In this document: in pieces, positions 1-64,000 of the stretch
Numbering within the stretch: position 1 is the stretch's first letter
Layout: each line of letters opens with the position of its first letter
Assembly (NCBI RefSeq): GCF_018986915.1
Contig: NZ_CP076723.1
Coordinates: 2,389,501 to 2,453,500 of the forward strand
DNA: 64,000 bases
Origin: Geomonas oryzisoli
GTDB taxonomy: Bacteria > Desulfobacterota > Desulfuromonadia > Geobacterales > Geobacteraceae
Direction: 5' to 3'
The notes under the pieces: generated by a model
The model's input: only the letters and a program-made list of their open reading frames with translations
Databases searched by the model: none
Told to the model about the DNA's origin: nothing
Made by a program: the position numbers and the translations under genes

Positions 1-436
1 GAAAATTCCGCAGCATCTGGTCTCCGCAAGGCTTGAAATTGTCCTGGCCCTTGGCACGGAACACCGCGCTTAACTCGGACTTGGAAACCGGAAACTTCGC
101 CAGTTTAAAGATCGCCAGCATCTCCTCCTCTTTAAAAGACAGGGCGATCCGGATCTTCTTGAGTATGTCGTTGTTGCAGAGCTGTGCAGGTGGCGGTGTG
201 GCCTTGTCACCCTCCCCTTCCCGCTTGCCGCGCTTCAGGGCGATGAGGCCATCGAGGAAAGCCTGCAGCACCTCGTCGCTGCACTCGCGAAATCCGTCTT
301 CCTCTTCCTTCTTGACCAAGCTGGTGATGTCCGCCTGCCCCATCTTCATGTCCGAAAGCCGGAAGGCCTCGACAACGGCCTGTGTGTTGAGGTTGAGGGC
401 GTAGCGCAGCCTACGGAAAACATCGTTGTTGGTCAT
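1..436 (-). CDS. DUF1456 (YehS-like) protein, 3'-truncated by window edge
   Basis: The frame opens at an ATG at 436 with AGGAG six bases upstream and stays open to the window edge (145 codons visible). The protein shows the two-repeat layout of the DUF1456/YehS family. The first repeat begins NNDVFRRLRYALNL near residue 3; the second begins NNDILKKIRIALSF near residue 88. A charged, Gly/Lys-rich linker joins them. E. coli YehS is about 156 residues, so only the last few codons should be missing. The molecular role of the family is not established. The gene stands alone, with the 21-bp repeat array upstream of it. Confidence 0.85.
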   Translation of the reverse strand, partial: MTNNDVFRRLRYALNLNTQAVVEAFRLSDMKMGQADITSLVKKEEEDGFRECSDEVLQAFLDGLIALKRGKREGEGDKATPPPAQLCNNDILKKIRIALSFKEEEMLAIFKLAKFPVSKSELSAVFRAKGQDNFKPCGDQMLRNF

Positions 437-617
437 CAGGCACTCCTAACTGTTGATGGGGGCCGCAGCCCGGTTATTACATAGCATTTTACTTATTAGG
501 TCCGCAAGTTAAGTTATCATTGCACGACGCGAAAGAGCACAACTCTGCGTCGCAAGCGTAACGAAACCTCTTCAGGTCTCTCGCGATTGTCGCAACAACC
601 TTCGCGCTTGGTGTAAG

Positions 618-1015
618 CCCCTTCGCACACGGGGGAAGACCCTTCGCGCGCGGTGCGAGACCTCTTCCACACGGGGGAAGACCCCTTCCGCACGGGGGAA
701 GACCCCTTCCGCACGGGGAGAGACCCCTTCCGCACGGGGAGAGACCCCTTCCGCACGGGGAGAGACCCCTTCCGCGCGGGGAGAGACCTCTTCCACACGG
801 GGGAAGACCCCTTCCGCACGGGGGAAGACCCCTTCCGCACGGGGGAAGACCCCTTCCGCACGGGGAGAGACCCCTTCCGCACGGGAAGAGACCCCTTCCG
901 CGCGGGGAGAGACCCCTTTCGCGCGCGGGAAACCGTTTCCGCGCGGGGGAAGACCTCTTCAGCGCGGGGAGAGACCTCTTCCGCACGCGGGAAGCTATTT
1001 CCGCACCGGGGAGAC
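618..1015. repeat. 21-bp tandem repeat array, about 19 units
   Basis: About nineteen head-to-tail units of 21 bp share the core CCTTCCGCACGGGG followed by AAGA or AGAGA. Units at 661-786 and 787-912 form a 126-bp higher-order repeat of six units with nearly the same order of variants. Units at both ends are more diverged. Because 21 is a multiple of three, several frames on both strands stay open and give heptapeptide repeats (for example TGEDPFR on plus). None of these frames has a convincing ribosome site or a non-repetitive domain. Each unit contains GGAAG and CTTCC arms that could fold into a hairpin. I treat it as non-coding, satellite-like DNA. Confidence 0.85.
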
Positions 1016-1093
1016 CTCACCCGGTTGTGAGGGACTACTGCAGAGCGATTGCAGAGTCCAGCAAGCTGAAAGATCCCGCCGTTCTGCAAATGG

Positions 1094-1127
1094 AAAGGCC
1101 CCTCTACCGCTTGGCAGAGGGGCCTTT
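1094..1127 (-). terminator. Hairpin terminator downstream of ftsH
   Basis: A perfect 12-bp stem (AAAGGCCCCTCT and its complement) encloses a 10-nt loop 30 bases past the ftsH stop codon. The stem ends in A/T runs on both sides, so it could act in both directions. Confidence 0.7.
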
Positions 1128-1156
1128 CGACGTTGGTGTATTTCAGAGGAATGAGA

Positions 1157-2962
1157 CTATGCGGCGACGGCGGCCTGCATACCTGCACCCTCACCGGACA
1201 CAGGCAATCCGAGAATGGCGTCGATCTCGGCGGAGTCGAGGGTCTCCTTGGCGACGAGCTCCCGCGTCAGCCTCTCCAGGGCATCCATGTTCTCCTTCAG
1301 CAGGGCCACCACGTCGGAGTAACAGCCGGTGACGATGGAGCGGATCTCGTTGTCTATCTCAAGGGCGGTGACGTCGCTGAAACCTTTCTGCGACTTTCCG
1401 CCTGCGTCCGTATTCTCCTGGTGGCCGAAAGCAACCGGACCGAAGGCACGCGACATGCCCCACTCGGTGACCATCTTGCGCGCAGTATCCGTGGCGCGCG
1501 CCAAGTCGTTACCAGCCCCGGTGGTCGTCGTGCTGTAGATGATTTCCTCGGCAGCGCGCCCACCCATGAGCACCTTGAGGTGCCCCACCAACATCTCCTT
1601 GGTGTAGCAGTAGATGTCGTCCTCGGGAATCTGGACCGTTACCCCCATCGCCCTCCCTCTCGGGATGATGGTGACCTTATGCACCGGATCGCATCCCGGG
1701 ATCAGCTTTGCCACCAGCACGTGCCCGGACTCGTGGTATGCCGTCGAGAGCTTGAGTTTTTCCGAGAGGACCATCGACTTCTTCTCGGCCCCCATCAGCA
1801 CCTTGTCCTTGGCGAGATCGAAGTCTATCATCTCGACGGCACCCTTGTTGGAGCGCGCCGCGAGGATGGCAGCCTCGTTGACCACGTTGGCGAGGTCGGC
1901 ACCGGAGAAGCCGGGAGTGCCACGGGCAATCACCATGAGGTCGACCTTCTCGTGCAGCGGGACGTTCTTCGCGTGGACCTTGAGGATCGCTTCGCGACCC
2001 CGAATATCCGGGGAGCCTACGGTCACCTGGCGGTCGAAGCGCCCGGAGCGGAGCAGCGCGGCATCGAGAATCTCGGGACGGTTGGTGGCCGCGAGAACAA
2101 CAATACCGGAGTTGATCTCGAAGCCGTCCATTTCGACCAGCAACTGGTTCAGGGTCTGGTCGCGCTCATCGCTTGCGCCGCCACCCGCAGCAGCATCACG
2201 TTTGCGTCCCACCGCGTCGATCTCGTCGATGAAGACGATGCAGGGAGCAGCCTTCTTGGCCTGGGCGAAGAGATCCCTGACCCGGGAGGCACCCACGCCG
2301 ACGTACATCTCGACGAATTCGGACCCGGAGATGGAGAAGAAAGGAACATCGGCTTCGCCCGCGACCGCCCTGGCGATGAGGGTTTTGCCGGTGCCCGGAG
2401 GCCCGACGAGGAGGACGCCGGTGGGCATCTTACCTCCCAGCGTGGAGAATTTCTCGGGGTCCTTCAGAAACTCGACCGTATCCAGCAGTTCCGCCTTGGC
2501 CTCTTCGGCACCGGCCACGTCGTTGAAACGGGTGGTCGATTCCGAGTAGTCCACCAGACGGGCGCGGCTTCGGCCGATACCGGTAAAGCGCCTGAGGACG
2601 GCGAAGAGGAAGATCGCTATGGCGACAAGAAACCCGATTTGGAACCAATTGGGACCGCCGGAAGGCGGAGTGGAAGAGAAGTCGACCTTTTTGGCGATGA
2701 GCAGATCGCCCAGGTAGGCGCCCGCCGGAAGAAAAAGGCTGAACTTGTCGCCGTTTTTCGCTTCGGCGTTGATCTCGTCGCCGACGATTCTCACTTTGGC
2801 TATGTTCCCGGCGGAAACTTTCTGGATGAAGGTGGTGTAGCTGATCTGCCTGCTACGGTCCGCATGTGATTGCTGCCAGGAATAGAGCCCGTAACCGGCG
2901 ACGGCCAGAAAGCTCAGAGACAGACCTAACAACAGCAGCTTCTTGTTTCTCGTGTTGCCCAT
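1157..2962 (-). CDS. ftsH: ATP-dependent zinc metalloprotease FtsH
   Basis: This is a membrane-anchored AAA+ protease that degrades misfolded or regulatory membrane and cytosolic proteins. It has 601 residues: a first membrane segment at about 8-27, a periplasmic FtsH-extracellular domain, a second membrane segment at about 106-123, then the AAA module. Visible motifs are Walker A GPPGTGKT (187-194), Walker B with FIDEID (about 244-249), and the second region of homology ending in RSGRFDR. The zinc site is HESGH at 410-414 (HEAGH in most family members), with the later acidic ligand in GNDLARAT. The C-terminal tail is short compared with E. coli FtsH. The ATG at 2962 has GGGAG just upstream. 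The gene is monocistronic, with a terminator after it and unusual palindromes before it. Confidence 0.96.
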
Positions 2963-2971
2963 AGTTCTCCC

Positions 2972-2991
2972 ATTACTACTGTAGTAGTAAT
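2972..2991. promoter_or_regulatory. Perfect 9-bp palindrome in the ftsH leader
   Basis: The arms ATTACTACT and AGTAGTAAT are exact reverse complements separated by GT. They lie directly upstream of the ftsH Shine-Dalgarno, 10 to 29 bases before the start codon. The site could be an operator or an mRNA hairpin that affects translation. No regulator is recognised. Confidence 0.5.
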
Positions 2992-2994
2992 AAT

Positions 2995-3038
2995 GTTACG
3001 GCTCGTATAATACTATCTTTATTCTTGATAACCGTAAC
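2995..3038. promoter_or_regulatory. GTTACGG/CCGTAAC inverted arms around the likely ftsH promoter
   Basis: The 7-bp arms GTTACGG (2995-3001) and CCGTAAC (3032-3038) flank an AT-rich segment. Read on the minus strand, this segment contains TAGTAT/TATTAT, plausible -10 sequences for ftsH. No good -35 element was found at 17 bp, so the promoter itself is tentative. Confidence 0.35.
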
Positions 3039-3280
3039 AGTGAAAAGTGATTATCGTTAGCTTTGCCAACAAGCAACAATTAACACTTACTAAAAACGTA
3101 TAAATATTGGTTCCAAAAATTGAATATCTATTTTTACTGCAGCTGGAAGTTTTTTGTACACACAATTTTTTTTCATTTTCAGGGGTCGTTTGAAATCAAA
3201 GGAGGTGTTACGACCACCAGTAGGGGCGAATGAATCGCCAGCCTGCCTCATCTCCCCCCCCTAGAGCCCTTACCCGCAGG
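3039..3280. other. Intergenic region, no gene recognised
   Basis: The first 140 bases are markedly AT-rich compared with the rest of the window, with runs of A and T. The remainder is short GC-rich sequence leading into the inverted repeat. No open frame with a ribosome site was found. Confidence 0.5.
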
Positions 3281-3384
3281 AGGGGACTGGCTCCGCCAGG
3301 TGCCTGTCCCCTTGGGCTTGGGGAGTATGGAGGGCGGAATGGAGCGTTCCGCTAGAGGGACAGGCACCTACGGAGCCAGTCCCT
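3281..3384. repeat. Inverted-repeat element, GGGGACTGGCTCCG family
   Basis: A left arm at 3281-3312 contains GGGGACTGGCTCCG then AGGTGCCTGTCCCC. A right arm at 3357-3384 is its near-exact reverse complement, with about 45 bases between them. The same sequence recurs at 31145-31244 (two arms) and as single copies at 36757-36790 and 61874-61903. This is a dispersed intergenic palindromic element. Confidence 0.8.
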
Positions 3385-3397
3385 TCTGCCTCAGGAC

Positions 3398-3432
3398 AAA
3401 AAAAGAGGCGCCCTTTTGGGGCGCCTCTTTTT
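3398..3432 (-). terminator. Bidirectional rho-independent terminator
   Basis: The stem AAAAAGAGGCGCC pairs with GGCGCCTCTTTTT around a small loop, 21 bases past the stop of the dehydrogenase gene. A and T tracts on either side make it fit termination in both directions. Confidence 0.85.
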
Positions 3433-3452
3433 GGCAACGATGTCGAAGCGAG

Positions 3453-4310
3453 TTACTTGCGCAGCAGCTTCACGATGGCGGAGAAATCTTCTTCCCCCCT
3501 ACCGTCCTGAACGGCCTGGTCATAAATCGCGGAAACGGTCTTGGCGGCCGGCAGGTCGAGCTCAAGCTTTTCGGCCATTTCCAGTACGCGCCGCATCTGG
3601 GAGTCGACGTACTTGAGGGCCAGGTTGCGGCTGAAGTCGCCGCGCGCGATGGAGCGCCCCTTGGAGTGGAACAGCGGCGAGGCGACCCCGCCGGAGTCGA
3701 GCACCTCGAGGATCTTGTCCGGCTTGAAGCCCATCTTCTCACCGAAGACGAGACCCTCGGAAAGGGACTGCATCATCTCGGCCTGCAGCAGGTTCACGAT
3801 CAGCTTCATGCGGGTCGCATCGCCGATCTTGCCGATATGGATGATATTGAGACCGAAGTAGGAGAACGGCTCGCGGCAACGCCCGAGCAGGGCCTCGTCG
3901 CCACCCGCCAAAATGGTGAGCAGACCGTTGGCGGCGTGTTCCTTGCTCCCCCACACCGGCGCCTCCAGGAACATGACGCGGCGCTGCTTCGCTTCCTCGG
4001 CCATGCGCTCGATGGTTTCAAGGCAGTGGGTGCCCATGTCCACCAGGATGGTGCCGGGGTCGATCCCTTCGAGAACGCCATTCTCACCAAAGACAAGGTA
4101 CTTGCTCTCCGGCACGATGACGATGACCAGGTCCTGCCCCTTGGCGGTCGCCATCGGCGAATCGCCGACCTTGACGCCGAGTTTGGCAAGTTCTGCCATC
4201 GCATTTGCGTCCTGGTCAAACACCGTTAATTGGTAGTCCGACTTGGCAAGGTTGGCTGCCATGTGAACACCGACGGTGCCCAGACCGACAAAACCTATCT
4301 TCTTAAGCAT
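3453..4310 (-). CDS. NAD(P)-dependent beta-hydroxyacid dehydrogenase (3-hydroxyisobutyrate / succinic semialdehyde reductase family)
   Basis: This is a cytosolic oxidoreductase of the beta-hydroxyacid dehydrogenase family, which includes 3-hydroxyisobutyrate dehydrogenase and glyoxylate/succinic semialdehyde reductases. Its 285 residues start with the Rossmann signature IGFVGLGTVG. The family substrate-site region EAPVWGS is near residue 120, and the conserved lysine segment (MKLIVN) is near 170. I chose the ATG at 4310, behind a GGGGGG run, over an ATG thirty bases upstream because the shorter form starts at the Rossmann strand. Geobacter enzymes of this type reduce glyoxylate and succinic semialdehyde; the substrate here is inferred only. 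A terminator follows. Confidence 0.85.
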   Translation of the reverse strand: MLKKIGFVGLGTVGVHMAANLAKSDYQLTVFDQDANAMAELAKLGVKVGDSPMATAKGQDLVIVIVPESKYLVFGENGVLEGIDPGTILVDMGTHCLETIERMAEEAKQRRVMFLEAPVWGSKEHAANGLLTILAGGDEALLGRCREPFSYFGLNIIHIGKIGDATRMKLIVNLLQAEMMQSLSEGLVFGEKMGFKPDKILEVLDSGGVASPLFHSKGRSIARGDFSRNLALKYVDSQMRRVLEMAEKLELDLPAAKTVSAIYDQAVQDGRGEEDFSAIVKLLRK

Positions 4311-4418
4311 AATCCCCCCAGAGTGGCTGATGCTTCGCATCAGCGGATAGCATTATTGCTGACCTGAAAAATCTCAAGGCCCCATTATACTCAAAGACCA
4401 ACTTTGTGCAACACTGTT

Positions 4419-5075
4419 TTATCTTGATTTAACGACACCCACCCTGTCGCAGAACTGGTATAGCGGGCAGGTTGAGCAATGCGGCGAAAGCGGTGTGCAC
4501 AGGTTCTGCCCGAAAGTTACCAGAAGATCGTTGATTATGATCCAGTACTCGACCGGCAGCTTCTCTCTCAAGGCAAATTCAGTCTGCTCGGGGGTACGGG
4601 TGTGCACGTAGCCCCAGCGGTTGCAGATGCGGTGCACATGAATGTCGACGCAGATGCCGGGCTTGCCGAAACCTAGGGTGAGCACCAGGTTGGCGGTCTT
4701 GCGCCCCACCCCTTTGAACTTCAACAGCGTCTCCAGGTCGTCCGGAACCGTCCCGCGGTACAGATCACACAGGGACCGCGAGATCTCGAGTATCTGTTCC
4801 GCCTTGACGCGGTAAAAACCGACCGGGTAAATCGCCGCCTCGATCTGCGGCACATCCAGGCCGACCATCTTTTCCGGGGTATCCGCCAGTGCGAAGAGGC
4901 GTGCCGAAGCCTCGGCCGTAGTCAGATCGCGGGTCCGCAGCGAGAGGATGCAGGAGACCAGCACCTTGAACGGATCGCGCCCCTGGGTGGCGACTATGGT
5001 GACCGCGGGACTCACCCAGGCCTTGACCGCCTCAGTGAGGATCGCTATGGCCTGGTGGATCTGGTCGTCCCCCAT
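4419..5075 (-). CDS. nth: Endonuclease III
   Basis: This is a DNA glycosylase/AP lyase of base excision repair that removes oxidised pyrimidines. In 218 residues it shows the helix-hairpin-helix with the catalytic lysine (FKGVGRKTAN, near 125), the catalytic aspartate in VDIHVHR, and a C-terminal [4Fe-4S] cluster with the exact spacing C-X6-C-X2-C-X5-C. The start codon lies one base past the stop of the small membrane-protein gene upstream, so the two are probably co-transcribed and translationally coupled. Confidence 0.94.
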   Translation of the reverse strand: MGDDQIHQAIAILTEAVKAWVSPAVTIVATQGRDPFKVLVSCILSLRTRDLTTAEASARLFALADTPEKMVGLDVPQIEAAIYPVGFYRVKAEQILEISRSLCDLYRGTVPDDLETLLKFKGVGRKTANLVLTLGFGKPGICVDIHVHRICNRWGYVHTRTPEQTEFALREKLPVEYWIIINDLLVTFGQNLCTPLSPHCSTCPLYQFCDRVGVVKSR

Positions 5076-5076
5076 G

Positions 5077-5301
5077 CTATAACCTGTTGTTGACCACGCG
5101 CATTACCAGAACACCCGCGATGGAAGCGAGAAGCCCCACACACACAAGCAGAATGCCGATGCTGCGCCCCTCCCCCCAGCCAAGCAGATCCTGGTTTTTC
5201 ATAAACGCTATGAGCCCCAGTCCGGTAAAAGTGAGAATGCCCCCTATGATGAATGTCGACAGTGCGAATACCGCCCCTGCCATACCCTTGGTCTTTGCCA
5301 C
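5077..5301 (-). CDS. Small two-helix membrane protein
   Basis: A protein of about 74 residues has two hydrophobic segments, at about 8-30 and 46-68, joined by a short polar loop (KNQDLLGWGEGRS). No family was recognised. Two GTG codons are possible; the one at 5301 is preferred because AGAGG lies five bases upstream, whereas the one at 5307 touches that site. It sits immediately upstream of nth with a one-base gap. It is probably an inner-membrane protein. Confidence 0.6.
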   Translation of the reverse strand: MAKTKGMAGAVFALSTFIIGGILTFTGLGLIAFMKNQDLLGWGEGRSIGILLVCVGLLASIAGVLVMRVVNNRL

Positions 5302-5441
5302 ACACACCTCTGTCTAACTTGAAAAGTAATGCTTCCTTATACAAGATGGTACCGGTCAAGGCAACTGCTAAGTGCGTCCTTAGCGGTTGCACAAACGTGA
5401 GAAACCCCTATAATGGCCAGATCTAAATTTGAGGGAGATAC

Positions 5442-6299
5442 ATGAGAGAACTGGTAGACCTGCATATGCACTCGACGTTTTCCGACGGGGTGCGCACCCC
5501 TGCCGAACTGGTGGCAATGGCAAAGGGGCTGGGACTGAAGGCGATCGCGATCGCCGACCACGACACCGTGGACGGCATCGACGAGGCGCTTGCGGCAGGC
5601 GCAGCCGCCGGTGTGGAGGTGCTCCCCGCGCTGGAATTCTCGGTGGCGTACGGCTCGTTCCGCGACGTCCACCTGCTCGGATACCTGCTTGATCACCGCG
5701 ACCCGCAGTTGCAGTCGATTCTCAAGGAATTCCGGGACAGAAGGGAGGCCCGCGGCGAGGCCATCGTGGGGCGGATCAACGAAAAACTGGCCACCGAAGG
5801 AAGAGCACCCATCTCGAGCGCCGAAGCCGCCGCCCTGGCGGGCGGAGCCCTTGGACGCCCGCACATCGCCCAGGTGCTGATGGGAAAAGGGTATGTCCGC
5901 GACATGCAGGACGCCTTTGTGCGTTACCTGCTGCCGTGCGACGTGCCGAAACGCTACTTCCCGATGGAAGAGGCCCTGGCGACGGTCCAGAGACTCGGAG
6001 GGGTGGCGGTTCTGGCCCATCCCACCACCATCACCAACGAACGTGACACGCTGAACCGGATTATCGATGAGCTGTGCGCGATGGGACTTGCGGGCGTCGA
6101 GGCGTTCAACAACGTCTGCAACGAACAGGAGAGCGCCTTCCTCCTCTCATGCGCCGAGAAGAAAGGGCTCATCTGGACCGGAGGTTCCGATTACCACGGC
6201 ATCGAGGAAGGTATCAACATGGGCACCGGCAAGGGAGGCATGGCCGTCCCCTACAGCTGCGTCGAGGCGCTGAAGCGGGCGCAAAATCGAGCGGCGTAG
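5442..6299 (+). CDS. PHP-domain phosphoesterase (RNase AM / TrpH family)
   Basis: A 285-residue PHP-family metal-dependent phosphoesterase. The N-terminus LVDLHMHSTFSDG carries the first metal-binding HxH. IADHDT near 40, the glutamate in PALEFSV, VLAHP near 190 and the terminal GGSDYHG supply the other expected metal ligands. The nearest characterised relatives are E. coli YciV/RNase AM, a 5'-3' exonuclease on short RNAs, and 3',5'-nucleotide bisphosphate phosphatases. The exact substrate cannot be read from sequence. GAGGGAGA precedes the ATG. The gene is monocistronic and convergent with the kinase-like gene downstream. Confidence 0.85.
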   Translation: MRELVDLHMHSTFSDGVRTPAELVAMAKGLGLKAIAIADHDTVDGIDEALAAGAAAGVEVLPALEFSVAYGSFRDVHLLGYLLDHRDPQLQSILKEFRDRREARGEAIVGRINEKLATEGRAPISSAEAAALAGGALGRPHIAQVLMGKGYVRDMQDAFVRYLLPCDVPKRYFPMEEALATVQRLGGVAVLAHPTTITNERDTLNRIIDELCAMGLAGVEAFNNVCNEQESAFLLSCAEKKGLIWTGGSDYHGIEEGINMGTGKGGMAVPYSCVEALKRAQNRAA

Positions 6300-6327
6300 C
6301 AGGCGAGATAAAGCGAAAAGACAACCT

Positions 6328-6474
6328 GATTGGCGACTCATCCGCTACCTGCCACTCCCCCCTTTGCGAAGGGGGGCCGGCGGGGGGATTTACCTTGCCC
6401 AAATCTAAAGCAAATCCCCCTAAATCCCCCTTCGCAAAGGGGGACTTCTACCAGCGGAAGATCGTCACCTAATC
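6328..6474. repeat. MITE-like inverted-repeat element with a CCCCTTTGCGAAGGGG core
   Basis: The outer arms GATTGGCGACTCATCCGCT (from 6329) and the complement of AGCGGAAGATCGTCACCTAATC (to 6474) are imperfect inverted repeats. Inside are two inverted copies of a CCCCCTTTGCGAAGGGGG-type palindrome around 6357-6446. Both this copy and the one at 40898-41069 are preceded by AACCTGA, which suggests one element family. Confidence 0.65.
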
Positions 6475-6483
6475 CGCAAAACA

Positions 6484-6524
6484 AAGGGGCTGGAGCGAGG
6501 AATACACCTCATCTCCAGCCCCTT
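6484..6524 (-). terminator. Hairpin terminator between convergent genes
   Basis: The 12-bp stem AAGGGGCTGGAG / CTCCAGCCCCTT has a 17-nt loop, 30 bases past the stop of the kinase-like gene. It is followed on the plus side by four degenerate TTAGTC hexamers. Confidence 0.65.
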
Positions 6525-6553
6525 CTGACTTAGTCTTAGTCTTAGTCTTAGCC

Positions 6554-7375
6554 TTAATCCTTCACCGGCTTATAGCTCAGCACGTCCAGGTCGCTCTCCA
6601 CGTCGGTCACGCCCTCGACCGACTTGGCCAATGTGATGGCCTCCTCGATCTCATCCTCACTCTGCACGTGACCGGCCAGGGTTACCACACCGTCCTCACA
6701 GGTGATGCAGAACTTGAGCGCGCGCGCCAGCGACGACTTGAGCAGCTCAGCCTCGACCCTCTTGGCCACGATCAGGTCTTCGAGCAGCGCCATGGACTCC
6801 TCTTCCCCTTCCTTGAGGCGGGTGTCCTTGGACGCGGCGATGATGGCTTCGATCATTGCGTGCGGGGTGGAAGCCTTGGTGTTGAACAAAAGGTCGTAGG
6901 CCAGCGGGTCGTTCCAATCACGGTCGAAGTAGAAATGGATGAAGCCGCCCAACTGGTGATCGCTCCGCCTGATCAGCTCGCGGGCCAGATCCGGATCGAT
7001 CCACTCCCTCTCGGCGAATTTTTCCACCCTGTCTTCGAAGGGGGCTATGAAACGGACCCGCAGTACGTTGGTCAATACCTTGATGAGATCCTGCGCACCC
7101 CTTCCGTAGAGGATCACGTTACCCTTCTTGGCGCAGTCCAGCAGGATGAGCTCCATGGTGGCAAGATGCGCGGCTTGGAGGCGGTCTTCGGCGGTCCGGT
7201 AGGACGGCGGCTTCTCGTCCACCCTTTCCAGGATCTCGGGGGTCAGGCCGTATGCAGGGGCCAGTTCCTCGATCTTTACCCGGTCAACGAGGGTGTACTT
7301 GAGCTTTTTTGCCAGTTCCTTGGCAATGGCGTAGGCGCCGGTACCCATCTCCCTGGAAATTGTGATGATTGCCAT
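6554..7375 (-). CDS. Cytidylate kinase-like protein with C-terminal BON domain
   Basis: A 273-residue protein. Residues 1-195 match the cytidylate-kinase-like family: it begins MAIITISREMGTGAYAIAKE, where the usual P-loop is replaced by the looser GTGAYAIA, and has LYGRGAQ near 93 and the RF...REW lid-like region. Residues about 200-265 form a BON-type domain (VVTLAGHVQSEDEIEEA, then SVEGVTDVESDL). BON domains are usually periplasmic or membrane-associated, but no signal peptide is present, so this protein should be cytosolic. The function is unknown; a nucleotide- or phospholipid-responsive role would be inference. It has a good AAAGGAGG ribosome site and stands alone. Confidence 0.75.
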   Translation of the reverse strand: MAIITISREMGTGAYAIAKELAKKLKYTLVDRVKIEELAPAYGLTPEILERVDEKPPSYRTAEDRLQAAHLATMELILLDCAKKGNVILYGRGAQDLIKVLTNVLRVRFIAPFEDRVEKFAEREWIDPDLARELIRRSDHQLGGFIHFYFDRDWNDPLAYDLLFNTKASTPHAMIEAIIAASKDTRLKEGEEESMALLEDLIVAKRVEAELLKSSLARALKFCITCEDGVVTLAGHVQSEDEIEEAITLAKSVEGVTDVESDLDVLSYKPVKD

Positions 7376-7505
7376 GCAAGCCTCCTTTGCTAATGAGAAA
7401 CCGCCGCATCATAGCACGTAAAGTCTGCCGTATACAAGGAATTTTGCTGTCTTGGATGAACCGCACGCAGCGTGGAGGCAGGCCCAACGGGGATGAAGCG
7501 GAACA

Positions 7506-7537
7506 GGGGCGAGGGAGAAGCGGATCTCCCCCGCCCC
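7506..7537 (-). terminator. Possible hairpin terminator after rubrerythrin
   Basis: The arms GGGGCGAGGGAGA and TCTCCCCCGCCCC pair around AGCGGA just downstream of the rubrerythrin stop. There is no clear U-tract on the minus strand, so it is tentative. Confidence 0.4.
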
Positions 7538-7543
7538 AGCAGG

Positions 7544-8080
7544 TTAGTAGTTTTCGGCGAGGCGCTCGAAGTGCGCCTTGGGGTGGTGACAAACCGGGCA
7601 GATATCCGGCGCAGCGTCACCCTCGTGGATGTGCCCGCAATTGCGGCACTTCCAGCTGGTGGGAGCGTCTTCCTTGAAGACGGTCCCCTCTTCTATCGAC
7701 GCCAGCAGCGCCTTGTAACGCTCCTGGTGTGCCTTCTCGATAGCCGCGATGCCGTCGAACATGGCCGCGATGGCGGTAAAGCCCTCTTCACGGGCCTCCT
7801 TGGCCATACGCGGGTACATGTCGACCCACTCCGCATACTCGCCGGCCGCAGCGGCCTTCAGGTTGGTAATGGTGTCGCCGAGCCCGGCGAGGGCCTTGAA
7901 GTGCAGCTTGGCGTGCTCCTTCTCGTTCTCTGCCGTTTCGAGGAACAGTGCCGCGATCTGCTCGTACCCTTCCTTCTTGGCCACCGCCGCGTAGTAGGTG
8001 TACTTGTTGCGCGCCATCGACTCGCCGGCGAACGCTTCCTGCAGGTTCTTCTCTGTCTTGCTTCCTTTCAGTTCCGCCAT
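7544..8080 (-). CDS. Rubrerythrin
   Basis: A cytosolic diiron NADH peroxidase-type protein that protects anaerobes from hydrogen peroxide. Its 178 residues comprise a four-helix ferritin-like domain with iron-ligand motifs EAFAGESMA and ENEKEHAKLH, plus the C-terminal EKAHQERY helix. A rubredoxin-like domain follows, with CRNCGHIHEG and CPVCHHP as the Fe(Cys)4 ligands. The length is typical. It has an AAAGGAG site before the ATG. It lies 54 bases after the MgtC-family gene on the same strand and could be read from the same message. Confidence 0.95.
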   Translation of the reverse strand: MAELKGSKTEKNLQEAFAGESMARNKYTYYAAVAKKEGYEQIAALFLETAENEKEHAKLHFKALAGLGDTITNLKAAAAGEYAEWVDMYPRMAKEAREEGFTAIAAMFDGIAAIEKAHQERYKALLASIEEGTVFKEDAPTSWKCRNCGHIHEGDAAPDICPVCHHPKAHFERLAENY

Positions 8081-8134
8081 GCTCTGTTCTCCTTTCCTTT
8101 TGTTACCTGCTTAAAACGAGGGCTGCTCGGAGGA

Positions 8135-8815
8135 TCAGTCGATACCGATCCTCTTGACGCCCTCAATTGTGCTCAGGCGGGCCATGAGGTCTGCCGAGCG
8201 GGATTTCTTGGGCTGCTTGACCTGGAACTCGATGAATATCACACCGTGCTCGATGTCCTTCTGCAACTTGGCGTCCACCTTTTCGATGCCGGCGCCGCTG
8301 AGGGTCTGGTAGACGCGGGTGACGAAGTCGGCACGATCCTCGCCCCACACCTTGACCAGCACGTAGGTGTCGCGAGTGAGCCTCTTCTCCACCTCCTTGA
8401 GCAGCAGGAGGTTGGCCAGGGCCACGAGCGTCACGGAAACCGCGAGCCAGAACAGGCCGATGCCGCAGGCGATGCCCAAGGCTGCGGCAACCCAGAGGCA
8501 GGCGGCGGTGGTGAGCCCGCGGATCGAGGCGCGCTCCCTGATGATGGCGCCGGCGCCGAGAAAACCGATGCCGGTGACCACCTGGGCGGCGATGCGGCCG
8601 GGATCGACTCCGACCGGCCCGCCGGTGAAGTTACCGAAGATGCGGTAGATCTCGATCGAGGTGATGGAGAAGAGGCACGAACCGAGAGAGACCAAGAGGT
8701 GGGTTCGGAAGCCGGCGGGGCGACCGTGGATCTCACGCTCCAGGCCAATCAATCCCCCCAGGAACGAGGCGAGCAGCAACCGGCACAGCAGATGGATGTC
8801 GAACTCGGGGCCCAA
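8135..8815 (-). CDS. MgtC/SapB family membrane protein
   Basis: A 226-residue inner-membrane protein of the MgtC/SapB family, linked in other bacteria to Mg2+ limitation and control of ATP synthase. The conserved N-terminus contains GGLIGLEREIHGRPAGFRTH and then TGIGFLGAGAIIRE, characteristic of the family. Four to five membrane helices span about 7-150. A soluble ACT-like C-terminal domain (about 155-226) ends the protein. I read the start as TTG at 8815, three bases past the upstream stop, with AGGAG six bases before it, indicating coupling to the MglA-like gene. Confidence 0.88.
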   Translation of the reverse strand: MGPEFDIHLLCRLLLASFLGGLIGLEREIHGRPAGFRTHLLVSLGSCLFSITSIEIYRIFGNFTGGPVGVDPGRIAAQVVTGIGFLGAGAIIRERASIRGLTTAACLWVAAALGIACGIGLFWLAVSVTLVALANLLLLKEVEKRLTRDTYVLVKVWGEDRADFVTRVYQTLSGAGIEKVDAKLQKDIEHGVIFIEFQVKQPKKSRSADLMARLSTIEGVKRIGID

Positions 8816-8818
8816 GCG

Positions 8819-9703
8819 CTACTCCTCGGAGAGCCCGAGCGACAGGGTCAGCACCACTGTCTTCTCGCGAGAGCCGCTGCGGATGGTCAGCGGCACGCGG
8901 ACCACGTCGCCTGTAGCCACTGGGTCCCCGGCTATCTCGAGCGAGAGGTCTGCTTCAGGTGGTGTCGCCGGCACCACAGGCGCCGCCGGTGCCGGCGGCG
9001 GCTGCACGGATACGGGCGCGACAGAAGGTGTCTCACGTACAGGCGGTGCCGGAGCCGCCACCGGTGCAGGGCTCTCCACCATGTGCTGCAGCCCTTCGCC
9101 GTTGCCTATGGCTTCGGCCCCCTTGGCACGCAATCCGGTCAGAATGCTTTTCACCAGCGCCATGAGCCCTTGCAGGACCCCTTCGCCGGTCTGGCTGCTG
9201 GTCTTGAAGCTGACGAGACCGGACGGATTGAGCTGCTGCTCCAATTGTCCCAGGGATGCCGGGTCGGCGAGGTCGCTCTTGTTGTACTGCAGGATGGACG
9301 GGATGGTGGTCAGGCTCTGGCCGTACCCTTTCAGGTACTCAACGAGCTGGTCCAGCGCGGTCTTGTTGTCGTCCAACCGCTGGGGTGCCGAGTCCGCCAC
9401 GAAGACGACGCCGTCGGCTCCCTTCAGCACCATCTTCCAGGCGGCCGGATCGACCAGCGGACCCGAGACGGTGTAGAGGTGAAAACGGACCCGGAAACCA
9501 TCGACGTTGCCGTCACCCGGCGGGGTGAAATCGAAAAACAGCATGCGCGCGCCCTGCACGCTCATCACCTTCAATGCACCACGGAATTCCGGCTTCAGCT
9601 TGTTGAAGACGTGCCTGAGACTGGTCCCCTTCCCCGCCTGTCCGGGTCCGAAAAAAACAATCTTCGCGTTTATTTCACGTTTTGCCTGGTTGACCAGAGC
9701 CAT
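8819..9703 (-). CDS. MglA-like small GTPase with altered catalytic motifs and Pro/Ala-rich tail
   Basis: A 294-residue protein. Residues 1-195 align by eye with the bacterial Ras-like GTPase MglA: REINAKIVFFGPG at the N-terminus, FFDFTPPG, FHLYTVSGP, VVFVADSAPQR and YNKSDL. Two nucleotide-site positions differ from MglA. The P-loop reads GPGQAGKGTS (19-28), with glycine after the lysine where Ser/Thr normally binds Mg. The switch-II turn reads TVSGP instead of TVPGQ. A Pro/Ala-rich linker (about 205-250) and a beta-rich C-terminal segment follow. No MglB partner is next to it. It may act as a polarity or scaffold switch with the adjacent helical and SPOR proteins; this is inference. Confidence 0.78.
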   Translation of the reverse strand: MALVNQAKREINAKIVFFGPGQAGKGTSLRHVFNKLKPEFRGALKVMSVQGARMLFFDFTPPGDGNVDGFRVRFHLYTVSGPLVDPAAWKMVLKGADGVVFVADSAPQRLDDNKTALDQLVEYLKGYGQSLTTIPSILQYNKSDLADPASLGQLEQQLNPSGLVSFKTSSQTGEGVLQGLMALVKSILTGLRAKGAEAIGNGEGLQHMVESPAPVAAPAPPVRETPSVAPVSVQPPPAPAAPVVPATPPEADLSLEIAGDPVATGDVVRVPLTIRSGSREKTVVLTLSLGLSEE

Positions 9704-9720
9704 ACGTAGATCCTCCCGAG

Positions 9721-10623
9721 TTACGCTTTTTCCTTCTTGCTCAACAAAATCTTACGGGCCTGTGTCGCTATCACCGTATTGATGTTCCTGCTTTTGGCCA
9801 GGTTGGCGAGGTCCTTTTCCCCCAGCGTCCCGAGAAAGCGCAGTGCGTTTGGTAGCGGCGTTTTGTGGTTTTCAACCAGCGCCTTCCTGATCTGGCCGTT
9901 CTTGATCCATTCCTTGTTGGCGCAGATGACCCGTATGATCTCGTCGTTTTGTATCTGGGACTTGGCGATGCCCAAGACCTCGGCCTCCGTCATGCGGGGG
10001 TTCTTGATGGCAGCTCCCGATACGAGCTTATTGTTGTCCTTGATCAGGATGGCGCGCCACTCCTTGTCGCCGGTCATAGCCATCTTGATCTTGTCGCTCA
10101 CCCCCATGGACTGCGCCATCTGGTACTTGGACTGGAACTCCTCCTCGTCGATGGGGTCATCGTCGTCGGGTCCCGGCGCCTCGACGGCCTCCGCTTCGGC
10201 AACGGCCGCCTGGGAGGGCGCCTGTTGCGGCGCAGCCGCGGGCGCCGCTGCGGCGGCGGCAGTTCCCTGTACCCGGAGAAAGGCCGACGCCTTTTCGGTG
10301 AGGCTCGGGTGCCCGGCCAAAAGCGGCGCGATCTCCGGCTTCCTGCCGTGCAGTTGCACCAGGGCGTCCAGGATCTGGGGATGGAGCTCACGGTCGGCCA
10401 GGACCTGTTCGAGCAGCGGCCGCTCCAGTGAGCGCAGTGTGGCGATCGCCTGCTGCTTCACCTCCTGGTCCGCATCATGGCAGAGGTAGTACAAAAGCAG
10501 CACCAACTCGCCCGGCGGGAGCGAAACCCGGCCGGCAGCAGCATGCAGCCTGTTCTCCCTGGGCTTGTCGGCCCCGACATACGGGGCCGCAGCCGCAGAA
10601 ATCCTGAAGGTGACCTTCGACAC
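9721..10623 (-). CDS. Conserved protein with HEAT-like N-terminus, unknown function
   Basis: A 300-residue cytosolic protein starting at GTG 10623. Residues 1-115 look like short helical repeats of HEAT type (LVLLLYYLCHDADQEVKQQA and following). An Ala/Pro-rich linker and an acidic patch (GPDDDDPIDEEE) lead into a helical C-terminal half, about 165-300, with repeated motifs such as KDNNKLVSGAAIKNPRMTEAEV and NKEWIKNGQIRKALVEN. No named family was recognised. It lies five bases after the SPOR gene and 17 bases before the MglA-like gene, so the three are one operon. Its repeats suggest a protein-binding partner of the GTPase. Confidence 0.7.
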   Translation of the reverse strand: MSKVTFRISAAAAPYVGADKPRENRLHAAAGRVSLPPGELVLLLYYLCHDADQEVKQQAIATLRSLERPLLEQVLADRELHPQILDALVQLHGRKPEIAPLLAGHPSLTEKASAFLRVQGTAAAAAAPAAAPQQAPSQAAVAEAEAVEAPGPDDDDPIDEEEFQSKYQMAQSMGVSDKIKMAMTGDKEWRAILIKDNNKLVSGAAIKNPRMTEAEVLGIAKSQIQNDEIIRVICANKEWIKNGQIRKALVENHKTPLPNALRFLGTLGEKDLANLAKSRNINTVIATQARKILLSKKEKA

Positions 10624-10628
10624 GTGCC

Positions 10629-11774
10629 TTATTTCCCTGCCTTGACGACCTTTGCGGAGAGGCCGGTCTTCTTGAGGTGCGCCGCCGCCTTCTCGGCACT
10701 GGTCGGATCGGCGTAGCTCCCGCCACGGACCCTCACAACCGTAACCGGAATGTTGGCTTTCTTGAGCACCAGTCGGACCCCCTTGTCGTAGAGACGGTCC
10801 TGTTCAACGGCGGCCTTCCCTTCCCTCATGAAGGAGCCGGCGTAGACTGCGTAGCGCCCCCCTTCCTTGAGCATGAACGCATTGGGAGCGACACCTTTGA
10901 GTCGAGCCAGCTCTTCTGCCGCCTCGTCGCGGCTCGCGAAGTCCGCCAGGAACAGGCGGTGCATCGGCTCGCCCTTGTGGGTCTTAGTAGTCACGACCGG
11001 GGCAATCCCGGCTTTCTTCAGCTTCGCCGTCACCGAGGAGACCTCGCTTTCGGCGACGTCGCTGTCGAGCTCCAGGGCAAAGGCGCCCGCTTTGGCCTTG
11101 GCCTTGGCAGCGCTCTTGACCGGCTTAGCGGGCGTCGCCTCTTTGGCCTCCTTGACGGCCGGCTTCGCTTCCTTAGCGGCCGCAGGCTTCGCTTCCTTGC
11201 CGGCTGCAACGGGTTTGGCTTCCTTGGCGGCAGGTTTGGCCTCCTTGCCGGGGGCGGGCTTGGCTTCTTTCGCCGCTGCGCCAGGCTTGGCCTCCTTGCC
11301 TGCGGCGGCTGGAGCCGCAGCTGCAGGCTTGCCAGGCTGTGCGGGTGCCCCAGGTTTGGCTGCGGGTGCGGCAGGTGAGCCCGGCTTGGCGCCAGGAGCA
11401 GGTTTCGCCTCGCCGGGCTTGCCCTCGGCAGGTTTCCCCGCAGCAGGTTTCGCCTCGGCAGGCTTACCCCCAGCCGGTTTACCAGCCGCAACCTCGGTAG
11501 CCGGCTTGCCGGCCGCAGCTTTGGCGGAGCCAGGAGCTTGTGCGGAGGAGGCTGCGTCCTGCGGGCGCGGCGGCAACGGCTTTTTCACGACGGCAGGAGC
11601 GGGCGCGGGCGGCGGAGGCGCGGGGGCCTCCTCGCGCGGCTTGATCAGGCCGGTAAAGAAGTAAAGGTAGGCAAAAAGGGCGATGAGCAGCAGTAGAAGC
11701 AGAAGCAGCCGCTGTTGCGAGGCCTTCTTCTGTTCCATGTTTCCATCTTCATCGGGTGTAAAATCCTTCGCCAT
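10629..11774 (-). CDS. Single-pass membrane protein with Lys/Pro/Ala-rich linker and SPOR domain
   Basis: About 381 residues from the ATG at 11774, which has GGGAGGA seven to eight bases upstream. An alternative start ninety bases earlier would run through the intergenic repeat and is rejected. Order of parts: a short acidic cytosolic tail; one membrane helix made largely of leucine (about 22-42); a very long low-complexity linker of AKPAEGKP-type repeats (to about 235); then a SPOR-type C-terminal region with FALELDSDVAESEV and GRYAVYAGSF. SPOR domains bind denuded septal peptidoglycan. The linker would span the periplasm. It is first in the operon with the helical protein, MglA-like GTPase and MgtC-family protein. 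Confidence 0.8.
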   Translation of the reverse strand: MAKDFTPDEDGNMEQKKASQQRLLLLLLLLIALFAYLYFFTGLIKPREEAPAPPPPAPAPAVVKKPLPPRPQDAASSAQAPGSAKAAAGKPATEVAAGKPAGGKPAEAKPAAGKPAEGKPGEAKPAPGAKPGSPAAPAAKPGAPAQPGKPAAAAPAAAGKEAKPGAAAKEAKPAPGKEAKPAAKEAKPVAAGKEAKPAAAKEAKPAVKEAKEATPAKPVKSAAKAKAKAGAFALELDSDVAESEVSSVTAKLKKAGIAPVVTTKTHKGEPMHRLFLADFASRDEAAEELARLKGVAPNAFMLKEGGRYAVYAGSFMREGKAAVEQDRLYDKGVRLVLKKANIPVTVVRVRGGSYADPTSAEKAAAHLKKTGLSAKVVKAGK

Positions 11775-11825
11775 CTGCTCATCCTCCCTGTCATGACATT
11801 CGAAATTAAGCCTGCCCGGCCATCT

Positions 11826-12001
11826 ACCTTCGCCGAGGCTACGGCGGACAACGTCCATCTTCACCTAGGCTACGGCGGACATTGCCCACTTTCGCTAAAG
11901 CTACGTGGGGCGAGCCCCCCTTGGCCAAGGCTTACAGGGGGGCCTGCCCACCGTAGCCTTGGCGGCTTACAGGGGCCTGCCCACCGTAGCCTTGGCGAAG
12001 G
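11826..12001. repeat. Inverted-repeat cluster, CTTCGCCAAGGCTACGG family
   Basis: Copies of CCTTCGCCGAGGCTACGGCGG-like sequence on the left face copies of CCACCGTAGCCTTGGCG on the right, with extra direct copies between. The region is entirely intergenic, between the SPOR gene start and the EF-G-like stop, and resembles a decayed palindromic repeat cluster. Confidence 0.7.
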
Positions 12002-12034
12002 TGGGACCGGGCAGTAGACATGCTGAAACGTCAG

Positions 12035-14134
12035 CTATGCACTTTTGTGGTTGTTGCCCTTCTGATCCTGGGCCTCGGCGATGATCTTCTGGGCCAGGTG
12101 GCTCGGAACCTCCTCGTAATGGGAGAATTCCGAGGTGAACATGCCGCGGTCGCTGGTCATGGAGCGCAGATCGTTGGAGTAGGTAAGGACCTCGGACATC
12201 GGCACCACGCTCCTGATGATCTGCGAATTAGCCTTGGGTTCGACCCCGACTACCTTGCCGCGCCTGGAGTTGAGATCGCCGATCACGTCCCCCATGTTCT
12301 CGTCCGGGACGGTGATCTTCATGTTGACGATCGGCTCCAGCAGGACCGGTTTGCACTGTTCCATAGCCTTCTTGAAGGCCATGGAGCCGGCCACCTTGAA
12401 GGCCATCTCCGAGGAGTCGACGGTGTGGAACGAGCCGTCGTAGAGGGCGACCTTGAAGTCCACCACCGGGTTGCCGGCCAGGAATCCTTCCTTGGCCGCC
12501 TCCTGGATCCCCTTGTCGACCGCCGGGATGTACTGGCGCGGGATGACGCCGCCCACGATCTTGTCCTCGAATCTGTACCCCTCGCCGCGCGGCAGCGGGG
12601 AGAGTTCGATCCAGCAGTCGCCGTACTGGCCGCGCCCGCCGGACTGCTTCTTGTATTTGCCCTGCACCTTCGCGGAGCCGCGGATGGTCTCGAGGTACGG
12701 GACCTTCGGGGTCTTCAGAATGACGTCGACGCCGAACTTACGCTTCAACTTCTCGACCACCACCTCGAGGTGCACCTGCCCCATCCCGGAGATGATGAAC
12801 TCGCGGGTCTGCGGGTCGCGGTGGCTCTCGATGGTCGGGTCTTCCTCGATCATGCGCTGCAGCGCGCTATGGATCTTGTCCTCGTCGTTCTTGGTCTTGG
12901 GCTCGATGGCGTAAGAGATTACCGGCTGCAGCGGCTGGGCCGGCTCGTACACGACCGGTTTGCCCTCGTCGCAAAGAGTATCGCCGGTAACGGTCTCCTT
13001 GAGCTTCGCAACGGCCACGATGTCACCGGCAACCGCCTGCTTGATCGGATGCTGCTTCTTACCTTCCAGCTCGAAGATCTGGCCGATGCGCTCCTGGACC
13101 CCCTTGGTCGAGTTGTACACCAGCGAGTCCGAGTTCAGGACGCCAGAATACACGCGAAAGATGGTGATCTTGCCGGTGTAGGGGTCGGAGGTGGTCTTGA
13201 AGACCAGCGCCGAGAACGGCTCGCTCTCAGCGGGGGCACGCTCGACGACCTGTTCGGTCTTGGGGTCCATCCCCACCGCCGCAGTGCGGTCCAGCGGAGA
13301 CGGCAGGTAAGCGCAGATCGCGTCCAGGAGCTGCGCCACGCCGATGTTCATGGCCGCGGAACCGCAGAAGACCGGGGTGAAGGTGCTGCGCATGGTGCCG
13401 ACCCTGAGTCCGTCCAGGATCTCCTCTTCGGAAAGCTCGCCCGTGTCGAGGAACTTTTCGGTAAGGGCGTCGTAGGCCTCGGCCACCGTCTCTACCATCA
13501 TCTCTCTGAGCCGCTTGGCCTCATCGAGGTACTCGGCCGGGATATCGCCCTCGGAGAACTTGCCGGAGAAGTCCTTCTGATAGCGGTACGCCTTCATCCG
13601 CACCAGGTCGATGACCCCCGCGAGGTTCTCCTCCGCGCCCAGGGGCATCTGCACCGCGACCCCTCTCGCCCCCAGCGCCTTTTCCATGTCGTCGATGGCG
13701 CGCAGGAAGCTGGCCCGCTCGCGGTCCATCTTGTTGACGAAGGCGATGCGCGGGATCTCGAACTCGTTGGCCCACTGCCAGACCTCCTCGGTCTGAACCT
13801 TGACGCCGGAGATGGCCGAGAGGATGACGACGGCGCAGTCGAGCGTCCTCATGCAGGCGCGGGTGTCGGCGATGAAGTTGCCGTATCCCGGGGTGTCGAC
13901 TATGTGGATGGAGTGCCCGTTCCACTCGCAGTGGTCCAGGGAGGAAGTGATCGAGATGCGGCGCTTGATCTCTTCGGGCTCAAAATCCATAGTGGAGCTG
14001 CCGTCATCCACCCTCCCCAGCCGGTCGATCATGCCCGTATCGAACAGGATCGCTTCGGCCAGCGAGGTCTTGCCGGCACCTCCGTGAGCTACAATACCGA
14101 GGTTACGCAGTTTTGCCGTTTCATACCTTCCCAT
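12035..14134 (-). CDS. Elongation factor G-like translational GTPase (EF-G-2 type)
   Basis: A 699-residue translational GTPase with the full EF-G domain plan. The G domain has P-loop HGGAGKTS (17-24), VDTPGYGNF, and NKMDRER. Domain II follows, then domains III-V with the domain IV segment GRGQYGDCW. It differs from canonical EF-G in the switch I region, reading RRISIT where EF-G has RGITI, and in the P-loop. It is not beside rpsL/rpsG/tuf. Those features match the EF-G-2 paralog group found in many bacteria, whose role is less clear than that of FusA. The gene is monocistronic. Confidence 0.88.
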   Translation of the reverse strand: MGRYETAKLRNLGIVAHGGAGKTSLAEAILFDTGMIDRLGRVDDGSSTMDFEPEEIKRRISITSSLDHCEWNGHSIHIVDTPGYGNFIADTRACMRTLDCAVVILSAISGVKVQTEEVWQWANEFEIPRIAFVNKMDRERASFLRAIDDMEKALGARGVAVQMPLGAEENLAGVIDLVRMKAYRYQKDFSGKFSEGDIPAEYLDEAKRLREMMVETVAEAYDALTEKFLDTGELSEEEILDGLRVGTMRSTFTPVFCGSAAMNIGVAQLLDAICAYLPSPLDRTAAVGMDPKTEQVVERAPAESEPFSALVFKTTSDPYTGKITIFRVYSGVLNSDSLVYNSTKGVQERIGQIFELEGKKQHPIKQAVAGDIVAVAKLKETVTGDTLCDEGKPVVYEPAQPLQPVISYAIEPKTKNDEDKIHSALQRMIEEDPTIESHRDPQTREFIISGMGQVHLEVVVEKLKRKFGVDVILKTPKVPYLETIRGSAKVQGKYKKQSGGRGQYGDCWIELSPLPRGEGYRFEDKIVGGVIPRQYIPAVDKGIQEAAKEGFLAGNPVVDFKVALYDGSFHTVDSSEMAFKVAGSMAFKKAMEQCKPVLLEPIVNMKITVPDENMGDVIGDLNSRRGKVVGVEPKANSQIIRSVVPMSEVLTYSNDLRSMTSDRGMFTSEFSHYEEVPSHLAQKIIAEAQDQKGNNHKSA

Positions 14135-14370
14135 AACGCCCTCCCTTTAGAATGAAGATCATCAATGACCTACGCTTCAACGAGAAACCGACTTGAGCAA
14201 AGCTAACGAAACAAACAACGAACTAACAACTACCTGGCTGAACTCTCACTGGATTTTGATGTACCTCCCTCACCCGCTGTCTGAGCGAGTGAACCAACTG
14301 TTACTATTCAACTGAGAACGCCCCTGGGAGCAGCCTTGTCTTCCACAAAGCGTTTCAAGTGACCTCACGT
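14135..14370. other. Intergenic leader region of the EF-G-like gene
   Basis: AT-richer sequence upstream of the EF-G-like start, expected to hold its promoter. No confident -35/-10 pair was found and there is no open frame with a ribosome site. Confidence 0.4.
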
Positions 14371-14479
14371 CCCCCCCTTTGCGAAGGGGGGCCAGGGGGA
14401 ATTTAGCCAAGCTAGCCACAACGTCCCTGCCTGCAAGGACAGCTAAATCCCCCTCAATCCCCCTTTGCAAAAGGGGGAA
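14371..14479. repeat. Inverted-repeat element, CCCCTTTGCGAAGGGG family
   Basis: A left arm (CCCCCTTTGCGAAGGGGGG) and a right arm (AATCCCCCTTTGCAAAAGGGGG) face each other about 60 bases apart. This is the same core as in the element at 6328-6474, but without that element's outer arms. It lies just downstream of coaX. Confidence 0.7.
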
Positions 14480-14485
14480 GCTGGA

Positions 14486-15253
14486 TTACGGCTTGTTCCT
14501 CTTGTAGATGATGCGCAGCCCCTCCAGGGTGAGGAACTCGTCCACCGCCTCGATGGTGCTCGATTCGGGGGCGATCAGGGAGGCGAGCCCGCCGGTGGCG
14601 ATGACCTTTACGTTTTCCTTCCCCTCGGCCTTCATGCGCTGCACGATGCCGTCCACGAGCCCCACGTAGCCGAAGAAGATGCCGGCCTGCATGGAATTCA
14701 CCGTGTTCTTGGCGATGATGGCGGGCGGCCGTGCGATGTCCACCCGCGGCAGCTTGCTCGCCTTCTGGAACAGGGCTTCCATGGAGATGGCAAGCCCGGG
14801 GGCGATGGCGCCGCCGCAGTACTCACCCTTCTTGTTGACGTAGTCGAAGGTGGTGGCGGTGCCGAAGTCCACGATGATGAGCGGCGAACGGTACTTCTCG
14901 AACCCGGCGATGGCGTTCACGATCCGGTCCGCCCCCACCTCTTTCGGGTTGTCGTAGTGGATCGGCATGCCGGTCTTGATGCCTGGGCCGACAACGTAGG
15001 GGGTGATCTTGAAGTACTGGCGGGCCAGTTTCTCCAGCACCCCGGTCAGGGTCGGCACCACCGAGGACACGATGATGTCCTTTACATCGGCAAAGACGAT
15101 GCCCGACAGGCGGAAAAGGTCGTGGAACAGGATGCCGTACTCGTCGATGGTCTTGGACTTGTCGGTGGAAACCCGCCAGTCTTGAACCAATCGTTCCTCA
15201 TCGTAAATCCCGAGAACGATGTTGCTGTTCCCGACGTCGATCACTAAAAGCAA
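14486..15253 (-). CDS. coaX: Type III pantothenate kinase
   Basis: Phosphorylates pantothenate, the first step of coenzyme A synthesis. The type III enzymes are feedback-resistant and need a monovalent cation. The 255 residues show the ASKHA phosphate motif [10 protein letters not shown] at the N-terminus, [11 protein letters not shown] near 108, [10 protein letters not shown] near 128 and the GGAIAPG loop. Length and motif order are typical. It stands alone between two intergenic repeat elements rather than directly joined to birA, with which coaX is clustered in many genomes; birA lies 165 bases upstream on the same strand. Confidence 0.95.
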
Positions 15254-15295
15254 GCCGAACCTCCAAAACCTGAGACATAAACAAAAGCTTCAACG

Positions 15296-15406
15296 CAAAG
15301 ACGCAAAGCCGCTAAGACGCAGAGAAAATCTTTTAAAAGGGAAAAGCAAATTCTTCTTGGTTCTACTTGGCGTCTCTGCGCCTTTGCGTCTTTGCGTTAA
15401 TGCCGT
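15296..15406. repeat. Inverted-repeat element, GCAAAGACGCAAAG family
   Basis: The left arm, with CGCAAAGACGCAAAGCCGC then AAGACGCAGAG, faces a right arm containing GTCTCTGCGCC then TTTGCGTCTTTGCG. The internal spacer is about 55 bases. It fills the gap between birA and coaX. Confidence 0.75.
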
Positions 15407-15418
15407 TTACCTTCCCCG

Positions 15419-16402
15419 TCAAACCAGGGCGACGTCGCCGGACAGGACGGTTTCGACCTTGCCATCGCCCAGTTGCACCAAAAGGGCACCGAAGGAGTCG
15501 ACCCCTTGCACCATGCCGATAAACTCGCGCTCCCCCTGGCTCACCTTGACGCTGCGCCCCTTGATGGCGGAACGCTCCAGCCACTCGGCCCGCACCGGCG
15601 CCTCGCCCTCACGCAGGAACACGTCGTAGAGCCGGTCGAGCTCGACCAGCAGCGCCCGGGTGAAGGCGAGCCGATCCACCTCGACGCCCCCCTCCTGCAA
15701 CAGCGAGGTGGCCGGGTGGCGCAAGAGCGACTCCGATATCGAGGACATGTCCAGGTTCAGGTTCACCCCGATGCCGAGCACCACGAAATTCACCTTCTCG
15801 GTCTCGGCATTCATCTCGTTGAGAAGCCCCGCGACCTTTTTGCCGTTGATCAGGATGTCGTTGGGCCATTTGATCTGCGGCTTGAGTGTCGTGCAGCTTT
15901 CGATGGCGCGAGCCACGGCAACCACGGAGAGAAAGGTGAGCTGACAGGCGGCCATCGGCGCGATGGCGGGTCGCAGCACCACCGAGCAGTACAGGTTGAC
16001 GCCGGGAGGCGACAGCCAGATGCGCCCCAGCCGTCCTTTGCCGGCGGTCTGGGCATCGGCGATGACCACGGTCCCTTCCGCGGCACCATCCTCGGCCAGC
16101 TTGAAGGCGACCTGGTTTGTGGACTCGGTTTCCTTGAGACAGATGATGCTGGTGCCGATCCTGCTGGTGGCAAGGCCGGCAGAGAGGTCCAACTGGGTGA
16201 GAACTTTGGGTGAAGAGAGCAACCGGTAACCCTTGGAGGGGACGGCTTCGATAAGGTACCCGCTGGCGCGAAGTCCCTTGACGTGCTTCCAGACTGCGGT
16301 TCGCGACACCCCCAAAAGGCGGCTCAGCGCAGCGCCGGAAACCACCCCGTCGCCGGAGCGGAACAGCTCGATTATTCTGCCGTCGACCCCGGAGTCTTTC
16401 AA
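15419..16402 (-). CDS. birA: Biotin--[acetyl-CoA-carboxylase] ligase / biotin operon repressor
   Basis: A bifunctional biotin protein ligase of 327 residues. The N-terminal winged helix (about 15-65, LSRLLGVSRTAVWKHVKGLR) should bind DNA. The catalytic domain follows: ESTNQVAF, the biotinyl-AMP loop GKGRLGRIW (the E. coli loop is GRGRRGR), KWPNDILINGKKVAG, and a C-terminal SH3-like cap. The TTG start overlaps the nadC stop by three bases (TTGA), so the two are coupled. The DNA-binding domain means it probably also represses biotin genes, though no operator was sought outside the window. Confidence 0.93.
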   Translation of the reverse strand: MKDSGVDGRIIELFRSGDGVVSGAALSRLLGVSRTAVWKHVKGLRASGYLIEAVPSKGYRLLSSPKVLTQLDLSAGLATSRIGTSIICLKETESTNQVAFKLAEDGAAEGTVVIADAQTAGKGRLGRIWLSPPGVNLYCSVVLRPAIAPMAACQLTFLSVVAVARAIESCTTLKPQIKWPNDILINGKKVAGLLNEMNAETEKVNFVVLGIGVNLNLDMSSISESLLRHPATSLLQEGGVEVDRLAFTRALLVELDRLYDVFLREGEAPVRAEWLERSAIKGRSVKVSQGEREFIGMVQGVDSFGALLVQLGDGKVETVLSGDVALV

Positions 16403-17229
16403 ACGCCCTCCATCAGCATTGAGATGTCGGTCGCGCGTACCGAGTGGGTGAGCGCACCGACCGATATGATATCCACACCGGTCAGGGCTATGGACCTGAT
16501 CGTCTTCAGGTTCACCCCCCCGGACGCTTCGACCAGCGCCCTCTTATTTATAATCTGTACCGCCTCGGTCATCTGCTCAAGAGACATGTTGTCCAGCATG
16601 ATGATGTCGGCGCCGGCTTCTAGCGCCTGCTTCACCTCGTCCAGGGTCTCGGTCTCCACCTCGATCTTCAGGGTGTGCGGGATGTAGGCGCGTGCGGCAC
16701 GCACCGCCTCGGCGATGCCGCCGGCGGCTGCGATATGGTTTTCCTTGATGAGGACCCCGTCGTAGAGGCCGGTACGGTGGTTGGTGCCTCCCCCTACCCG
16801 TACCGAGTACTTCTCCAGCACACGCAGGCCGGGGGTGGTTTTCCTGGTATCGACCACGCGCGCACCGGTCCCCTCCAGCTCTTTCACGTATGCGGCGGTC
16901 TGGGTGGCGATGCCGCTCATCCTCTGCAACAGGTTCAGAGAAACCCGCTCCCCCTGCAAAAGGGTGGCAGCGTTCCCCTCCATGACGGCGATGATGTCGC
17001 CCTTGGCAAGCCGGGCGCCGTCCTCGAAATGAGCGGTAAAAACGATGTCGGCGTCAAGCCTTGCGAAGACGCGACGGGCCACGTCGATGCCGGAGAGGAC
17101 CATCTCCTCTTTGGCAACCAGCCTGGCGCGCATGCGGCGCGGCTTGGCGACTACGGAGAGTGTGGTGATGTCGCCGGTGTGGATATCCTCTGCAAGAGCG
17201 TTGTCTATTATGTTATCGATTTGGTTCAT
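16399..17229 (-). CDS. nadC: Nicotinate-nucleotide pyrophosphorylase (carboxylating)
   Basis: Converts quinolinate and PRPP to nicotinate mononucleotide in de novo NAD synthesis. The 276 residues include DIHTGDITT near 15, DTRKTTPGLR and the following EKYSVRVGGGTNHR segment with quinolinate-binding residues, LIKENHI, and EVETETLDE. The length is typical. The ATG at 17229 is followed by a frame that runs into birA with overlapping stop and start. It is probably first in a nadC-birA operon. Confidence 0.96.
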   Translation of the reverse strand: MNQIDNIIDNALAEDIHTGDITTLSVVAKPRRMRARLVAKEEMVLSGIDVARRVFARLDADIVFTAHFEDGARLAKGDIIAVMEGNAATLLQGERVSLNLLQRMSGIATQTAAYVKELEGTGARVVDTRKTTPGLRVLEKYSVRVGGGTNHRTGLYDGVLIKENHIAAAGGIAEAVRAARAYIPHTLKIEVETETLDEVKQALEAGADIIMLDNMSLEQMTEAVQIINKRALVEASGGVNLKTIRSIALTGVDIISVGALTHSVRATDISMLMEGV

Positions 17230-17317
17230 ATAATCCGGGTTCTCCCTGTGTTAAGCGGCAGTTTTTTATAGCACAGCTTAACTAGGCCCGCAACCGCTAA
17301 TAAATTGCGCCAGCAAG

Positions 17318-17824
17318 CTACTGACGCCACTCTACGGGTACCGCGGCCTGGGCGGCGGCGAGATCGAGGGCGGCTATGCGGTTCAGCATCTCGCTGATCT
17401 TCCCGTCGATGGTGGAGATCTGAGCTTCCATGGTGTTGATCGCCTCGCGGTCCCGGGCACGCTGGAAGATGGTGCGCTTGCGGCGCAGCTCGACCAGTTG
17501 CTGATCCAGGCCGGTCCGCTGGTCCTGAAGCGTCTTCAGCTCGGTGCGCAGGGCCTTGAAGCGATCGCGCCACCAGCGTTCGTCATGTCCGCCGGGGGCG
17601 AGTGCCGCGGGGGAGGCGGTGGTGGCGCCGGGAGACACGACCGCAGGAGCGCTGTCGGAGACCTCAACCCGGCTTGCCTTGTCGCGGTATTGCTTGGGGA
17701 TGTTGTTGCGGTTGTCGGTGAAGTGAACGACACCTTGGGCGTCGGTCCACTGGTAGAAAGCCGCGCGGACCAGTGAGGGGGCAAGAAGAGATAGCAGCAA
17801 AAGGGAGAGCAAAATCGTTTTCAT
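17318..17824 (-). CDS. Secreted DUF4124-domain protein with coiled coil
   Basis: A 168-residue exported protein. The signal peptide spans about 1-21 (hydrophobic LLLLSLLAPSLV then RAA). A DUF4124 domain follows immediately (FYQWTDAQGVVHFTDNRNNI), then a Pro/Ala/Ser linker. Residues about 95-155 are rich in heptad-like charged helices (FKALRTELKTLQDQRTG and following). DUF4124 proteins are periplasmic or envelope proteins of unknown function. The start is divergent from the dodecaheme cytochrome gene, 142 bases away. Confidence 0.78.
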   Translation of the reverse strand: MKTILLSLLLLSLLAPSLVRAAFYQWTDAQGVVHFTDNRNNIPKQYRDKASRVEVSDSAPAVVSPGATTASPAALAPGGHDERWWRDRFKALRTELKTLQDQRTGLDQQLVELRRKRTIFQRARDREAINTMEAQISTIDGKISEMLNRIAALDLAAAQAAVPVEWRQ

Positions 17825-17884
17825 CTTCCCTCCAATAAACAGGGCCTAAGCGGCCAAACATAAAAAACAATCAATAGTTTTGAA

Positions 17885-17913
17885 TTGACGATGCCCTTTG
17901 CGATGTGTATATT
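17885..17913 (+). promoter_or_regulatory. Sigma-70-type promoter of the dodecaheme cytochrome gene
   Basis: TTGACG (17885-17890) and TATATT (17908-17913) are separated by exactly 17 bases, 54 bases before the start codon. No second operator-like repeat was noticed. Confidence 0.7.
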
Positions 17914-17966
17914 ATCCCGGCTATTGCCCTAAGGAATAGCAAATAAACAGCCAGAAGGAGTGTACC

Positions 17967-18989
17967 ATGCAGTTTCGCCTCGCCTTGCTTATGGTTCTTA
18001 TCGTCTGCGCGTCACCGGTTGCGCTTTTTGCCAAGGAGACCAAAGACGTCAAGTTTCCTCTTAAGAACGGGGACGCCGTTGTCTTCAGTCACGATGTACA
18101 CCTGCTGAAATATAACAACAATTGCAGGATCTGTCACAACGCAATCTTCGATCTGAAGGCTAAGCGTCACTTCACCATGGCCGAAATGGAAAAGACCAAG
18201 TCCTGCGGTGCCTGCCACACCGGCATCAAGGCTTTTAGCGTAGCCGATGAAAAGAGCTGCGTCAAATGTCACAAGGGCAAGCCCCGTAATGTGGAGTTCA
18301 AGATCAAGGGTCTGGGTCAGACCACGTTCAACCACTCCATCCACCTGGCCAAAGTCAGTGACGGCTGCAAGTCCTGCCACAACGGCACCGTGATCACCGG
18401 CAAAGACCGCCGCGTAACCATGGCCCAGATGGAAAAAGGCAAGACCTGCGGCGCCTGCCACAACGGCAAGAAGGCCTTCACCGTCGCCGGCAACTGCGGC
18501 AAGTGCCACGCCGGCATGAAGCCCCGCGAGATCACCTGGAAAGCCAAAGGGGTGACCGACGCCAAGTTCAGCCACGACTTCCACCTGGAAGCCTTCTCCT
18601 GCAAAGACTGCCATACCAAGCTCTTCGCCTTCAAGGCAGGCGCCAAGCACTTCACTATGGCTGAGATGGGCAAAGGCAAGTCCTGCGGCGGTTGCCACAA
18701 CGGCAAAGAGGCCTTCTCCGTAGCCGGCGATTGCAACAAGTGCCACAAAGGCTACAAGCCGGGTGCGGTGATCTTCAAGAACGAGGGCGGCGAGGTGAAG
18801 TTCAGCCACGAGTTCCACCTGGAAGCCTACAAGTGTGCCGACTGCCACAACAAGATCTTCCCGATGCAGGCCGGTGCCAAGCACCACACCATGGGCGACA
18901 TGGAGAAAGGTCAGTCCTGCGGCGCATGCCACAACGGCAAGGACGCCTTCACTTCCAACGGCGACTGCGACAAGTGCCACAAGATGTAA
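17967..18989 (+). CDS. Dodecaheme c-type cytochrome of four triheme c7-type modules
   Basis: A 340-residue periplasmic electron carrier. After a signal peptide (about 1-22, ending LFAK) there are twelve CXXCH sites in four repeats of three. Each repeat contains an F(S/N)H..(F/I)HL or FSHD-type histidine pair, a CXXCH, a conserved FTMAEM-like stretch, a CG(A/G)CH and a final CXKCH about 15 residues later. This matches the c(7)-type triheme domain found in Geobacter 'nanowire' dodecaheme cytochromes such as GSU1996. Repeats are roughly at 27-112, 113-190, 191-262 and 263-340. It should relay electrons across the periplasm. It has its own promoter and terminator. Confidence 0.93.
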   Translation: MQFRLALLMVLIVCASPVALFAKETKDVKFPLKNGDAVVFSHDVHLLKYNNNCRICHNAIFDLKAKRHFTMAEMEKTKSCGACHTGIKAFSVADEKSCVKCHKGKPRNVEFKIKGLGQTTFNHSIHLAKVSDGCKSCHNGTVITGKDRRVTMAQMEKGKTCGACHNGKKAFTVAGNCGKCHAGMKPREITWKAKGVTDAKFSHDFHLEAFSCKDCHTKLFAFKAGAKHFTMAEMGKGKSCGGCHNGKEAFSVAGDCNKCHKGYKPGAVIFKNEGGEVKFSHEFHLEAYKCADCHNKIFPMQAGAKHHTMGDMEKGQSCGACHNGKDAFTSNGDCDKCHKM

Positions 18990-19013
18990 CAGGCAATACA
19001 CGATGAACAACGA

Positions 19014-19041
19014 GGCGGGACCGAAAGGTCCCGCCTTTTTT
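19014..19041 (+). terminator. Rho-independent terminator of the dodecaheme gene
   Basis: A 9-bp stem GGCGGGACC / GGTCCCGCC with a GAAA tetraloop followed by six T, 25 bases past the stop codon. Confidence 0.92.
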
Positions 19042-19193
19042 ATTACCCTCCCCCTACCCTCCCAGAGCACTGGCCGGTACGGCAGCATCGGGTATACTTG
19101 GCAAGTTTGTAAATTTTAACGTCATCATCCCGCCAGGTCGCATTGCTTGCAGCCGGTGTGCAAACACCGTATGTCACCAGAAGGAGGCCGCAG

Positions 19194-19739
19194 ATGTCAT
19201 CATCACGCTCGTTCCTGGTAACGCTGGTCCTTTGGTCCTCGCTGGTCGGAGTATCGACAGCCTCAGCCGACAGCGCACTCATCGGCCACACGGTCATGAC
19301 CGCCATTCCCGTGTCCGCCATCGCAATCGCCTTCTTCAAGCACGACACCGAGGGAGAGAAGCAATGGCTGCGCAACCTTGCCGTCAACCAGGCACTCACC
19401 TCCGTCGCCAGGCTCGGTTTCAACGAGACCGACTGGGGCCGCCGCCCCAACGGGCATCCTTACGGGTTTCCCTCGGGGCATGTCGCTTTCGCCGGGTCCG
19501 GCGCTGCCTTCCTCAGCGAGCGCTATGGCTGGAAATACGGGGTGCCCGCCTGGCTTGCCACCGCGTACGTCGCCTACAACCGCGTCGACAACAACGACCA
19601 CCGCTGGCGCGACGTGATCGCCTCGGGCCTGTTGTCCTACGGTGTGGGCAAACTGTTCGTCACCCCGGAAAACGCAACCCACATAGCGCCGGTGATAGGA
19701 CCGGAATGGTTCGGCATGCGCTGGCAACGTTCCTGGTAA
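19194..19739 (+). CDS. Periplasmic PAP2-family phosphatase
   Basis: An acid phosphatase-like protein of 181 residues. The signal peptide ends near ASA-DS at about 25. The PAP2 catalytic motifs are present in order: RRPNG, PSGH (in FPSGHVAFAG), and a third motif reading NR....HRWRD, with the usual histidine and aspartate but asparagine in place of the common serine. The PAP2 family dephosphorylates lipid phosphates, undecaprenyl pyrophosphate or small phosphomonoesters; the substrate here is unknown. I chose the ATG at 19194, which has AAGGAGG six bases upstream; an earlier in-frame start lacks one. The DUF72 gene follows 15 bases later. Confidence 0.85.
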   Translation: MSSSRSFLVTLVLWSSLVGVSTASADSALIGHTVMTAIPVSAIAIAFFKHDTEGEKQWLRNLAVNQALTSVARLGFNETDWGRRPNGHPYGFPSGHVAFAGSGAAFLSERYGWKYGVPAWLATAYVAYNRVDNNDHRWRDVIASGLLSYGVGKLFVTPENATHIAPVIGPEWFGMRWQRSW

Positions 19740-19754
19740 AGAGGAGGCAAGGCA

Positions 19755-20498
19755 ATGGCAAAGCTCTATCTAGGCTGCAGCGGTTTCAGCTACAACCATT
19801 GGCGCGGCAACTTCTACCCGGCTGAACTTAAGACCAAAGAGTGGTTCGAACACTACCGCTCAATCTTCGACACGGTTGAGCTCAACGTCACTTTCTACCG
19901 GACTCCTACCGCTGCCACCTTCAAGCACTGGCACGACGAAAGCGAGGCGAACTTCACCTTCGCCGTGAAAGGGAGCCGCTACATAACCCACATAAAGAGG
20001 CTGCACGACATCGAAGGCGCCCTCTCCAAATTCTTCGGGCCGACCCATGAGTTGCAGGAGAAACTGCAGGTCGTGCTCTGGCAGTTCCCCCCGCAGTTCA
20101 AGGTGGACCTGAAGAGACTGGAGCATTTCCTGGACCAGGTCGCGCCGTACCACGGCAGGCACACGCTGGAGTTCAGAAACGAAAGCTGGCTCACCGACGA
20201 GGTCGTGAGTATCTGCCGCGACCGCAACGTGTCGCTGTGCATGGCGGACCACCCGGTATTCATCGACGCACCGCCCATCACTGCGGACTTCGTCTATATC
20301 AGGCGGCATGGGATGGAGGGGAGTTACAACGGGTTCTACACGAAGGAACAACTGGAAAAGGACGTGGTGAGGATCAGGAAGTACTTGAGCCGCGGCCTGG
20401 ACGTCTATATCTACTTCAACAACGACATGGGTGGCGCTGCACCGCAAAATGCCAGGGATCTGGCCATAATGATGCAGGCGCCGCTGGACAAAGAGTAA
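19755..20498 (+). CDS. DUF72 domain-containing protein
   Basis: A 247-residue cytosolic TIM-barrel-like protein of the DUF72 (YecE) family. Family hallmarks are LYLGCSGFSYNHW at the N-terminus, FDTVELNVTFYRTPT, FTFAVKGSRYITH, LWQFPPQFK, and YIYFNNDMGG near the end. No biochemical function is established for the family. It lies 15 bases after the PAP2 gene and is convergent with the dioxygenase-like gene, with only two bases between stop codons. Confidence 0.9.
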   Translation: MAKLYLGCSGFSYNHWRGNFYPAELKTKEWFEHYRSIFDTVELNVTFYRTPTAATFKHWHDESEANFTFAVKGSRYITHIKRLHDIEGALSKFFGPTHELQEKLQVVLWQFPPQFKVDLKRLEHFLDQVAPYHGRHTLEFRNESWLTDEVVSICRDRNVSLCMADHPVFIDAPPITADFVYIRRHGMEGSYNGFYTKEQLEKDVVRIRKYLSRGLDVYIYFNNDMGGAAPQNARDLAIMMQAPLDKE

Positions 20499-20500
20499 AC

Positions 20501-21025
20501 CTAGCGAGTTCCCGTTCCGGGCCGGACCAGGTCACCGGCCCGGCCTTTCGACTCCCCTCCCTCCTTTCCTTCGGGCACCAGCACCAGGTCAAGTTGCGCC
20601 TTTTGGGCGCCTCGTTTGGGATAATGCTGCGTCACCAGTCCCTCGAACTCCTTCACGTCCACCAGGATGTGGATGTGAGGCGGGCGATTGGCGTAGGGAA
20701 CGGCCGGGAAGGTCTGGAGGCGGTAGCGCCCCCTGCTGTCCGAGTAGACGGTCGCGCGGTAGGCATCGTCATACCGGCCGTCGGGACCGGCCTGCCAAAA
20801 CTCGATGCGGGCCTTGGGGATGGGCGAGCAATCGGCTGAGGAACGGACCGTGCCGCTCAGGAGATAACCTTTGCCGATGGTGTCGCGCACCGGCGCGTTG
20901 GGGCGGTAAAAAGGACCGATCTCGTCCCATGGGGTGGGCGGACAGGAGGCGGCAAGACCAGAGGACGAGGTGGCGTTGACTAGCAGTAACAGTGAAAGAG
21001 AAATGACGTAACGAGGCATAAACAT
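20501..21025 (-). CDS. Secreted intradiol ring-cleavage dioxygenase-like protein
   Basis: A 174-residue exported protein: signal peptide at about 1-26 (ISLSLLLLVNATSSSGLAA), then a short intradiol dioxygenase fold. The segment GPFYRPNAP, the beta-sandwich start GYLLSGTV, IEFWQAGPDGRYDD, YSDSRGRYRLQTFPAVPY and RPPHIHI match the family. Candidate Fe(III) ligands are tyrosines in DGRYDD and GRYRL and the two histidines of HIH. Extracytoplasmic members of this family are poorly characterised, so catechol cleavage is only inferred. The ATG at 21025 has GGAGGGGG seven bases upstream. Confidence 0.8.
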   Translation of the reverse strand: MFMPRYVISLSLLLLVNATSSSGLAASCPPTPWDEIGPFYRPNAPVRDTIGKGYLLSGTVRSSADCSPIPKARIEFWQAGPDGRYDDAYRATVYSDSRGRYRLQTFPAVPYANRPPHIHILVDVKEFEGLVTQHYPKRGAQKAQLDLVLVPEGKEGGESKGRAGDLVRPGTGTR

Positions 21026-21053
21026 AGTATTGCCCCCTCCTCTCCTCCCTCTA

Positions 21054-21605
21054 TCAGCCTACCAAGGGAGGACCGCAGACATGTTCCAGTGTAGTCTCAA
21101 TGGTCTGATCGCCGGCGGTGAGATAGATGTTTCCCTCTGTGACCGTGACGGACCAGTTGATGACCCGTTCCAGTTTAGCAGAAAGCAGGGTGAGAAACTT
21201 GAAATCGAGGGTGAGCACCGAGAGGTTCTTGATGCCGGCCAGCTTTTGCTGGTGCTGCGGCAGCCAGCGGCCGACGTTGGCGCCGAAGGCAAACAGGAAA
21301 GCGCGCTCTACGTGGCGGCAGGATTTGGCGAGCCGCTCCGGGTCCGGTTGCCCCACCTCGACCCAGAGTTGCACCCTGCCGTCCGGACCTTTGCTCCAGA
21401 GATCAGGCTCGTCGCCGGAACCGACCCCCTTGGTGAAGGACAGATCCTCCTCGTAGCAAAGCGCGTAGGCCAAAAGCCTGGCCAGCAGCCGCTCCGCAGT
21501 CTCGGAGGGATGCTGGGCGACGGTGGTCTGAATATCGGCGTAGATCTGACGATCCAGATCCGACAGTTGCACGGAGGCGCGGTAAATGGTGGAAGGGAGA
21601 GCCAT
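21054..21605 (-). CDS. YaeQ family protein
   Basis: A 183-residue protein that follows the YaeQ pattern: a start MALPSTIYRASVQLSDLDR, the segment QHPSETAERLLARLLAYAL, FTKGVGSGDEPDLWSK, and WVEVGQPDPERLAKS. YaeQ has a PD-(D/E)XK nuclease-like fold; E, D and E residues in the EEDL, DEPDLW and WVEVGQP segments fit the catalytic core. The cellular role is unclear. It lies upstream of the dioxygenase-like gene on the same strand, 28 bases away. Confidence 0.9.
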   Translation of the reverse strand: MALPSTIYRASVQLSDLDRQIYADIQTTVAQHPSETAERLLARLLAYALCYEEDLSFTKGVGSGDEPDLWSKGPDGRVQLWVEVGQPDPERLAKSCRHVERAFLFAFGANVGRWLPQHQQKLAGIKNLSVLTLDFKFLTLLSAKLERVINWSVTVTEGNIYLTAGDQTIETTLEHVCGPPLVG

Positions 21606-21678
21606 CGGTAAATCCTTTTAAAGGTGTTATCTACACTATGGGGAATGATGCCCAACGAAGCTATGTGGTGACTATGGT

Positions 21679-21776
21679 GTCCCCTCCCCCGGAGGGGGAG
21701 GGACAGGGAGGGGGCTCGCAGCAGCTATGCAGGCAAATCCTCCCTCCCTACCTCCCCCCTCCTGGGGGAGGAGCGT
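21679..21776. repeat. Inverted-repeat element, CCCTCCCCCGGAGGGGGAGG family
   Basis: A left arm of CCCCTCCCCCGGAGGGGGAGG type faces a right arm CCTCCCCCCTCCTGGGGGAGG, with a short spacer. Related elements occur at 22494-22582 and 24712-24804. Confidence 0.75.
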
Positions 21777-21802
21777 AAACCCTACCATACGAGGAGAGTT
21801 AA

Positions 21803-22474
21803 TTAATCCTCCCCCTCCCCCGCCCAGCGCCTCCAGTCGAACCCGTCGAAATCGATCATCAGCGCCAACGGGATGAAGGTATCCAACTCACTCACCCTCT
21901 GTCCGAGCAGCTTCTGGGTGAAATCCCGGAACAGGGCCACCTCCTCCGTGAAGATGGCATCGAAGGGAGCGGTGAGAGCCGGCAGTACCAAGGGGTCCAC
22001 CGAGGTGAAATTCATGGTGCACCACTCGTCGTGCATGACCTCCCCTTCCGCGTCCACCAGCGGGATGCCGTGCAGCCGGCAGGTCATGGGGCGGTACTCG
22101 TAGACCAGGCAGCGGCCATCGTCGCCGAGCAGCACGCAAGGGGTCTCGTCCTCGTCGGGCATGAGCAGTTCCCAGTCCTCCTCCGGGCGGTAATTGAGCA
22201 CGAAAGGGTGGTCCAGTTCAGGCCACTGTTCCCGCATCAGCGTAAGCCGCTCGCGGCACTTAACCAACACCTGCTCCTTCACCGCGTCTGACAGCTGGTC
22301 GAAGCCGCGCTTGAGGAAATAAGCGTCCAGCAGGGTGATATCGAAGGTGCCCCGGCAGCAGCCCGAGCAGCCGCCCTGGCAGGCGATGTGCTGGGGATAA
22401 GCAGCCATGCAGCGGGCAAACCAGTCATCCACCTGCGCCAGCAACGCGCGATTTCTTTTCAGGATTTCTTGCAT
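21803..22474 (-). CDS. YkgJ-family cysteine cluster protein
   Basis: A 223-residue cytosolic protein with the cysteine cluster CQGGCSGCCRG near 32, CLVYEYRPMTCRLHG near 120, and a further Cys in EWCTMNF. These are the hallmarks of the CxxCxxxCC / YkgJ (UPF0153) family, thought to bind a metal, possibly zinc or an Fe-S cluster. The reaction is unknown. It sits alone between two repeat elements, downstream of pyrE on the same strand. Confidence 0.85.
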   Translation of the reverse strand: MQEILKRNRALLAQVDDWFARCMAAYPQHIACQGGCSGCCRGTFDITLLDAYFLKRGFDQLSDAVKEQVLVKCRERLTLMREQWPELDHPFVLNYRPEEDWELLMPDEDETPCVLLGDDGRCLVYEYRPMTCRLHGIPLVDAEGEVMHDEWCTMNFTSVDPLVLPALTAPFDAIFTEEVALFRDFTQKLLGQRVSELDTFIPLALMIDFDGFDWRRWAGEGED

Positions 22475-22493
22475 AAGTCTCAGTCAGTCCACC

Positions 22494-22582
22494 GTCCCCT
22501 CCCCCGGAGGGGGAGGGGCAGGGAGGGGGAAGCTCTTCACAAACAGCCCCCCTCCCGGCCTCCCCCCTCCGGGGGGAGGAGC
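22494..22582. repeat. Inverted-repeat element, CCCTCCCCCGGAGGGGGAGG family
   Basis: Two arms of the same GC palindrome (left CCTCCCCCGGAGGGGGAGG, right CCTCCCCCCTCCGGGGGGAGG) flank about 40 bases between pyrE and the cysteine-cluster gene. Confidence 0.75.
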
Positions 22583-22658
22583 GCCATGTGCAGCAAGGAA
22601 AAAAAAGGCGGCAATAGCATCTATTGCCGCCTTCAGTACGCACAGTATCTATCTGCTG

Positions 22659-23207
22659 TTATGCGAGAATCTCGGCCTTGGTGAAGATGGACTTCAGCCA
22701 GTACCCTTCGGCTTCGATGTTCTCGCGGCCGCCTTCCTCGCGGTCAACCAGGGTGACCACGCCAAGCACCACCAACCCTTCTTCTTCGGCGCGCTTGATG
22801 GCCTTCAGGGAAGAACCGCCGCTGGTCACGACGTCTTCGACGATGACTACCTTGGAGCCGGGTTTCAGGTTCTTGCGCCCTTCCAGCCAGGCACCGGTGC
22901 CGTGCCCTTTGGGCTCCTTGCGGATGATGAAGCCCGGAACCGGCTTTCCTTCCAGGAAGCTGACCACGGAGGTCGCGGTGGCGATCGGGTCGGCGCCGAG
23001 GGTGAGCCCCCCTACCCCTTCAACACCTTCCACATCCTTGATGGCTTCGAAGAAGAGCTTGCCGGTCAGGTAGCCGCCCTCGGGGTGCAGCGTGGTCTGC
23101 TTCCCGTCAAAGTAAAAATCGCTCTGACGACCGGAAGCCAAGGTCACGTTCCTCTTCTCGTAGGACAGCTCAATGATGATCTTTTTCAGTCTTTCCTTTT
23201 CGGTCAT
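22659..23207 (-). CDS. pyrE: Orotate phosphoribosyltransferase
   Basis: Forms orotidine 5'-phosphate from orotate and PRPP in pyrimidine synthesis. The 182 residues carry the PRPP-binding motif [14 protein letters not shown] near 118, the lysine-rich hood segment ([11 protein letters not shown]) and [11 protein letters not shown]. The start ATG overlaps the purF stop by four bases (ATGA), so it is the last gene of the purine operon. Confidence 0.96.
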
Positions 23208-24640
23208 TGCTCGGCAGTCTCCTTTTCGAATAGTCCCATCTGCGGTTCATCCTGATCCATCAGACGCGGGAATTTAACCGGGTACCCCCCGGTAAAGCAG
23301 GCGGTGCAGAATCCGGCATTCTCGGCGCCGACGGTTGACATGAGACCTTCTTCGGAAAGGTACCCGAGCGAGTCGGCGGTTATATAGCGGCGGATCTCGT
23401 CGATCGAGTGCGACGAAGAGATCAGCTCCTTGCGGTTCGGGGTGTCGATGCCGTAGTAGCAGGGGTAGCTGGTCGGCGGGGAGGAGATGCGCACGTGCAC
23501 CTCGGCGGCTCCGGCGTTCCTGATCATCTTGACGATCTTGCGGGAGGTGGTGCCGCGCACGATGGAGTCGTCGATGACCACGACGCGCTTGCCCTTCAGC
23601 ACCTCGCGCACCGGGTTCAGCTTGATCTTGACGCCGAAGTGGCGGATCGCCTGTTGCGGCTCGATGAAGGTGCGGCCGACGTAGTGGTTACGGATGAGCC
23701 CCAACTCGAACGGGATGCCGGATTCCTCGGCGTAGCCGAGCGCCGCGGGGACGCCGGAATCCGGGATCGGAATGACGATGTCGGCGTCGACCTTGTGCTC
23801 GCGGGCCAGTTGACGCCCCTGCTCCTTGCGTACCTGGTACACGTTCTTGCCGAAGATGTGGGAGTCGGGACGCGCGAAGTAGACGAACTCGAAGATGCAC
23901 GGGGTGGGCTGCACCTTCTTGAGCGGGAAGAAGGAGGTCAGGCCGTTCTTGTCGATGACGATCACCTCGCCCGGCTCGATCTCGCGGATGAACTCGGCGT
24001 CGATGAGGTCGAGGGCGCAGCTCTCGGAGGCGACCACGTAGGCGCTCCCCTGGCGGCCCAGGCAAAGCGGGCGGAAACCGTTGGGGTCGCGCACCGCCAC
24101 CATGCGGCTTTCGGTCAGGAAGAGGAGGCAGTAGGCGCCCTGGATGCGGGTGAGCGCGTCGGTGATGCGGTCCAGCAGCGAGTTCTGTTTCGAAGTGGCG
24201 AGCAGGTGGACGATGATCTCGGTGTCCATGGTGGTCTGGAAGATGGAACCGTAGGCCTCCAGCTCGTCCTTGATGATCTGGGCGTTGACGATATTGCCGT
24301 TGTGGGCTATCGCGATGGAGCCGCGGGAGTAGTCCACGTTGATGGGCTGGACGTTCTTGATGACCGAGGAACCGGTGGTCGAGTAACGTACGTGGCCGAT
24401 GGCGGAACGGCCGGGCAGCGTCTTGAAGATTTCGGGGTTGCCGAACACGTCGGCGACGAGCCCCATGCTTTTATGCGCGTGCAGGGTACTTCCGTCCGAG
24501 GAGACGATACCGCAACTTTCCTGTCCCCTGTGCTGCAAGGCGTAGAGCCCGAGATAGGTGAGGTTCGACGCCTCCGGGTGGTTGAATACACCGAAAATGC
24601 CGCACTCTTCTTCGGGCCTGCGCATCATCATTTCTTCCAC
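23204..24640 (-). CDS. purF: Amidophosphoribosyltransferase
   Basis: Catalyses the first committed step of purine synthesis, PRPP and glutamine to phosphoribosylamine. The 478 residues start at GTG 24640 (AAGGAG five bases upstream). A 12-residue propeptide ends in EEE before the catalytic Cys13 of CGIFGVF, as in the propeptide-processed class. The glutaminase half includes HRGQES and [11 protein letters not shown]. The PRTase half has [14 protein letters not shown]. Cysteines in CIFEF, CYYGID and FCTACF fit a structural [4Fe-4S] cluster as in the Bacillus enzyme. It overlaps pyrE and follows purQ after a repeat element. Confidence 0.96.
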
Positions 24641-24711
24641 GACTGCTCCTTATAAAAGAACTGCTTACCTGTCGATCCTTGTTGTATGCCCCGAAGGGCT
24701 GTCCACCAATT

Positions 24712-24804
24712 CCTCCCCCCGGAGGGGGGAGGTCAGGAGGGGGGAACGGTTGGCGCACGTGGCTTCGCTCCCCCTCCCTGACCCTCCCCCTCCGGGGGCG
24801 GGGA
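24712..24804. repeat. Inverted-repeat element between purQ and purF
   Basis: The arms CCTCCCCCCGGAGGGGGGAGG and CCCTCCCCCTCCGGGGGCGGGG flank a spacer of about 45 bases. Same family as 21679-21776 and 22494-22582. It lies inside the pur operon and could make an mRNA hairpin there. Confidence 0.75.
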
Positions 24805-24808
24805 TTAT

Positions 24809-25633
24809 CTAGAAGTTTTCTTTCACGTACTTCGCCGCGTTCTTGAAGAAGATCAGGCCTTCGCCCTCTTCCGGCAGTTCCTCGCGGGTCCAGCGCGGAT
24901 GCTGGGTGCGGTGCACGAAGGCCTCGGGGTGCGGCATGAGCCCCATGATCCTGCCGGTCTCGTCGCAGATACCGGCGATGGCGTTCACGGAGCCGTTGGG
25001 GTTCTCCGGGAACTCCATGGTGGCTGCCGTGTAGTTCTTATCGGAGTACTTGAGGCAGGAGAGGTGCTTGGCCTCAATCGCCTCCAGGGTCTTGGCGTCG
25101 TCCACCAGGAACTTCCCTTCGCCGTGGCGTACCGGGAGGTAGACGCCCCCTTCGATGCCGCGGGTGTACAGGGACGGGGAAGCCGCGTCGACCTTCAAGT
25201 AGCACCAACGGTCCTGGAAGCGGCCGCCTTCATTGTAGGTCAGCGTCGCCGTCTGGTTCAGGTAGTTGCCGCCGAGGGCCGGAAGCATCCCCATCTTCAC
25301 CAGGAGCTGGAACCCGTTGCAGACGCCGAGGATCAACTTGCCGTCGGCGATGAAGCGGGTGATCTGGTCCACCAGGCGCTCTTCTTTGCCTTCCACGGCA
25401 GCGTAGCGCAGGCGGTTGGCCTGGGCCTTGGCGCTCCCCAGGTCGTCGCCGTCCAGGAAGCCCCCGGTCAGGTTCAGGAAGTGGTAATCGTCCAGGGTGA
25501 CCTCACCGGTCAGCAGTTCAGCTATATGGGCGATGCGCGCCTCGTCGAAGCCGCCCAGCTTGCAGGCGTGGGCCGCCTCGGTTTCGCAGTTGGTGCCGTT
25601 GCCTGTTATGACAAGCGCTTTAGCCTTGGTCAT
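24809..25633 (-). CDS. purQ: Phosphoribosylformylglycinamidine synthase, glutaminase subunit
   Basis: Supplies ammonia from glutamine to PurL. The 274-residue class I amidotransferase shows ALVITGNGTNCETE, the nucleophile motif GVCNGFQLLVKMG and the catalytic His/Glu in MPHPEAFVH. At about 270 residues it is longer than Gram-positive PurQ (about 225) and resembles the detached C-terminal domain of large single-chain enzymes. ATG 25633 is preferred over the TTG one codon earlier, with GAGGA upstream. purL is 96 bases upstream on the same strand. Confidence 0.94.
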   Translation of the reverse strand: MTKAKALVITGNGTNCETEAAHACKLGGFDEARIAHIAELLTGEVTLDDYHFLNLTGGFLDGDDLGSAKAQANRLRYAAVEGKEERLVDQITRFIADGKLILGVCNGFQLLVKMGMLPALGGNYLNQTATLTYNEGGRFQDRWCYLKVDAASPSLYTRGIEGGVYLPVRHGEGKFLVDDAKTLEAIEAKHLSCLKYSDKNYTAATMEFPENPNGSVNAIAGICDETGRIMGLMPHPEAFVHRTQHPRWTREELPEEGEGLIFFKNAAKYVKENF

Positions 25634-25729
25634 CAATAAAGTCCTCTATCGGATGGTTAGTAGCGGGCACAACGGTCCTCATTATTGCACAACCCGCTTT
25701 TTTTCTGCATATAAAAGATTCGCAATATC

Positions 25730-28720
25730 TTACAGGTCCTTCAGCGGCTCCTGCCAGGCGGCCTTCAGCTCGGCATTGGGGGCATTCACCACCACACCAC
25801 CGGCAACACCCTTCACCTTCAGGGTCGGCTCCTCGGTCACCGCGCCGATCTTGGCGAACGCGGTACCGGCCATCGCCTTCTCGAACTCGGCAGCCTTCTC
25901 GGCGCGCACCGTCACCAGCAGGCGGGATGCGGACTCGGAGAAGAGGAGCACGATGTCGCTCTTCTCTGCCGTATCGCCCTTGAAGGGCACCTGCGCCAGG
26001 TCGAGCTCGATGCCGAAGCCGCCGGCGAAGGCGGACTCGGCAGCTGCAACGGCAAGGCCGCCGTCGGAGAGGTCGTGGCAGGAAGCGACCAGCCCGGCCT
26101 TCAGTGCCGCACCGTAGGCGCGGTAGGTGGCCAGTGCCGCCTGTGCGTCCACCTTGGGCACGTTGTTGCCGACAAAGCCCTTCTGCGCCAGGTACTCGGA
26201 AGCGCCCAGCTCGTTGGCGGTAGCGCCCAGCAGGTACACCTGGTCACCGGCACGCTTCACGTCCATGGTGACGGCGAGGCGGGCGTCCTCCATCTTGCCG
26301 ATGACCGAGAAAAGCAGGGTCGGCGGGATGGAGATCTTGGTGGTGCCGTCGTAGAAGTCGTTCTTCATGGAGTCCTTGCCGGAGATGAGCGGCATGGAGA
26401 AGACGGTGCAGTAGTCGTAGAGCGCCTTGTTGGCGCGCACCAACTGGGCCATCTTGTACGGGCCGTCCGGGGTCCTTTCGGAGAGGACCGGATCGCACCA
26501 GCAGAAGTTGTCCAGACCGGCGACGAGGTCGAGCGAGCCGCCGACGGCGACGTAGTTCCTCAAGCCCTCATCGATGGCGTTGGCAGCCATGTCGTAGGCG
26601 TCGATGTCGCTGTAGCGCGGGCAGATGCCGTGACCGACCACGACACCCTCGAAGGAGTCGAGGATCGGGCGCACGACGGCGGCATCGGACGGGCCGTCGT
26701 TGTCAACGCCGGTGAACGGCTTGACGACGGAACCGCCCTGGACCTCATGGTCGTAGCGACGCACCACGCTCTCCTTGGAGCAGATGTTCAAGGAGGAAAG
26801 GAGCGCCTTCACGTCGGTGGTGTAGTCCGCCGCCGGGGCCAGTTTGGGCTCCTCGTGCACCGGTTTTTCCCAGCGCGCCGGGATCTGCATCGGCGGCAGC
26901 CCCGCGTGCATGAAGGAAAGCGGCAGGTACGCCACGGTCTTGTCGCCGTAGAGCATGTGGAAGATGCCGGAATCGGTGAAGGTGCCGAGCACGGTCGCCT
27001 CGACGCCGTAGCGCTTGGCCATTTCCATGAACTCGTCGATCTTCTCGGGCGGAACGGCGAGGCTCATCCTTTCCTGCGCCTCGGAGATCAGGATCTCCCA
27101 CGGAGCCAGGCCCGGGTACTTGAGCGGAGCCTTGGAGAGGTCGAGCTGGCAGCCGCCGCACTCCTCGGACATCTCGCCAATGGAGGAGGAAAGCCCCCCC
27201 GCCCCGTTGTCGGTGATGAAGCGGTACAGCGCCTTGTCGCGGGCGCGGATCAGGAAGTCGAACATCCGCTTCTGGGTGATCGGGTCGCCGATCTGCACCG
27301 CGGATACCGGCGAGTTCTCGTTCAGCTCTTCCGAGGAGAAGGTGGCGCCGTGGATGCCGTCCTTGCCGATGCGGCCACCGGTCATCACGATCAGGTCGCC
27401 CGGGATGATGTTCTTTTTGTGCGACGCCTCACCCTTGATGGTGGCGGGCATGAGCCCCGCGGTGCCGCAGAATACCAGCGGCTTGCCGGCGAAGCGCTCG
27501 TCGAACACCAGGGAGCCGTTCACGGTCGGGATGCCGCTCTTGTTGCCGCCGTGCTCGACGCCCTCGACCACGCCCTCATAGATGCGGCGCGGGTGCAGCA
27601 GGCGCTTGGGGAGCTCCTTCTCGTAGAACGGATCGGCGAAGCAGAAGACGTCGGTATTGAAGATGAGCTTCGCGCCCTTGCCGGTGCCGAACGGGTCGCG
27701 GTTCACGCCCACGATGCCGGTCAGCGCCCCGCCGTAGGGGTCGAGCGCGGACGGGGAGTTGTGCGTCTCCACCTTGAACACCAGGGACCAGTCGTCGTTG
27801 AACTTGATGACCCCCGCGTTGTCCTTGAAGACGGACAGGCAGTAGTCCTTGTCGCCCTGGGCGGCGCGCACGTCGGCGGTGGTCTTTTGGATGTAGCTCT
27901 TGAACAGGGAGTTGATCTTCTCGGTCTTGCCGGTGCCGTCGTCGTAGGTGACGTCGGCGGAGAAGATCTTGTGCTTGCAGTGCTCGGACCAGGTCTGGGC
28001 GAGCGCCTCCAGCTCGACGTCGGTGGGTGCCGCGCCAAGGCCCAGGCTCTTGCGCTTCTCGACCACCTGCGGGTCGCGGTAGTGCGCCTGGATGATCTTC
28101 ATCTCGTCCAGGGTGAGGGCCAGCACGCCGTCACGGCTGATGCGCATCAGCTCCTCGTCGGAGACCTCGAGGTTGATGGTGTTGACCTCGACCTTCGCCT
28201 CGACCTGTACCTTGGGAACGAAGGGAGCGACGCCCCCCTGGGCCTTGAAGGTGGCCGCGTCCAGGATCTGGTAGCGCTGGATCAGCGTGTTGCACAGAAG
28301 ACCGGTGGCGATCTTCTCGGCGTCGGACTGGGAGAGCTTCCCGGAGATCAGGTACTGCACCGAGGTGTACACCCCCTCCCCTGCAGCCAGCGGCCGGCCC
28401 AAGAGATAGCCGATCGCTTCGCCGGCGGTGCGGCCGATGTTGTCGGTGACGCCGGGACGGAAGCCGACCTCGACCAGGTAGTCGAAACCTGCCGCGGCGG
28501 GCTTGTCGATCGAGTAGTTCTGGATGACCGGGTCGCTGAAGGGACCGGCGGCAACCTGGTTCAGTTCCTCTGCGGAGAGCGGCGCGTCGACAGTGTAGAC
28601 GTCGATGGTGCGCACATCGGCCACGTCAAGGTGGAGGAAGTGTGCGATCTCGCGCTTGATGCGCTCGCCGCGCGGGTCGCGGACCTCGTCCTTAAGGGTG
28701 ATCTCAATCCTGTGGGGCAT
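25730..28720 (-). CDS. purL: Phosphoribosylformylglycinamidine synthase, synthetase subunit (large form)
   Basis: Makes FGAM from FGAR, ATP and ammonia. The protein has 996 residues, longer than the usual small PurL (about 730). The extra N-terminal part (about 1-190) begins with a PurS-like fold (MPHRIEITLKDEVRDPRGERIKREI), and then comes the two-domain synthetase with TWSEHCKHKIFSA, KVETHNSPSALDPYGGA, and GAGGLSSSIGEMSEE. The glutaminase is a separate gene, purQ, downstream. The start is the ATG at 28720 (AAGGA eight bases upstream); a second ATG at 28738 has no ribosome site. It overlaps the end of the channel gene by 17 bases. Confidence 0.93.
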   Translation of the reverse strand: MPHRIEITLKDEVRDPRGERIKREIAHFLHLDVADVRTIDVYTVDAPLSAEELNQVAAGPFSDPVIQNYSIDKPAAAGFDYLVEVGFRPGVTDNIGRTAGEAIGYLLGRPLAAGEGVYTSVQYLISGKLSQSDAEKIATGLLCNTLIQRYQILDAATFKAQGGVAPFVPKVQVEAKVEVNTINLEVSDEELMRISRDGVLALTLDEMKIIQAHYRDPQVVEKRKSLGLGAAPTDVELEALAQTWSEHCKHKIFSADVTYDDGTGKTEKINSLFKSYIQKTTADVRAAQGDKDYCLSVFKDNAGVIKFNDDWSLVFKVETHNSPSALDPYGGALTGIVGVNRDPFGTGKGAKLIFNTDVFCFADPFYEKELPKRLLHPRRIYEGVVEGVEHGGNKSGIPTVNGSLVFDERFAGKPLVFCGTAGLMPATIKGEASHKKNIIPGDLIVMTGGRIGKDGIHGATFSSEELNENSPVSAVQIGDPITQKRMFDFLIRARDKALYRFITDNGAGGLSSSIGEMSEECGGCQLDLSKAPLKYPGLAPWEILISEAQERMSLAVPPEKIDEFMEMAKRYGVEATVLGTFTDSGIFHMLYGDKTVAYLPLSFMHAGLPPMQIPARWEKPVHEEPKLAPAADYTTDVKALLSSLNICSKESVVRRYDHEVQGGSVVKPFTGVDNDGPSDAAVVRPILDSFEGVVVGHGICPRYSDIDAYDMAANAIDEGLRNYVAVGGSLDLVAGLDNFCWCDPVLSERTPDGPYKMAQLVRANKALYDYCTVFSMPLISGKDSMKNDFYDGTTKISIPPTLLFSVIGKMEDARLAVTMDVKRAGDQVYLLGATANELGASEYLAQKGFVGNNVPKVDAQAALATYRAYGAALKAGLVASCHDLSDGGLAVAAAESAFAGGFGIELDLAQVPFKGDTAEKSDIVLLFSESASRLLVTVRAEKAAEFEKAMAGTAFAKIGAVTEEPTLKVKGVAGGVVVNAPNAELKAAWQEPLKDL

Positions 28721-29792
28721 TGTTGGTGTCCTTTTCATGGATAACCGTACGCGTCGGGTACGGGATGGTGATGCCGTTGTCCTGGAAGCACTGCAGCAGG
28801 GCGCTGTTGATCTGGTCGGTGGCCGCCACGGTGTGGGTGTAGTCGGCGACCCAGAAGAAGAGCGAGAGATTCAGCGAGCTGTCGCCGAAGTTCATGAAGA
28901 AGGCCTCGGGCCTGGGCTCCTTGAGCACGCTCGGGGCAGCGAGTGCCGTCTGCACCATGAGTTCCTTGGCGCGTTCGACGTCGCACTCGTAGCCGATGCC
29001 GATGTTGACCCGCCCCTTCACCCGCACGTCCGGAAAGGCCATATTGACCAGGGTGGAGTTGCACAGCTCGGAGTTCGGGATGATCAGGAAGGTGTTGTCA
29101 GCCCCCTTGATCTTGGTGCTCCTAAGACCGATATCGATGACGTCCCCCACCTGGGTCCCCAGCTGGATACGGTCGCCGATCCGGAAGGGGCGGTCGATCA
29201 TGAGCGTGAAGCCGGACACCATGTTGGCCAGGGTGTCCTTGGCGGCAAGACCGATGGCCAGGGAGCCGACGCCCAGGGCGGTGACCAGCGACAGGATGTC
29301 GTAGTTGAAGTGCTTGAGGGTGATGATGAGCGCGGTGACCACCAGGAAGATGGTGCACAACTTCTCCACCAGCGGCATGATCTGGCGGCTCACTTCGGCC
29401 CCGGCCACCCGCGCCCCGTACGCCTTGAGGAGCTCGTCGAGCACCCGGTAGGCGATCACGGTGAGGATGGTGATGTTCACCACGAACAGAAGCCCGGCGG
29501 CCGCGATACCGACCTTGTCGTGCAGCGGCAGGCGCTTGATGGCCAGGTACAGACCGGCGCAGTTGACCAGCAGCATGGCGGGTCCGGAAACCCGCTCAAG
29601 GATCCTGTCGTCGAGATCCGTCTCCGTGACGGCGCAGAGGCGGGTGCCGATCTTGGCGATCAGCACCTGCAACAGCCTGGAGAGGAGGTAGAAGACGGCG
29701 ATGATCGCGACGGAAATCAGCGCCTGCTTGGCCCAGAAGAGATAGAACGGGTCCATCTCGTCCGGTCTCAGGTAGTAGAGGAGGTTATCCAC
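28704..29792 (-). CDS. MscS-family mechanosensitive ion channel
   Basis: A 362-residue inner-membrane channel that opens on hypo-osmotic shock. Several N-terminal helices (about 20-40, 65-85, 95-115, 140-160) precede the pore-lining TM3 region GVGSLAIGLAAKDTLANMVSG. The MscS beta domain (DRPFRIGDRIQL, then IIPNSELCNSTLVN) and an alpha/beta C-terminal domain follow. GTG 29792 is chosen because GAGGG lies six bases before it; it overlaps the purB stop by eight bases. The gene sits between purB and purL inside the purine operon. Confidence 0.92.
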   Translation of the reverse strand: MDNLLYYLRPDEMDPFYLFWAKQALISVAIIAVFYLLSRLLQVLIAKIGTRLCAVTETDLDDRILERVSGPAMLLVNCAGLYLAIKRLPLHDKVGIAAAGLLFVVNITILTVIAYRVLDELLKAYGARVAGAEVSRQIMPLVEKLCTIFLVVTALIITLKHFNYDILSLVTALGVGSLAIGLAAKDTLANMVSGFTLMIDRPFRIGDRIQLGTQVGDVIDIGLRSTKIKGADNTFLIIPNSELCNSTLVNMAFPDVRVKGRVNIGIGYECDVERAKELMVQTALAAPSVLKEPRPEAFFMNFGDSSLNLSLFFWVADYTHTVAATDQINSALLQCFQDNGITIPYPTRTVIHEKDTNNAPQD

Positions 29793-31080
29793 CAAAGACC
29801 CTCGTGAAAATGGTGTCGACGTGCTTCATGTGGTAGCCGAGGTCGAACGCTTCCTTGATCTCCTCGGCGGGGAGGAACGAGGTCACTTCCTCGTCGTTCA
29901 AAAGCTCGGTCTGGAAGTCCTTGCCCTCTTCCCAGACCTTCATGGCGTTTCTCTGCACCAGGGCGTAGGCCTTCTCGCGGGAAGCGCCCGCCTCGGCGAG
30001 CTTCAGGAGCACGCGCTGGGAGAAGATCAGGCCGCGCATCTGGTTCAGGTTGCGCATCATGTTTTCCGGGTACACCACCAGGTTCTCGATGAGGCCGATG
30101 GCGCGGTTCAGCATGAAGTCCAGGGTGACGGTGGCGTCCGGACCGATGATGCGCTCGACGGAGGAGTGGGAGATGTCACGCTCGTGCCACAGCGGCACGT
30201 TCTCGATGGCGGAAAGGGCGTAGCCGCGCATCAGGCGGGCCAGACCGGTCAGGTTCTCGGAAAGGACCGGGTTGCGCTTATGCGGCATGGCGGAAGAGCC
30301 CTTCTGCCCCTTGCTGAAGAATTCTTCGGCCTCGAGCACCTCGGTCCTCTGCAGATGCCTGATCTCGACGGCGAACTTCTCGATGGAAGAAGCGATGATG
30401 GCGAGGGTGGAGAAGTATTCGGCGTGGCGGTCGCGCTGCAGCACCTGCGTCGAGCAGGGCGCCGGCTTCAGGCCCGCCTTCTTGCAGACGTACTCCTCGA
30501 CCTGCGGGTCGATGTTGGCGAAGGTGCCGACGGCGCCGGAGATCTTGCCGTAGGAGATGGTCTCGAGGGCAGCTTCCATGCGCTTGAGGTTACGGGCCAT
30601 CTCGTCGTACCAGAGCGCCATCTTCAGGCCGAAGGTCACCGGCTCGGCGTGGATGCCGTGGGAGCGGCCCATCTGCGGGGTCATCTTGTGCTCAAAAGCG
30701 CGGGTCTTGATGACAGCCATGAGGCGCTTGATGTCGGAGATGATCAACTCGCCCGCTTCTTTCAGGAGCATGGCGAAGGAGGTATCGAGGATGTCGGAGG
30801 AAGTGAGGCCCAGGTGGACGAAGCGGGAGTCGTCACCGATGTAGTCGGCGACCGAGGTGAGGAAGGCGATGACGTCGTGCTTGACGGTGCGTTCGATCTC
30901 GTCGATGCGCGGCACGTCGAAGCTCGCCTTGGCCCTGATGCGGGAGACCGCCTCTTTCGGGATGCGCCCCATCTCGGCATGCGCCTCGCAAGCGTAGATC
31001 TCTATCTCGAGCCACTTGGCATAGCGGTTCTCGGGTTCCCAGATGCGGGTCATTTCAGGACGGCTGTAACGTTCGATCAC
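29785..31080 (-). CDS. purB: Adenylosuccinate lyase
   Basis: Cleaves SAICAR and adenylosuccinate, releasing fumarate, in purine synthesis. The 431 residues show the fumarase/aspartase superfamily signature [12 protein letters not shown] near 262, the catalytic histidine region [13 protein letters not shown] and [12 protein letters not shown]. The start is GTG 31080, preceded by GGGGGAAG; a longer reading frame upstream runs through the inverted repeat and is rejected. First gene of the operon purB-mscS-purL-purQ-purF-pyrE, as judged by strand, overlaps and short gaps. Confidence 0.95.
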
Positions 31081-31144
31081 GAATTCTTCCCCCTTGCTGA
31101 ATTGTCTGATTTTTTTATGGCAAAAACAGGTGCATCCCCTGTAA

Positions 31145-31244
31145 AGGGGACTGGCTCCGTCAGGTGCCTGTCCCCCTTCAAGGGAAGCGCCGATAAGTGG
31201 TCCGGGCAAAAGGGGACAGGCACCTTACGGAGCCAGTCCCCTCC
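31145..31244. repeat. Inverted-repeat element, GGGGACTGGCTCCG family
   Basis: A left arm at 31145-31178 (AGGGGACTGGCTCCG then TGCCTGTCCCC) and a right arm at 31208-31244 are near-exact reverse complements. It separates the walJ-like stop from purB. Closest relative is the element at 3281-3384. Confidence 0.8.
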
Positions 31245-31246
31245 CC

Positions 31247-32017
31247 TCACGCTGAGAATACGCCGCTTACCTGGTGCTGGCACCCCAGGAAGAGTTCGGG
31301 GCCGCACAGGTTCTGGCGGCTCAAAAGTCCGCGCGCGGCGGCAAGCGCCAGCGCCGGATCGTTGTTCACCTCGGAGAGATGGGAGAGAAAGACCCCCTGC
31401 AGGTCGCCATGCAGAAGTTCCTCAAGAAGGTTCGCCCCCTCCGCGTTGGAGAGGTGCCCGTGGCGGGAGCGGATGCGCTGCTTGAGGTGCCAGGGGTACG
31501 GCCCGTCCTGGAGCATCTGCTCATCGTGGTTGAATTCCAGCACCAGCGCGCGGCACCCCTTAAGCTTTTCCTGGGTGAGCCGGGTGGCGATGCCGAGGTC
31601 GGTGGCAAAGCCTATGCACCCCTCGCCGCTCTCGATCCGAAAGCCGACCGGGTCGCAGGCGTCATGGGTGATCGGAAAGGGATCGATGGAGATCCCCTTG
31701 AAGGTGAAAGGTGCGCCGGCTTCGAACTCGATGCACTCCGCCTTGCCGATCACGTGGTGCGCCGCCTGCAGCATCCGGCTCGAACCGAGCACCGGGACCT
31801 TCAGGCGCCGGGCCAGCGTTCCCACGCTGCGGATGTGGTCGGTGTGCTCATGGGTGACCAGGATGCCGTCCAGCGTGGCGGCATCGACGCCGATGGAGGC
31901 GAGCCGGTTGGTGGTCTCCCGACCGGAGAGGCCGGCATCGATCAGCAAACGGCAGGAATCGGTCTCCAGAAACAGGGAATTCCCCTTGCTGCCACTTGCC
32001 AAGAGGCTGAGCCTCAT
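31247..32017 (-). CDS. MBL-fold metallo-hydrolase, YycJ/WalJ family
   Basis: A 256-residue metallo-beta-lactamase-fold protein. The family start MRLSLLASGSKGNS is followed by the metal motif THEHTDHIRSV (HxHxDH) near 55, then PITHDACDP and GFATDLG. YycJ/WalJ proteins are exonuclease-like hydrolases associated with DNA replication and cell wall control in Firmicutes. The ATG at 32017 has GGAGG five bases before it. It lies 117 bases downstream of a sensor kinase gene on the same strand, which recalls the WalK-WalJ neighbourhood, but no WalR is present. Confidence 0.88.
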   Translation of the reverse strand: MRLSLLASGSKGNSLFLETDSCRLLIDAGLSGRETTNRLASIGVDAATLDGILVTHEHTDHIRSVGTLARRLKVPVLGSSRMLQAAHHVIGKAECIEFEAGAPFTFKGISIDPFPITHDACDPVGFRIESGEGCIGFATDLGIATRLTQEKLKGCRALVLEFNHDEQMLQDGPYPWHLKQRIRSRHGHLSNAEGANLLEELLHGDLQGVFLSHLSEVNNDPALALAAARGLLSRQNLCGPELFLGCQHQVSGVFSA

Positions 32018-32134
32018 GCATCCCTCCAAAACTAGCGCGAATCAGCCCCGAGACGGGACTCATGAACGGCAGAAAAACCTTATTTTTATACAGGAATTGG
32101 TCGGCAGATTCAAGATGAAGTTGCTGAGATTTGA

Positions 32135-34201
32135 TTAACGCAAAAGCCTGCTGTAGTCCGTGCTTCCCTCGTTCAGCCCGGGTGCCACGGGGAGCAGGAT
32201 ATGGAAGGTGGAGCCGGGGAAACGGTCGGGGTTGTAACCGGTGGACTCCACCCAGATCTCGCCGCCGTGCATGTCGACGATCCCCTTGGCGATGGAGAGG
32301 CCGAGACCGGCCCCCTTGGCCTTGAAGGCGACCTTGCCGCTGGAATGTTCCTGGATGTTGCCCACCTCGTAGAACTTGTCGAAGACGCGCAGCTGATCCT
32401 CGCGGTCGATGCCGATGCCGGTATCGGTGACGGTGATCTCGAGGAACAGGTGGTGCTCCCGCCCTTCCCCGGTCCCCGAGGGGCCACGCAGCAGGTATTT
32501 GGCGGAGCTGGAGACCGTGATGCGGCCGCCGTCCGGGGTGAATTTGATGGCGTTGCCGAGGATATTGGAAAGAAGCTGCATGAGGCGCAGCGCGTCGCCG
32601 CGGATGGTGGGGAGCGACTCGTCCAGGTTCAGCACCACCTCCTGCTTTCTCATGGAGAAGAAGAAACGAAGCTCGTTGACCGAGGCCTCGATCAGGCGGT
32701 TCAGCTGGATGTCCTCGACCTTGAGCTGCAGCCGCTTTTCGTCGATCATGGAGACGTCGACCATGTCCTTGATGATGTTGTCCAGGCGGGCCGCGGCGTT
32801 GGCTATGTTGACCACCATCTCGAGGACGGTCTTGTCCACCTTGTCGGCGAGGTCGGTGGTGATCAGCTCGGAGTACCCCATGATCACCGTAAGCGGGGTC
32901 TTCAGCTCGTGGGAGGCAAGCCCCAGGAAGGAGTCCTTCATCCGGTTCAGGCGGGCGAGATCGGCGGAGCTCTTCTCCAGGTTGAGGATGATCTCGCGCT
33001 CGCGGGTCACGTCGCGGAAGATGGCCTGCACCAGGGTCTCCGATCCGCTCTTGATGCTGGAGGCGTGCAGCATGGCGACCATGGCGCCCCCCTCCTTGCG
33101 GGAGAGCTGCATCTCCTCGGCGATGTGCGCCCCTTCGGCCGCCTCACGGAAGATACGGTGCACTTTGGGGATGTTGCTGATGTTCAACAGCAGGAGCATC
33201 TTGGTGAGCGGCAGCCCCACCAGTTCTTTCGCCTCGTAACCGAAGAACTCCTCCGCCATCTTGTTCACCATGCGGATGCACTCGTCGGACCCGATCACCA
33301 CAATGGCGTCGCTTGCGTCCTCCATAAGCGACTTGTAGAGCTCCTCGGAGCGCTCCAGGTCGGTGGAGAGCTTCTCCAGCTTGCGGTAGGAGGCCTGCAG
33401 CTCGTCGAAGGTCCGCTCCATGTCCTGGTAATTCTTCTTGATCTCGGCGTCCCTGTTTTTCAGGAACTGGGACATGATATTGACGTTGCGGGCGAGCTCG
33501 TTGAATTCGTAGACCTGCACCTCTCCTATGTGGGTGTCGAAGGCCCCCTCGGAGATCTGCTTCACCCCTTTGAGCAGCATGGAGATCGGCTGCATCACGT
33601 ATCTCTTCATGAAAAGCATGATGAGGGTAAAGGAGGTGACCAGGGAGATCGCCAGCAGGAACAGGGTCTTCAGCACCATCCCCTTCATCTTGTCGAAGAC
33701 GACCTGGTCGCTGAAGCCCACGTGGGCCTGTGCCAGCGGCTTGCCGTACGGGCTCATCACCATGACCGCGTTGTCGTAGTAGGAGTTGGTCGCTCCCTCG
33801 ACCGTCATGGTGATGCGGCGCTTGTAGACCGGCTCTTCCCCAAGCCGCGCCTCCTCCTTCTGAGACTCCTGGATGGGCATGGACATAAAGCGGGGATCGC
33901 TGGCGAAGAGCACCTTGCCGTTCAACTCGGTCACCACGCAGTAGGCGATGTCCGGGTTCCCCTCGATGATCTCCCGGCACTTCTCGGACACGCCGGTCAT
34001 GTCCTTCAGTTCCAGACCGAGGTTGATGACCTTTTCGATGTTGGACTTAAGGGCGACGGCGAGGCCCTTGGAACGCAGGCTGAGTGCGTTCACCTGGTCC
34101 TTGCGCAACGCCATTATGTCCATACCGGAACCAATGAAGATGGTGAGGAACAGGATCAGGAAGGAGAACAGTAAGATGCGTTTTTCCAGAGTCATTTTCA
34201 T
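32135..34201 (-). CDS. Membrane sensor histidine kinase (extracytoplasmic sensor, HAMP, PAS)
   Basis: A 688-residue two-component sensor. Membrane helices at about 8-30 and 178-200 enclose a periplasmic sensor of about 145 residues. HAMP follows (MQPISMLLKGVKQIS), then a coiled coil, a PAS domain (about 290-405, LMEDASDAIVVIGSDECIRMVN), and the kinase core with phosphoacceptor His431 in GLASHELKTPL. The ATPase domain has N-box ILGNAIKFTP, DTGIGID and GLGLSIAKGIV. No response regulator is adjacent. An ATG at 34201 and another six bases later are possible; neither has a good ribosome site. Confidence 0.9.
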   Translation of the reverse strand: MKMTLEKRILLFSFLILFLTIFIGSGMDIMALRKDQVNALSLRSKGLAVALKSNIEKVINLGLELKDMTGVSEKCREIIEGNPDIAYCVVTELNGKVLFASDPRFMSMPIQESQKEEARLGEEPVYKRRITMTVEGATNSYYDNAVMVMSPYGKPLAQAHVGFSDQVVFDKMKGMVLKTLFLLAISLVTSFTLIMLFMKRYVMQPISMLLKGVKQISEGAFDTHIGEVQVYEFNELARNVNIMSQFLKNRDAEIKKNYQDMERTFDELQASYRKLEKLSTDLERSEELYKSLMEDASDAIVVIGSDECIRMVNKMAEEFFGYEAKELVGLPLTKMLLLLNISNIPKVHRIFREAAEGAHIAEEMQLSRKEGGAMVAMLHASSIKSGSETLVQAIFRDVTREREIILNLEKSSADLARLNRMKDSFLGLASHELKTPLTVIMGYSELITTDLADKVDKTVLEMVVNIANAAARLDNIIKDMVDVSMIDEKRLQLKVEDIQLNRLIEASVNELRFFFSMRKQEVVLNLDESLPTIRGDALRLMQLLSNILGNAIKFTPDGGRITVSSSAKYLLRGPSGTGEGREHHLFLEITVTDTGIGIDREDQLRVFDKFYEVGNIQEHSSGKVAFKAKGAGLGLSIAKGIVDMHGGEIWVESTGYNPDRFPGSTFHILLPVAPGLNEGSTDYSRLLR

Positions 34202-34410
34202 CTATAGTCTATTTCCAGCAACGGCGTGGAGGAAGAAATGCGCATCATGGGCCACGCCAGCATAATTTATACGTCAACTGAAAGTCAATTATTATGTGGA
34301 TTTTTTCACTGACAAAAATCCCGTCTCAAGCTCGCGAATCCCCGCTGAAAGCCACGAGAGTCACACCCATTGTCGGTATCGACCGTACCGGAAAAAGCTT
34401 GAATAAAATC

Positions 34411-34439
34411 TTGACGGGCTCCGGTTCGGCTGTTAGTAT
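34411..34439 (+). promoter_or_regulatory. Sigma-70-type promoter of the glycolytic operon
   Basis: TTGACG (34411-34416), a 17-base spacer and TAGTAT (34434-34439) lie 40 bases upstream of the gap start codon. Confidence 0.7.
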
Positions 34440-34466
34440 CCCAATTGTGAAGGAATACTTAATTAA

Positions 34467-35474
<1,008 letters not shown>

Positions 35475-35501
35475 GAAGAGACGAAACCGAATACATATTG
35501 C

Positions 35502-35537
35502 GGGGGGGGAGCCATCTCCCCCCCCTTTATTTTTTTG
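35502..35537 (+). terminator. Terminator or attenuator between gap and pgk
   Basis: The arms GGGGGGGGAG and CTCCCCCCCC enclose CCAT and are followed by TTTATTTTTTT. This is a textbook rho-independent form, placed 27 bases past the gap stop and just before the pgk ribosome site, so it probably gives partial read-through. Confidence 0.85.
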
Positions 35538-35552
35538 CGTCTAGGAGGAGTC

Positions 35553-36752
35553 ATGTCAATTCGTTACATCGATGAGATCGAAAGCCTTGCCGGGAAGAAG
35601 CTGTTCATGCGTGTCGACTTCAACGTGCCGTTGGACGACAACCAGAACATCACCGAGGACACCAGGATCCGTGCCGTGCTGCCGACCCTGAACTACGCGC
35701 TCGACCAGAAGGCGAAGATCGTACTGGCCTCGCACCTTGGGCGCCCCAAAGGTGAGCGCAAGGAGAAGTACTCGATGGCGCCCGCCGCCAAACGTCTCTC
35801 CAGGCTCCTGGGCAAAGAGGTGAAGCTCGCTTCCGATTGCATCGGTGATGACGTGCGGGCCATGATCGACGCCATGCAGCCGGGCGACGTGGTCATGCTG
35901 GAGAACGTGCGCTTCTATGCGGGCGAGGAGAAAAACGACGTCGATTTCGCCAAGGCGCTGGCCAACGGCTGCGAGGTGTACGTGAACGACGCCTTCGCCG
36001 TGTCGCACCGCGCCCACGCCTCCGTCGAGGCGATTACCGACTTCTTCCCCGTTGTGGCCGCCGGCTTTTTGATGAAGAACGAGATGAACTACTTCGAGAA
36101 GGCGATGAAGAACCCGATCCGCCCGCTGGTTTCCATCCTGGGCGGCGCCAAGGTCTCCGGCAAGATCGAGGTCCTCGAGAACCTGTGCGACAAGGTTGAC
36201 AAGATCATCATCGGCGGCGGCATGGCCTTCACCTTCCTGAAGGGGATGGGCTACAACGTCGGCAAGTCCCTGGTCGAGGACAACCTGATCGAAACCGCCA
36301 TGAAGACCTACGAGAAGGCGCGCGCCAAGGGGGTCAAGTTCTACCTCCCGGTCGACTGCGTGGTGGCCGACCAGTTCAACCCCGCCGCCGAGACCAAGGT
36401 CTGTCCGATCCAGGAGATCCCGGAAGGTTGGATGGCGCTGGATATCGGCCCCGCCACCGTGGCCCTCTTCACCGAGGCGCTGCAGAACGCGAAGACCATC
36501 GTCTGGAACGGGCCGATGGGCGTTTTCGAGATGGATGCCTTCTCGCGCGGCACCTTCGCCATGGTCTCCGCCGTGGCGAACTCCTACGCCCTTACCATCG
36601 TCGGCGGCGGCGACACCGACGTCGCGGTACACCGTGCCGGCGAGTACGCCAAGATCAGCTACATCTCCACCGGCGGCGGCGCCTTCCTCGAACTGCTCGA
36701 AGGCAAAAAACTGCCGGGCATCAAGGTCCTGGAAGACAAGGGGCACAAGTAA
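35553..36752 (+). CDS. pgk: Phosphoglycerate kinase
   Basis: Transfers phosphate between 1,3-bisphosphoglycerate and ADP. The 399 residues show [12 protein letters not shown] near 20, the substrate arginines in [10 protein letters not shown], the hinge and nucleotide motifs [10 protein letters not shown] and [10 protein letters not shown]. The ATG at 35553 follows GGAGG by four bases; an in-frame ATG eighteen bases upstream lies in the terminator tail and is rejected. Cotranscribed with tpiA. Confidence 0.97.
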
Positions 36753-36756
36753 CAGA

Positions 36757-36790
36757 CAGGGGACTGGCTCCGCAGGTGCCTGTCCCCCTT
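36757..36790 (+). repeat. Single-arm copy of the GGGGACTGGCTCCG element
   Basis: AGGGGACTGGCTCCG followed by CAGGTGCCTGTCCCC can form its own hairpin (GGGGAC with GTCCCC), followed by a pyrimidine run. It lies between pgk and tpiA, where it could work as an mRNA end or processing site. Confidence 0.65.
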
Positions 36791-36856
36791 TCTTCGGACC
36801 TTGTCCGACCTGCCAAATTAACTAGCAGCCACTACCATTTTGTGGAGGGACTTATA

Positions 36857-37612
36857 ATGCGCAAGCCGGTCATAGCTGGAAACTGGAAACTCTATAAGAC
36901 AAAGGACGAGGCGCTGGCGCTGATCGAGGAACTGGCGCCGCTGGTCGCAGGGGTGGACAACGTCGAGGTGGTTGTGGCGCCGGTTTTCACCGTGCTTCCC
37001 GCCCTCCCCGCCGCGCTCGCCGGCACCAGCATCAGCCTCGCCGCCCAGGACGTGTTCTGGGAGGAGGAAGGTGCCTTCACCGGCGAGGTGTCGCCGCGCA
37101 TGCTGCTCGACGCCGGCGCAAGCCACGTCATCATCGGCCACTCCGAGCGCAGGCAATACTTCGGTGAAACAGACCAGACCGTGAACAAGAAGATCAAGGC
37201 GGCCCTCAAAGGCGCCCTGGTCCCCATCTTCTGCATCGGCGAGACGCTGGAGGCGCGCGAAGCCGGCGACACCTTCAAGGTGCTGGAGCGCCAGGTGCAG
37301 GGCGGCCTGGAAGGGCTCAGCGAGACCCAGTTGGCACCGGTCATCATCGCTTACGAGCCGGTCTGGGCCATCGGCACCGGCAAGGTCGCCACCGACGAGC
37401 AGGCACAGGAAGCACACGCTTTCGTGCGCGGCGTGGTCGCCAAGATGTTCGGCCAGGCGGCTGCCGACAAGGTGCGCATTCTCTATGGCGGCTCGGTCAA
37501 ACCCGACAATGTCAAAGGGCTCATGTCCTGCGCTGACATAGACGGCGCCCTGGTCGGTGGTGCAAGTCTCAAGGGGGCCTCTTTTGCTTCCATCGTCCGT
37601 TTCGGCGAATAA
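36857..37612 (+). CDS. tpiA: Triosephosphate isomerase
   Basis: Interconverts dihydroxyacetone phosphate and glyceraldehyde 3-phosphate. The 251 residues carry AGNWKLYKT at the N-terminus (catalytic lysine; GNWKMNK is more common), IIGHSERR with the catalytic histidine, YEPVWAIGTGK with the catalytic glutamate, and the phosphate loop LYGGSVKPDN. ATG 36857 has GGAGGG seven bases upstream; a much longer open frame upstream overlaps pgk in another frame and is a shadow. Confidence 0.97.
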   Translation: MRKPVIAGNWKLYKTKDEALALIEELAPLVAGVDNVEVVVAPVFTVLPALPAALAGTSISLAAQDVFWEEEGAFTGEVSPRMLLDAGASHVIIGHSERRQYFGETDQTVNKKIKAALKGALVPIFCIGETLEAREAGDTFKVLERQVQGGLEGLSETQLAPVIIAYEPVWAIGTGKVATDEQAQEAHAFVRGVVAKMFGQAAADKVRILYGGSVKPDNVKGLMSCADIDGALVGGASLKGASFASIVRFGE

Positions 37613-37690
37613 AGGCTTGGTTATTTTTTGCAAATATGCTAAACAGTCTCTTTGGCAGTCTCGTGAACACTCTCGGAGGTTAGTTTTTTA

Positions 37691-38101
37691 ATGACTATTT
37701 TACTGGTAACCCTGCACGTCATCGTTTGTTTCGCTCTCATCGTTGTCGTCCTGCTGCAGTCCGGCAAAGGGGCAGAGATGGGTGCATCCTTCGGCGCCAG
37801 CGGCAGCCAGTCCGTGTTCGGCGCGGGCGGCGGCAACACCTTCATGAGCAAACTGACCACCTATGCAGCGGTCATCTTCATGCTGACCTCCCTCTCCCTG
37901 GCCTTCGTGTCCGGCAAAGGCGGCGGCTCTTCCATCATGTCCAAGGCCCCAAAGGTCAAGCCGGCCCCGATGGGCGGCATGCCGTTGCAGCAGCCTGTCA
38001 AACCGGCAGCACCCGGCAACGCGGCAGCACCCGCAGCGCCCGCCGCTCCGGCTGCGCCTGCAGCACCGGCACCGGCAGCACCCGCAGCTCCGGCAAAGTA
38101 G
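37691..38101 (+). CDS. secG: Preprotein translocase subunit SecG
   Basis: A SecYEG accessory subunit at the inner membrane. The 136 residues have two membrane helices (about 2-22 and 55-75) separated by the conserved loop LLQSGKGAEMGASFGASGSQ. The family length is about 75-110, and here the C-terminus is extended by a low-complexity Ala/Pro tail (about 85-136). That tail is common in related bacteria and has no known role. It is last in the gap-pgk-tpiA cluster and is followed by the tRNA-Leu promoter. Confidence 0.94.
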   Translation: MTILLVTLHVIVCFALIVVVLLQSGKGAEMGASFGASGSQSVFGAGGGNTFMSKLTTYAAVIFMLTSLSLAFVSGKGGGSSIMSKAPKVKPAPMGGMPLQQPVKPAAPGNAAAPAAPAAPAAPAAPAPAAPAAPAK

Positions 38102-38119
38102 TTAATTAGAAGTTTGCTG

Positions 38120-38148
38120 TTGACATCTCTTTCGAGGGATGCTAAAAA
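38120..38148 (+). promoter_or_regulatory. Promoter of the first tRNA-Leu(GAG)
   Basis: TTGACA (38120-38125), a 17-base spacer and TAAAAA (38143-38148), 13 bases before the tRNA 5' end. Confidence 0.75.
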
Positions 38149-38161
38149 CTGGGTTCTTCTT

Positions 38162-38248
38162 GCCGAAGTGGTGGAATTGGTAGACACACCATCTTGAGGG
38201 GGTGGCGGGCGATAGCCTGTACGAGTTCGAGTCTCGTCTTCGGCACCA
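38162..38248 (+). tRNA. tRNA-Leu (anticodon GAG), copy 1
   Basis: An 87-base class II tRNA with an encoded CCA end. The acceptor GCCGAAG pairs with CTTCGGC. The D-arm has TTGGTAGA. The anticodon stem CCATC/GGTGG closes the loop TTGAGGG with anticodon GAG. The variable arm and T-arm GTTCGAGTC are intact. It reads CUC/CUU leucine codons. It is identical base for base to copy 2. Confidence 0.93.
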
Positions 38249-38261
38249 TCCAGAAAAACAG

Positions 38262-38290
38262 GGGTTACGGATATTCCGTAACCCTTTTTT
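38262..38290 (+). terminator. Terminator of tRNA-Leu copy 1
   Basis: The stem GGGTTACGGA / TCCGTAACCC encloses TAT and is followed by six T. Confidence 0.9.
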
Positions 38291-38317
38291 CATTTCAGCT
38301 TCCTTTTAAAACCAGAA

Positions 38318-38410
38318 CCATTGGCCACGGAGGATCTGAGAACATCTGAAAGAACTAAATCAAAAGTTTTGTACTCTAAGATGTTCTCCAAAGTTCTCCG
38401 TGGCTAATGG
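38318..38410. repeat. Inverted-repeat element, CCATTGGCCACGGAG family, copy 1
   Basis: The left end CCATTGGCCACGGAGG and the right end TTCTCCGTGGCTAATGG are inverted, and inner sequence (CTGAGAACATC / GATGTTCTCC) also pairs, giving a 93-base near-palindrome. It is part of the duplicated tRNA unit. Confidence 0.75.
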
Positions 38411-38424
38411 TTGTCATGTTTCTC

Positions 38425-38453
38425 TTGACTTCAGTCTCAGCAGATGATACAAA
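38425..38453 (+). promoter_or_regulatory. Promoter of the second tRNA-Leu(GAG)
   Basis: TTGACT (38425-38430), a 17-base spacer and TACAAA (38448-38453), at the same position relative to the tRNA as in copy 1 but with a diverged spacer. Confidence 0.7.
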
Positions 38454-38466
38454 CTGGTTTCTTCTT

Positions 38467-38553
38467 GCCGAAGTGGTGGAATTGGTAGACACACCATCTT
38501 GAGGGGGTGGCGGGCGATAGCCTGTACGAGTTCGAGTCTCGTCTTCGGCACCA
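38467..38553 (+). tRNA. tRNA-Leu (anticodon GAG), copy 2
   Basis: Identical in all 87 positions to the tRNA at 38162-38248, exactly 305 bases downstream. It has its own promoter and terminator. Confidence 0.93.
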
Positions 38554-38565
38554 CAAACAAACCAA

Positions 38566-38597
38566 GGGTTACGGACATTGTCCGTGACCCTTTTTTT
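38566..38597 (+). terminator. Terminator of tRNA-Leu copy 2
   Basis: GGGTTACGGACA pairs with TGTCCGTGACCC and is followed by seven T. It is homologous to the first copy but has compensating changes in the stem. Confidence 0.9.
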
Positions 38598-38623
38598 ATT
38601 CCCGCTTCCCCTCAAAACCAAAA

Positions 38624-38714
38624 CCATTGGCCACGGAGGAAATCTGAGGACATCGGAGAAAAGCAAAAGGCTTGTTTCTCTCCGATTTTCTCCGAAGTTC
38701 TCCGTGGCCAATGG
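38624..38714. repeat. Inverted-repeat element, CCATTGGCCACGGAG family, copy 2
   Basis: CCATTGGCCACGGAGGA at the left and TTCTCCGTGGCCAATGG at the right are exact inverted ends. The interior (GGAGAAAAGC / TCTCTCCGA) is diverged from copy 1. The 21-bp array starts 36 bases later. Confidence 0.75.
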
Positions 38715-38749
38715 TTTTAATGTTTTTACGTGTCAACAGTACGGGAACT

Positions 38750-39112
38750 GCGCGTTCCAACTTGGCACGGGCGCGTTCCAACTTGGCACGGGCGCATTCC
38801 TTCTTGGCATGTGCGCATTCCTTCTTGGCATGTGCGCATGCCTTCTTGGCATGTGCGCATTCCTTCTTGGCATGTGCGCATTCCTTCTTGGCATGTGCGC
38901 ATTCCTTCTTGGCATGGGCGCATTCCTTCTTGGCATGTGCACATTCCTTCTTGGCATGGGCACATTCCTGCTTGGCATGGGCGCATTCCTGCTTGGCATG
39001 GGCGCATTCCTGCTTGGCATGGGCGCATTCCTGCTTGGCATGGGCGCATTCCTGCTTGGCATGGGCGCATTCCTGCTTGGCATGGGCGCATTCCTGCTTG
39101 GCACGTACGCAC
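38750..39112. repeat. 21-bp tandem repeat array, about 17 units
   Basis: About seventeen head-to-tail units with consensus GCGCATTCC then TKCTTGGCATGK. Variants are sorted along the array: two GCGTTCCAACTTGGCACG units first, then a block with TTCCTTC, then a block with TTCCTGC. Frames on both strands are open because the period is a multiple of three (minus-strand reading gives AHAKKEC heptads). No ribosome site or flanking domain supports coding. The sequence is unrelated to the 618-1015 array although the period is the same. Confidence 0.85.
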
Positions 39113-39382
39113 GCAAGCTTGTCACGGACGCATGGTCCGATGATGGAGGCAAATTGCTCACGCCCGTTGGTTGGTATGGTTGAACCAAGGCACCCTGCTC
39201 TTTTCTGCGCGGGCCCTTTTCTCTGAGCAACTGTCACATTCGAGAAATTCCCGTAACACCAACGACTGATCCGTTGCGTCACCGTTTGATCTTGCGCCAC
39301 CACGTATTACACGCCGCTCATCTTCCTTATTCGCCGCCACACTCCCCTTCCCCACTGGCACTGCACAGTCAAAGTGGTGCGG
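39113..39382. other. Intergenic region after the tandem array
   Basis: No gene, RNA or repeat was recognised here. Reading frames are continuations of the array frames without domain content. Confidence 0.4.
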
Positions 39383-39410
39383 TTGACAACCCAATAACAC
39401 CCCATATAAT
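39383..39410 (+). promoter_or_regulatory. Full-consensus sigma-70 promoter of the ferritin-like gene
   Basis: Perfect TTGACA (39383-39388) and TATAAT (39405-39410) with a 16-base spacer, 48 bases upstream of the start codon. Confidence 0.8.
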
Positions 39411-39457
39411 GTTTACACCAACCACTTTAATGATATTCAAAGGTACAGGAGGTGTGA

Positions 39458-39946
39458 ATGAAAGACACGCAAGACGCACTGAAACAGGCCATTCAAACTG
39501 AAAAGAACGCGATGAACTTCTACCAGATCGGCGCACAGCATATGAAGGACGCAGAAGCCAAGCGACTGTTCGAGCAACTGGCACGTGAAGAGAAAGAGCA
39601 CGCTGCACAGTTCTTCAAGGCCTACCACGGCAGCGACCTTGGTTCCTTTGAGGAGTTCATCACCTCTCCTCCGCAAAACGAGGCGCTCTGGGTCACCTCG
39701 ATTCAGAAGGCCATCGACTCAGACTTCACCGAGCAGAAGGCCCTGGAGTACGCGATGGACAAGGAGACCCACCTGGAGAATGCCCTGCGTGAGACGGCGG
39801 GCAGGATCACCGACCCCGGCATCAAGGAAATCTTCCTGTGGAATGCCAACGAGACCCACAACCACTTCCTCACCATCGAGGCCGAGTACGCCAGGATCAT
39901 GGCCATGGTGGACGAATCCGACATGGACACCTACGTCAGGGAATAA
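39458..39946 (+). CDS. Ferritin-like / rubrerythrin-family diiron protein without rubredoxin domain
   Basis: A 162-residue four-helix protein. The diiron ligand motifs QTEKNAMNFY near 13, REEKEHAAQFF near 43, KETHLENALRE and NANETHNHF follow the erythrin pattern. There is no rubredoxin domain, in contrast to the rubrerythrin at 7544-8080. Such proteins are thought to handle iron or peroxide. It has an ACAGGAGGTG ribosome site, its own consensus promoter and a terminator. Confidence 0.85.
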   Translation: MKDTQDALKQAIQTEKNAMNFYQIGAQHMKDAEAKRLFEQLAREEKEHAAQFFKAYHGSDLGSFEEFITSPPQNEALWVTSIQKAIDSDFTEQKALEYAMDKETHLENALRETAGRITDPGIKEIFLWNANETHNHFLTIEAEYARIMAMVDESDMDTYVRE

Positions 39947-39975
39947 CAGTTTGACTGCAGAAACCGGCAGCACAG

Positions 39976-40000
39976 AAGGGGGGCGCCAGCCCCCCTTTTT
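39976..40000 (+). terminator. Terminator of the ferritin-like gene
   Basis: The stem GGGGGGC / GCCCCCC with loop GCCA and five T, 32 bases past the stop. Confidence 0.85.
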
Positions 40001-40068
40001 GCTTCCCTCGGTTTTTTAATAATTTATGCCGCCGGGCAAAAAAAGATAATCATTCAGGCATTTTTTTC

Positions 40069-40097
40069 TTGCACGGAAGCGGCTCCTTTGCTATAAG
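40069..40097 (+). promoter_or_regulatory. Promoter of tRNA-Leu(CAG)
   Basis: TTGCAC (40069-40074), a 17-base spacer and TATAAG (40092-40097), 14 bases before the tRNA. Confidence 0.7.
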
Positions 40098-40111
40098 TAG
40101 GTCTCTCGCAA

Positions 40112-40198
40112 GCCGGAGTGGCGGAATTGGTAGACGCGCTAGATTCAGGTTCTAGTACTCGCAAGGGTGTGCTGGTTCGATTCCAGTCTTCGGCACCA
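40112..40198 (+). tRNA. tRNA-Leu (anticodon CAG)
   Basis: An 87-base class II tRNA with CCA encoded. The acceptor GCCGGAG pairs with CTTCGGC with one G-U pair. The anticodon stem CTAGA/TCTAG closes loop TTCAGGT, anticodon CAG, reading CUG. The long variable arm TACTCGCAAGGGTGT and T-arm GGTTCGATTCC are intact. Confidence 0.93.
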
Positions 40199-40206
40199 AA
40201 AGATCA

Positions 40207-40237
40207 AGAGGTTGGGCGTTAGCCTAACCTCTTTTTT
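40207..40237 (+). terminator. Terminator after tRNA-Leu(CAG)
   Basis: AGAGGTTGGGC pairs with GCCTAACCTCT around GTTA and is followed by six T. tRNA-Ala downstream shows no clear promoter of its own, so read-through is likely. Confidence 0.85.
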
Positions 40238-40262
40238 CTTCCTTCGATCCGCGAGAGACAAT

Positions 40263-40338
<76 letters not shown>

Positions 40339-40347
40339 TCAATCAGA

Positions 40348-40385
40348 AACGGGGTCCGGCAATTCGCCGGGCCCCGTTTTTCTTT
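40348..40385 (+). terminator. Terminator after tRNA-Ala(GGC)
   Basis: AACGGGGTCCGGC pairs with GCCGGGCCCCGTT around AATTC and is followed by a T-rich tract. Confidence 0.88.
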
Positions 40386-40588
40386 TCTGATGCGCACCGT
40401 CCTTCTCCCTTTCACCTAAATCCCCTCACACTCCTCCCCCACCACCTCTCCGACTACCACCTGCAGTCTCTCTCGCAGACACGAAGTATTCGCCCAGCCA
40501 TAACCGTGATCGGCGTAAAATAAGGAATGGCGATGAGATGACCAGCTCCGAAGGTATGTTGAAAGGAGGCAAACCGAGGAGGTCAATC

Positions 40589-40894
40589 ATGAGAAAACAC
40601 GGACATCAAACTTACAGACATGCCGACCCGACTGCAGACCTTGACCGAAAACACCAAGGGTCGGTCGGAGGTCAGCGACTGGCCGAACATGCGGAGAGGA
40701 AATCGCAAGAAAAAACCTTTGCCAGCCTCAACCAGGGCCGCAACGAGGATTTTACACCAGGTCGCGATCCGGCTGAAGGTCCCGACATCGCGTTGACATC
40801 CCCTTCCCATGAACGGTGGGCGCAACACACGGCCGAGCGGGATCCAACCGAAGGCTCGCCAGCGGCGATATCGACCTACAAAGGTAAAAGATAA
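40589..40894 (+). CDS. Small hydrophilic protein of unknown function
   Basis: About 101 residues, very rich in charged and polar residues (MRKHGHQTYRHADPTADLD, then QGSVGGQRLAEHAERKSQEK). No hydrophobic segment or cysteine is present, and it is probably disordered. The ATG at 40589 has GGAGGT five bases upstream, the main evidence for expression. No family is recognised. A MITE-like element begins right after its stop codon. Confidence 0.55.
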   Translation: MRKHGHQTYRHADPTADLDRKHQGSVGGQRLAEHAERKSQEKTFASLNQGRNEDFTPGRDPAEGPDIALTSPSHERWAQHTAERDPTEGSPAAISTYKGKR

Positions 40895-40897
40895 CCT

Positions 40898-41069
40898 GAC
40901 TAGCGATGATCTTCCGCCACGATGCCCATCCCCCTCTCCCCCCGGGAGAGGGCTGGGGTGAGGGCGCTGCAATAGGCAATGATCCCGCTTCGTGGCACCT
41001 CCTCACCCGCCCTTCGGGCACCCTCTCCCAGAGGGAGAGGGCATTGGCGGAAGATTGTAGCTAATCGTC
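40898..41069. repeat. MITE-like inverted-repeat element with a CCCTCTCCC core
   Basis: The outer arms GACTAGCGATGATCTTCCGC (from 40898) and its imperfect complement GCGGAAGATTGTAGCTAATC (to 41068) bracket two inverted copies of a CCCTCTCCC palindrome and a segment with GGGTGAGG / CCTCACCC. It shares arms with the element at 6328-6474 but has a different core. It carries no coding sequence. Confidence 0.7.
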
Positions 41070-41088
41070 AAAGGTAATACTTGCGCAT

Positions 41089-41122
41089 GCGGGACGCTTC
41101 GATGAAGCCGTCCCGCTTTTTT
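41089..41122 (+). terminator. Rho-independent terminator
   Basis: The stem GCGGGACG / CGTCCCGC, a 12-base loop and six T. It lies beyond the MITE-like element and probably ends the small-protein transcript. Confidence 0.82.
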
Positions 41123-41335
41123 GTCGCACTTCCCCTTCCCCTCTATGAAATCATCTCAACCATTCCCGTCCCGTTACCCTCCTCATAGCGAGGTTCGAAG
41201 CAGGACCGTCTCTCACTTCGATCCAGAGAGTTGCCACCCCTCTTCGCCCGTATATAATTATCGAACTCTAATACTTCCCTCCATAGAGGCTTCTCTATCA
41301 GTGAACGTTACAACAGAACAAAGGGTGGCATCTCT

Positions 41336-43774
41336 GTGATCAACAGCAGGTTCATCATAAATAGGCCGGACCGCCCCCTTTATGGGGTGATCGTCTCTGT
41401 CGCCCTTTCCCTCGGCTTGCTCAACGTCGCGGTCTATTTCTTTTCCCCTCCGACCAGGTTCGAAGTGGTGCCGTGGTATCTGCCGACGGTTCATGCCTTC
41501 GTCGCCCTTTGTTCCTTCTGTGTCGCCTTTCTCGCCCTCGGCCGGCACCAGGTCCTCAGGTATCCCGCCCCGTTCTGGATCGGAATCGCCTACCTCGCTC
41601 ACTCCATCTACTCCATTTTCCGCCTGTTGGTGTTCCCGACCCTGCCGGGCAATCGAGGCATCATCGAGACTCTGCCAAGCACTTCACCCTGGCTGGTGAA
41701 CCTGCAGATGGCAACCCTGGCCGCATGCGTCATCATCGCTCCCTTCAGCCCGGTACCTCGAGATCGGCGCGCATCATGGATAATGGCTGTGGTGGCGGTC
41801 GCGGCGGTCACCTTGGCCGCCACCGCCGTAGTGAAGTTGGATCACGCCCTCCCGGTCATGGTGGTCGTTGGCCGGTTCACCGAACCGGAAAGGGCCCTGC
41901 TGTTGTTCCTGGCGGGGATGCTCTTCGCCAGCGCCATCGTTGCCACCGCCACCTACCTCGACACAGGAGACCGCCTCTTTGCCTTCACGGCCCTTTCCCA
42001 ATTGGCAGCCACCTCATCCGTGGCGATGAACGCGCTGGGATCAAACTGGTTCAACCTACCCTTTTACCTGGGCCGCAACATCGTCGTAGCCGGCGCCCTG
42101 GTCATGCTGTTCGGCTTGCTCTCCGATTACGTGCAACTGGCCCGCAACGAGCAGGACAAGAGCCAGGAACTTGCACAAAGGACCGAGGAGCTGACGCAGA
42201 GCGAGGAGAGGCTGCGCTACAACGAGGTCACCCTGCAGATGGCCATCAACGCCACAGGTCTCGGTACCTTCGAGTTCGAGCCGGGCACCGGCAATCTCAC
42301 CTGGTCCGTTCACGCCAAGCGGCACTTCGGTTTGGCACCGGAAGCTACGGGAAGCTACCAGTTGTTCGAGTCAGCTCTCCATCCGGAGGACCGCGACCGC
42401 GTGCTGACGGCACTCCGCAGGTCCTTCCAACCCGAGAGCGGCGGCATCTACCGGATCGAGTACCGGGCCATCGGCATTGAGGACCACAAAGAGCGCTGGC
42501 TCATGGCGAGGGGCCAGGTCTTTTTCGACGAGGATGGAGCCCCCATCCGTCTGGTCGGTGCCACCCTCGACATCACCGAACCGAAAAAGGCGGAGGCCCG
42601 CCTGCGCCGGATCTTCGACTCCGGAATGATCGGCCTGATCTACTGGAACATGCGCGGCGACATCCTCGACGCCAACGACGTTTTCCTGCGGATGCTGGGC
42701 AGGAGCCGTCACGAGCTGGAAGCAGGCACCGTAAAATGGAGCGATCTCACCCCCCCTGAGTACGCCGCCCTGGATGACTTCGCCCTTGACGAGTTACGTG
42801 CCACCGGCCTGGACACTCCCTATGAGAAGGAGTTTTTCCGCAGCGACGGCGCCAGGGTTCCAGTTCTCATCGGAGCGGCGACCTTGCCTGAAGCCCCGGA
42901 AGAAGGTGTCGCATTCGTGCTCGACATAACGGAGCGCAAGAAGGCCGAGGAGGAGGTCCGCCAAGCCAGAAACACGCTCGAGTTGCGGGTCCAGGAACGG
43001 ACCGAGGAACTGAGGCAGGCGCTGCAAAGCCTGCGGGCGGAAACCGAGGAGCGCCTGCGCGCGGTCGAGGAACTAAGGCTGAAGGAGCAGATGCTGATGC
43101 AGCAGAACCGGCTGGCGGCAATGGGTGAGATGCTCGCCAACATCTCGCACCAGTGGCGCCAGCCTTTGAACATGCTTGGCCTTATCCTGCAGAATCTCAC
43201 CAGGAGTTACGACCGAGGCACGTTCTCGTCGGAGATGCTGCAAAAGAGTGCCGACAGGGGGACGGAGCTCATCGAACACATGTCCAAGACCATTGAGGAC
43301 TTCTCCGCCTACCTGAACCCGGACAAGACCAAGGTATCGTTCGACGTCGGGGAAGTCATCGCGAAGGCCCTGTCCATGATGGGGGAAACCCTGCAGGGCA
43401 TGACCGTGGAGGTGGACACCCCGCCTCAGGCGGTTCACGCCATCGGTTATCGCAACGAGTACGCGCAGGTGGTGATCAATATCCTGGTGAACGCCCGTGA
43501 CGCACTGCGGGAAAGGAACGTGGCGGACCCGCGGGTCACCATCAGGATCAGCAGGGAGGGCGAACGCAGCGTGGTCGCTATCTCGGACAACGCCGGCGGC
43601 ATCGCCCACGATATCCTGGACAAGATTTTCGAGCCTTACTTCACCACCAAAGCGCCCGGCGAGGGTACCGGGATCGGCCTGTTCATGTCTAAGGCCATCA
43701 TAGAAAAAAGCATGGGTGGGAAACTCTCGGCAAGCAACACCGACACGGGCGCGGAGTTCAAGATCGAGGTATGA
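41336..43774 (+). CDS. Membrane-integral PAS sensor histidine kinase
   Basis: An 812-residue sensor. Residues about 15-275 hold seven hydrophobic segments of MASE type (integral membrane sensing), then a short coiled coil. Two PAS/PAC domains follow (about 295-420, TLDITEPKKAE, and 425-540, FVLDITERKKAE). A long coiled coil leads to the phosphoacceptor His605 in NISHQWRQPLN. The ATPase domain has NEYAQVVINILVNARDAL, DNAGGI, and GTGIGLFMSK. The start is GTG 41336. There is no receiver domain. Nine bases separate it from the next kinase, so the three kinases form one operon. Confidence 0.88.
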   Translation: MINSRFIINRPDRPLYGVIVSVALSLGLLNVAVYFFSPPTRFEVVPWYLPTVHAFVALCSFCVAFLALGRHQVLRYPAPFWIGIAYLAHSIYSIFRLLVFPTLPGNRGIIETLPSTSPWLVNLQMATLAACVIIAPFSPVPRDRRASWIMAVVAVAAVTLAATAVVKLDHALPVMVVVGRFTEPERALLLFLAGMLFASAIVATATYLDTGDRLFAFTALSQLAATSSVAMNALGSNWFNLPFYLGRNIVVAGALVMLFGLLSDYVQLARNEQDKSQELAQRTEELTQSEERLRYNEVTLQMAINATGLGTFEFEPGTGNLTWSVHAKRHFGLAPEATGSYQLFESALHPEDRDRVLTALRRSFQPESGGIYRIEYRAIGIEDHKERWLMARGQVFFDEDGAPIRLVGATLDITEPKKAEARLRRIFDSGMIGLIYWNMRGDILDANDVFLRMLGRSRHELEAGTVKWSDLTPPEYAALDDFALDELRATGLDTPYEKEFFRSDGARVPVLIGAATLPEAPEEGVAFVLDITERKKAEEEVRQARNTLELRVQERTEELRQALQSLRAETEERLRAVEELRLKEQMLMQQNRLAAMGEMLANISHQWRQPLNMLGLILQNLTRSYDRGTFSSEMLQKSADRGTELIEHMSKTIEDFSAYLNPDKTKVSFDVGEVIAKALSMMGETLQGMTVEVDTPPQAVHAIGYRNEYAQVVINILVNARDALRERNVADPRVTIRISREGERSVVAISDNAGGIAHDILDKIFEPYFTTKAPGEGTGIGLFMSKAIIEKSMGGKLSASNTDTGAEFKIEV

Positions 43775-43783
43775 GAGGTCGAG

Positions 43784-46732
43784 ATGGAACCATCGGCTGC
43801 TCCTGATTTCAAAAAGCTATTCGAGAAAGCACCGGGGCTCTACCTGGTGCTCGATCCGCAGCTGCGCGCCGTGGCCGCGACCGACGCCTACCTCGAGGCG
43901 ACCCTCACCACCCGTGAAGGGATAATCGGTAAACACATATTCGAGATCTTTCCGGACAATCCCGACGATCCAAGCGCCGACTCGGTGCGCAACTCCCGGG
44001 CGTCCTTCAACCGCGTTGTGCAAACGAGGCAACCCGACACCATCGGGCTGCAGCGGCACGACGTCCGCAGACCCGACGGGGGTGGCTTCGAGGTGCGCTA
44101 CTGGAGCGCTGTCAACTACCCGGTGCTCGCACCCGACGGTTCTCTCGCCTACATCCTGCACAAGGTGGAAAACGTCACCGAGTTCATGGAGCTGAAGCGA
44201 AAGGGAGTGGAGCAAGCGAAGATCACCGACGAGTTGCGCGAGCGCTCCTTCAAGATCGAGGCGGACCTGTACGAGAGGTCGCGCGAGATGGCGGAGACCA
44301 GCCAGAAATTGAAAGCCGCCAACGAGGAACTGGCCCGCCTCTACGAAAAAACCCGCGAATTGGATACCCTGAAGACGCAGTTCTTCGCCAACGTCAGTCA
44401 CGAACTGCGCACTCCGCTGAGCCTGATTCTCGGCCCTGTGCGCAAGCTGATGAATGCCGACCGCCTCGACCGGAAACAGCGCGGCGACCTCGCGGTCGTG
44501 GAGCGCAACGCCCGGCTCCTGCTGAAAAACGTCAACGACCTGCTCGACCTGTCCAAACTCGATGCCGGCAAGATCGATATGGAGTATGCGCGCACCGATC
44601 TCGCCTGGCTGACCCGCTTTGTCGCATCGCACTTCGAGACGGTAGCCGACGACAAGGGCATCCGCTTTACCATCACCGCACCGGATGAGCTTTGGGGTGA
44701 AGTCGATTCGCAAAAACTGCAAAGGGTACTCGTCAACCTCCTTGGCAATGCCTTCAAGTTCACCCCACCCCGCGGCGCGATCAGGCTGACCCTGGCACCC
44801 CAGGCCGAGTCAGCCCTCTTCGTCGTCGAGGACACCGGCCCCGGCATCCCTGCCGAGTTGAGGCAGGCGGTTTTCGAACGTTTCCGTCAAGTCGACAGCG
44901 GTCCGACCCGCAGCCACGGCGGCAGCGGTCTCGGGCTCGCCATCGTGCGGGAGTTCGTAGCGCTGCACCGCGGCACTGTTGCTGTCACAGCTGCGCCGGA
45001 GGGGGGCGCCCGTTTTTCAGTCTCGATCCCGCTGGCGGCACCGGAGGGGACCGCGGTGGCCGCCACTAGGAAAGTCCATCCGCTGGAACTCGATGAGACC
45101 GAGGGGACGCCCCCGGTGCTCACATCAGAGCGGGATGAAGAAGCGCCGTCGCCAAGTGCCCCGCTCGTGCTGGTAGTGGAAGACAACCCGGACATGAACG
45201 ATTTCATCCGCTCGATACTGCAGGAGCAGTACCGGGTCAGTTCGGCGTCGAACGGGGTCGAGGGACTGGAAAAAGCGCTGTCGTCGCGGCCCGACCTGGT
45301 GGTGACGGATTACATGATGCCGAAGATGACGGGAGAAGACCTGGTGAAGGAAATCCGCCGACACCCAGACTTCGACGAGATGCCTATCCTGCTGTTAACG
45401 GCGAAAGTCGATGAGAAACTGCGGGTGCACCTGCTGCAATCCGGGGTCCAGGACGCGTTGGACAAGCCGTTTGAAGCGGAGGAGTTCCTGGCGAGGGTCA
45501 CGGGGTTAATCGCACGCAAGAGGAAGTCCCAGGCGGCACTATGGGAAAGTCACGCGCTGCTCAAAGCCGTGACCGAAGGCATAGACAATTCCATCTTCAT
45601 CAAAGACGCCCAGGGCCGGTATCAGCTAGTCAACGGTCCAGGGGCGCGCAGGATAGGAAAACCGGTTGCCGAGATCATCGGACAAGACGACGAGGCACTG
45701 TTCGACCCGGCCGCCGCGGAACACATCAAGTGGCAGGACAAGATCGTGATGACCAAGGGGGAGATGCTGACTTTCGAGGAGACCAGGTTGGTGGAAGGAA
45801 AGCCGCGCACCTATCTGACCACCAAGGCCCCCCACCTCGACGCGAATGGGGAGGTCATCGGCGTGCTTGGCATCTCCCACGACATCACTGAGCGCAAGCT
45901 GGCCGAGGAGGAGTTGCAAAAGTCCAAGGACCTCCTGGAAGAGCGGGTCAAGGAGAGGACGACGGAACTGAGGAAAGCCTTGCAGGTTCTCAAAACAGAA
46001 ACAGAGGAACGCCTGCGGGCGGTGGAGGAACTGCGACGCAGGGAGCAGATGCTGATGCAGCAGAATCGCCTGGCGGCCATGGGGGAAATGCTCGTCAACA
46101 TCTCGCACCAGTGGCGGCAGCCTCTAAACGTGCTTGCCGCCATTTTGCAGACCATGGCCATCAGCCACGAGCGTGGCACCCTGTCCGGCGAGATCCTGCA
46201 TAAAAACGTCAATCGCAGCGTGGAGCTGATCGAGCACATGTCCAAAACCATCAACGACTTCTCGTTCTACCTGACTCCGGACAAGACCACGTCCACCTTC
46301 GACGTCAGCGAGGTGGTGACAAAAACAATCGCCATGGTGGGCGAAACAATGCACGACGTTCAAGTGGAGGTGCAATGCCCTGAGGAAGAGGTCACCGCCA
46401 CCGGCTACCGGAACGAATACGCGCAGGCTCTGCTCAACATCCTGTTCAACGCCCGGGACGCGCTGCGTGACAGAGCTACCCCCGATCCCAAAGTCACTAT
46501 CAGGGTCTCCGGCGAGGGCGGCAAAAGCGTGCTGACCATCACCGACAACGCAGGAGGCATCCCGGAGGAAATCATGGACAAGATCTTCGAGCCGTACTTC
46601 TCCACCAAAGGACCCGACAAGGGGACCGGCATCGGCTTATTCATGTCAAAAACGATCATCGAGCAGAGCATGGGCGGGAAACTGACCGCCCGAAACCGCG
46701 AGGGCGGCGCCGAGTTCACTATCGAGGTCTGA
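43784..46732 (+). CDS. Hybrid sensor with two histidine kinase cores flanking a receiver domain
   Basis: A 982-residue soluble protein with an unusual order: PAS (about 10-135), coiled coil, kinase core 1 with His206 in NVSHELRTPLS and ATPase box GGSGLGLAIVREF (to about 415), receiver domain with Asp509 in VVTDYMMPKM (about 455-575), a second PAS (about 590-710, GISHDITERKLAEEE), coiled coil, then kinase core 2 with His775 in NISHQWRQPLN and GTGIGLFMSK (to 982). Core 2 and the coiled coil closely resemble the end of the preceding gene (QMLMQQNRLAAMGEML in both), indicating duplication. All key phosphotransfer residues are visible. The output is not evident. Confidence 0.9.
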   Translation: MEPSAAPDFKKLFEKAPGLYLVLDPQLRAVAATDAYLEATLTTREGIIGKHIFEIFPDNPDDPSADSVRNSRASFNRVVQTRQPDTIGLQRHDVRRPDGGGFEVRYWSAVNYPVLAPDGSLAYILHKVENVTEFMELKRKGVEQAKITDELRERSFKIEADLYERSREMAETSQKLKAANEELARLYEKTRELDTLKTQFFANVSHELRTPLSLILGPVRKLMNADRLDRKQRGDLAVVERNARLLLKNVNDLLDLSKLDAGKIDMEYARTDLAWLTRFVASHFETVADDKGIRFTITAPDELWGEVDSQKLQRVLVNLLGNAFKFTPPRGAIRLTLAPQAESALFVVEDTGPGIPAELRQAVFERFRQVDSGPTRSHGGSGLGLAIVREFVALHRGTVAVTAAPEGGARFSVSIPLAAPEGTAVAATRKVHPLELDETEGTPPVLTSERDEEAPSPSAPLVLVVEDNPDMNDFIRSILQEQYRVSSASNGVEGLEKALSSRPDLVVTDYMMPKMTGEDLVKEIRRHPDFDEMPILLLTAKVDEKLRVHLLQSGVQDALDKPFEAEEFLARVTGLIARKRKSQAALWESHALLKAVTEGIDNSIFIKDAQGRYQLVNGPGARRIGKPVAEIIGQDDEALFDPAAAEHIKWQDKIVMTKGEMLTFEETRLVEGKPRTYLTTKAPHLDANGEVIGVLGISHDITERKLAEEELQKSKDLLEERVKERTTELRKALQVLKTETEERLRAVEELRRREQMLMQQNRLAAMGEMLVNISHQWRQPLNVLAAILQTMAISHERGTLSGEILHKNVNRSVELIEHMSKTINDFSFYLTPDKTTSTFDVSEVVTKTIAMVGETMHDVQVEVQCPEEEVTATGYRNEYAQALLNILFNARDALRDRATPDPKVTIRVSGEGGKSVLTITDNAGGIPEEIMDKIFEPYFSTKGPDKGTGIGLFMSKTIIEQSMGGKLTARNREGGAEFTIEV

Positions 46733-46733
46733 G

Positions 46734-48251
46734 ATGCCAACTTCCAGAGAGCGAGTAACGAGCATCCTCTACGTCGAGGACGAAGCCGAGGCACGGAACC
46801 TTATCGGCGACCTGCTGCGCGAGGAGCACCCGCAGCTCACGATCATCATCGCAGCGAACGGCGCAGAGGGGCTGGCCCTGTTCAAGGAGCACCGGCCGCA
46901 GGTCGTGGTGACCGACATCAGGATGCCGGTCATGGACGGCCTCACCATGGCCGGCCACATCCGGGAGTTAGACCAGGAGGTCGACCTGATCGCGGTGAGC
47001 GCCTACAGCGATACCAGCTTCCTGGTGCGCGCCATCGAGCTCGGCTTCAGCAACTACGTTTTCAAACCGGTCAACTTCTCGAAGCTGCTCACCGCGCTGA
47101 CCAGGATCATCAAGGTGAGGGAGTTGAAGCACCGGTTCAGCGAGCAGAACGAACGGCTGCGGCAAAGCGAGCAGCGCCTACAGGCCACCTTCGACCAGGC
47201 GGCCGTAGGAGTCGGGCACGTAGCCCTCGATGGCACCTTCTTACGCATCAACGACAAGTACTGTGACATCGCGGGGTGCAGCAGCGGCAACGCTCCGACC
47301 ACCATCTATGACTTCACCCACCCGGAGGATCTGCCGGTATGCAAAACGCACCACGAACTTCTGCTGGCAGGAAAACAGCGCAGCTACTCCCTGGAAAAGC
47401 GGTACGTGCACGACGAGGCCGTCGTCTGGGCATCGCTGACCGTCTCGATGGTGCAGGACCGCTCCGGCAAGGACACCTTCATGGTTGCCATCGTCGATGA
47501 CATAACGGAACGCAAGCTCCTGGAGGGGAAGATCGCGGATCTGAACCGCGCCCTGTCAGCGAGAGCGGAGGAACTGGAGAGCGCAAACAGTGACCTCACC
47601 GCCTTCAACTACACGGTGGCCCACGACCTGCGCCAACCCTTGAACCTGATCAGCGGCTACTGCCAGGCGGTCAGCATGACCTGCGGAACGATGTTGAGTG
47701 AGGATTGCCGGGATTTCCTGCAAAAGGCCTACGAGGGGACGGTGAAGATGAACAAGCTGGTCAACGCCCTGCTCGAATTCGCGGAAATGGCGCACGCCGA
47801 ACCGAAGCAGGAAACCGTCTACCTCAGCCGCGAAGCGGAGGAGATTGCGGCCGAACTGGCGCGCTCGGAGCCGCAGCGGCGTGCGAGGTTCGCCATCGTG
47901 CCCGGACTTTCGGCACAGGGGGACACCCAGTTGCTCAGGGCGGTCCTGGCCAACCTGCTGGGCAACGCATGGAAGTACACCGCGGTTCGCGAGGAAACTG
48001 TAATCGAATTCGGTAGTACCGTCCGTGAAGGCGAGACCGTTTTCTTTGTCAGGGACAATGGGATCGGTTTCGACATGGCGCAGACCAAGGAGATCTTCGT
48101 CCCCTTCCGGCGTCTGCCCGGGGCGCAGCGGTCTGGAGGCTTCGGTATCGGGCTGGCGACGGTAGAGCGGATCATCAGGCGGCACGGAGGTGAGGTTTGG
48201 GCGGAAGGCGAACCGGACAAGGGAGCCACCTTCTACTTCTCACTCCCATGA
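46734..48251 (+). CDS. Receiver-PAS-histidine kinase hybrid
   Basis: A 505-residue soluble protein. The N-terminal receiver (about 8-125) has Asp61 in VVTDIRMPVMDG and the acidic pair VEDE. A PAS domain (about 145-270) ends in IVDDITERKLLE. A bacteriophytochrome-type kinase core follows with His297 in YTVAHDLRQPLNLI, and an ATPase domain with LLGNAWKYT, RDNGIGFD and GFGIGLATVERI. The ATG is one base past the upstream stop, with GAGG six bases before it. Its receiver could accept phosphate from the upstream hybrid, giving a kinase relay; this is inference. Confidence 0.9.
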   Translation: MPTSRERVTSILYVEDEAEARNLIGDLLREEHPQLTIIIAANGAEGLALFKEHRPQVVVTDIRMPVMDGLTMAGHIRELDQEVDLIAVSAYSDTSFLVRAIELGFSNYVFKPVNFSKLLTALTRIIKVRELKHRFSEQNERLRQSEQRLQATFDQAAVGVGHVALDGTFLRINDKYCDIAGCSSGNAPTTIYDFTHPEDLPVCKTHHELLLAGKQRSYSLEKRYVHDEAVVWASLTVSMVQDRSGKDTFMVAIVDDITERKLLEGKIADLNRALSARAEELESANSDLTAFNYTVAHDLRQPLNLISGYCQAVSMTCGTMLSEDCRDFLQKAYEGTVKMNKLVNALLEFAEMAHAEPKQETVYLSREAEEIAAELARSEPQRRARFAIVPGLSAQGDTQLLRAVLANLLGNAWKYTAVREETVIEFGSTVREGETVFFVRDNGIGFDMAQTKEIFVPFRRLPGAQRSGGFGIGLATVERIIRRHGGEVWAEGEPDKGATFYFSLP

Positions 48252-48258
48252 AACGTCA

Positions 48259-49176
48259 TCACGGCTTAGGGACCGCCCCCTGGCCCTTCAAGTCCAGCTT
48301 ACATTCCAGCAGGGCGAGAAATGCCTTCAACAACGCGCTGCGATAGTCGTTTTTCCTGGTGACAATCAACAGCGTTCGCTGCAGATCAACCGGATTGGCC
48401 ACCTCGAACAGCCACCCCTGGTCGAGCTCTCGCTGCACGGCCATCCTCGAGATGCACCCCACGCCTAACCCCGCCTCCACGGCCTTCTTGATCGCCTCCG
48501 TGTGTCCCAGTTCAAGAGCCACGGCGTATTTTACCCCTGCCCTTTCCATGGCAGTCTCAAATACCTCGCGCGTTCCGGACCCTTTTTCCCTCATGATCCA
48601 GGTTGCAGAAGCAAGCATCTCCGGGGTCACCCGCCCAAGGGATGCCCAGGGATGCTCCTTGCCAACGATCAACACGAGCTCATCCCGCCTCCACGGGGTC
48701 GCCGTCAGAGACGGCAGGTGCTGCAGCCCCTCGATAAGGCCAAGGTCGAGTTCCCCCGATTCGACTCCCTGCTCGATCTGGAGAGCGTTGCCCACCTGCA
48801 AAAGCGGCTTGGCACCGGGATAGAGGCGTGAAAACTCGCCGATCATGGCAGGGAGCAGGTAATTGCCGATGGTCGTGCTGGCACCTACGACCAAGGTCCC
48901 CACCGGCGTCCCAACCGAATCTTCAAGAAACTGCTCAATCTTGCGTACCCTTGCCAGCACTTCACGCGCCTCGGGGAGCAACTGGCGGCCGCGATCGTTC
49001 AAGAACAACCGCCTGCCGGAGCGCTCGAACAGCGGTGCGCCCGCGAGCCTCTCCAACTCTGCGAGTGCCATGCTCACCGCTGACTGGGTCAGCAGCAGGT
49101 GGCTGCTGGCTTGTGTCACCTGCCCGCACACGGCAACCTTCTCGAAAATCTCAAGCTGCCTGAGGGTTATCGCCAT
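48259..49176 (-). CDS. LysR-type transcriptional regulator
   Basis: A 305-residue LysR regulator. The N-terminal winged HTH (about 1-62) contains LEIFEKVAVCGQVTQASSHL and TQSAVSMALAELE. The effector-binding domain begins at TLVVGASTTIGNYLLP and is of the CbbR/CysB-like fold. It is divergent from the YeiH-family exporter gene, the usual arrangement for the YeiE/YeiH pair, so it probably controls that gene in response to a sulfur metabolite such as sulfite; this is inference. The ATG at 49176 has GGAGG five bases upstream, preferred over the ATG twelve bases earlier. Confidence 0.9.
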   Translation of the reverse strand: MAITLRQLEIFEKVAVCGQVTQASSHLLLTQSAVSMALAELERLAGAPLFERSGRRLFLNDRGRQLLPEAREVLARVRKIEQFLEDSVGTPVGTLVVGASTTIGNYLLPAMIGEFSRLYPGAKPLLQVGNALQIEQGVESGELDLGLIEGLQHLPSLTATPWRRDELVLIVGKEHPWASLGRVTPEMLASATWIMREKGSGTREVFETAMERAGVKYAVALELGHTEAIKKAVEAGLGVGCISRMAVQRELDQGWLFEVANPVDLQRTLLIVTRKNDYRSALLKAFLALLECKLDLKGQGAVPKP

Positions 49177-49288
49177 GATCGCCTCCAAATATCAGTTGAA
49201 TTGATCCAAAAAAAATATATTACTCATTTTTATTTATATAGCAAGAAGGATATGATCCTCACATATTTCCGCATACGGGAGGGGGAAA

Positions 49289-50221
49289 ATGCAGAGGGAA
49301 CTTGTTATGAAATTGGCTTTGGCACTTTGTCTCATGGCAGTGGCGGCACCATGGGGGAGCACAGGATTTGCGCTGGCGCTGGGTATCGCCTTCGCCCTCA
49401 CCCTGGGGAACCCCTGGCTGAAGCTCACGGCACGGTTGAGCAGAATCACCCTGCAACTCTCTGTGGTGGGGCTTGGTTTCGGCTTGGAGATTGGGACGGT
49501 AATGCAAACGGGCAAGGAAAGCCTCATTTACACCATCGTGGGTATCTGCGGGACGCTCAGCGTCGGGTACTTTCTGGGCAAGGCGTTCGGGACCGACAGC
49601 AACACCTCGCTGCTCATTTCCGCGGGGACGGCCATTTGCGGCGGCAGCGCCATAGCCGCCATGGCTCCGGTACTCAAGGCCAAGGACGATGAGACTGCAG
49701 TCGCGCTGGGCACCGTGTTCACCCTCAATGCGGTCGCGTTGCTCATCTTCCCTCTTATCGGGCACCTGGTCGGCCTAAGCCAGGATACCTTCGGAACCTG
49801 GGCCGGCCTTGCCATCCATGACACCAGCAGCGTCGTCGGTGCCGCCTCGACCTACGGCACCGAGGCCCTTAGAATCGGCACCACCGTCAAACTGACCCGC
49901 GCCATGTGGATCATACCGGTGGTGCTGGGCTTCGCACTGCTAAGAGGAACGCGGGAGAGGATCAGCACCCCTCTTTTCATCATCGGGTTCCTTGTTGCAG
50001 CAACCACGAGGACCGCCCTGCCGGCATATGGGGCCCAATGGGACCAGGTCGCCGCGCTGGCAACGCACTGCCTCAAGTTTTCGCTGTTCTTCGTGGGACT
50101 TGGGCTTAGCAGGGAGGTCTTAGGGAGGGTCGGCTTACGCCCCATGCTGCAAGGCGTGACACTCTGGGCAGCCGTAAGCGGCATCACCTTGGCCGCATTG
50201 ATGGCTATCGGGATTGCGTAA
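49289..50221 (+). CDS. YeiH-family (UPF0324) putative sulfate/sulfite exporter
   Basis: A 310-residue inner-membrane protein with about nine to ten helices. Family signatures include VGLGFGLEIGTVMQTGKES, GTAICGGSAIAAMAPVL, GLAIHDTSSVVGAASTYG and FFVGLGLSREVLGR. The family is annotated as sulfate exporters, with experimental support limited. The ATG follows GGGAGGGGGAAA. It is transcribed divergently from the LysR gene; the 112-base AT-rich gap must hold both promoters. A strong terminator follows. Confidence 0.9.
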   Translation: MQRELVMKLALALCLMAVAAPWGSTGFALALGIAFALTLGNPWLKLTARLSRITLQLSVVGLGFGLEIGTVMQTGKESLIYTIVGICGTLSVGYFLGKAFGTDSNTSLLISAGTAICGGSAIAAMAPVLKAKDDETAVALGTVFTLNAVALLIFPLIGHLVGLSQDTFGTWAGLAIHDTSSVVGAASTYGTEALRIGTTVKLTRAMWIIPVVLGFALLRGTRERISTPLFIIGFLVAATTRTALPAYGAQWDQVAALATHCLKFSLFFVGLGLSREVLGRVGLRPMLQGVTLWAAVSGITLAALMAIGIA

Positions 50222-50233
50222 GAGAACAAATAC

Positions 50234-50265
50234 AAAAAGCCCCGGCATTGCTGCCGGGGCTTTTT
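50234..50265 (+). terminator. Bidirectional rho-independent terminator after the yeiH-like gene
   Basis: AAAAAGCCCCGGCA pairs perfectly with TGCCGGGGCTTTTT around TTGC, 13 bases past the stop. Confidence 0.93.
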
Positions 50266-50469
50266 GGCTAAGGGACGCCCGCCTCTCTCAGAGACGGGCT
50301 AAATACTGCAACCTTCTTTGCAGTGCGATACAGGGCGAATAGCAAACTTAGAGGTCCACATTGCCATGATCTCCTTTCCCGAAATAGAAGTTATCTACTC
50401 TTACACCGCCGCGGCGGTACAAGTCAACATAAAAAGATCAATTCGATCCTTTTTGGTTTGCTGCAGGAT

Positions 50470-50760
50470 TCAGGAGCTCTGGTGGCACCCTTCGCAGGTA
50501 ATGGGACCCTCCATTTTGCCGGCCTCCGGCTCGTGACACCCGATGCAGACCCGGTGGGCATAAGCCTTGCCGAAGGACCTGATGGCACCTACCTGATTTT
50601 CGTGGCAGACTTTGCAGTCATTGTCGGCAAGCTTCTCATGCTTTGCGTGTGCGAAGATGACTGTGCCCTTGCTGTTTCGAAACTCGAGGAAATCCTTACC
50701 GTTGGCAAAGGCAACCCCGGCGAGGCCGGCAAAAACAACCGGCACAAAAATCCATTTCAT
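50470..50760 (-). CDS. Triheme c7-type cytochrome
   Basis: A 96-residue periplasmic cytochrome. The signal peptide (about 1-19) ends VAFA-NGKD. Three CXXCH sites follow: CKVCH at 49, CIGCH at 72 and CEGCH at 89. Additional histidines in IFAHAKHEKL and KAYAHR are likely distal ligands. Size and heme count match the c7 family, although the heme spacing differs from PpcA and it resembles single modules of the dodecaheme protein. The ATG at 50760 follows GGAGGGGG; an earlier TTG is rejected. It is convergent with the YeiH-like gene. Confidence 0.9.
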   Translation of the reverse strand: MKWIFVPVVFAGLAGVAFANGKDFLEFRNSKGTVIFAHAKHEKLADNDCKVCHENQVGAIRSFGKAYAHRVCIGCHEPEAGKMEGPITCEGCHQSS

Positions 50761-50908
50761 GACATCCCCCTCCAACGGCTCATTGCATAACAGACTTGCT
50801 CACACCGACACTATCTAGTACCTTTCAAGATCTAAGTCAAACAATTTAGGCAGATGTCGCCTGAAGTGCGACATGCGAAGGCTTACTAGGTAAGGCAAGG
50901 AGGAAGCG

Positions 50909-51397
50909 ATGCGCGACATCCCCGATCTTTTGGATTCACTGAGAAGGACACCCAATATTTTGTCCCAGTTGGTCGATACCATCCCGCAGCAGAAACTGGA
51001 TCTGAGACGTGGTGAAGGTTTCTGGACCATAGCCGAGCATGTCAGCCACCTGGCCGAGGTGCAGCCCATGCTGCTGCAGAGGATCGAGCGTTTTCTGAAG
51101 GAGGAACATCCGGAATTCATCCCGTACCTCCCCGGCCAAGGAGAAGAGGAACCGGAGACCCCGGCGCGGTTGGAAATGGCGTCGGCTCTGGAGCAGTTCA
51201 CGACCTGCCGGCTGCGGCAATTGGAGCTGTTGAAGGGACTGGACCAGGGAACCTGGCGCAGGACGGGCACCCACCCCGAATACGAGGCATATTCGCTGTA
51301 CATCCTGGTCAGACACATACTCATGCACGATCACTGGCACATGTACCGGATCGAAGAGCTGTGGCTGACCAGGGACGCCTACCTCACCCGGCTTTAG
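50909..51397 (+). CDS. DinB-family protein
   Basis: A 162-residue four-helix DinB/YfiT-type protein. The candidate metal-binding histidines are in WTIAEHVSHLAE near 43 and in HDHWHMYRIEEL near 142. Family members include thiol transferases and many of unknown role. AAGGAGG precedes the ATG at 50909. It is convergent with the acetyltransferase gene, nine bases apart. Confidence 0.8.
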   Translation: MRDIPDLLDSLRRTPNILSQLVDTIPQQKLDLRRGEGFWTIAEHVSHLAEVQPMLLQRIERFLKEEHPEFIPYLPGQGEEEPETPARLEMASALEQFTTCRLRQLELLKGLDQGTWRRTGTHPEYEAYSLYILVRHILMHDHWHMYRIEELWLTRDAYLTRL

Positions 51398-51406
51398 CAG
51401 CGGGCA

Positions 51407-51871
51407 CTAGGGCCGGCGCGGTGCCGGTTTTTCCATGAAGACGATGGCGAAGCTGCCGGGGACCTCTTTTGTCTCGAAGATCCGGTAGCCCAGTTTTTGG
51501 TACAGGCGGATGTTGTTCTCGCTTCTCGCGCCGGTGAAGAGCCGGTAACAGCAGGCTTCGGGAAAGGCGGCCTCGATGGCACGCATCAGGGCCGCCCCAG
51601 TCCCCCTCCCCTGCCTTTCCGGGTGCACCATAAGGCGACCGATGAGACAGCGGCCCTTGCTCATCCTGCCGTTGACCGATCCCACGATCCTGCCGTCCTG
51701 GACCGCCTTGAGGATCGTGTTGCGGGAAAAGCTGTCCTTCAGTTCCGCCAGGGTCTGGGTGAGCGGCGGGATGGCGTAGTCCTGGTAGATGACCGCCTCG
51801 CTCAGGTAGGCGGTCTTTTGCAGCGCCAGGATCTCGGCGGCATCGGTTGTGTCAGCGCGGGTGATGATCAC
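51407..51871 (-). CDS. GNAT-family N-acetyltransferase
   Basis: A 154-residue acetyltransferase. The acetyl-CoA motif A reads MVHPERQGRGTGAALMRAIEA near 90. The N-terminus ITRADTTDAAEILALQKTAY and C-terminal YQKLGYRIFETKEV complete the GNAT fold. The acceptor is unknown. The GTG start overlaps the cysteine desulfurase stop by four bases (GTGA), so the two are co-translated. Confidence 0.88.
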   Translation of the reverse strand: MIITRADTTDAAEILALQKTAYLSEAVIYQDYAIPPLTQTLAELKDSFSRNTILKAVQDGRIVGSVNGRMSKGRCLIGRLMVHPERQGRGTGAALMRAIEAAFPEACCYRLFTGARSENNIRLYQKLGYRIFETKEVPGSFAIVFMEKPAPRRP

Positions 51872-53007
51872 GAGGCGCGGATCTCTTTGACCTTGGCGGC
51901 GATGAGTGCGGCCGCCCGGTCGATTTCCGCGCCGGTGGTCAGACGGCCGAGGCTCAGGCGCACGGCGCCGAACCCCTGTGCCCGGGACAGCCCCATCGCT
52001 TTCAGCACACCTGAGAGTTCCCCCTTGCCGTCGTGACAGGCTGAACCGGTGGAGGCCGCGATATCAGGAAGACGCGCGAGCAGGTCCGCCCCCACCACCC
52101 CTTCAAAGCTTACGTTCAACGTGTTGGGCAGGCGCTCCTTTTCCGGCCCGTTCAGCACCACCCCGCCGGCCAGCTCCTGGAGTTTCGCATGGAGGCGGTC
52201 CCGCAGCTCCCGCACCTCGTTCGGCTCACCCGCTGTGATGCGTCCGGCCGCAAGTTCCATCGCTTTCCCCAGCGCCGCCATGTAGGGGACGTTTTCGGTC
52301 CCCGCCCGCAAGCCACCCTCATGCCCCGCCCCGTGCAGGTACGGCGCCACGCGCACCCCTTTGCGGATGTACAAAGCGCCCACACCCTTGGGTGCATAGA
52401 GCTTGTGCCCGGCGACGGTGAGGAGGTCGACTCCCAACTGGTCCACCAGGGTAGGGATTTTTCCCACCGACTGCGCCGCGTCGCTGTGCAGCAGGACGCC
52501 GAACTGCCTGGTGATGGCGCTGATCTCGGCCAAAGGCTGGATCGATCCCACCTCGTTGTTGGCGTGCATGATGCTCACCAGCGAGGTTTGAGGGGTGATG
52601 GCACTGCGGACCGCGTCGGGGTCGACCATCCCCGCGCCGTCGACAGGCAGGTAGGTCACGGCGAAGCCCTGCTCCTCCAGCCAGCGCAGCGGCCTGAGCA
52701 CCGCAGGGTGCTCCACCGCAGAGGTGATGATGTGGTTGCCGCGCTCCCGGTTGGCGAAGGCGGTCCCGATCAGGGCCTGGTTGTCGGACTCGGTACCGCC
52801 GCTGGTAAAGATCACCTCACCCGGGGTGCAGCCAAGGGCCGCCGCCACCCTCCCCCGCGCCAGTTCCACGGCCTCTTTGCCGGTCCTGCCGTAAGGGTGG
52901 TTGCTGGAAGGGTTGCCGAAGTGCGTGGTGAGAAAAGGAAGGAGCTCGTCCACCACGGCCAGGTCGACCGGAGTGGTGGCGTTGTAGTCGAGATAGATGG
53001 GGTTCAT
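51868..53007 (-). CDS. Cysteine desulfurase (NifS/IscS family)
   Basis: A PLP enzyme that takes sulfur from cysteine for Fe-S clusters, thiolation or, in some cases, selenium from selenocysteine. The 379 residues start at MNPIYLDYNATTPVD (ATG 53007, GGAGG five bases upstream). Motifs: SGGTESDNQALIG, the PLP lysine in VAGHKLYAPKG near 200, GGLRAGTENV, and the active cysteine in STGSACHDG near 320 in a short loop, as in the group with NifS and IscS. No iscU or iscR gene is adjacent. It is coupled to the GNAT gene. Confidence 0.92.
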   Translation of the reverse strand: MNPIYLDYNATTPVDLAVVDELLPFLTTHFGNPSSNHPYGRTGKEAVELARGRVAAALGCTPGEVIFTSGGTESDNQALIGTAFANRERGNHIITSAVEHPAVLRPLRWLEEQGFAVTYLPVDGAGMVDPDAVRSAITPQTSLVSIMHANNEVGSIQPLAEISAITRQFGVLLHSDAAQSVGKIPTLVDQLGVDLLTVAGHKLYAPKGVGALYIRKGVRVAPYLHGAGHEGGLRAGTENVPYMAALGKAMELAAGRITAGEPNEVRELRDRLHAKLQELAGGVVLNGPEKERLPNTLNVSFEGVVGADLLARLPDIAASTGSACHDGKGELSGVLKAMGLSRAQGFGAVRLSLGRLTTGAEIDRAAALIAAKVKEIRAS

Positions 53008-53054
53008 GGCGGCCTCCGTGGACGTCGGACTGGTCGGACTGCTGGATGTTAAAC

Positions 53055-53094
53055 TAAAAAAGGCCAAGGGGCAATAATGCACCCCTTGGCCTTT
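53055..53094 (-). terminator. Terminator of the cys operon
   Basis: The stem AAAGGCCAAGGGG / CCCCTTGGCCTTT lies just past the cysN stop. Read on the minus strand it ends in a T-rich run (CCTTTTTTAG). Confidence 0.88.
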
Positions 53095-53105
53095 CACTTG
53101 CCCGG

Positions 53106-54758
53106 CTAGATACCGGTGCCGTCGTCACCGTACCCCTTTACCGGGGTACTGCCGCGCTTGAAGAGCAGGATGCTGACGCCGTCGCCGTTTCGGTCAAATT
53201 CGAAAGCAAGCTCATGCTCGTAGGCCAGCTGCGCCACCGGTTCCAGCTGGGACAGGTCGCGCAACCGGATCAGGATGCGGTTCCCCTTGTTCAGGTAGTC
53301 GTGGATGCTCTGCGCCAGATCGAGGATGAATAGCCCCTTCTCCTCGGTGAGATCGACCACGTTCAGGTTGGTCGCAGCCACAGCGTCGAGGGTGATGTGC
53401 CGGGGAGCCCAGGGGTTGCTCTCGCCTGCCGAGAGATGCGCCCGCTGCGACTCGTCGGGAGCGTTCAACACCATGCCTGCCGCCACGGTCGCGTTGGTGA
53501 AACGATCAATGAGGATGAAACTGCCGGTGTCGCGGTTGGCGCCGTACGGGTCGAAGGAAACGGGACGGTCCAGCTCGATGCGTGCCAGGCCGATCTCGTT
53601 CAGACCAAGGGTGGCGACCTGCTTCTGCTCCAGGGTGTTCACGTCCACCGCGTACTGCACGGCGGTCACCCGGCCCGGTGTCACGCCGGTGGCGGTCTTC
53701 ACCAGGTAGAGCTGCCCGGGCTGCAGCGGCTCGTCGTGCATCCAGACCAGGTGCGCCTCGGGATGCCTGGTGTAGAGCGGCGGCGCCTCGGGACGGGTCA
53801 GCATGTCGCCGCGGCTGATGTCGATCTCGTCCTCCAGGGTGAGCGTAACCGCCTGCCCCGCCACCGCCTCGTCGAGGTCGCCGTTGAAGGTGACGATACG
53901 GGCAACCTTGCTGGTCTGCCCGGAGGAAGCCACCCTGACCTCGTCGCCGGGACGGATGGTGCCGGAAGCGACGGTGCCGCAGAAGCCGCGGAAGTCGAGG
54001 TTGGGACGGTTCACCCACTGCACCGGGAGGCGGAACGGCTGCTCGTCGCGGTCATCCTCGACCTGGACCGTCTCCAGGAAGTGCATCAGGGTCGGACCCT
54101 GGTACCACGAGGTCTCACCGCTCTTCTCGATGATGTTGTCGCCGTTCAATGCGGAGATGGGGAGCGCCGTGATGCTGGTGAAGCCCAAAGGTGCTGCGAA
54201 CTCGCGGTAGTCCGCCTCGATTGCGCGGAACTTCTCCTCGTCGTAGCCGATCAGGTCCATCTTGTTGATGGCCAGGACGATGTGCTTGATCCCCACCAGG
54301 GAGACCAGAAAACTGTGGCGGCGGGTCTGGGTCAGAAGCCCCTTGCGCGCATCGACCAGGATGACGGCGACCTTGGCGGTCGAGGCGCCGGTCACCATGT
54401 TGCGGGTGTACTGCTCGTGCCCCGGGGTGTCGGCGACGATGAACTTGCGGCGGTCGGTGGAGAAAAAGCGGTAGGCCACGTCGATGGTGATCCCCTGCTC
54501 CCGCTCCGCCTGCAAACCGTCCAGAAGCAGCGCGTAGTCGATGGCGCCGCCTTGCGTCCCCACCTTCTTGCTGTCCGCTTCGAGCGCCGCCAGTTGGTCC
54601 TCGAAGACCATCTTGGAATCCCACAACAGCCGCCCGATGAGGGTGCTCTTGCCGTCGTCCACGCTGCCGCAGGTGATGAAACGGAGCAGCGACTTCTCTT
54701 CCTGGCTCTTCAGGTAGGCAAGGATATCTTTCTCGATCAGTTCTGATTGATGTGCCAT
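53106..54758 (-). CDS. cysN: Sulfate adenylyltransferase, GTPase subunit
   Basis: Works with CysD to form adenosine 5'-phosphosulfate from sulfate and ATP, driven by GTP. The 550 residues contain [15 protein letters not shown] near 33, [15 protein letters not shown], and [12 protein letters not shown], then EF-Tu-like domains II and III, ending in a further C-terminal domain. There is no fused APS kinase. The ATG overlaps the cysD stop (TAATG). Last gene of cysH-cysD-cysN. Confidence 0.95.
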
Positions 54759-55663
54759 TAGAAGTACCCTTCCTGTTTCTTTTTCTCCATCGAACCGGCC
54801 TGGTCGTGGTCGATCAGGCGCCCCTGGCGCTCGGAGGTGCGGGTGAGCAGCATTTCCTGGATGATCTCGGGGAGCGTGTCGGCCTCGGACTCGACCGCGC
54901 CGGTCAGCGGATAGCAGCCCAGGGTGCGGAAGCGGACCGACTTGTACTCCACCTGCTCGCCCGGCTTCAGCTCCAGCCGGTCGTCGTCGACCATGATCAG
55001 CATGCCGTCGCGCTCGACCACGGGGCGCACCGCGGAGAAGTACAGGGGCACGATGGGGATCTCTTCCAGGTGGATGTACTGCCAGATGTCCAACTCGGTC
55101 CAGTTGGAGAGCGGGAAAACGCGGATGCTCTCGCCCGGCTTGATGCGGGTGTTGTACAGGCTCCAGAGCTCGGGGCGCTGGTTCTTCGGGTCCCAGCGGT
55201 GGTTCGCGCTACGGAAGGAGAAGATGCGCTCCTTGGCGCGGGACTTCTCCTCGTCGCGGCGCGCGCCGCCGAAGGCCGCGTCGAACTTGTACTTGTCCAG
55301 CGCCTGCTTGAGCCCCTCGGTCTTCATGACGTCGGTGTAGAGCGCGGAGCCATGGGTAAAGGGAGAGACCCCCTTCTTCACCCCTTCCTCGTTCACGTGC
55401 ACCAAAAGCTCCATGCCGGACTCCTTGGCCATGCGGCCGCGGAACTCGATCATGTCGCGAAACTTCCAGGTGGTGTCCACATGCAGAAGCGGAAACGGCG
55501 GCGGGGCCGGGTAGAAGGCCTTGCGGGCCAGGTGCAGCATGACGGCGGAGTCCTTGCCGATGGAATAGAGCATCACCGGGTTGTCAAACTCGGCCACCAC
55601 CTCGCGGATGATGTGGATGCTTTCGGCTTCGAGCTGCTGCAGATGGGTCAAATTTGTCTTCAT
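54758..55663 (-). CDS. cysD: Sulfate adenylyltransferase, catalytic subunit
   Basis: The ATP pyrophosphatase subunit of ATP sulfurylase. The 301 residues begin [21 protein letters not shown] and contain the PP-loop [18 protein letters not shown] near 35, [15 protein letters not shown], and [15 protein letters not shown]. The end is [19 protein letters not shown]. The length is typical. 69 bases separate it from cysH upstream. Confidence 0.96.
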
Positions 55664-55732
55664 GGCATTATCCCGTATCGATCTTCGTGTGCCGGAGCTA
55701 TCTCAGCGCCGGGCGGGTGTTCCCTACCCCTG

Positions 55733-56425
55733 TTACCTGCGGTGCAGACCGCACTCCTTGTGCTCAGGGTTCTCCCACCACCACCGTCCGGCGCGGGCGT
55801 CCTCGCCCGGCTGGACCGCCCTGGTACAAGGGGCGCAGCCGATGGAGCGGTACCCCTGCTTCAAGAGGCGGTTCTGGGGCAGACGGCGCTCCTTGACGAA
55901 CTCCAGGAGTTGCGCCTCGCTCCAGTCGAGGAGCGGGTTGAGCTTCAAGATGCCGCCGTTCAACTGGTCCAGCTCGATCGCCTTCAAGTCGGTCCGGGTG
56001 ACGTTGTGCTCGCGGCGCATGCCCGTGACCCAGCCGGCCAGACCTTGCAGCGCACGCCCCAGCGGTTCGACCTTGCGGATGTGGCAGCACTCGTGGCGAT
56101 TGTCCAGCGATTCCCGGAACGAGAACAGTCCCTTCTCACGCTCCAGCTGCTCCACCGCCTCGTGTTTCGGGAAATACCAGTCGATTTTGAGGCGGTAGCG
56201 TTCGGTGAGGGCGTCGGCGACTTCGTAGGTTTCCTCGTTCAGCCTGCCGGTATCGAGCGCGAACACGCCGATGTCAAGGCCGGCCTCCTGGGCCAGTTCG
56301 ATGATGGCGACATCCTCAAGCGAGAAGGAGCAGGCCAGTTGCACCGGACCTTTGGCTGCTTCAAGACCGAGGCGAAGGATATCCTGGGCGGTTGCGTTGG
56401 CGGGGACTTCAGGCACAGCGTTCAT
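55733..56425 (-). CDS. cysH: Adenylylsulfate/phosphoadenylylsulfate reductase
   Basis: Reduces activated sulfate to sulfite with thioredoxin. The 230 residues (ATG 56425, AGGAAG five bases upstream) show the PP-loop-like SFSLEDVAI, ALDTGRLNEETYEV, the cysteine pair in ECCHIRKVEPL and CAPCTRAV, and the catalytic ECGLH near the C-terminus. The paired CC...CXXC cysteines mark the [4Fe-4S] type, which normally uses APS rather than PAPS. The absence of cysC nearby agrees with this. First gene of the cys operon, with a plausible promoter upstream. Confidence 0.94.
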   Translation of the reverse strand: MNAVPEVPANATAQDILRLGLEAAKGPVQLACSFSLEDVAIIELAQEAGLDIGVFALDTGRLNEETYEVADALTERYRLKIDWYFPKHEAVEQLEREKGLFSFRESLDNRHECCHIRKVEPLGRALQGLAGWVTGMRREHNVTRTDLKAIELDQLNGGILKLNPLLDWSEAQLLEFVKERRLPQNRLLKQGYRSIGCAPCTRAVQPGEDARAGRWWWENPEHKECGLHRR

Positions 56426-56502
56426 TGGGGCTTCCTTTCCAGAGACGATTCGGATCCACGACAGTACTCGGTGTAAATACCACCGATCCAAGCTTGTGTG
56501 AC

Positions 56503-56531
56503 GTTGTAGCTTATTCAACCAAAGCAGTCAA
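56503..56531 (-). promoter_or_regulatory. Likely promoter of cysH-cysD-cysN
   Basis: On the minus strand TTGACT (56531-56526), a 17-base spacer and TACAAC (56508-56503), about 78 bases before the start codon. A GC-poor stretch lies further upstream, to about 56580. Confidence 0.55.
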
Positions 56532-56790
56532 GAAAAATTATCTTAATTGCACAGCTTAACGGTAGGTTTTTGTATTACCTTGTTACCGCCCATGGCAACG
56601 GGAAAGCGCTATACCTCCCAACATGCTGATTATGCGCAACAATAGCACAGGAAGACACTATCAGGCGTGGTGTCCGACCGGGACAAAAAGTACAGGGAGA
56701 GACAGCTGAGGGAGTAGTGACTGAAGTGGATACTACAGCAGATATAGTAGGGAATATTGGTGACTACGCGGGCAGGCTCTGCGGGCAGGC

Positions 56791-58131
56791 TCAGTGTGAA
56801 TCGTGCAGCACCCGGATTCCTCTCCAGGCGCCGGAGCGAAAGCGCAATGACCAGACAACGGCGGTAAAGAGGACGAAACAGGTGCCGAGGGTCCACTCGG
56901 CGACCAGGCCGGGCATGAAGCTGTCGATCAGCCACAAAAGCAGCAGGAAACCGGCGGAGGAACAGACGAAGGTGCGGGCGACCCAACCGGTGTCACCGGC
57001 GGAGGAGAGCACACAGCCGGTCATGACATTGGCGGCATCGAAGAGGCAGTAAAAGGCGACGAACTTCATGATGAGAGAGCCGGTCTCTACGATGCGGGCG
57101 CTCTCCGGCCCGTGACCGGCGAAGACGGAGATGAGCGGGGCCGAGCAGGTGGCGAAGAGCACCGCCATGACCAGCATCCAGACCTCGCACACCAGCAGCG
57201 ACTGCGACGCGATGGCCGGGACCTCGTCGTCCTCCCCTGCCCCGCGTGCGTGTCCCACCAGGATGCCCGCCGCCTGGCCGAGGCCCAGCGCCGGGAAGAA
57301 GGCCATCCCGTTGATCCGGAAGGCGATGCTGGAGGCGGCCAGTTCCACGGTCCCCAGCCGCCCGAGCACCACCAGAAAGAGGGTCCAGGCGAGGAGCTCG
57401 CCGCTGATGCGCAACCCCATGGGCATGGCGAGTTTCAGGAAGCGGGAGAGCTCACCGCCGTCAAGGCGCCTGGCGCCGGGGTCGGAGCACCCCCTGCCGA
57501 CGACGAAGATGGCGACGTACAAAAGCGCGGCGACGCCCTGGGCGGATACCGTTGCCAACGCGGCGCCGGTGATCCCCAAACGCGGGAAGCCCCAGACACC
57601 CAGCACCAGCCCCCAGGCGAGCAGCGCGTTGACGGCGAAGGAAAAGAAAGTCACCGCGGTGACGATGGCCGGGCGCCCGATGCCGGAGAGCCAGCCGGCC
57701 AACGCGGAGCCCAGCACGGGAAAGAGCGAACCGGCCATGCAGATGGTGAAGTAGCTGATCTCGTCGGCGGCAACGTCAGGAGTGTGGCCCGCCAGCCGGA
57801 AGAGCTGGCCGATGGGCCAGGCGACGGCCAGCGCGAGGACGCCGGAAGCAAGCGAGGTATGGATACCGAGCCAGGCCGATTTGCGCACGCCGGCGGCGTC
57901 GCCCCTGCCGTGGTTGTGGGCAACGAAGGTGCCGGCATACCCCGCGGTGCCGAAGAGAAAGCCCTGAAACAGGATCACGGCCAGGCCGGCCGGACCGATG
58001 GCCGCGACCGCAGCGCTGGAGTGCCGGGACAGGACGATGGCGTCGACGATCTGCATCAGCGTGATGGCAGAGGTGGAGAGTATCATGGGGCCTGCCAGTT
58101 TCAACAGGCGCGGTACGTGATTCGTTGCCAA
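56791..58131 (-). CDS. MATE-family efflux transporter
   Basis: A 446-residue inner-membrane cation/drug antiporter with twelve predicted helices in two halves. The MATE signature appears in helix 1 (KLAGPMILSTSAITLMQIVD) and the second half begins LKLAMPMGLRISGELLAW, showing the internal duplication. The substrate is unknown. It stands alone, its leader divergent from the rhodanese gene by a 369-base gap. Confidence 0.88.
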   Translation of the reverse strand: MATNHVPRLLKLAGPMILSTSAITLMQIVDAIVLSRHSSAAVAAIGPAGLAVILFQGFLFGTAGYAGTFVAHNHGRGDAAGVRKSAWLGIHTSLASGVLALAVAWPIGQLFRLAGHTPDVAADEISYFTICMAGSLFPVLGSALAGWLSGIGRPAIVTAVTFFSFAVNALLAWGLVLGVWGFPRLGITGAALATVSAQGVAALLYVAIFVVGRGCSDPGARRLDGGELSRFLKLAMPMGLRISGELLAWTLFLVVLGRLGTVELAASSIAFRINGMAFFPALGLGQAAGILVGHARGAGEDDEVPAIASQSLLVCEVWMLVMAVLFATCSAPLISVFAGHGPESARIVETGSLIMKFVAFYCLFDAANVMTGCVLSSAGDTGWVARTFVCSSAGFLLLLWLIDSFMPGLVAEWTLGTCFVLFTAVVWSLRFRSGAWRGIRVLHDSH

Positions 58132-58500
58132 GAGAGCCTACCTGGTTTCTGTTCAGCGGGCCTCACTCGCAACGCGGGGCGTCGATGGGGGTGAGACCGG
58201 CTGCCCGGCGCGACGGGAAAAAATCGAGGATACCCCTAATGGCCCCAGAAAACAAGAAGCATAGGGCATGGTGTTCATGATGCGGGTCCTACCAAGCGTA
58301 GGCCGCCACCGTGCGAGGCCGGAACTATACTGTCTGGGCCTGGCCCGTTATCTTTGAGTGTTGATTTTTTTACTGTGACAGTGTCGCATATACAAAAGAA
58401 ACTGCTATAACTCAAGAATGTCATACCGATACGTATCTTTACCACCTTTACCTACTGCCACCGACGCCCATCCTACTCCACTCTCAAAGGAGGAAACGCG
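58132..58500. other. Intergenic region between the MATE gene and the selenoprotein gene
   Basis: Holds the divergent leader sequences. An AT-rich stretch at 58355-58420 probably contains the promoter for the rhodanese gene (TATAAC at 58406-58411), but no good -35 lies at the right distance. AAAGGAGG sits just before the ATG at 58501. No repeat or RNA gene was recognised. Confidence 0.4.
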
Positions 58501-59898
58501 ATGTCTGTTCGAAGAATCAGCTGTTCACTGTCAGCTCTGTCAGTCGTAGCCCTGCTCACCGTGCAGGGAGCACTAGCGGGCGATACGGTACCGGCAAAGG
58601 CAAAGGCGAAGGCGAAAGACGTGAAATCCTGCTCGGTCTGTCACAAACCGGCCGAGGGACAACTGCGGGCCTTTTTCGACAGTGTCGCTATGAAATCACA
58701 GACGATACAGCTCAGGTTCGACGATGGCGCCGAGGTTCTCGTTTTCGACAAGGACACCCTCAACATCGTCAACGCGGCCGTTCCGGGGAACCTGGAGAAG
58801 TCGTTGCGGGCCATAAAGAAAGGGCACGAGGTGCGGGTGGCGTACCAGGAAGCGAGTAACGGGATCAAGAAGATCAGCGAAATCTCCATCAAGCCCGCTA
58901 TGAAGGTCCCGGCCGAAAAGCAGCTCAAGGTCGAGCAGCTGGAAAGGCTCATCTCGGGTAAGAAGAAGTACACCCTGGTGGACGCGCGGCCGGCTCCCAA
59001 GTACCAGGAGGGTTCCATCCCGACGGCAATCAACATCCCCTTCCCCGCCTTCCAAAAGAACCTGGACAAGCTCCCCAAGGACAAGGGTGAACTGCTGGTC
59101 TACTTCTGTGCCGGCGTCACCTGAGCTCTCAGCCCCTCTTCCGCCCGTGAGGCGGAGAAACTCGGCTACACCAATGTAAAGATATTCCACGACGGCGTCC
59201 CCGAATGGAACAACCGCAACTTCACCGTGTTGACGGCCAAGTCCCTGAAGGAGGCATGGCTCGACAAGGGACTCTCCTTCGTGCTTCTGGACGTGCGCCC
59301 CGAGGCGCAGGCGGGCCAGGGGTTCATCCCAGGCGCGGCCAACGTGCCGGAACAGGAACTGGACCAGGCCGTGGCGACATTCCCGAAACAGGAACTGAAG
59401 CCTCCGGTGGTTATTTATGACGCCAAGGGCGACGGCAGCGCCGAACGGGTGGCCCGCAAACTCATCAAGGCCGGGTACCCGGGACCGCGCGTGTTGACCG
59501 GCGGCTTTGCCGCCTGGCAGGGAGCAGGCTTCCAGACCGCCACAGGGAAACCGCCGGCCGTGGTCAGCTACGTTCCCAAGCCAAAACCCGGCACCATAGC
59601 AGTCAGCGAGTTCCAGTCCTTCGCCCGAGGCATCCCGGCCGGCGTACAACTGCTGGACGTGCGCGGAGCCGACGAAGCGGCCAAAACAGGGATGATCAAG
59701 GGTGCGGTCAACATCCCTGCCGACGAGATCGCAGACCGGCTGGGAGAGGTATCGAAGGAGAAGAAGGTCGTCTTGCACTGCTCCACCGGCACACGCGCCG
59801 AGATGGGATACACGATCCTCAAGGAGAAGGGGTACCAGGTCCAGTACCTCGACGCTACCATCACGCCAAACCAGGACGGAGGCTTCACCATCAAGTAA
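58501..59898 (+). CDS. Candidate selenoprotein: periplasmic heme-motif triple-rhodanese sulfurtransferase with in-frame UGA
   Basis: If UGA 59122-59124 is read as selenocysteine, this is one 465-residue protein. The signal peptide is about 1-26. One c-type heme motif, CSVCH, is at 44-48. A domain of unknown type spans about 50-135. Three rhodanese domains follow. The first (about 140-240) has the loop YFCAGVT then Sec208 then ALSPSSAREAEKLG, with Cys203 at the normal catalytic position. The second (about 245-345) has Asp307 where the catalytic cysteine should be, so is inactive. The third (about 365-465) keeps HCSTGTR with Cys427. The frame continues without interruption for 774 bases past the UGA, and no ribosome site restarts translation there. 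Periplasmic sulfur or selenium transfer is likely. Confidence 0.82.
59125..59160 (+). promoter_or_regulatory. Candidate bacterial SECIS element
   Basis: A hairpin with stem TCCGCC (59140-59145) and GGCGGA (59151-59156), extendable by one G-U pair, and loop CGTGA. The loop begins 21 bases after the UGA and has G as its second base. Both fit the general bacterial SECIS pattern of a small loop with an early G, some 16-37 bases past the UGA. The stem sits within coding sequence. Confidence 0.55.
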
Positions 59899-59989
59899 GC
59901 GGCGCCACGCAGGCGGCGCCGGTTGGGAACGGGGAAACGTCCGGCGCAATCCGACCGGACTGCGGAACGCGCGATTATGGGAGGAGTGG

Positions 59990-61861
59990 ATGAAAGCCGT
60001 AGCGATCGTTGTACTCTCTCTGGTTGTCTCGGGTACGGTTTGGGGCTTCGAGGCGGATTCTCAGTGCGTCGTGTGTCACAGCGACAGGAACCTGTTGAAG
60101 TCGCTGGGTGCTGAGGCGATGTTCCTCGACCCGGCGCAGGTGGACCGTGAAGTGAACATGCCCGGGGTCACCTGCATCGACTGCCACCTGGGCGACGAAA
60201 GCGTAAAGGACAAGGAGGCCGCGCACAAGGACATGCTGCGCCCCTTCGTGGTCGGCGTGGGACCAAAAATCAAGGGGGAGGCCCTGTCCCGGCAGGCGGC
60301 AGGGGCGGTAAAGCCACTGGTTCCACGTTCCTCCGACATGGAAGCCCTCACGCCGGAAGGCGACCCGAACAAGCTTGCCACCCTGGGAGTGAAGGCGGTG
60401 ACCGGCATCCACTGGCAGGACCGCGATCCGAAGACCTTCGCTTTTTCCCCCGACATCGCCCGCAAGACCTGCGGCAAGTGCCATGCCCAGGAGGTAAAGG
60501 ATTACGCGGGCTCGGAGATGGGGCTGCTGAAGCACCAGAGGTCGTTCCGCACGTGGTCGGAGCGGCTCCCCGGGCCCCAGAACTGCGGCATGTGGTTCGG
60601 GCAGAACTATGACAACCTGAAGGGACAGACCGCCGTCCCCTACTCCCTGGCCCAGAACGATGCCTCGAACCGCTCCTGCAACATGTGCCATCCGGGCTGC
60701 AACGATTGTCACTACAAACCGCACGCAGGAAGCGGCAGCCACAGCTTCGGCCTTCCGGACACGACCAGTTGCTACGGCGGCGGTCGCGGCACCATCTGCC
60801 ACGCTGGACCGATGGATCGCAGACGTGGTGCCGGGTACTTCCGCGGCGACTATTCCTTCCCTCCCAACCTGCCCCAGGAGGCGCACTTCAAGGCGGGGAT
60901 CACCTGCATCGACTGCCACAAGCCTCAACAGCACCAGTTCGGCCACCTCGGTTCACCCCGGGCTCGTGCCGCCTGCGCCAACTGCCACGCCGAGATCGTG
61001 AAGGCGGTGCAGAGCTCGGCGCACGCCACGGTAGACTGCGCGGCCTGCCACGTCACCGTGGTCGGCGCCTACCAGTACACCTTCTGGGGGCCGGGCGTCA
61101 CCTTCGGCGTCGAGACCCCGTACGGCAAGCACAAGGAATACTACGGCACCCGCGATCTCCCAACCATCGTGAAGAACGCCGACGGGCGCTGGATCGGCGT
61201 GAAACCCTACCCCATGGCGGTGATGAACCAGACCGCCGAACTCGCCCCGACCGGGCTTTTGTTCCGCGAGATACCCAAGCGGCGCATACCGGGTAACACG
61301 TCCATCGGAGAGCCGGCGTTTTTCGAGGCGGTGCGCGGCGCGCGCGACGTCAACGACGCCTACATCGGCGTCGGTACGCGCAGCGACCTTCCCTCCGGCA
61401 ACAAGGCGATTCTCTGGGTGCAGATGGACAAGATGAGCCATGCCCTCGGCAAGCCGCGCAGTTGCGCGACCTGCCACGACTCCCCGACCCAGGTGGGCAG
61501 ATCGGAGTGGAGCTATTTCGAGAAGTCCGATGTGAAAAAGCCCTTCAAGGGGAGTTACAAGGTCCTTGCTGACAAGGACGGGTTGAGGTTTATCGAGCAG
61601 GTCTGGGACAAGCCGGATCCCGCCGGCAACCGCAAAGCGGAGGACTTCGCCCCCTTTACCCTGCTGCCGGCCGGTGCCTGGGACGTGAAGGGGATCGACT
61701 TCTCGCTTCCCTACGACAAGAAGAAGACGGACGCGGCACGCAGGGAGCTCGATCTGTTCCTGGCGCAGCTTGCGAACCGCAAGGACGCGGAAGGGGCCCG
61801 GCTGAGGGCGGTGGCCTATCACAACCTCGAACTCGCCAAGTCAATGCTGCAGCAACGCTGA
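59990..61861 (+). CDS. Periplasmic multiheme c-type cytochrome (nine CXXCH plus a CX8CH motif)
   Basis: A 623-residue exported protein (signal peptide about 1-19, ATG 59990 right after GGGAGGAG). Canonical heme sites are CVVCH 26, CIDCH 62, CGKCH 161, CNMCH 230, CNDCH 237, CIDCH 306, CANCH 329, CAACH 350 and CATCH 492. An extra CYGGGRGTICH at 261-271 has eight residues between the cysteines. Extended CX(n)CH heme sites are known in MccA-type sulfite reductases (CX15CH or similar), but this spacing is not one I recognise. A long heme-poor region (about 355-490) and a C-terminal helix end the protein. It lies 91 bases after the triple-rhodanese gene on the same strand, so a shared sulfur-compound role is plausible. 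Confidence 0.85.
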   Translation: MKAVAIVVLSLVVSGTVWGFEADSQCVVCHSDRNLLKSLGAEAMFLDPAQVDREVNMPGVTCIDCHLGDESVKDKEAAHKDMLRPFVVGVGPKIKGEALSRQAAGAVKPLVPRSSDMEALTPEGDPNKLATLGVKAVTGIHWQDRDPKTFAFSPDIARKTCGKCHAQEVKDYAGSEMGLLKHQRSFRTWSERLPGPQNCGMWFGQNYDNLKGQTAVPYSLAQNDASNRSCNMCHPGCNDCHYKPHAGSGSHSFGLPDTTSCYGGGRGTICHAGPMDRRRGAGYFRGDYSFPPNLPQEAHFKAGITCIDCHKPQQHQFGHLGSPRARAACANCHAEIVKAVQSSAHATVDCAACHVTVVGAYQYTFWGPGVTFGVETPYGKHKEYYGTRDLPTIVKNADGRWIGVKPYPMAVMNQTAELAPTGLLFREIPKRRIPGNTSIGEPAFFEAVRGARDVNDAYIGVGTRSDLPSGNKAILWVQMDKMSHALGKPRSCATCHDSPTQVGRSEWSYFEKSDVKKPFKGSYKVLADKDGLRFIEQVWDKPDPAGNRKAEDFAPFTLLPAGAWDVKGIDFSLPYDKKKTDAARRELDLFLAQLANRKDAEGARLRAVAYHNLELAKSMLQQR

Positions 61862-61873
61862 CTCCAGAACATG

Positions 61874-61903
61874 GGGGACTGGCTCCGCCAGGTGCCAGTC
61901 CCC
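61874..61903. repeat. Single-arm copy of the GGGGACTGGCTCCG element
   Basis: GGGGACTGGC and GCCAGTCCCC pair perfectly around TCCGCCAGGT, 12 bases past the cytochrome stop. It could also serve as a terminator, followed by TTTACCC. Confidence 0.7.
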
Positions 61904-61934
61904 TTTACCCTCTGTCCCCCTTACCCCTGAACAC

Positions 61935-61974
61935 AAAGAAGGGCGCGCTGCAGCAGGCAGCGCGCCCTTTCTTT
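61935..61974. terminator. Bidirectional terminator between convergent genes
   Basis: AAAGAAGGGCGCGCTGC pairs with GCAGCGCGCCCTTTCTTT around AGCAG. It serves the cytochrome gene on plus and the small secreted protein gene on minus. Confidence 0.88.
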
Positions 61975-62030
61975 ACGCCATCAGCAAGGCCGGAACCCGA
62001 AAGTCTCCGCCAGTGCCGACCCCACCCCCG

Positions 62031-62336
62031 CTAGTGCCGGGTCAACACGCGCAGCGTGTCGTTGGCCTCCTGAAGTTTCTTCTTGAGGATTTTCAGCTCG
62101 TCGACCGTGTAGGTGGTGGCACCTTGCTCATTGATGGCAACCTGCAGCTTCCTGATCCTGTCCTGGATGCTGTCGACCTGGTTGTTGCAATCCTTCAGGA
62201 GCATCGCGCACTCTTTCTCACACTGAGCGTCGCCTGCCTTATGCATGGTGCCGTGGGTCGGCGCCTCGTCAGCCAGTACCGGGGTTGCCGCCGCGAAAAG
62301 GGATACAGCCATAAGAACCAAAAGTTTACGTTTCAT
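62031..62336 (-). CDS. Small secreted protein with cysteine triplet and coiled coil
   Basis: A 101-residue exported protein: signal peptide about 1-22 (LLVLMAVSLFAAATPVLA), then HGTMHKAGDAQ, the cysteines in CEKECAMLLKDC (C-x3-C-x6-C), and a helix of heptad character (QVDSIQDRIRKLQVAI, then DELKILKKKLQEANDTLRVL). No family was recognised; metal binding or disulfide formation by the cysteines is possible. An AGGAGGATGTAACG leader precedes the ATG. Confidence 0.75.
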   Translation of the reverse strand: MKRKLLVLMAVSLFAAATPVLADEAPTHGTMHKAGDAQCEKECAMLLKDCNNQVDSIQDRIRKLQVAINEQGATTYTVDELKILKKKLQEANDTLRVLTRH

Positions 62337-62543
62337 CGTTACATCCTCCTTTGATCGAGAGTTTTGTGCTGCGCTTCGTTGCGCACCTGCCTAACTATGA
62401 GCATCGGGCGTGCCAAAACGTAACTACCTGTAACTACGTGACCCTTTCAAAGAGGAAGCTCGTAATTAGAGAATATTCGACAACACCAGTGGCTTATTCG
62501 GCAAGGTTAACTCAGTCAATCAAACGCTGCGGCCCCAAACGAA

Positions 62544-62583
62544 GCGCCCCCTGCAGCGAAGGCTGCAGGGGGCGCAGTTTTTT
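62544..62583. terminator. Strong hairpin terminator
   Basis: A 13-bp stem GCGCCCCCTGCAG / CTGCAGGGGGCGC with loop CGAAGG. On plus it is followed by AGTTTTTT; on minus it lies 17 bases past the stop of the unrecognised gene, with A-rich sequence before it. Confidence 0.8.
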
Positions 62584-62600
62584 AAAAACAGTTATGCCGG

Positions 62601-63554
62601 TTAAGTCGGGATGTTCACCAGGGACACCACCAGTTTCCGCCCCTCGGCATCGCACAACACGTCGAGGTTGACCTTACGGGCCTCGGGACCGGGCTCCTTG
62701 CGCTTGATCCCCATCCGGTCCACAACCAGCGTCTCCTTCCCCACCCAGAGATACTCCTCGGCGTGCCCCAGCACGTCGGCTACCACTGCGAGGTACACCT
62801 CCAGCATCTTGTCGTCTTTACCTATCTCCAGGAGCTGCGCCTCGATCTTTGCCAGTTGTTGCTCCAGGCCTGCCACGTCCGTAGCCGCGCCGGTGCGGGG
62901 ATCGAAGCCGAAACCGCCGCGGCTCAACAGGGAGAGCTTCGAATCCAAAAGGGTGCGGTGTTTTTCCAGGTTGCCCCGCCGGGTCTTGATCTCGGTTATT
63001 CTCCCCAGGGCGATGCGCAGCAGGTGGTCGTAGGCCCGGCGCTTCAACTGGTAGCGGGTTTCCTCTTCCTTGCCGTTGAGGTCGAGGATCCGGTGCGCCT
63101 CGAAGCTCACCGTCACCTGCGGCACGTCGCGCAGCACCAGGTCGCCCGATATCTCCGCCCCCAGGATAAGCCGTTCCTGTTTCTCCATGAGCAGCAGCCC
63201 CGTGGCGGCGTGCCGGCCGTTGCCGCGCGTGCCGCGCAGTTGCGCCACGCCCGGGTCGCGCTCCAGGAACTGCCCCATTTCGGCGGCGGAGATGAAGTAG
63301 GTGCGCAGGTAGGTGTCTTCGTCGTAGCGCTGCGGATCGAGCGTCAGGACAGGGCCGGTACCGTCCACCAGGGAGACCACGTGGCCTATGGCGTGCAGCA
63401 CGGCGGGGCGGAGTTTTTTCTTGTAGCCGAACACGGCGCGGATCCAGGGGTCGGTGCCGTCGACAGCGCGTTCAATGGCCTTGTTGACCAGGGCATCGGG
63501 CACGGCACCCGCCTTGGTGCCGCGCCGGAAGATGGAGTGAAGAAACCTCAGCAA
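62601..63554 (-). CDS. Conserved-looking protein of unknown function next to mlaA
   Basis: About 317 residues if read from TTG 63554, which has AGGAGG six bases upstream; a much longer frame continues upstream but only as a shadow of mlaA. No signal peptide or membrane helix is clear. A basic start (LRFLHSIFRRGTKAG) leads to an alpha/beta domain with GKEEETRYQLKRRAYDHLL, then a helical segment TDVAGLEQQLAKIEAQLLEIG, and a beta-rich end. I do not recognise the family. It starts 15 bases past the mlaA stop, so it should share its transcript and perhaps its role in outer-membrane lipid asymmetry. Confidence 0.7.
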   Translation of the reverse strand: MLRFLHSIFRRGTKAGAVPDALVNKAIERAVDGTDPWIRAVFGYKKKLRPAVLHAIGHVVSLVDGTGPVLTLDPQRYDEDTYLRTYFISAAEMGQFLERDPGVAQLRGTRGNGRHAATGLLLMEKQERLILGAEISGDLVLRDVPQVTVSFEAHRILDLNGKEEETRYQLKRRAYDHLLRIALGRITEIKTRRGNLEKHRTLLDSKLSLLSRGGFGFDPRTGAATDVAGLEQQLAKIEAQLLEIGKDDKMLEVYLAVVADVLGHAEEYLWVGKETLVVDRMGIKRKEPGPEARKVNLDVLCDAEGRKLVVSLVNIPT

Positions 63555-63568
63555 CTGCTGCCTCCTAC

Positions 63569-64000
63569 CTACTTCTGCTCTTTGGTTTGCTCGATGTCGA
63601 AATCGCGCTTCATCGTGTACAGGGTCCGGATCAGTTCGTACTCGAAGGGCGAGCCGGTCTGGCGGTACCTGAAGGGGGTGCGATGCCTGCGGTCGATGGC
63701 GTAGATCCCGGAATAGGCAAAGGTGAACGTGCTGTCGTTGATCCAGGCGACCGGGCCGAGATAGTTGGACGTGGCCAGGTCCGCGATCAGCCCCGTGGTA
63801 TCCCGGACGTTGGAGGCGCCCAGCACGGGGAGCATCAGGTAACTCCCGCTCCCGGTTCCGTAATGTCCGAGGGTGAGCCCGAAATCTTCGGTCTGGCGTT
63901 TGAGCCCCATCTTCTTCGCCTGATCCCACAAACCGCCGACACCGATGGTGGAGTTGATCACGAAGCGGCTCACGGTGATGCCGGCGCCCTTCAGATTGAA
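63569..64000 (-). CDS. mlaA: MlaA (VacJ) family outer-membrane lipoprotein, 5'-truncated by window edge
   Basis: The C-terminal 143 residues of an MlaA-type protein that removes mislocalised phospholipids from the outer leaflet. The visible stretch has SRFVINSTIGVGGLWD, EDFGLTLGHYGTGSGSYLML, PVLGASNVRDTTG and the terminal YELIRTLYTM, all diagnostic of the family. The signal peptide, lipobox and N-terminal helices lie beyond the window. An unrecognised gene follows on the same strand. Confidence 0.92.
   Translation of the reverse strand, partial: FNLKGAGITVSRFVINSTIGVGGLWDQAKKMGLKRQTEDFGLTLGHYGTGSGSYLMLPVLGASNVRDTTGLIADLATSNYLGPVAWINDSTFTFAYSGIYAIDRRHRTPFRYRQTGSPFEYELIRTLYTMKRDFDIEQTKEQK

Follow-up and report, generated by a model that had tools for sequence, protein, structure and literature searches.

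A triple-rhodanese gene of Geomonas oryzisoli with an in-frame TGA codon predicted to encode selenocysteine

The window analysed here is a stretch of 64,000 nucleotides, positions 2389501-2453500 of the 4.85 Mb single-contig genome of Geomonas oryzisoli. It carries an open reading frame that starts with ATG at 58501 and ends with TAA at 59896-59898, and whose single in-frame TGA, at residue 208 in the context FCAGVT-TGA-ALSP, is followed by a further 774 nt to the TAA end. The gene, its start, the TGA and the next gene that concerns us are as follows:

58486-58493, plus strand: Shine-Dalgarno-like AAAGGAGG, 7 nt 5' of the start codon (direct sequence reading)
58501-59898, plus strand: whole gene for a 465-residue triple-rhodanese protein, read through one TGA (sequence, Pfam)
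59122-59124, plus strand: TGA, predicted Sec208 (same-codon TGA in 27 other loci; Cys in 61 of the best 80 of 148 relatives)
59990-61861, plus strand: gene for a 623-residue multiheme cytochrome with nine CxxCH motifs (Pfam Cytochrome_C7, 33.8 bits; motif count)

The joined protein matches the Pfam rhodanese model in three stretches with 154.2 bits (cut-off 22.2). Taken alone, the part after the TGA reaches 112.7 bits, and the part before it 34.7 bits, its domain breaking off at profile position 70 of 102. When the window was compared with other Geobacteraceae loci that have the TGA, the differences beyond it peaked at codon position 3 in nine of nine comparisons, the counts in one of them being 23/18/77. 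The first in-frame ATG 3' of the TGA is found only at 59692. Of the in-frame GTG/TTG codons, the earliest two (59227, 59230) are preceded by Shine-Dalgarno matches of at most 2/6; further GTG/TTG codons reach 4-5/6 but are positioned deep within domains. The first-pass annotation of this DNA had noted that the frame runs on past the TGA as coherent rhodanese sequence, that the TGA falls inside the first rhodanese active loop and that no ribosome site serves a second gene, and each of these observations stands. Since no NCBIfam model is matched above its cut-off, a standard annotation is expected to split the gene.

Among 48 genomes of the family, 22 yielded 27 listed matches at E<=1e-30, ten of which have exactly one TGA, always in the same codon, more than chance would give; one short paralogue has a terminal TAA, and the other 16 are without an in-frame stop. 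When 141 genomes of the order were searched at E<=1e-70, 75 of them yielded 87 matches; 18 of these have one TGA, and none of the 87 has a TAG or TAA in frame. Eight of the 18 TGA loci were new, and in all eight the TGA occupies the same codon. A scan of genome contigs, in which both search patterns had Cys at the Sec place and Sec forms may be under-sampled, found 148 relatives, the best 80 of which were retained; in the residue-208 column, 61 of these have Cys, 16 have TGA and three have neither. The 16 Sec loci among these best 80 are six from Geobacteraceae and ten from MAGs, the latter titled as Nitrospirae (2), Desulfomonile (1), Candidatus Desulfobia (1), Desulfobulbaceae (3), Desulfurivibrionaceae (1), Proteobacteria (1) and Pseudomonadota (1). 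In total, 28 Sec loci (the window and 27 others) share the TGA in the same codon, in a C-x4-U arrangement. The closest named relatives of the gene belong to Geomonas species.

Some loci deserve separate mention. Two genomes (G096 and G106, with L168, L169 and other matches) harbor a Sec copy plus at least one copy without an in-frame stop. A three-domain relative of the same genus (L024, G026:C15:400752-402086) has neither Cys203 nor a Cys or Sec at 208 (FYGADSFSF), and the loss of both residues has probably left its domain 1 inactive. In two single-domain rhodaneses (L130 and L131) a TGA lies close to the C-terminus; these were set aside as probable true stops.

The genome contains selA, selB and selD, each matched above its cut-off, and a tRNA-Sec of 74.9 bits with the anticodon TCA. 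As the selD match (L045, G000:C1:3776436-3777353) itself carries one in-frame TGA, SelD is probably a selenoprotein in this genome. A tRNA-Sec above cut-off is found in all ten family genomes with a TGA locus and also in 41 of 48 overall, and its presence is therefore non-discriminating. The selA gene was found in nine of the ten MAG genomes with Sec loci (in one of these split over two contigs) and also in six of the seven Cys-form genomes tried.

Shortly after the TGA lies a candidate selenocysteine insertion signal:

59139-59157, plus strand: SECIS-like hairpin, stem 59139-59145 with 59151-59157, loop CGTGA at 59146-59150 (covariation, Cys control)

We aligned this region in 20 Sec loci (the window, nine Geobacteraceae and ten MAGs), gap-free over 48 nt from the TGA. 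The 7-bp helix, columns 18-24 with 30-36, is paired in 92.5% of cells, and five of its seven pairs show changes on both sides; versions of the helix slid along the alignment are paired in 39-54%. Of 500 shuffles, none equalled the helix in pairing or in covariation, and one did so in the number of pairs with changes on both sides; the test overstates significance because the rows are related. Six or seven of the seven pairs form in 18 of the 20 Sec loci (five in the other two) versus 7 of 76 Cys rows. This control comprises the 61 Cys loci from the best 80 of 148 contig relatives and 15 rows from the family search, four of which repeat contig loci and six of which are two-domain paralogues; 71 control rows are distinct. 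Seven of the eight new order-wide Sec loci were scored, with six to seven pairs and the loop GGTCT in each. All 20 Sec loci have G as the second base of the loop, and bacterial SECIS elements carry a G early in the apical loop. Folded alone, the window hairpin has an energy no better than shuffles (z -0.82), and a lenient scan for stems of at least 6 finds one in all 20 Sec loci, but also in 21 of the 76 Cys rows. Mean fold energies differ little (-15.2 for Sec stretches vs -14.0 kcal/mol for Cys), and codon conservation over residues 212-220 is 0.805 vs 0.622 overall, which ranks only 14th of 427 windows. As judged from the aligned sequences, a SECIS-like hairpin is conserved downstream of the TGA and is largely lost in the Cys rows.

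On this evidence the UGA at residue 208 almost certainly encodes Sec. That was also the central proposal of the first-pass annotation, and it is supported by the Sec genes, the same-codon TGA in 28 loci, the Cys homologues and the hairpin. Both genomic checks that it had named came out in favour of Sec: selA, selB, selD and tRNA-Sec are all in the genome, and homologues with Cys or UGA at residue 208 exist (61 and 16, respectively, of the best 80 of 148).

To the first-pass annotation our analysis adds repeated Sec/Cys switching, a CxxCH motif, an OB-like domain and a second domain without its catalytic Cys. We built a tree from 89 rows, of which 20 are Sec, 65 Cys and 4 neither; the program warns of long branches. 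On this tree the Sec label must change at least seven times, well-supported branches force seven changes, and across 200 bootstrap trees the 5-95% interval is 7-7. The tree indicates that in relatives from other bacteria sulfur and selenium have been exchanged at the residue-208 codon several times. Two Nitrospirae loci with Cys (L079 and L083) show 7/7 hairpin pairs after the TGC and cluster with the Sec loci L081 and L082; their loops are AGGAA, with the G kept, and AATAA, without it. The L079 hairpin is possibly a relic SECIS of a recent Sec-to-Cys change, and L083 makes a weaker case because its loop is without the G. Given this repeated exchange and the hairpin-like sequence in two Cys relatives, the family offers a natural test case for the question of what makes bacteria acquire selenium at a particular site or give it up.

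The predicted anatomy of the protein is as follows:

58501-58578, plus strand: probable signal peptide, residues 1-26 (by eye: a hydrophobic stretch, then ALA-GD)
58630-58644, plus strand: CSVCH, a CxxCH heme-c-type motif, residues 44-48 (sequence)
58660-58890, plus strand: OB-like beta barrel, residues about 54-130 (predicted structures, weak Foldseek matches)
58912-59220, plus strand: rhodanese domain 1, residues about 138-240 (Pfam, predicted structure)
59107-59109, plus strand: Cys203 codon, the usual rhodanese catalytic position (Cys in 78 of the best 80 of 148 relatives)
59236-59535, plus strand: rhodanese domain 2, residues about 246-345, Asp307 replacing the catalytic Cys (Pfam)
59596-59850, plus strand: rhodanese domain 3, residues about 366-450, with a CSTGTR loop (Pfam)
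59779-59781, plus strand: Cys427 codon, domain 3 (Cys in 80 of the best 80 of 148 relatives)

With both Cys203 and Cys427 present, domains 1 and 3 have intact loops. At the catalytic place of domain 2 only 3 of the best 80 of 148 relatives have a Cys, and this domain is probably structural. The character of the N-terminus, read by eye, makes the periplasmic location proposed by the first-pass annotation plausible; its further proposal, a sulfur/selenium transfer or redox enzyme, stays an inference. The CxxCH motif is invariant in a chosen set of 24 relatives and occurs at the matching place in 41 of the best 80 of 148 (9 of 16 Sec, 29 of 61 Cys and 3 of 3 others); it is absent from 7 of the 20 Sec loci of the hairpin set and from 39 of those 80 contig relatives, and heme is therefore unnecessary for Sec function. 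We give even odds to heme actually being bound there. An AlphaFold2 model built from 59 sequences has a mean pLDDT of 90.0 and a pTM of 0.79. The best whole-chain Foldseek matches (1yt8, EanB and YnjE) have a TM of about 0.2, and for that reason only domain folds are claimed. For the N-terminal piece alone (predicted structure pLDDT 84) CusF ranks first, with E 1.6e-3 and 9% identity, alongside many further OB folds; no match reaches 0.001.

The nine-CxxCH cytochrome gene adjoins the rhodanese gene in three related loci (L049, L051 and L052) and has no match beside it in three others (L050, L053 and L054), and it is possible that the cytochrome is a partner of the rhodanese protein. We also tried this cytochrome as a homologue of the ExtM-like cytochrome and rejected it, the similarity being weak (best piece 24% identity, E 1.5e-5). 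ExtM- or ExtI-like genes (E<=1e-15) lie near 18 of the best 80 of 148 contig loci, all 18 among the 61 Cys loci, and near none of the 16 Sec loci at the same threshold, in a scan whose flanks were of unequal length and several of whose ExtM matches are only 25-29% identical. In one case (L137) the Cys relative stands just upstream of an extH-I-K-M-like run, named by gene order and size after PMC5877670 and PMC6148476. The ExtK-like pentaheme gene of L137 (10555-11529 and beyond) has an in-frame TGA of its own, at residue 326; the TGA of extK/extL in G. sulfurreducens has already been reported as predicted Sec (PMC5877670, PMC6148476).

About 2 kb upstream of the rhodanese gene, on the minus strand (window 53106-56518), we recognised by eye cysN-, cysD- and cysH-like genes of sulfate assimilation, and the cysN-like gene and an intervening MatE gene were matched in the loci of several relatives. 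The defence-system models of PADLOC gave 0 families at E 0.001.

We propose, with a rough probability of 0.55, that the product is an exported redox rhodanese in which sulfane sulfur on Cys203 is resolved by Sec208. SelB and tRNA-Sec, together with the hairpin at 59139-59157, would read the UGA at 59122-59124 as Sec208, as the comparison supports. The product, probably exported, would combine a CxxCH motif of the heme type and an OB-like barrel with three rhodanese domains. Cys203 would take sulfane sulfur from a persulfide, polysulfide or thiosulfate, and Sec208, five residues past it in the same loop, would attack that sulfur and release sulfide; the resulting Cys203-Sec208 selenenyl-sulfide could then be re-reduced. 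Domain 1 would be a two-electron redox centre, beyond a mere sulfur carrier, and may exchange electrons with the heme and with multiheme cytochromes. Domain 3 retains an ordinary rhodanese loop. The predicted Sec coding, the conservation of Cys203 and Cys427 and the domain order are supported by comparison, at the level of sequence. The C-x4-C/U spacing is retained across relatives, and redox selenoproteins usually have a Cys-Sec pair in an active loop; a redox role of the protein is, in our judgement, probable. The nine-CxxCH neighbour and the Ext-like genes near 18 of the 61 Cys loci speak for an electron-transfer context; against it stand the three loci that lack this neighbour (L050, L053 and L054) and the 16 Sec loci, none of which lies near Ext genes.

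Only tentatively do we go on to a selenenyl-sulfide rhodanese linked to heme c, which would work in the periplasm as an oxidoreductase of sulfane sulfur or of selenite/tellurite; the Cys-x4-Sec pair in its rhodanese loop would exchange two electrons with a covalent heme and then with multiheme cytochromes. Were the Cys-Sec pair and the CxxCH heme to cooperate, sulfur-transfer chemistry would be tied directly to a multiheme electron-transfer network and, in the full form of this heme-linked proposal, wired into the electron-transfer chain of Geobacter-like bacteria.

The first rival keeps Sec208 as real and makes the protein a sulfur- or selenium-transferase, in which Sec would tune or accept S or Se between domains 1 and 3 with no net electron transfer. 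The rhodanese fold with its two intact loops, at Cys203 and Cys427, is what such an enzyme would have, and the Foldseek neighbours 1yt8, EanB and YnjE include sulfurtransferases; however, a C-x4-C/U pair is present in nearly all relatives and would be needless in a plain transferase, and some relatives have a multiheme context, so that we regard this rival as doubtful. More improbable still is a protein for handling metals or tellurite/selenite, with soft metals or metalloids bound by the Cys-Sec pair together with the CxxCH/OB part. The copper chaperone CusF is the best fold match of the N-terminal barrel, but weakly so (E 1.6e-3, 9% identity, one OB fold of many). G. sulfurreducens deleted for extI is impaired in reducing selenite and tellurite, according to PMC5877670 and PMC6148476, but extI is linked to our protein solely through some Cys relatives, and the rhodanese loops look intact. 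That the TGA is a true stop, with a truncated protein and then a second gene, or that it marks a pseudogene or an error of sequencing, has next to no probability and was rejected, for although the standard code gives two ORFs (58501-59124 and 59227-59898), the same-codon TGA recurs in 28 loci across several phyla with no TAG or TAA among 87 matches, the differences beyond it favour codon position 3 with no plausible second start, and the hairpin and the Sec machinery are present.

The exported Cys203/Sec208 rhodanese that we favour can be set beside several known or predicted proteins. Rhodanese selenoproteins are already a predicted kind, and a description of a three-domain CxxCH form was not found in the literature within our scope, which does not extend to the newer families of PMC12013261 and PMC9879109. 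The architecture lies outside the cut-off of every NCBIfam model, all 17 matches of the protein falling below theirs. The table of a 2026 review gives five rhodanese-like selenoprotein forms, with the motifs UxxS, UxxG, CxU, UxxG and UxxxxU (PMC13188914); form 1 is entered as PF00581, UxxS, WP_010941598.1, with Zhang & Gladyshev 2005 as its source. Our protein, with U-A-L-S, shares with form 1 of that table the rhodanese domain, the Sec and the UxxS motif, and could be placed under it by motif alone, as distinct from sequence comparison to WP_010941598.1 (PMC13188914). Form 3, the rhodanese-related (seleno)protein NF041203, likewise has a rhodanese domain with Sec near the catalytic Cys, but its spacing is C-x-U and not C-x4-U, and our protein scores 79.9 bits against its cut-off of 115. 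The rhodanese part of TsoB (NF045694, a rhodanese/DsbD fusion-like protein, form 5) matches domain 1 with 55.1 bits, far under the model's cut-off of 805, and likewise has an x4 spacing between its two reactive residues; TsoB carries two Sec, whereas our protein has Cys and Sec, and no DsbD-like part was found in it.

ExtH, a rhodanese-family lipoprotein of the Geobacter ext cluster, resembles the likely form of our protein in being an exported rhodanese (PMC6148476), and ext-like clusters contain or adjoin the genes of some of its Cys-form relatives, that is, of the relatives of our protein. Identity with ExtH was nevertheless rejected: the ExtH-like gene of L137 is a separate gene that adjoins the Cys relative, and its product, unlike ours, shows no C-x4-C/U loop by eye. 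A single-domain rhodanese on the minus strand in another genome of the family (L129, G036:C93:40453-40743) has CASPTU-SAS, that is, the same C-x4-U spacing and UxxS motif, in a protein of about 114 residues from the first ATG, with no CxxCH and no obvious export signal. The loop CWGPAC of the rhodanese BH2092, also a single-domain protein, whose structure has been solved (PDB 3nhv, 3o3w), aligns with CAGVTC and holds a C-x4-C pair, with Cys where our protein has Sec.
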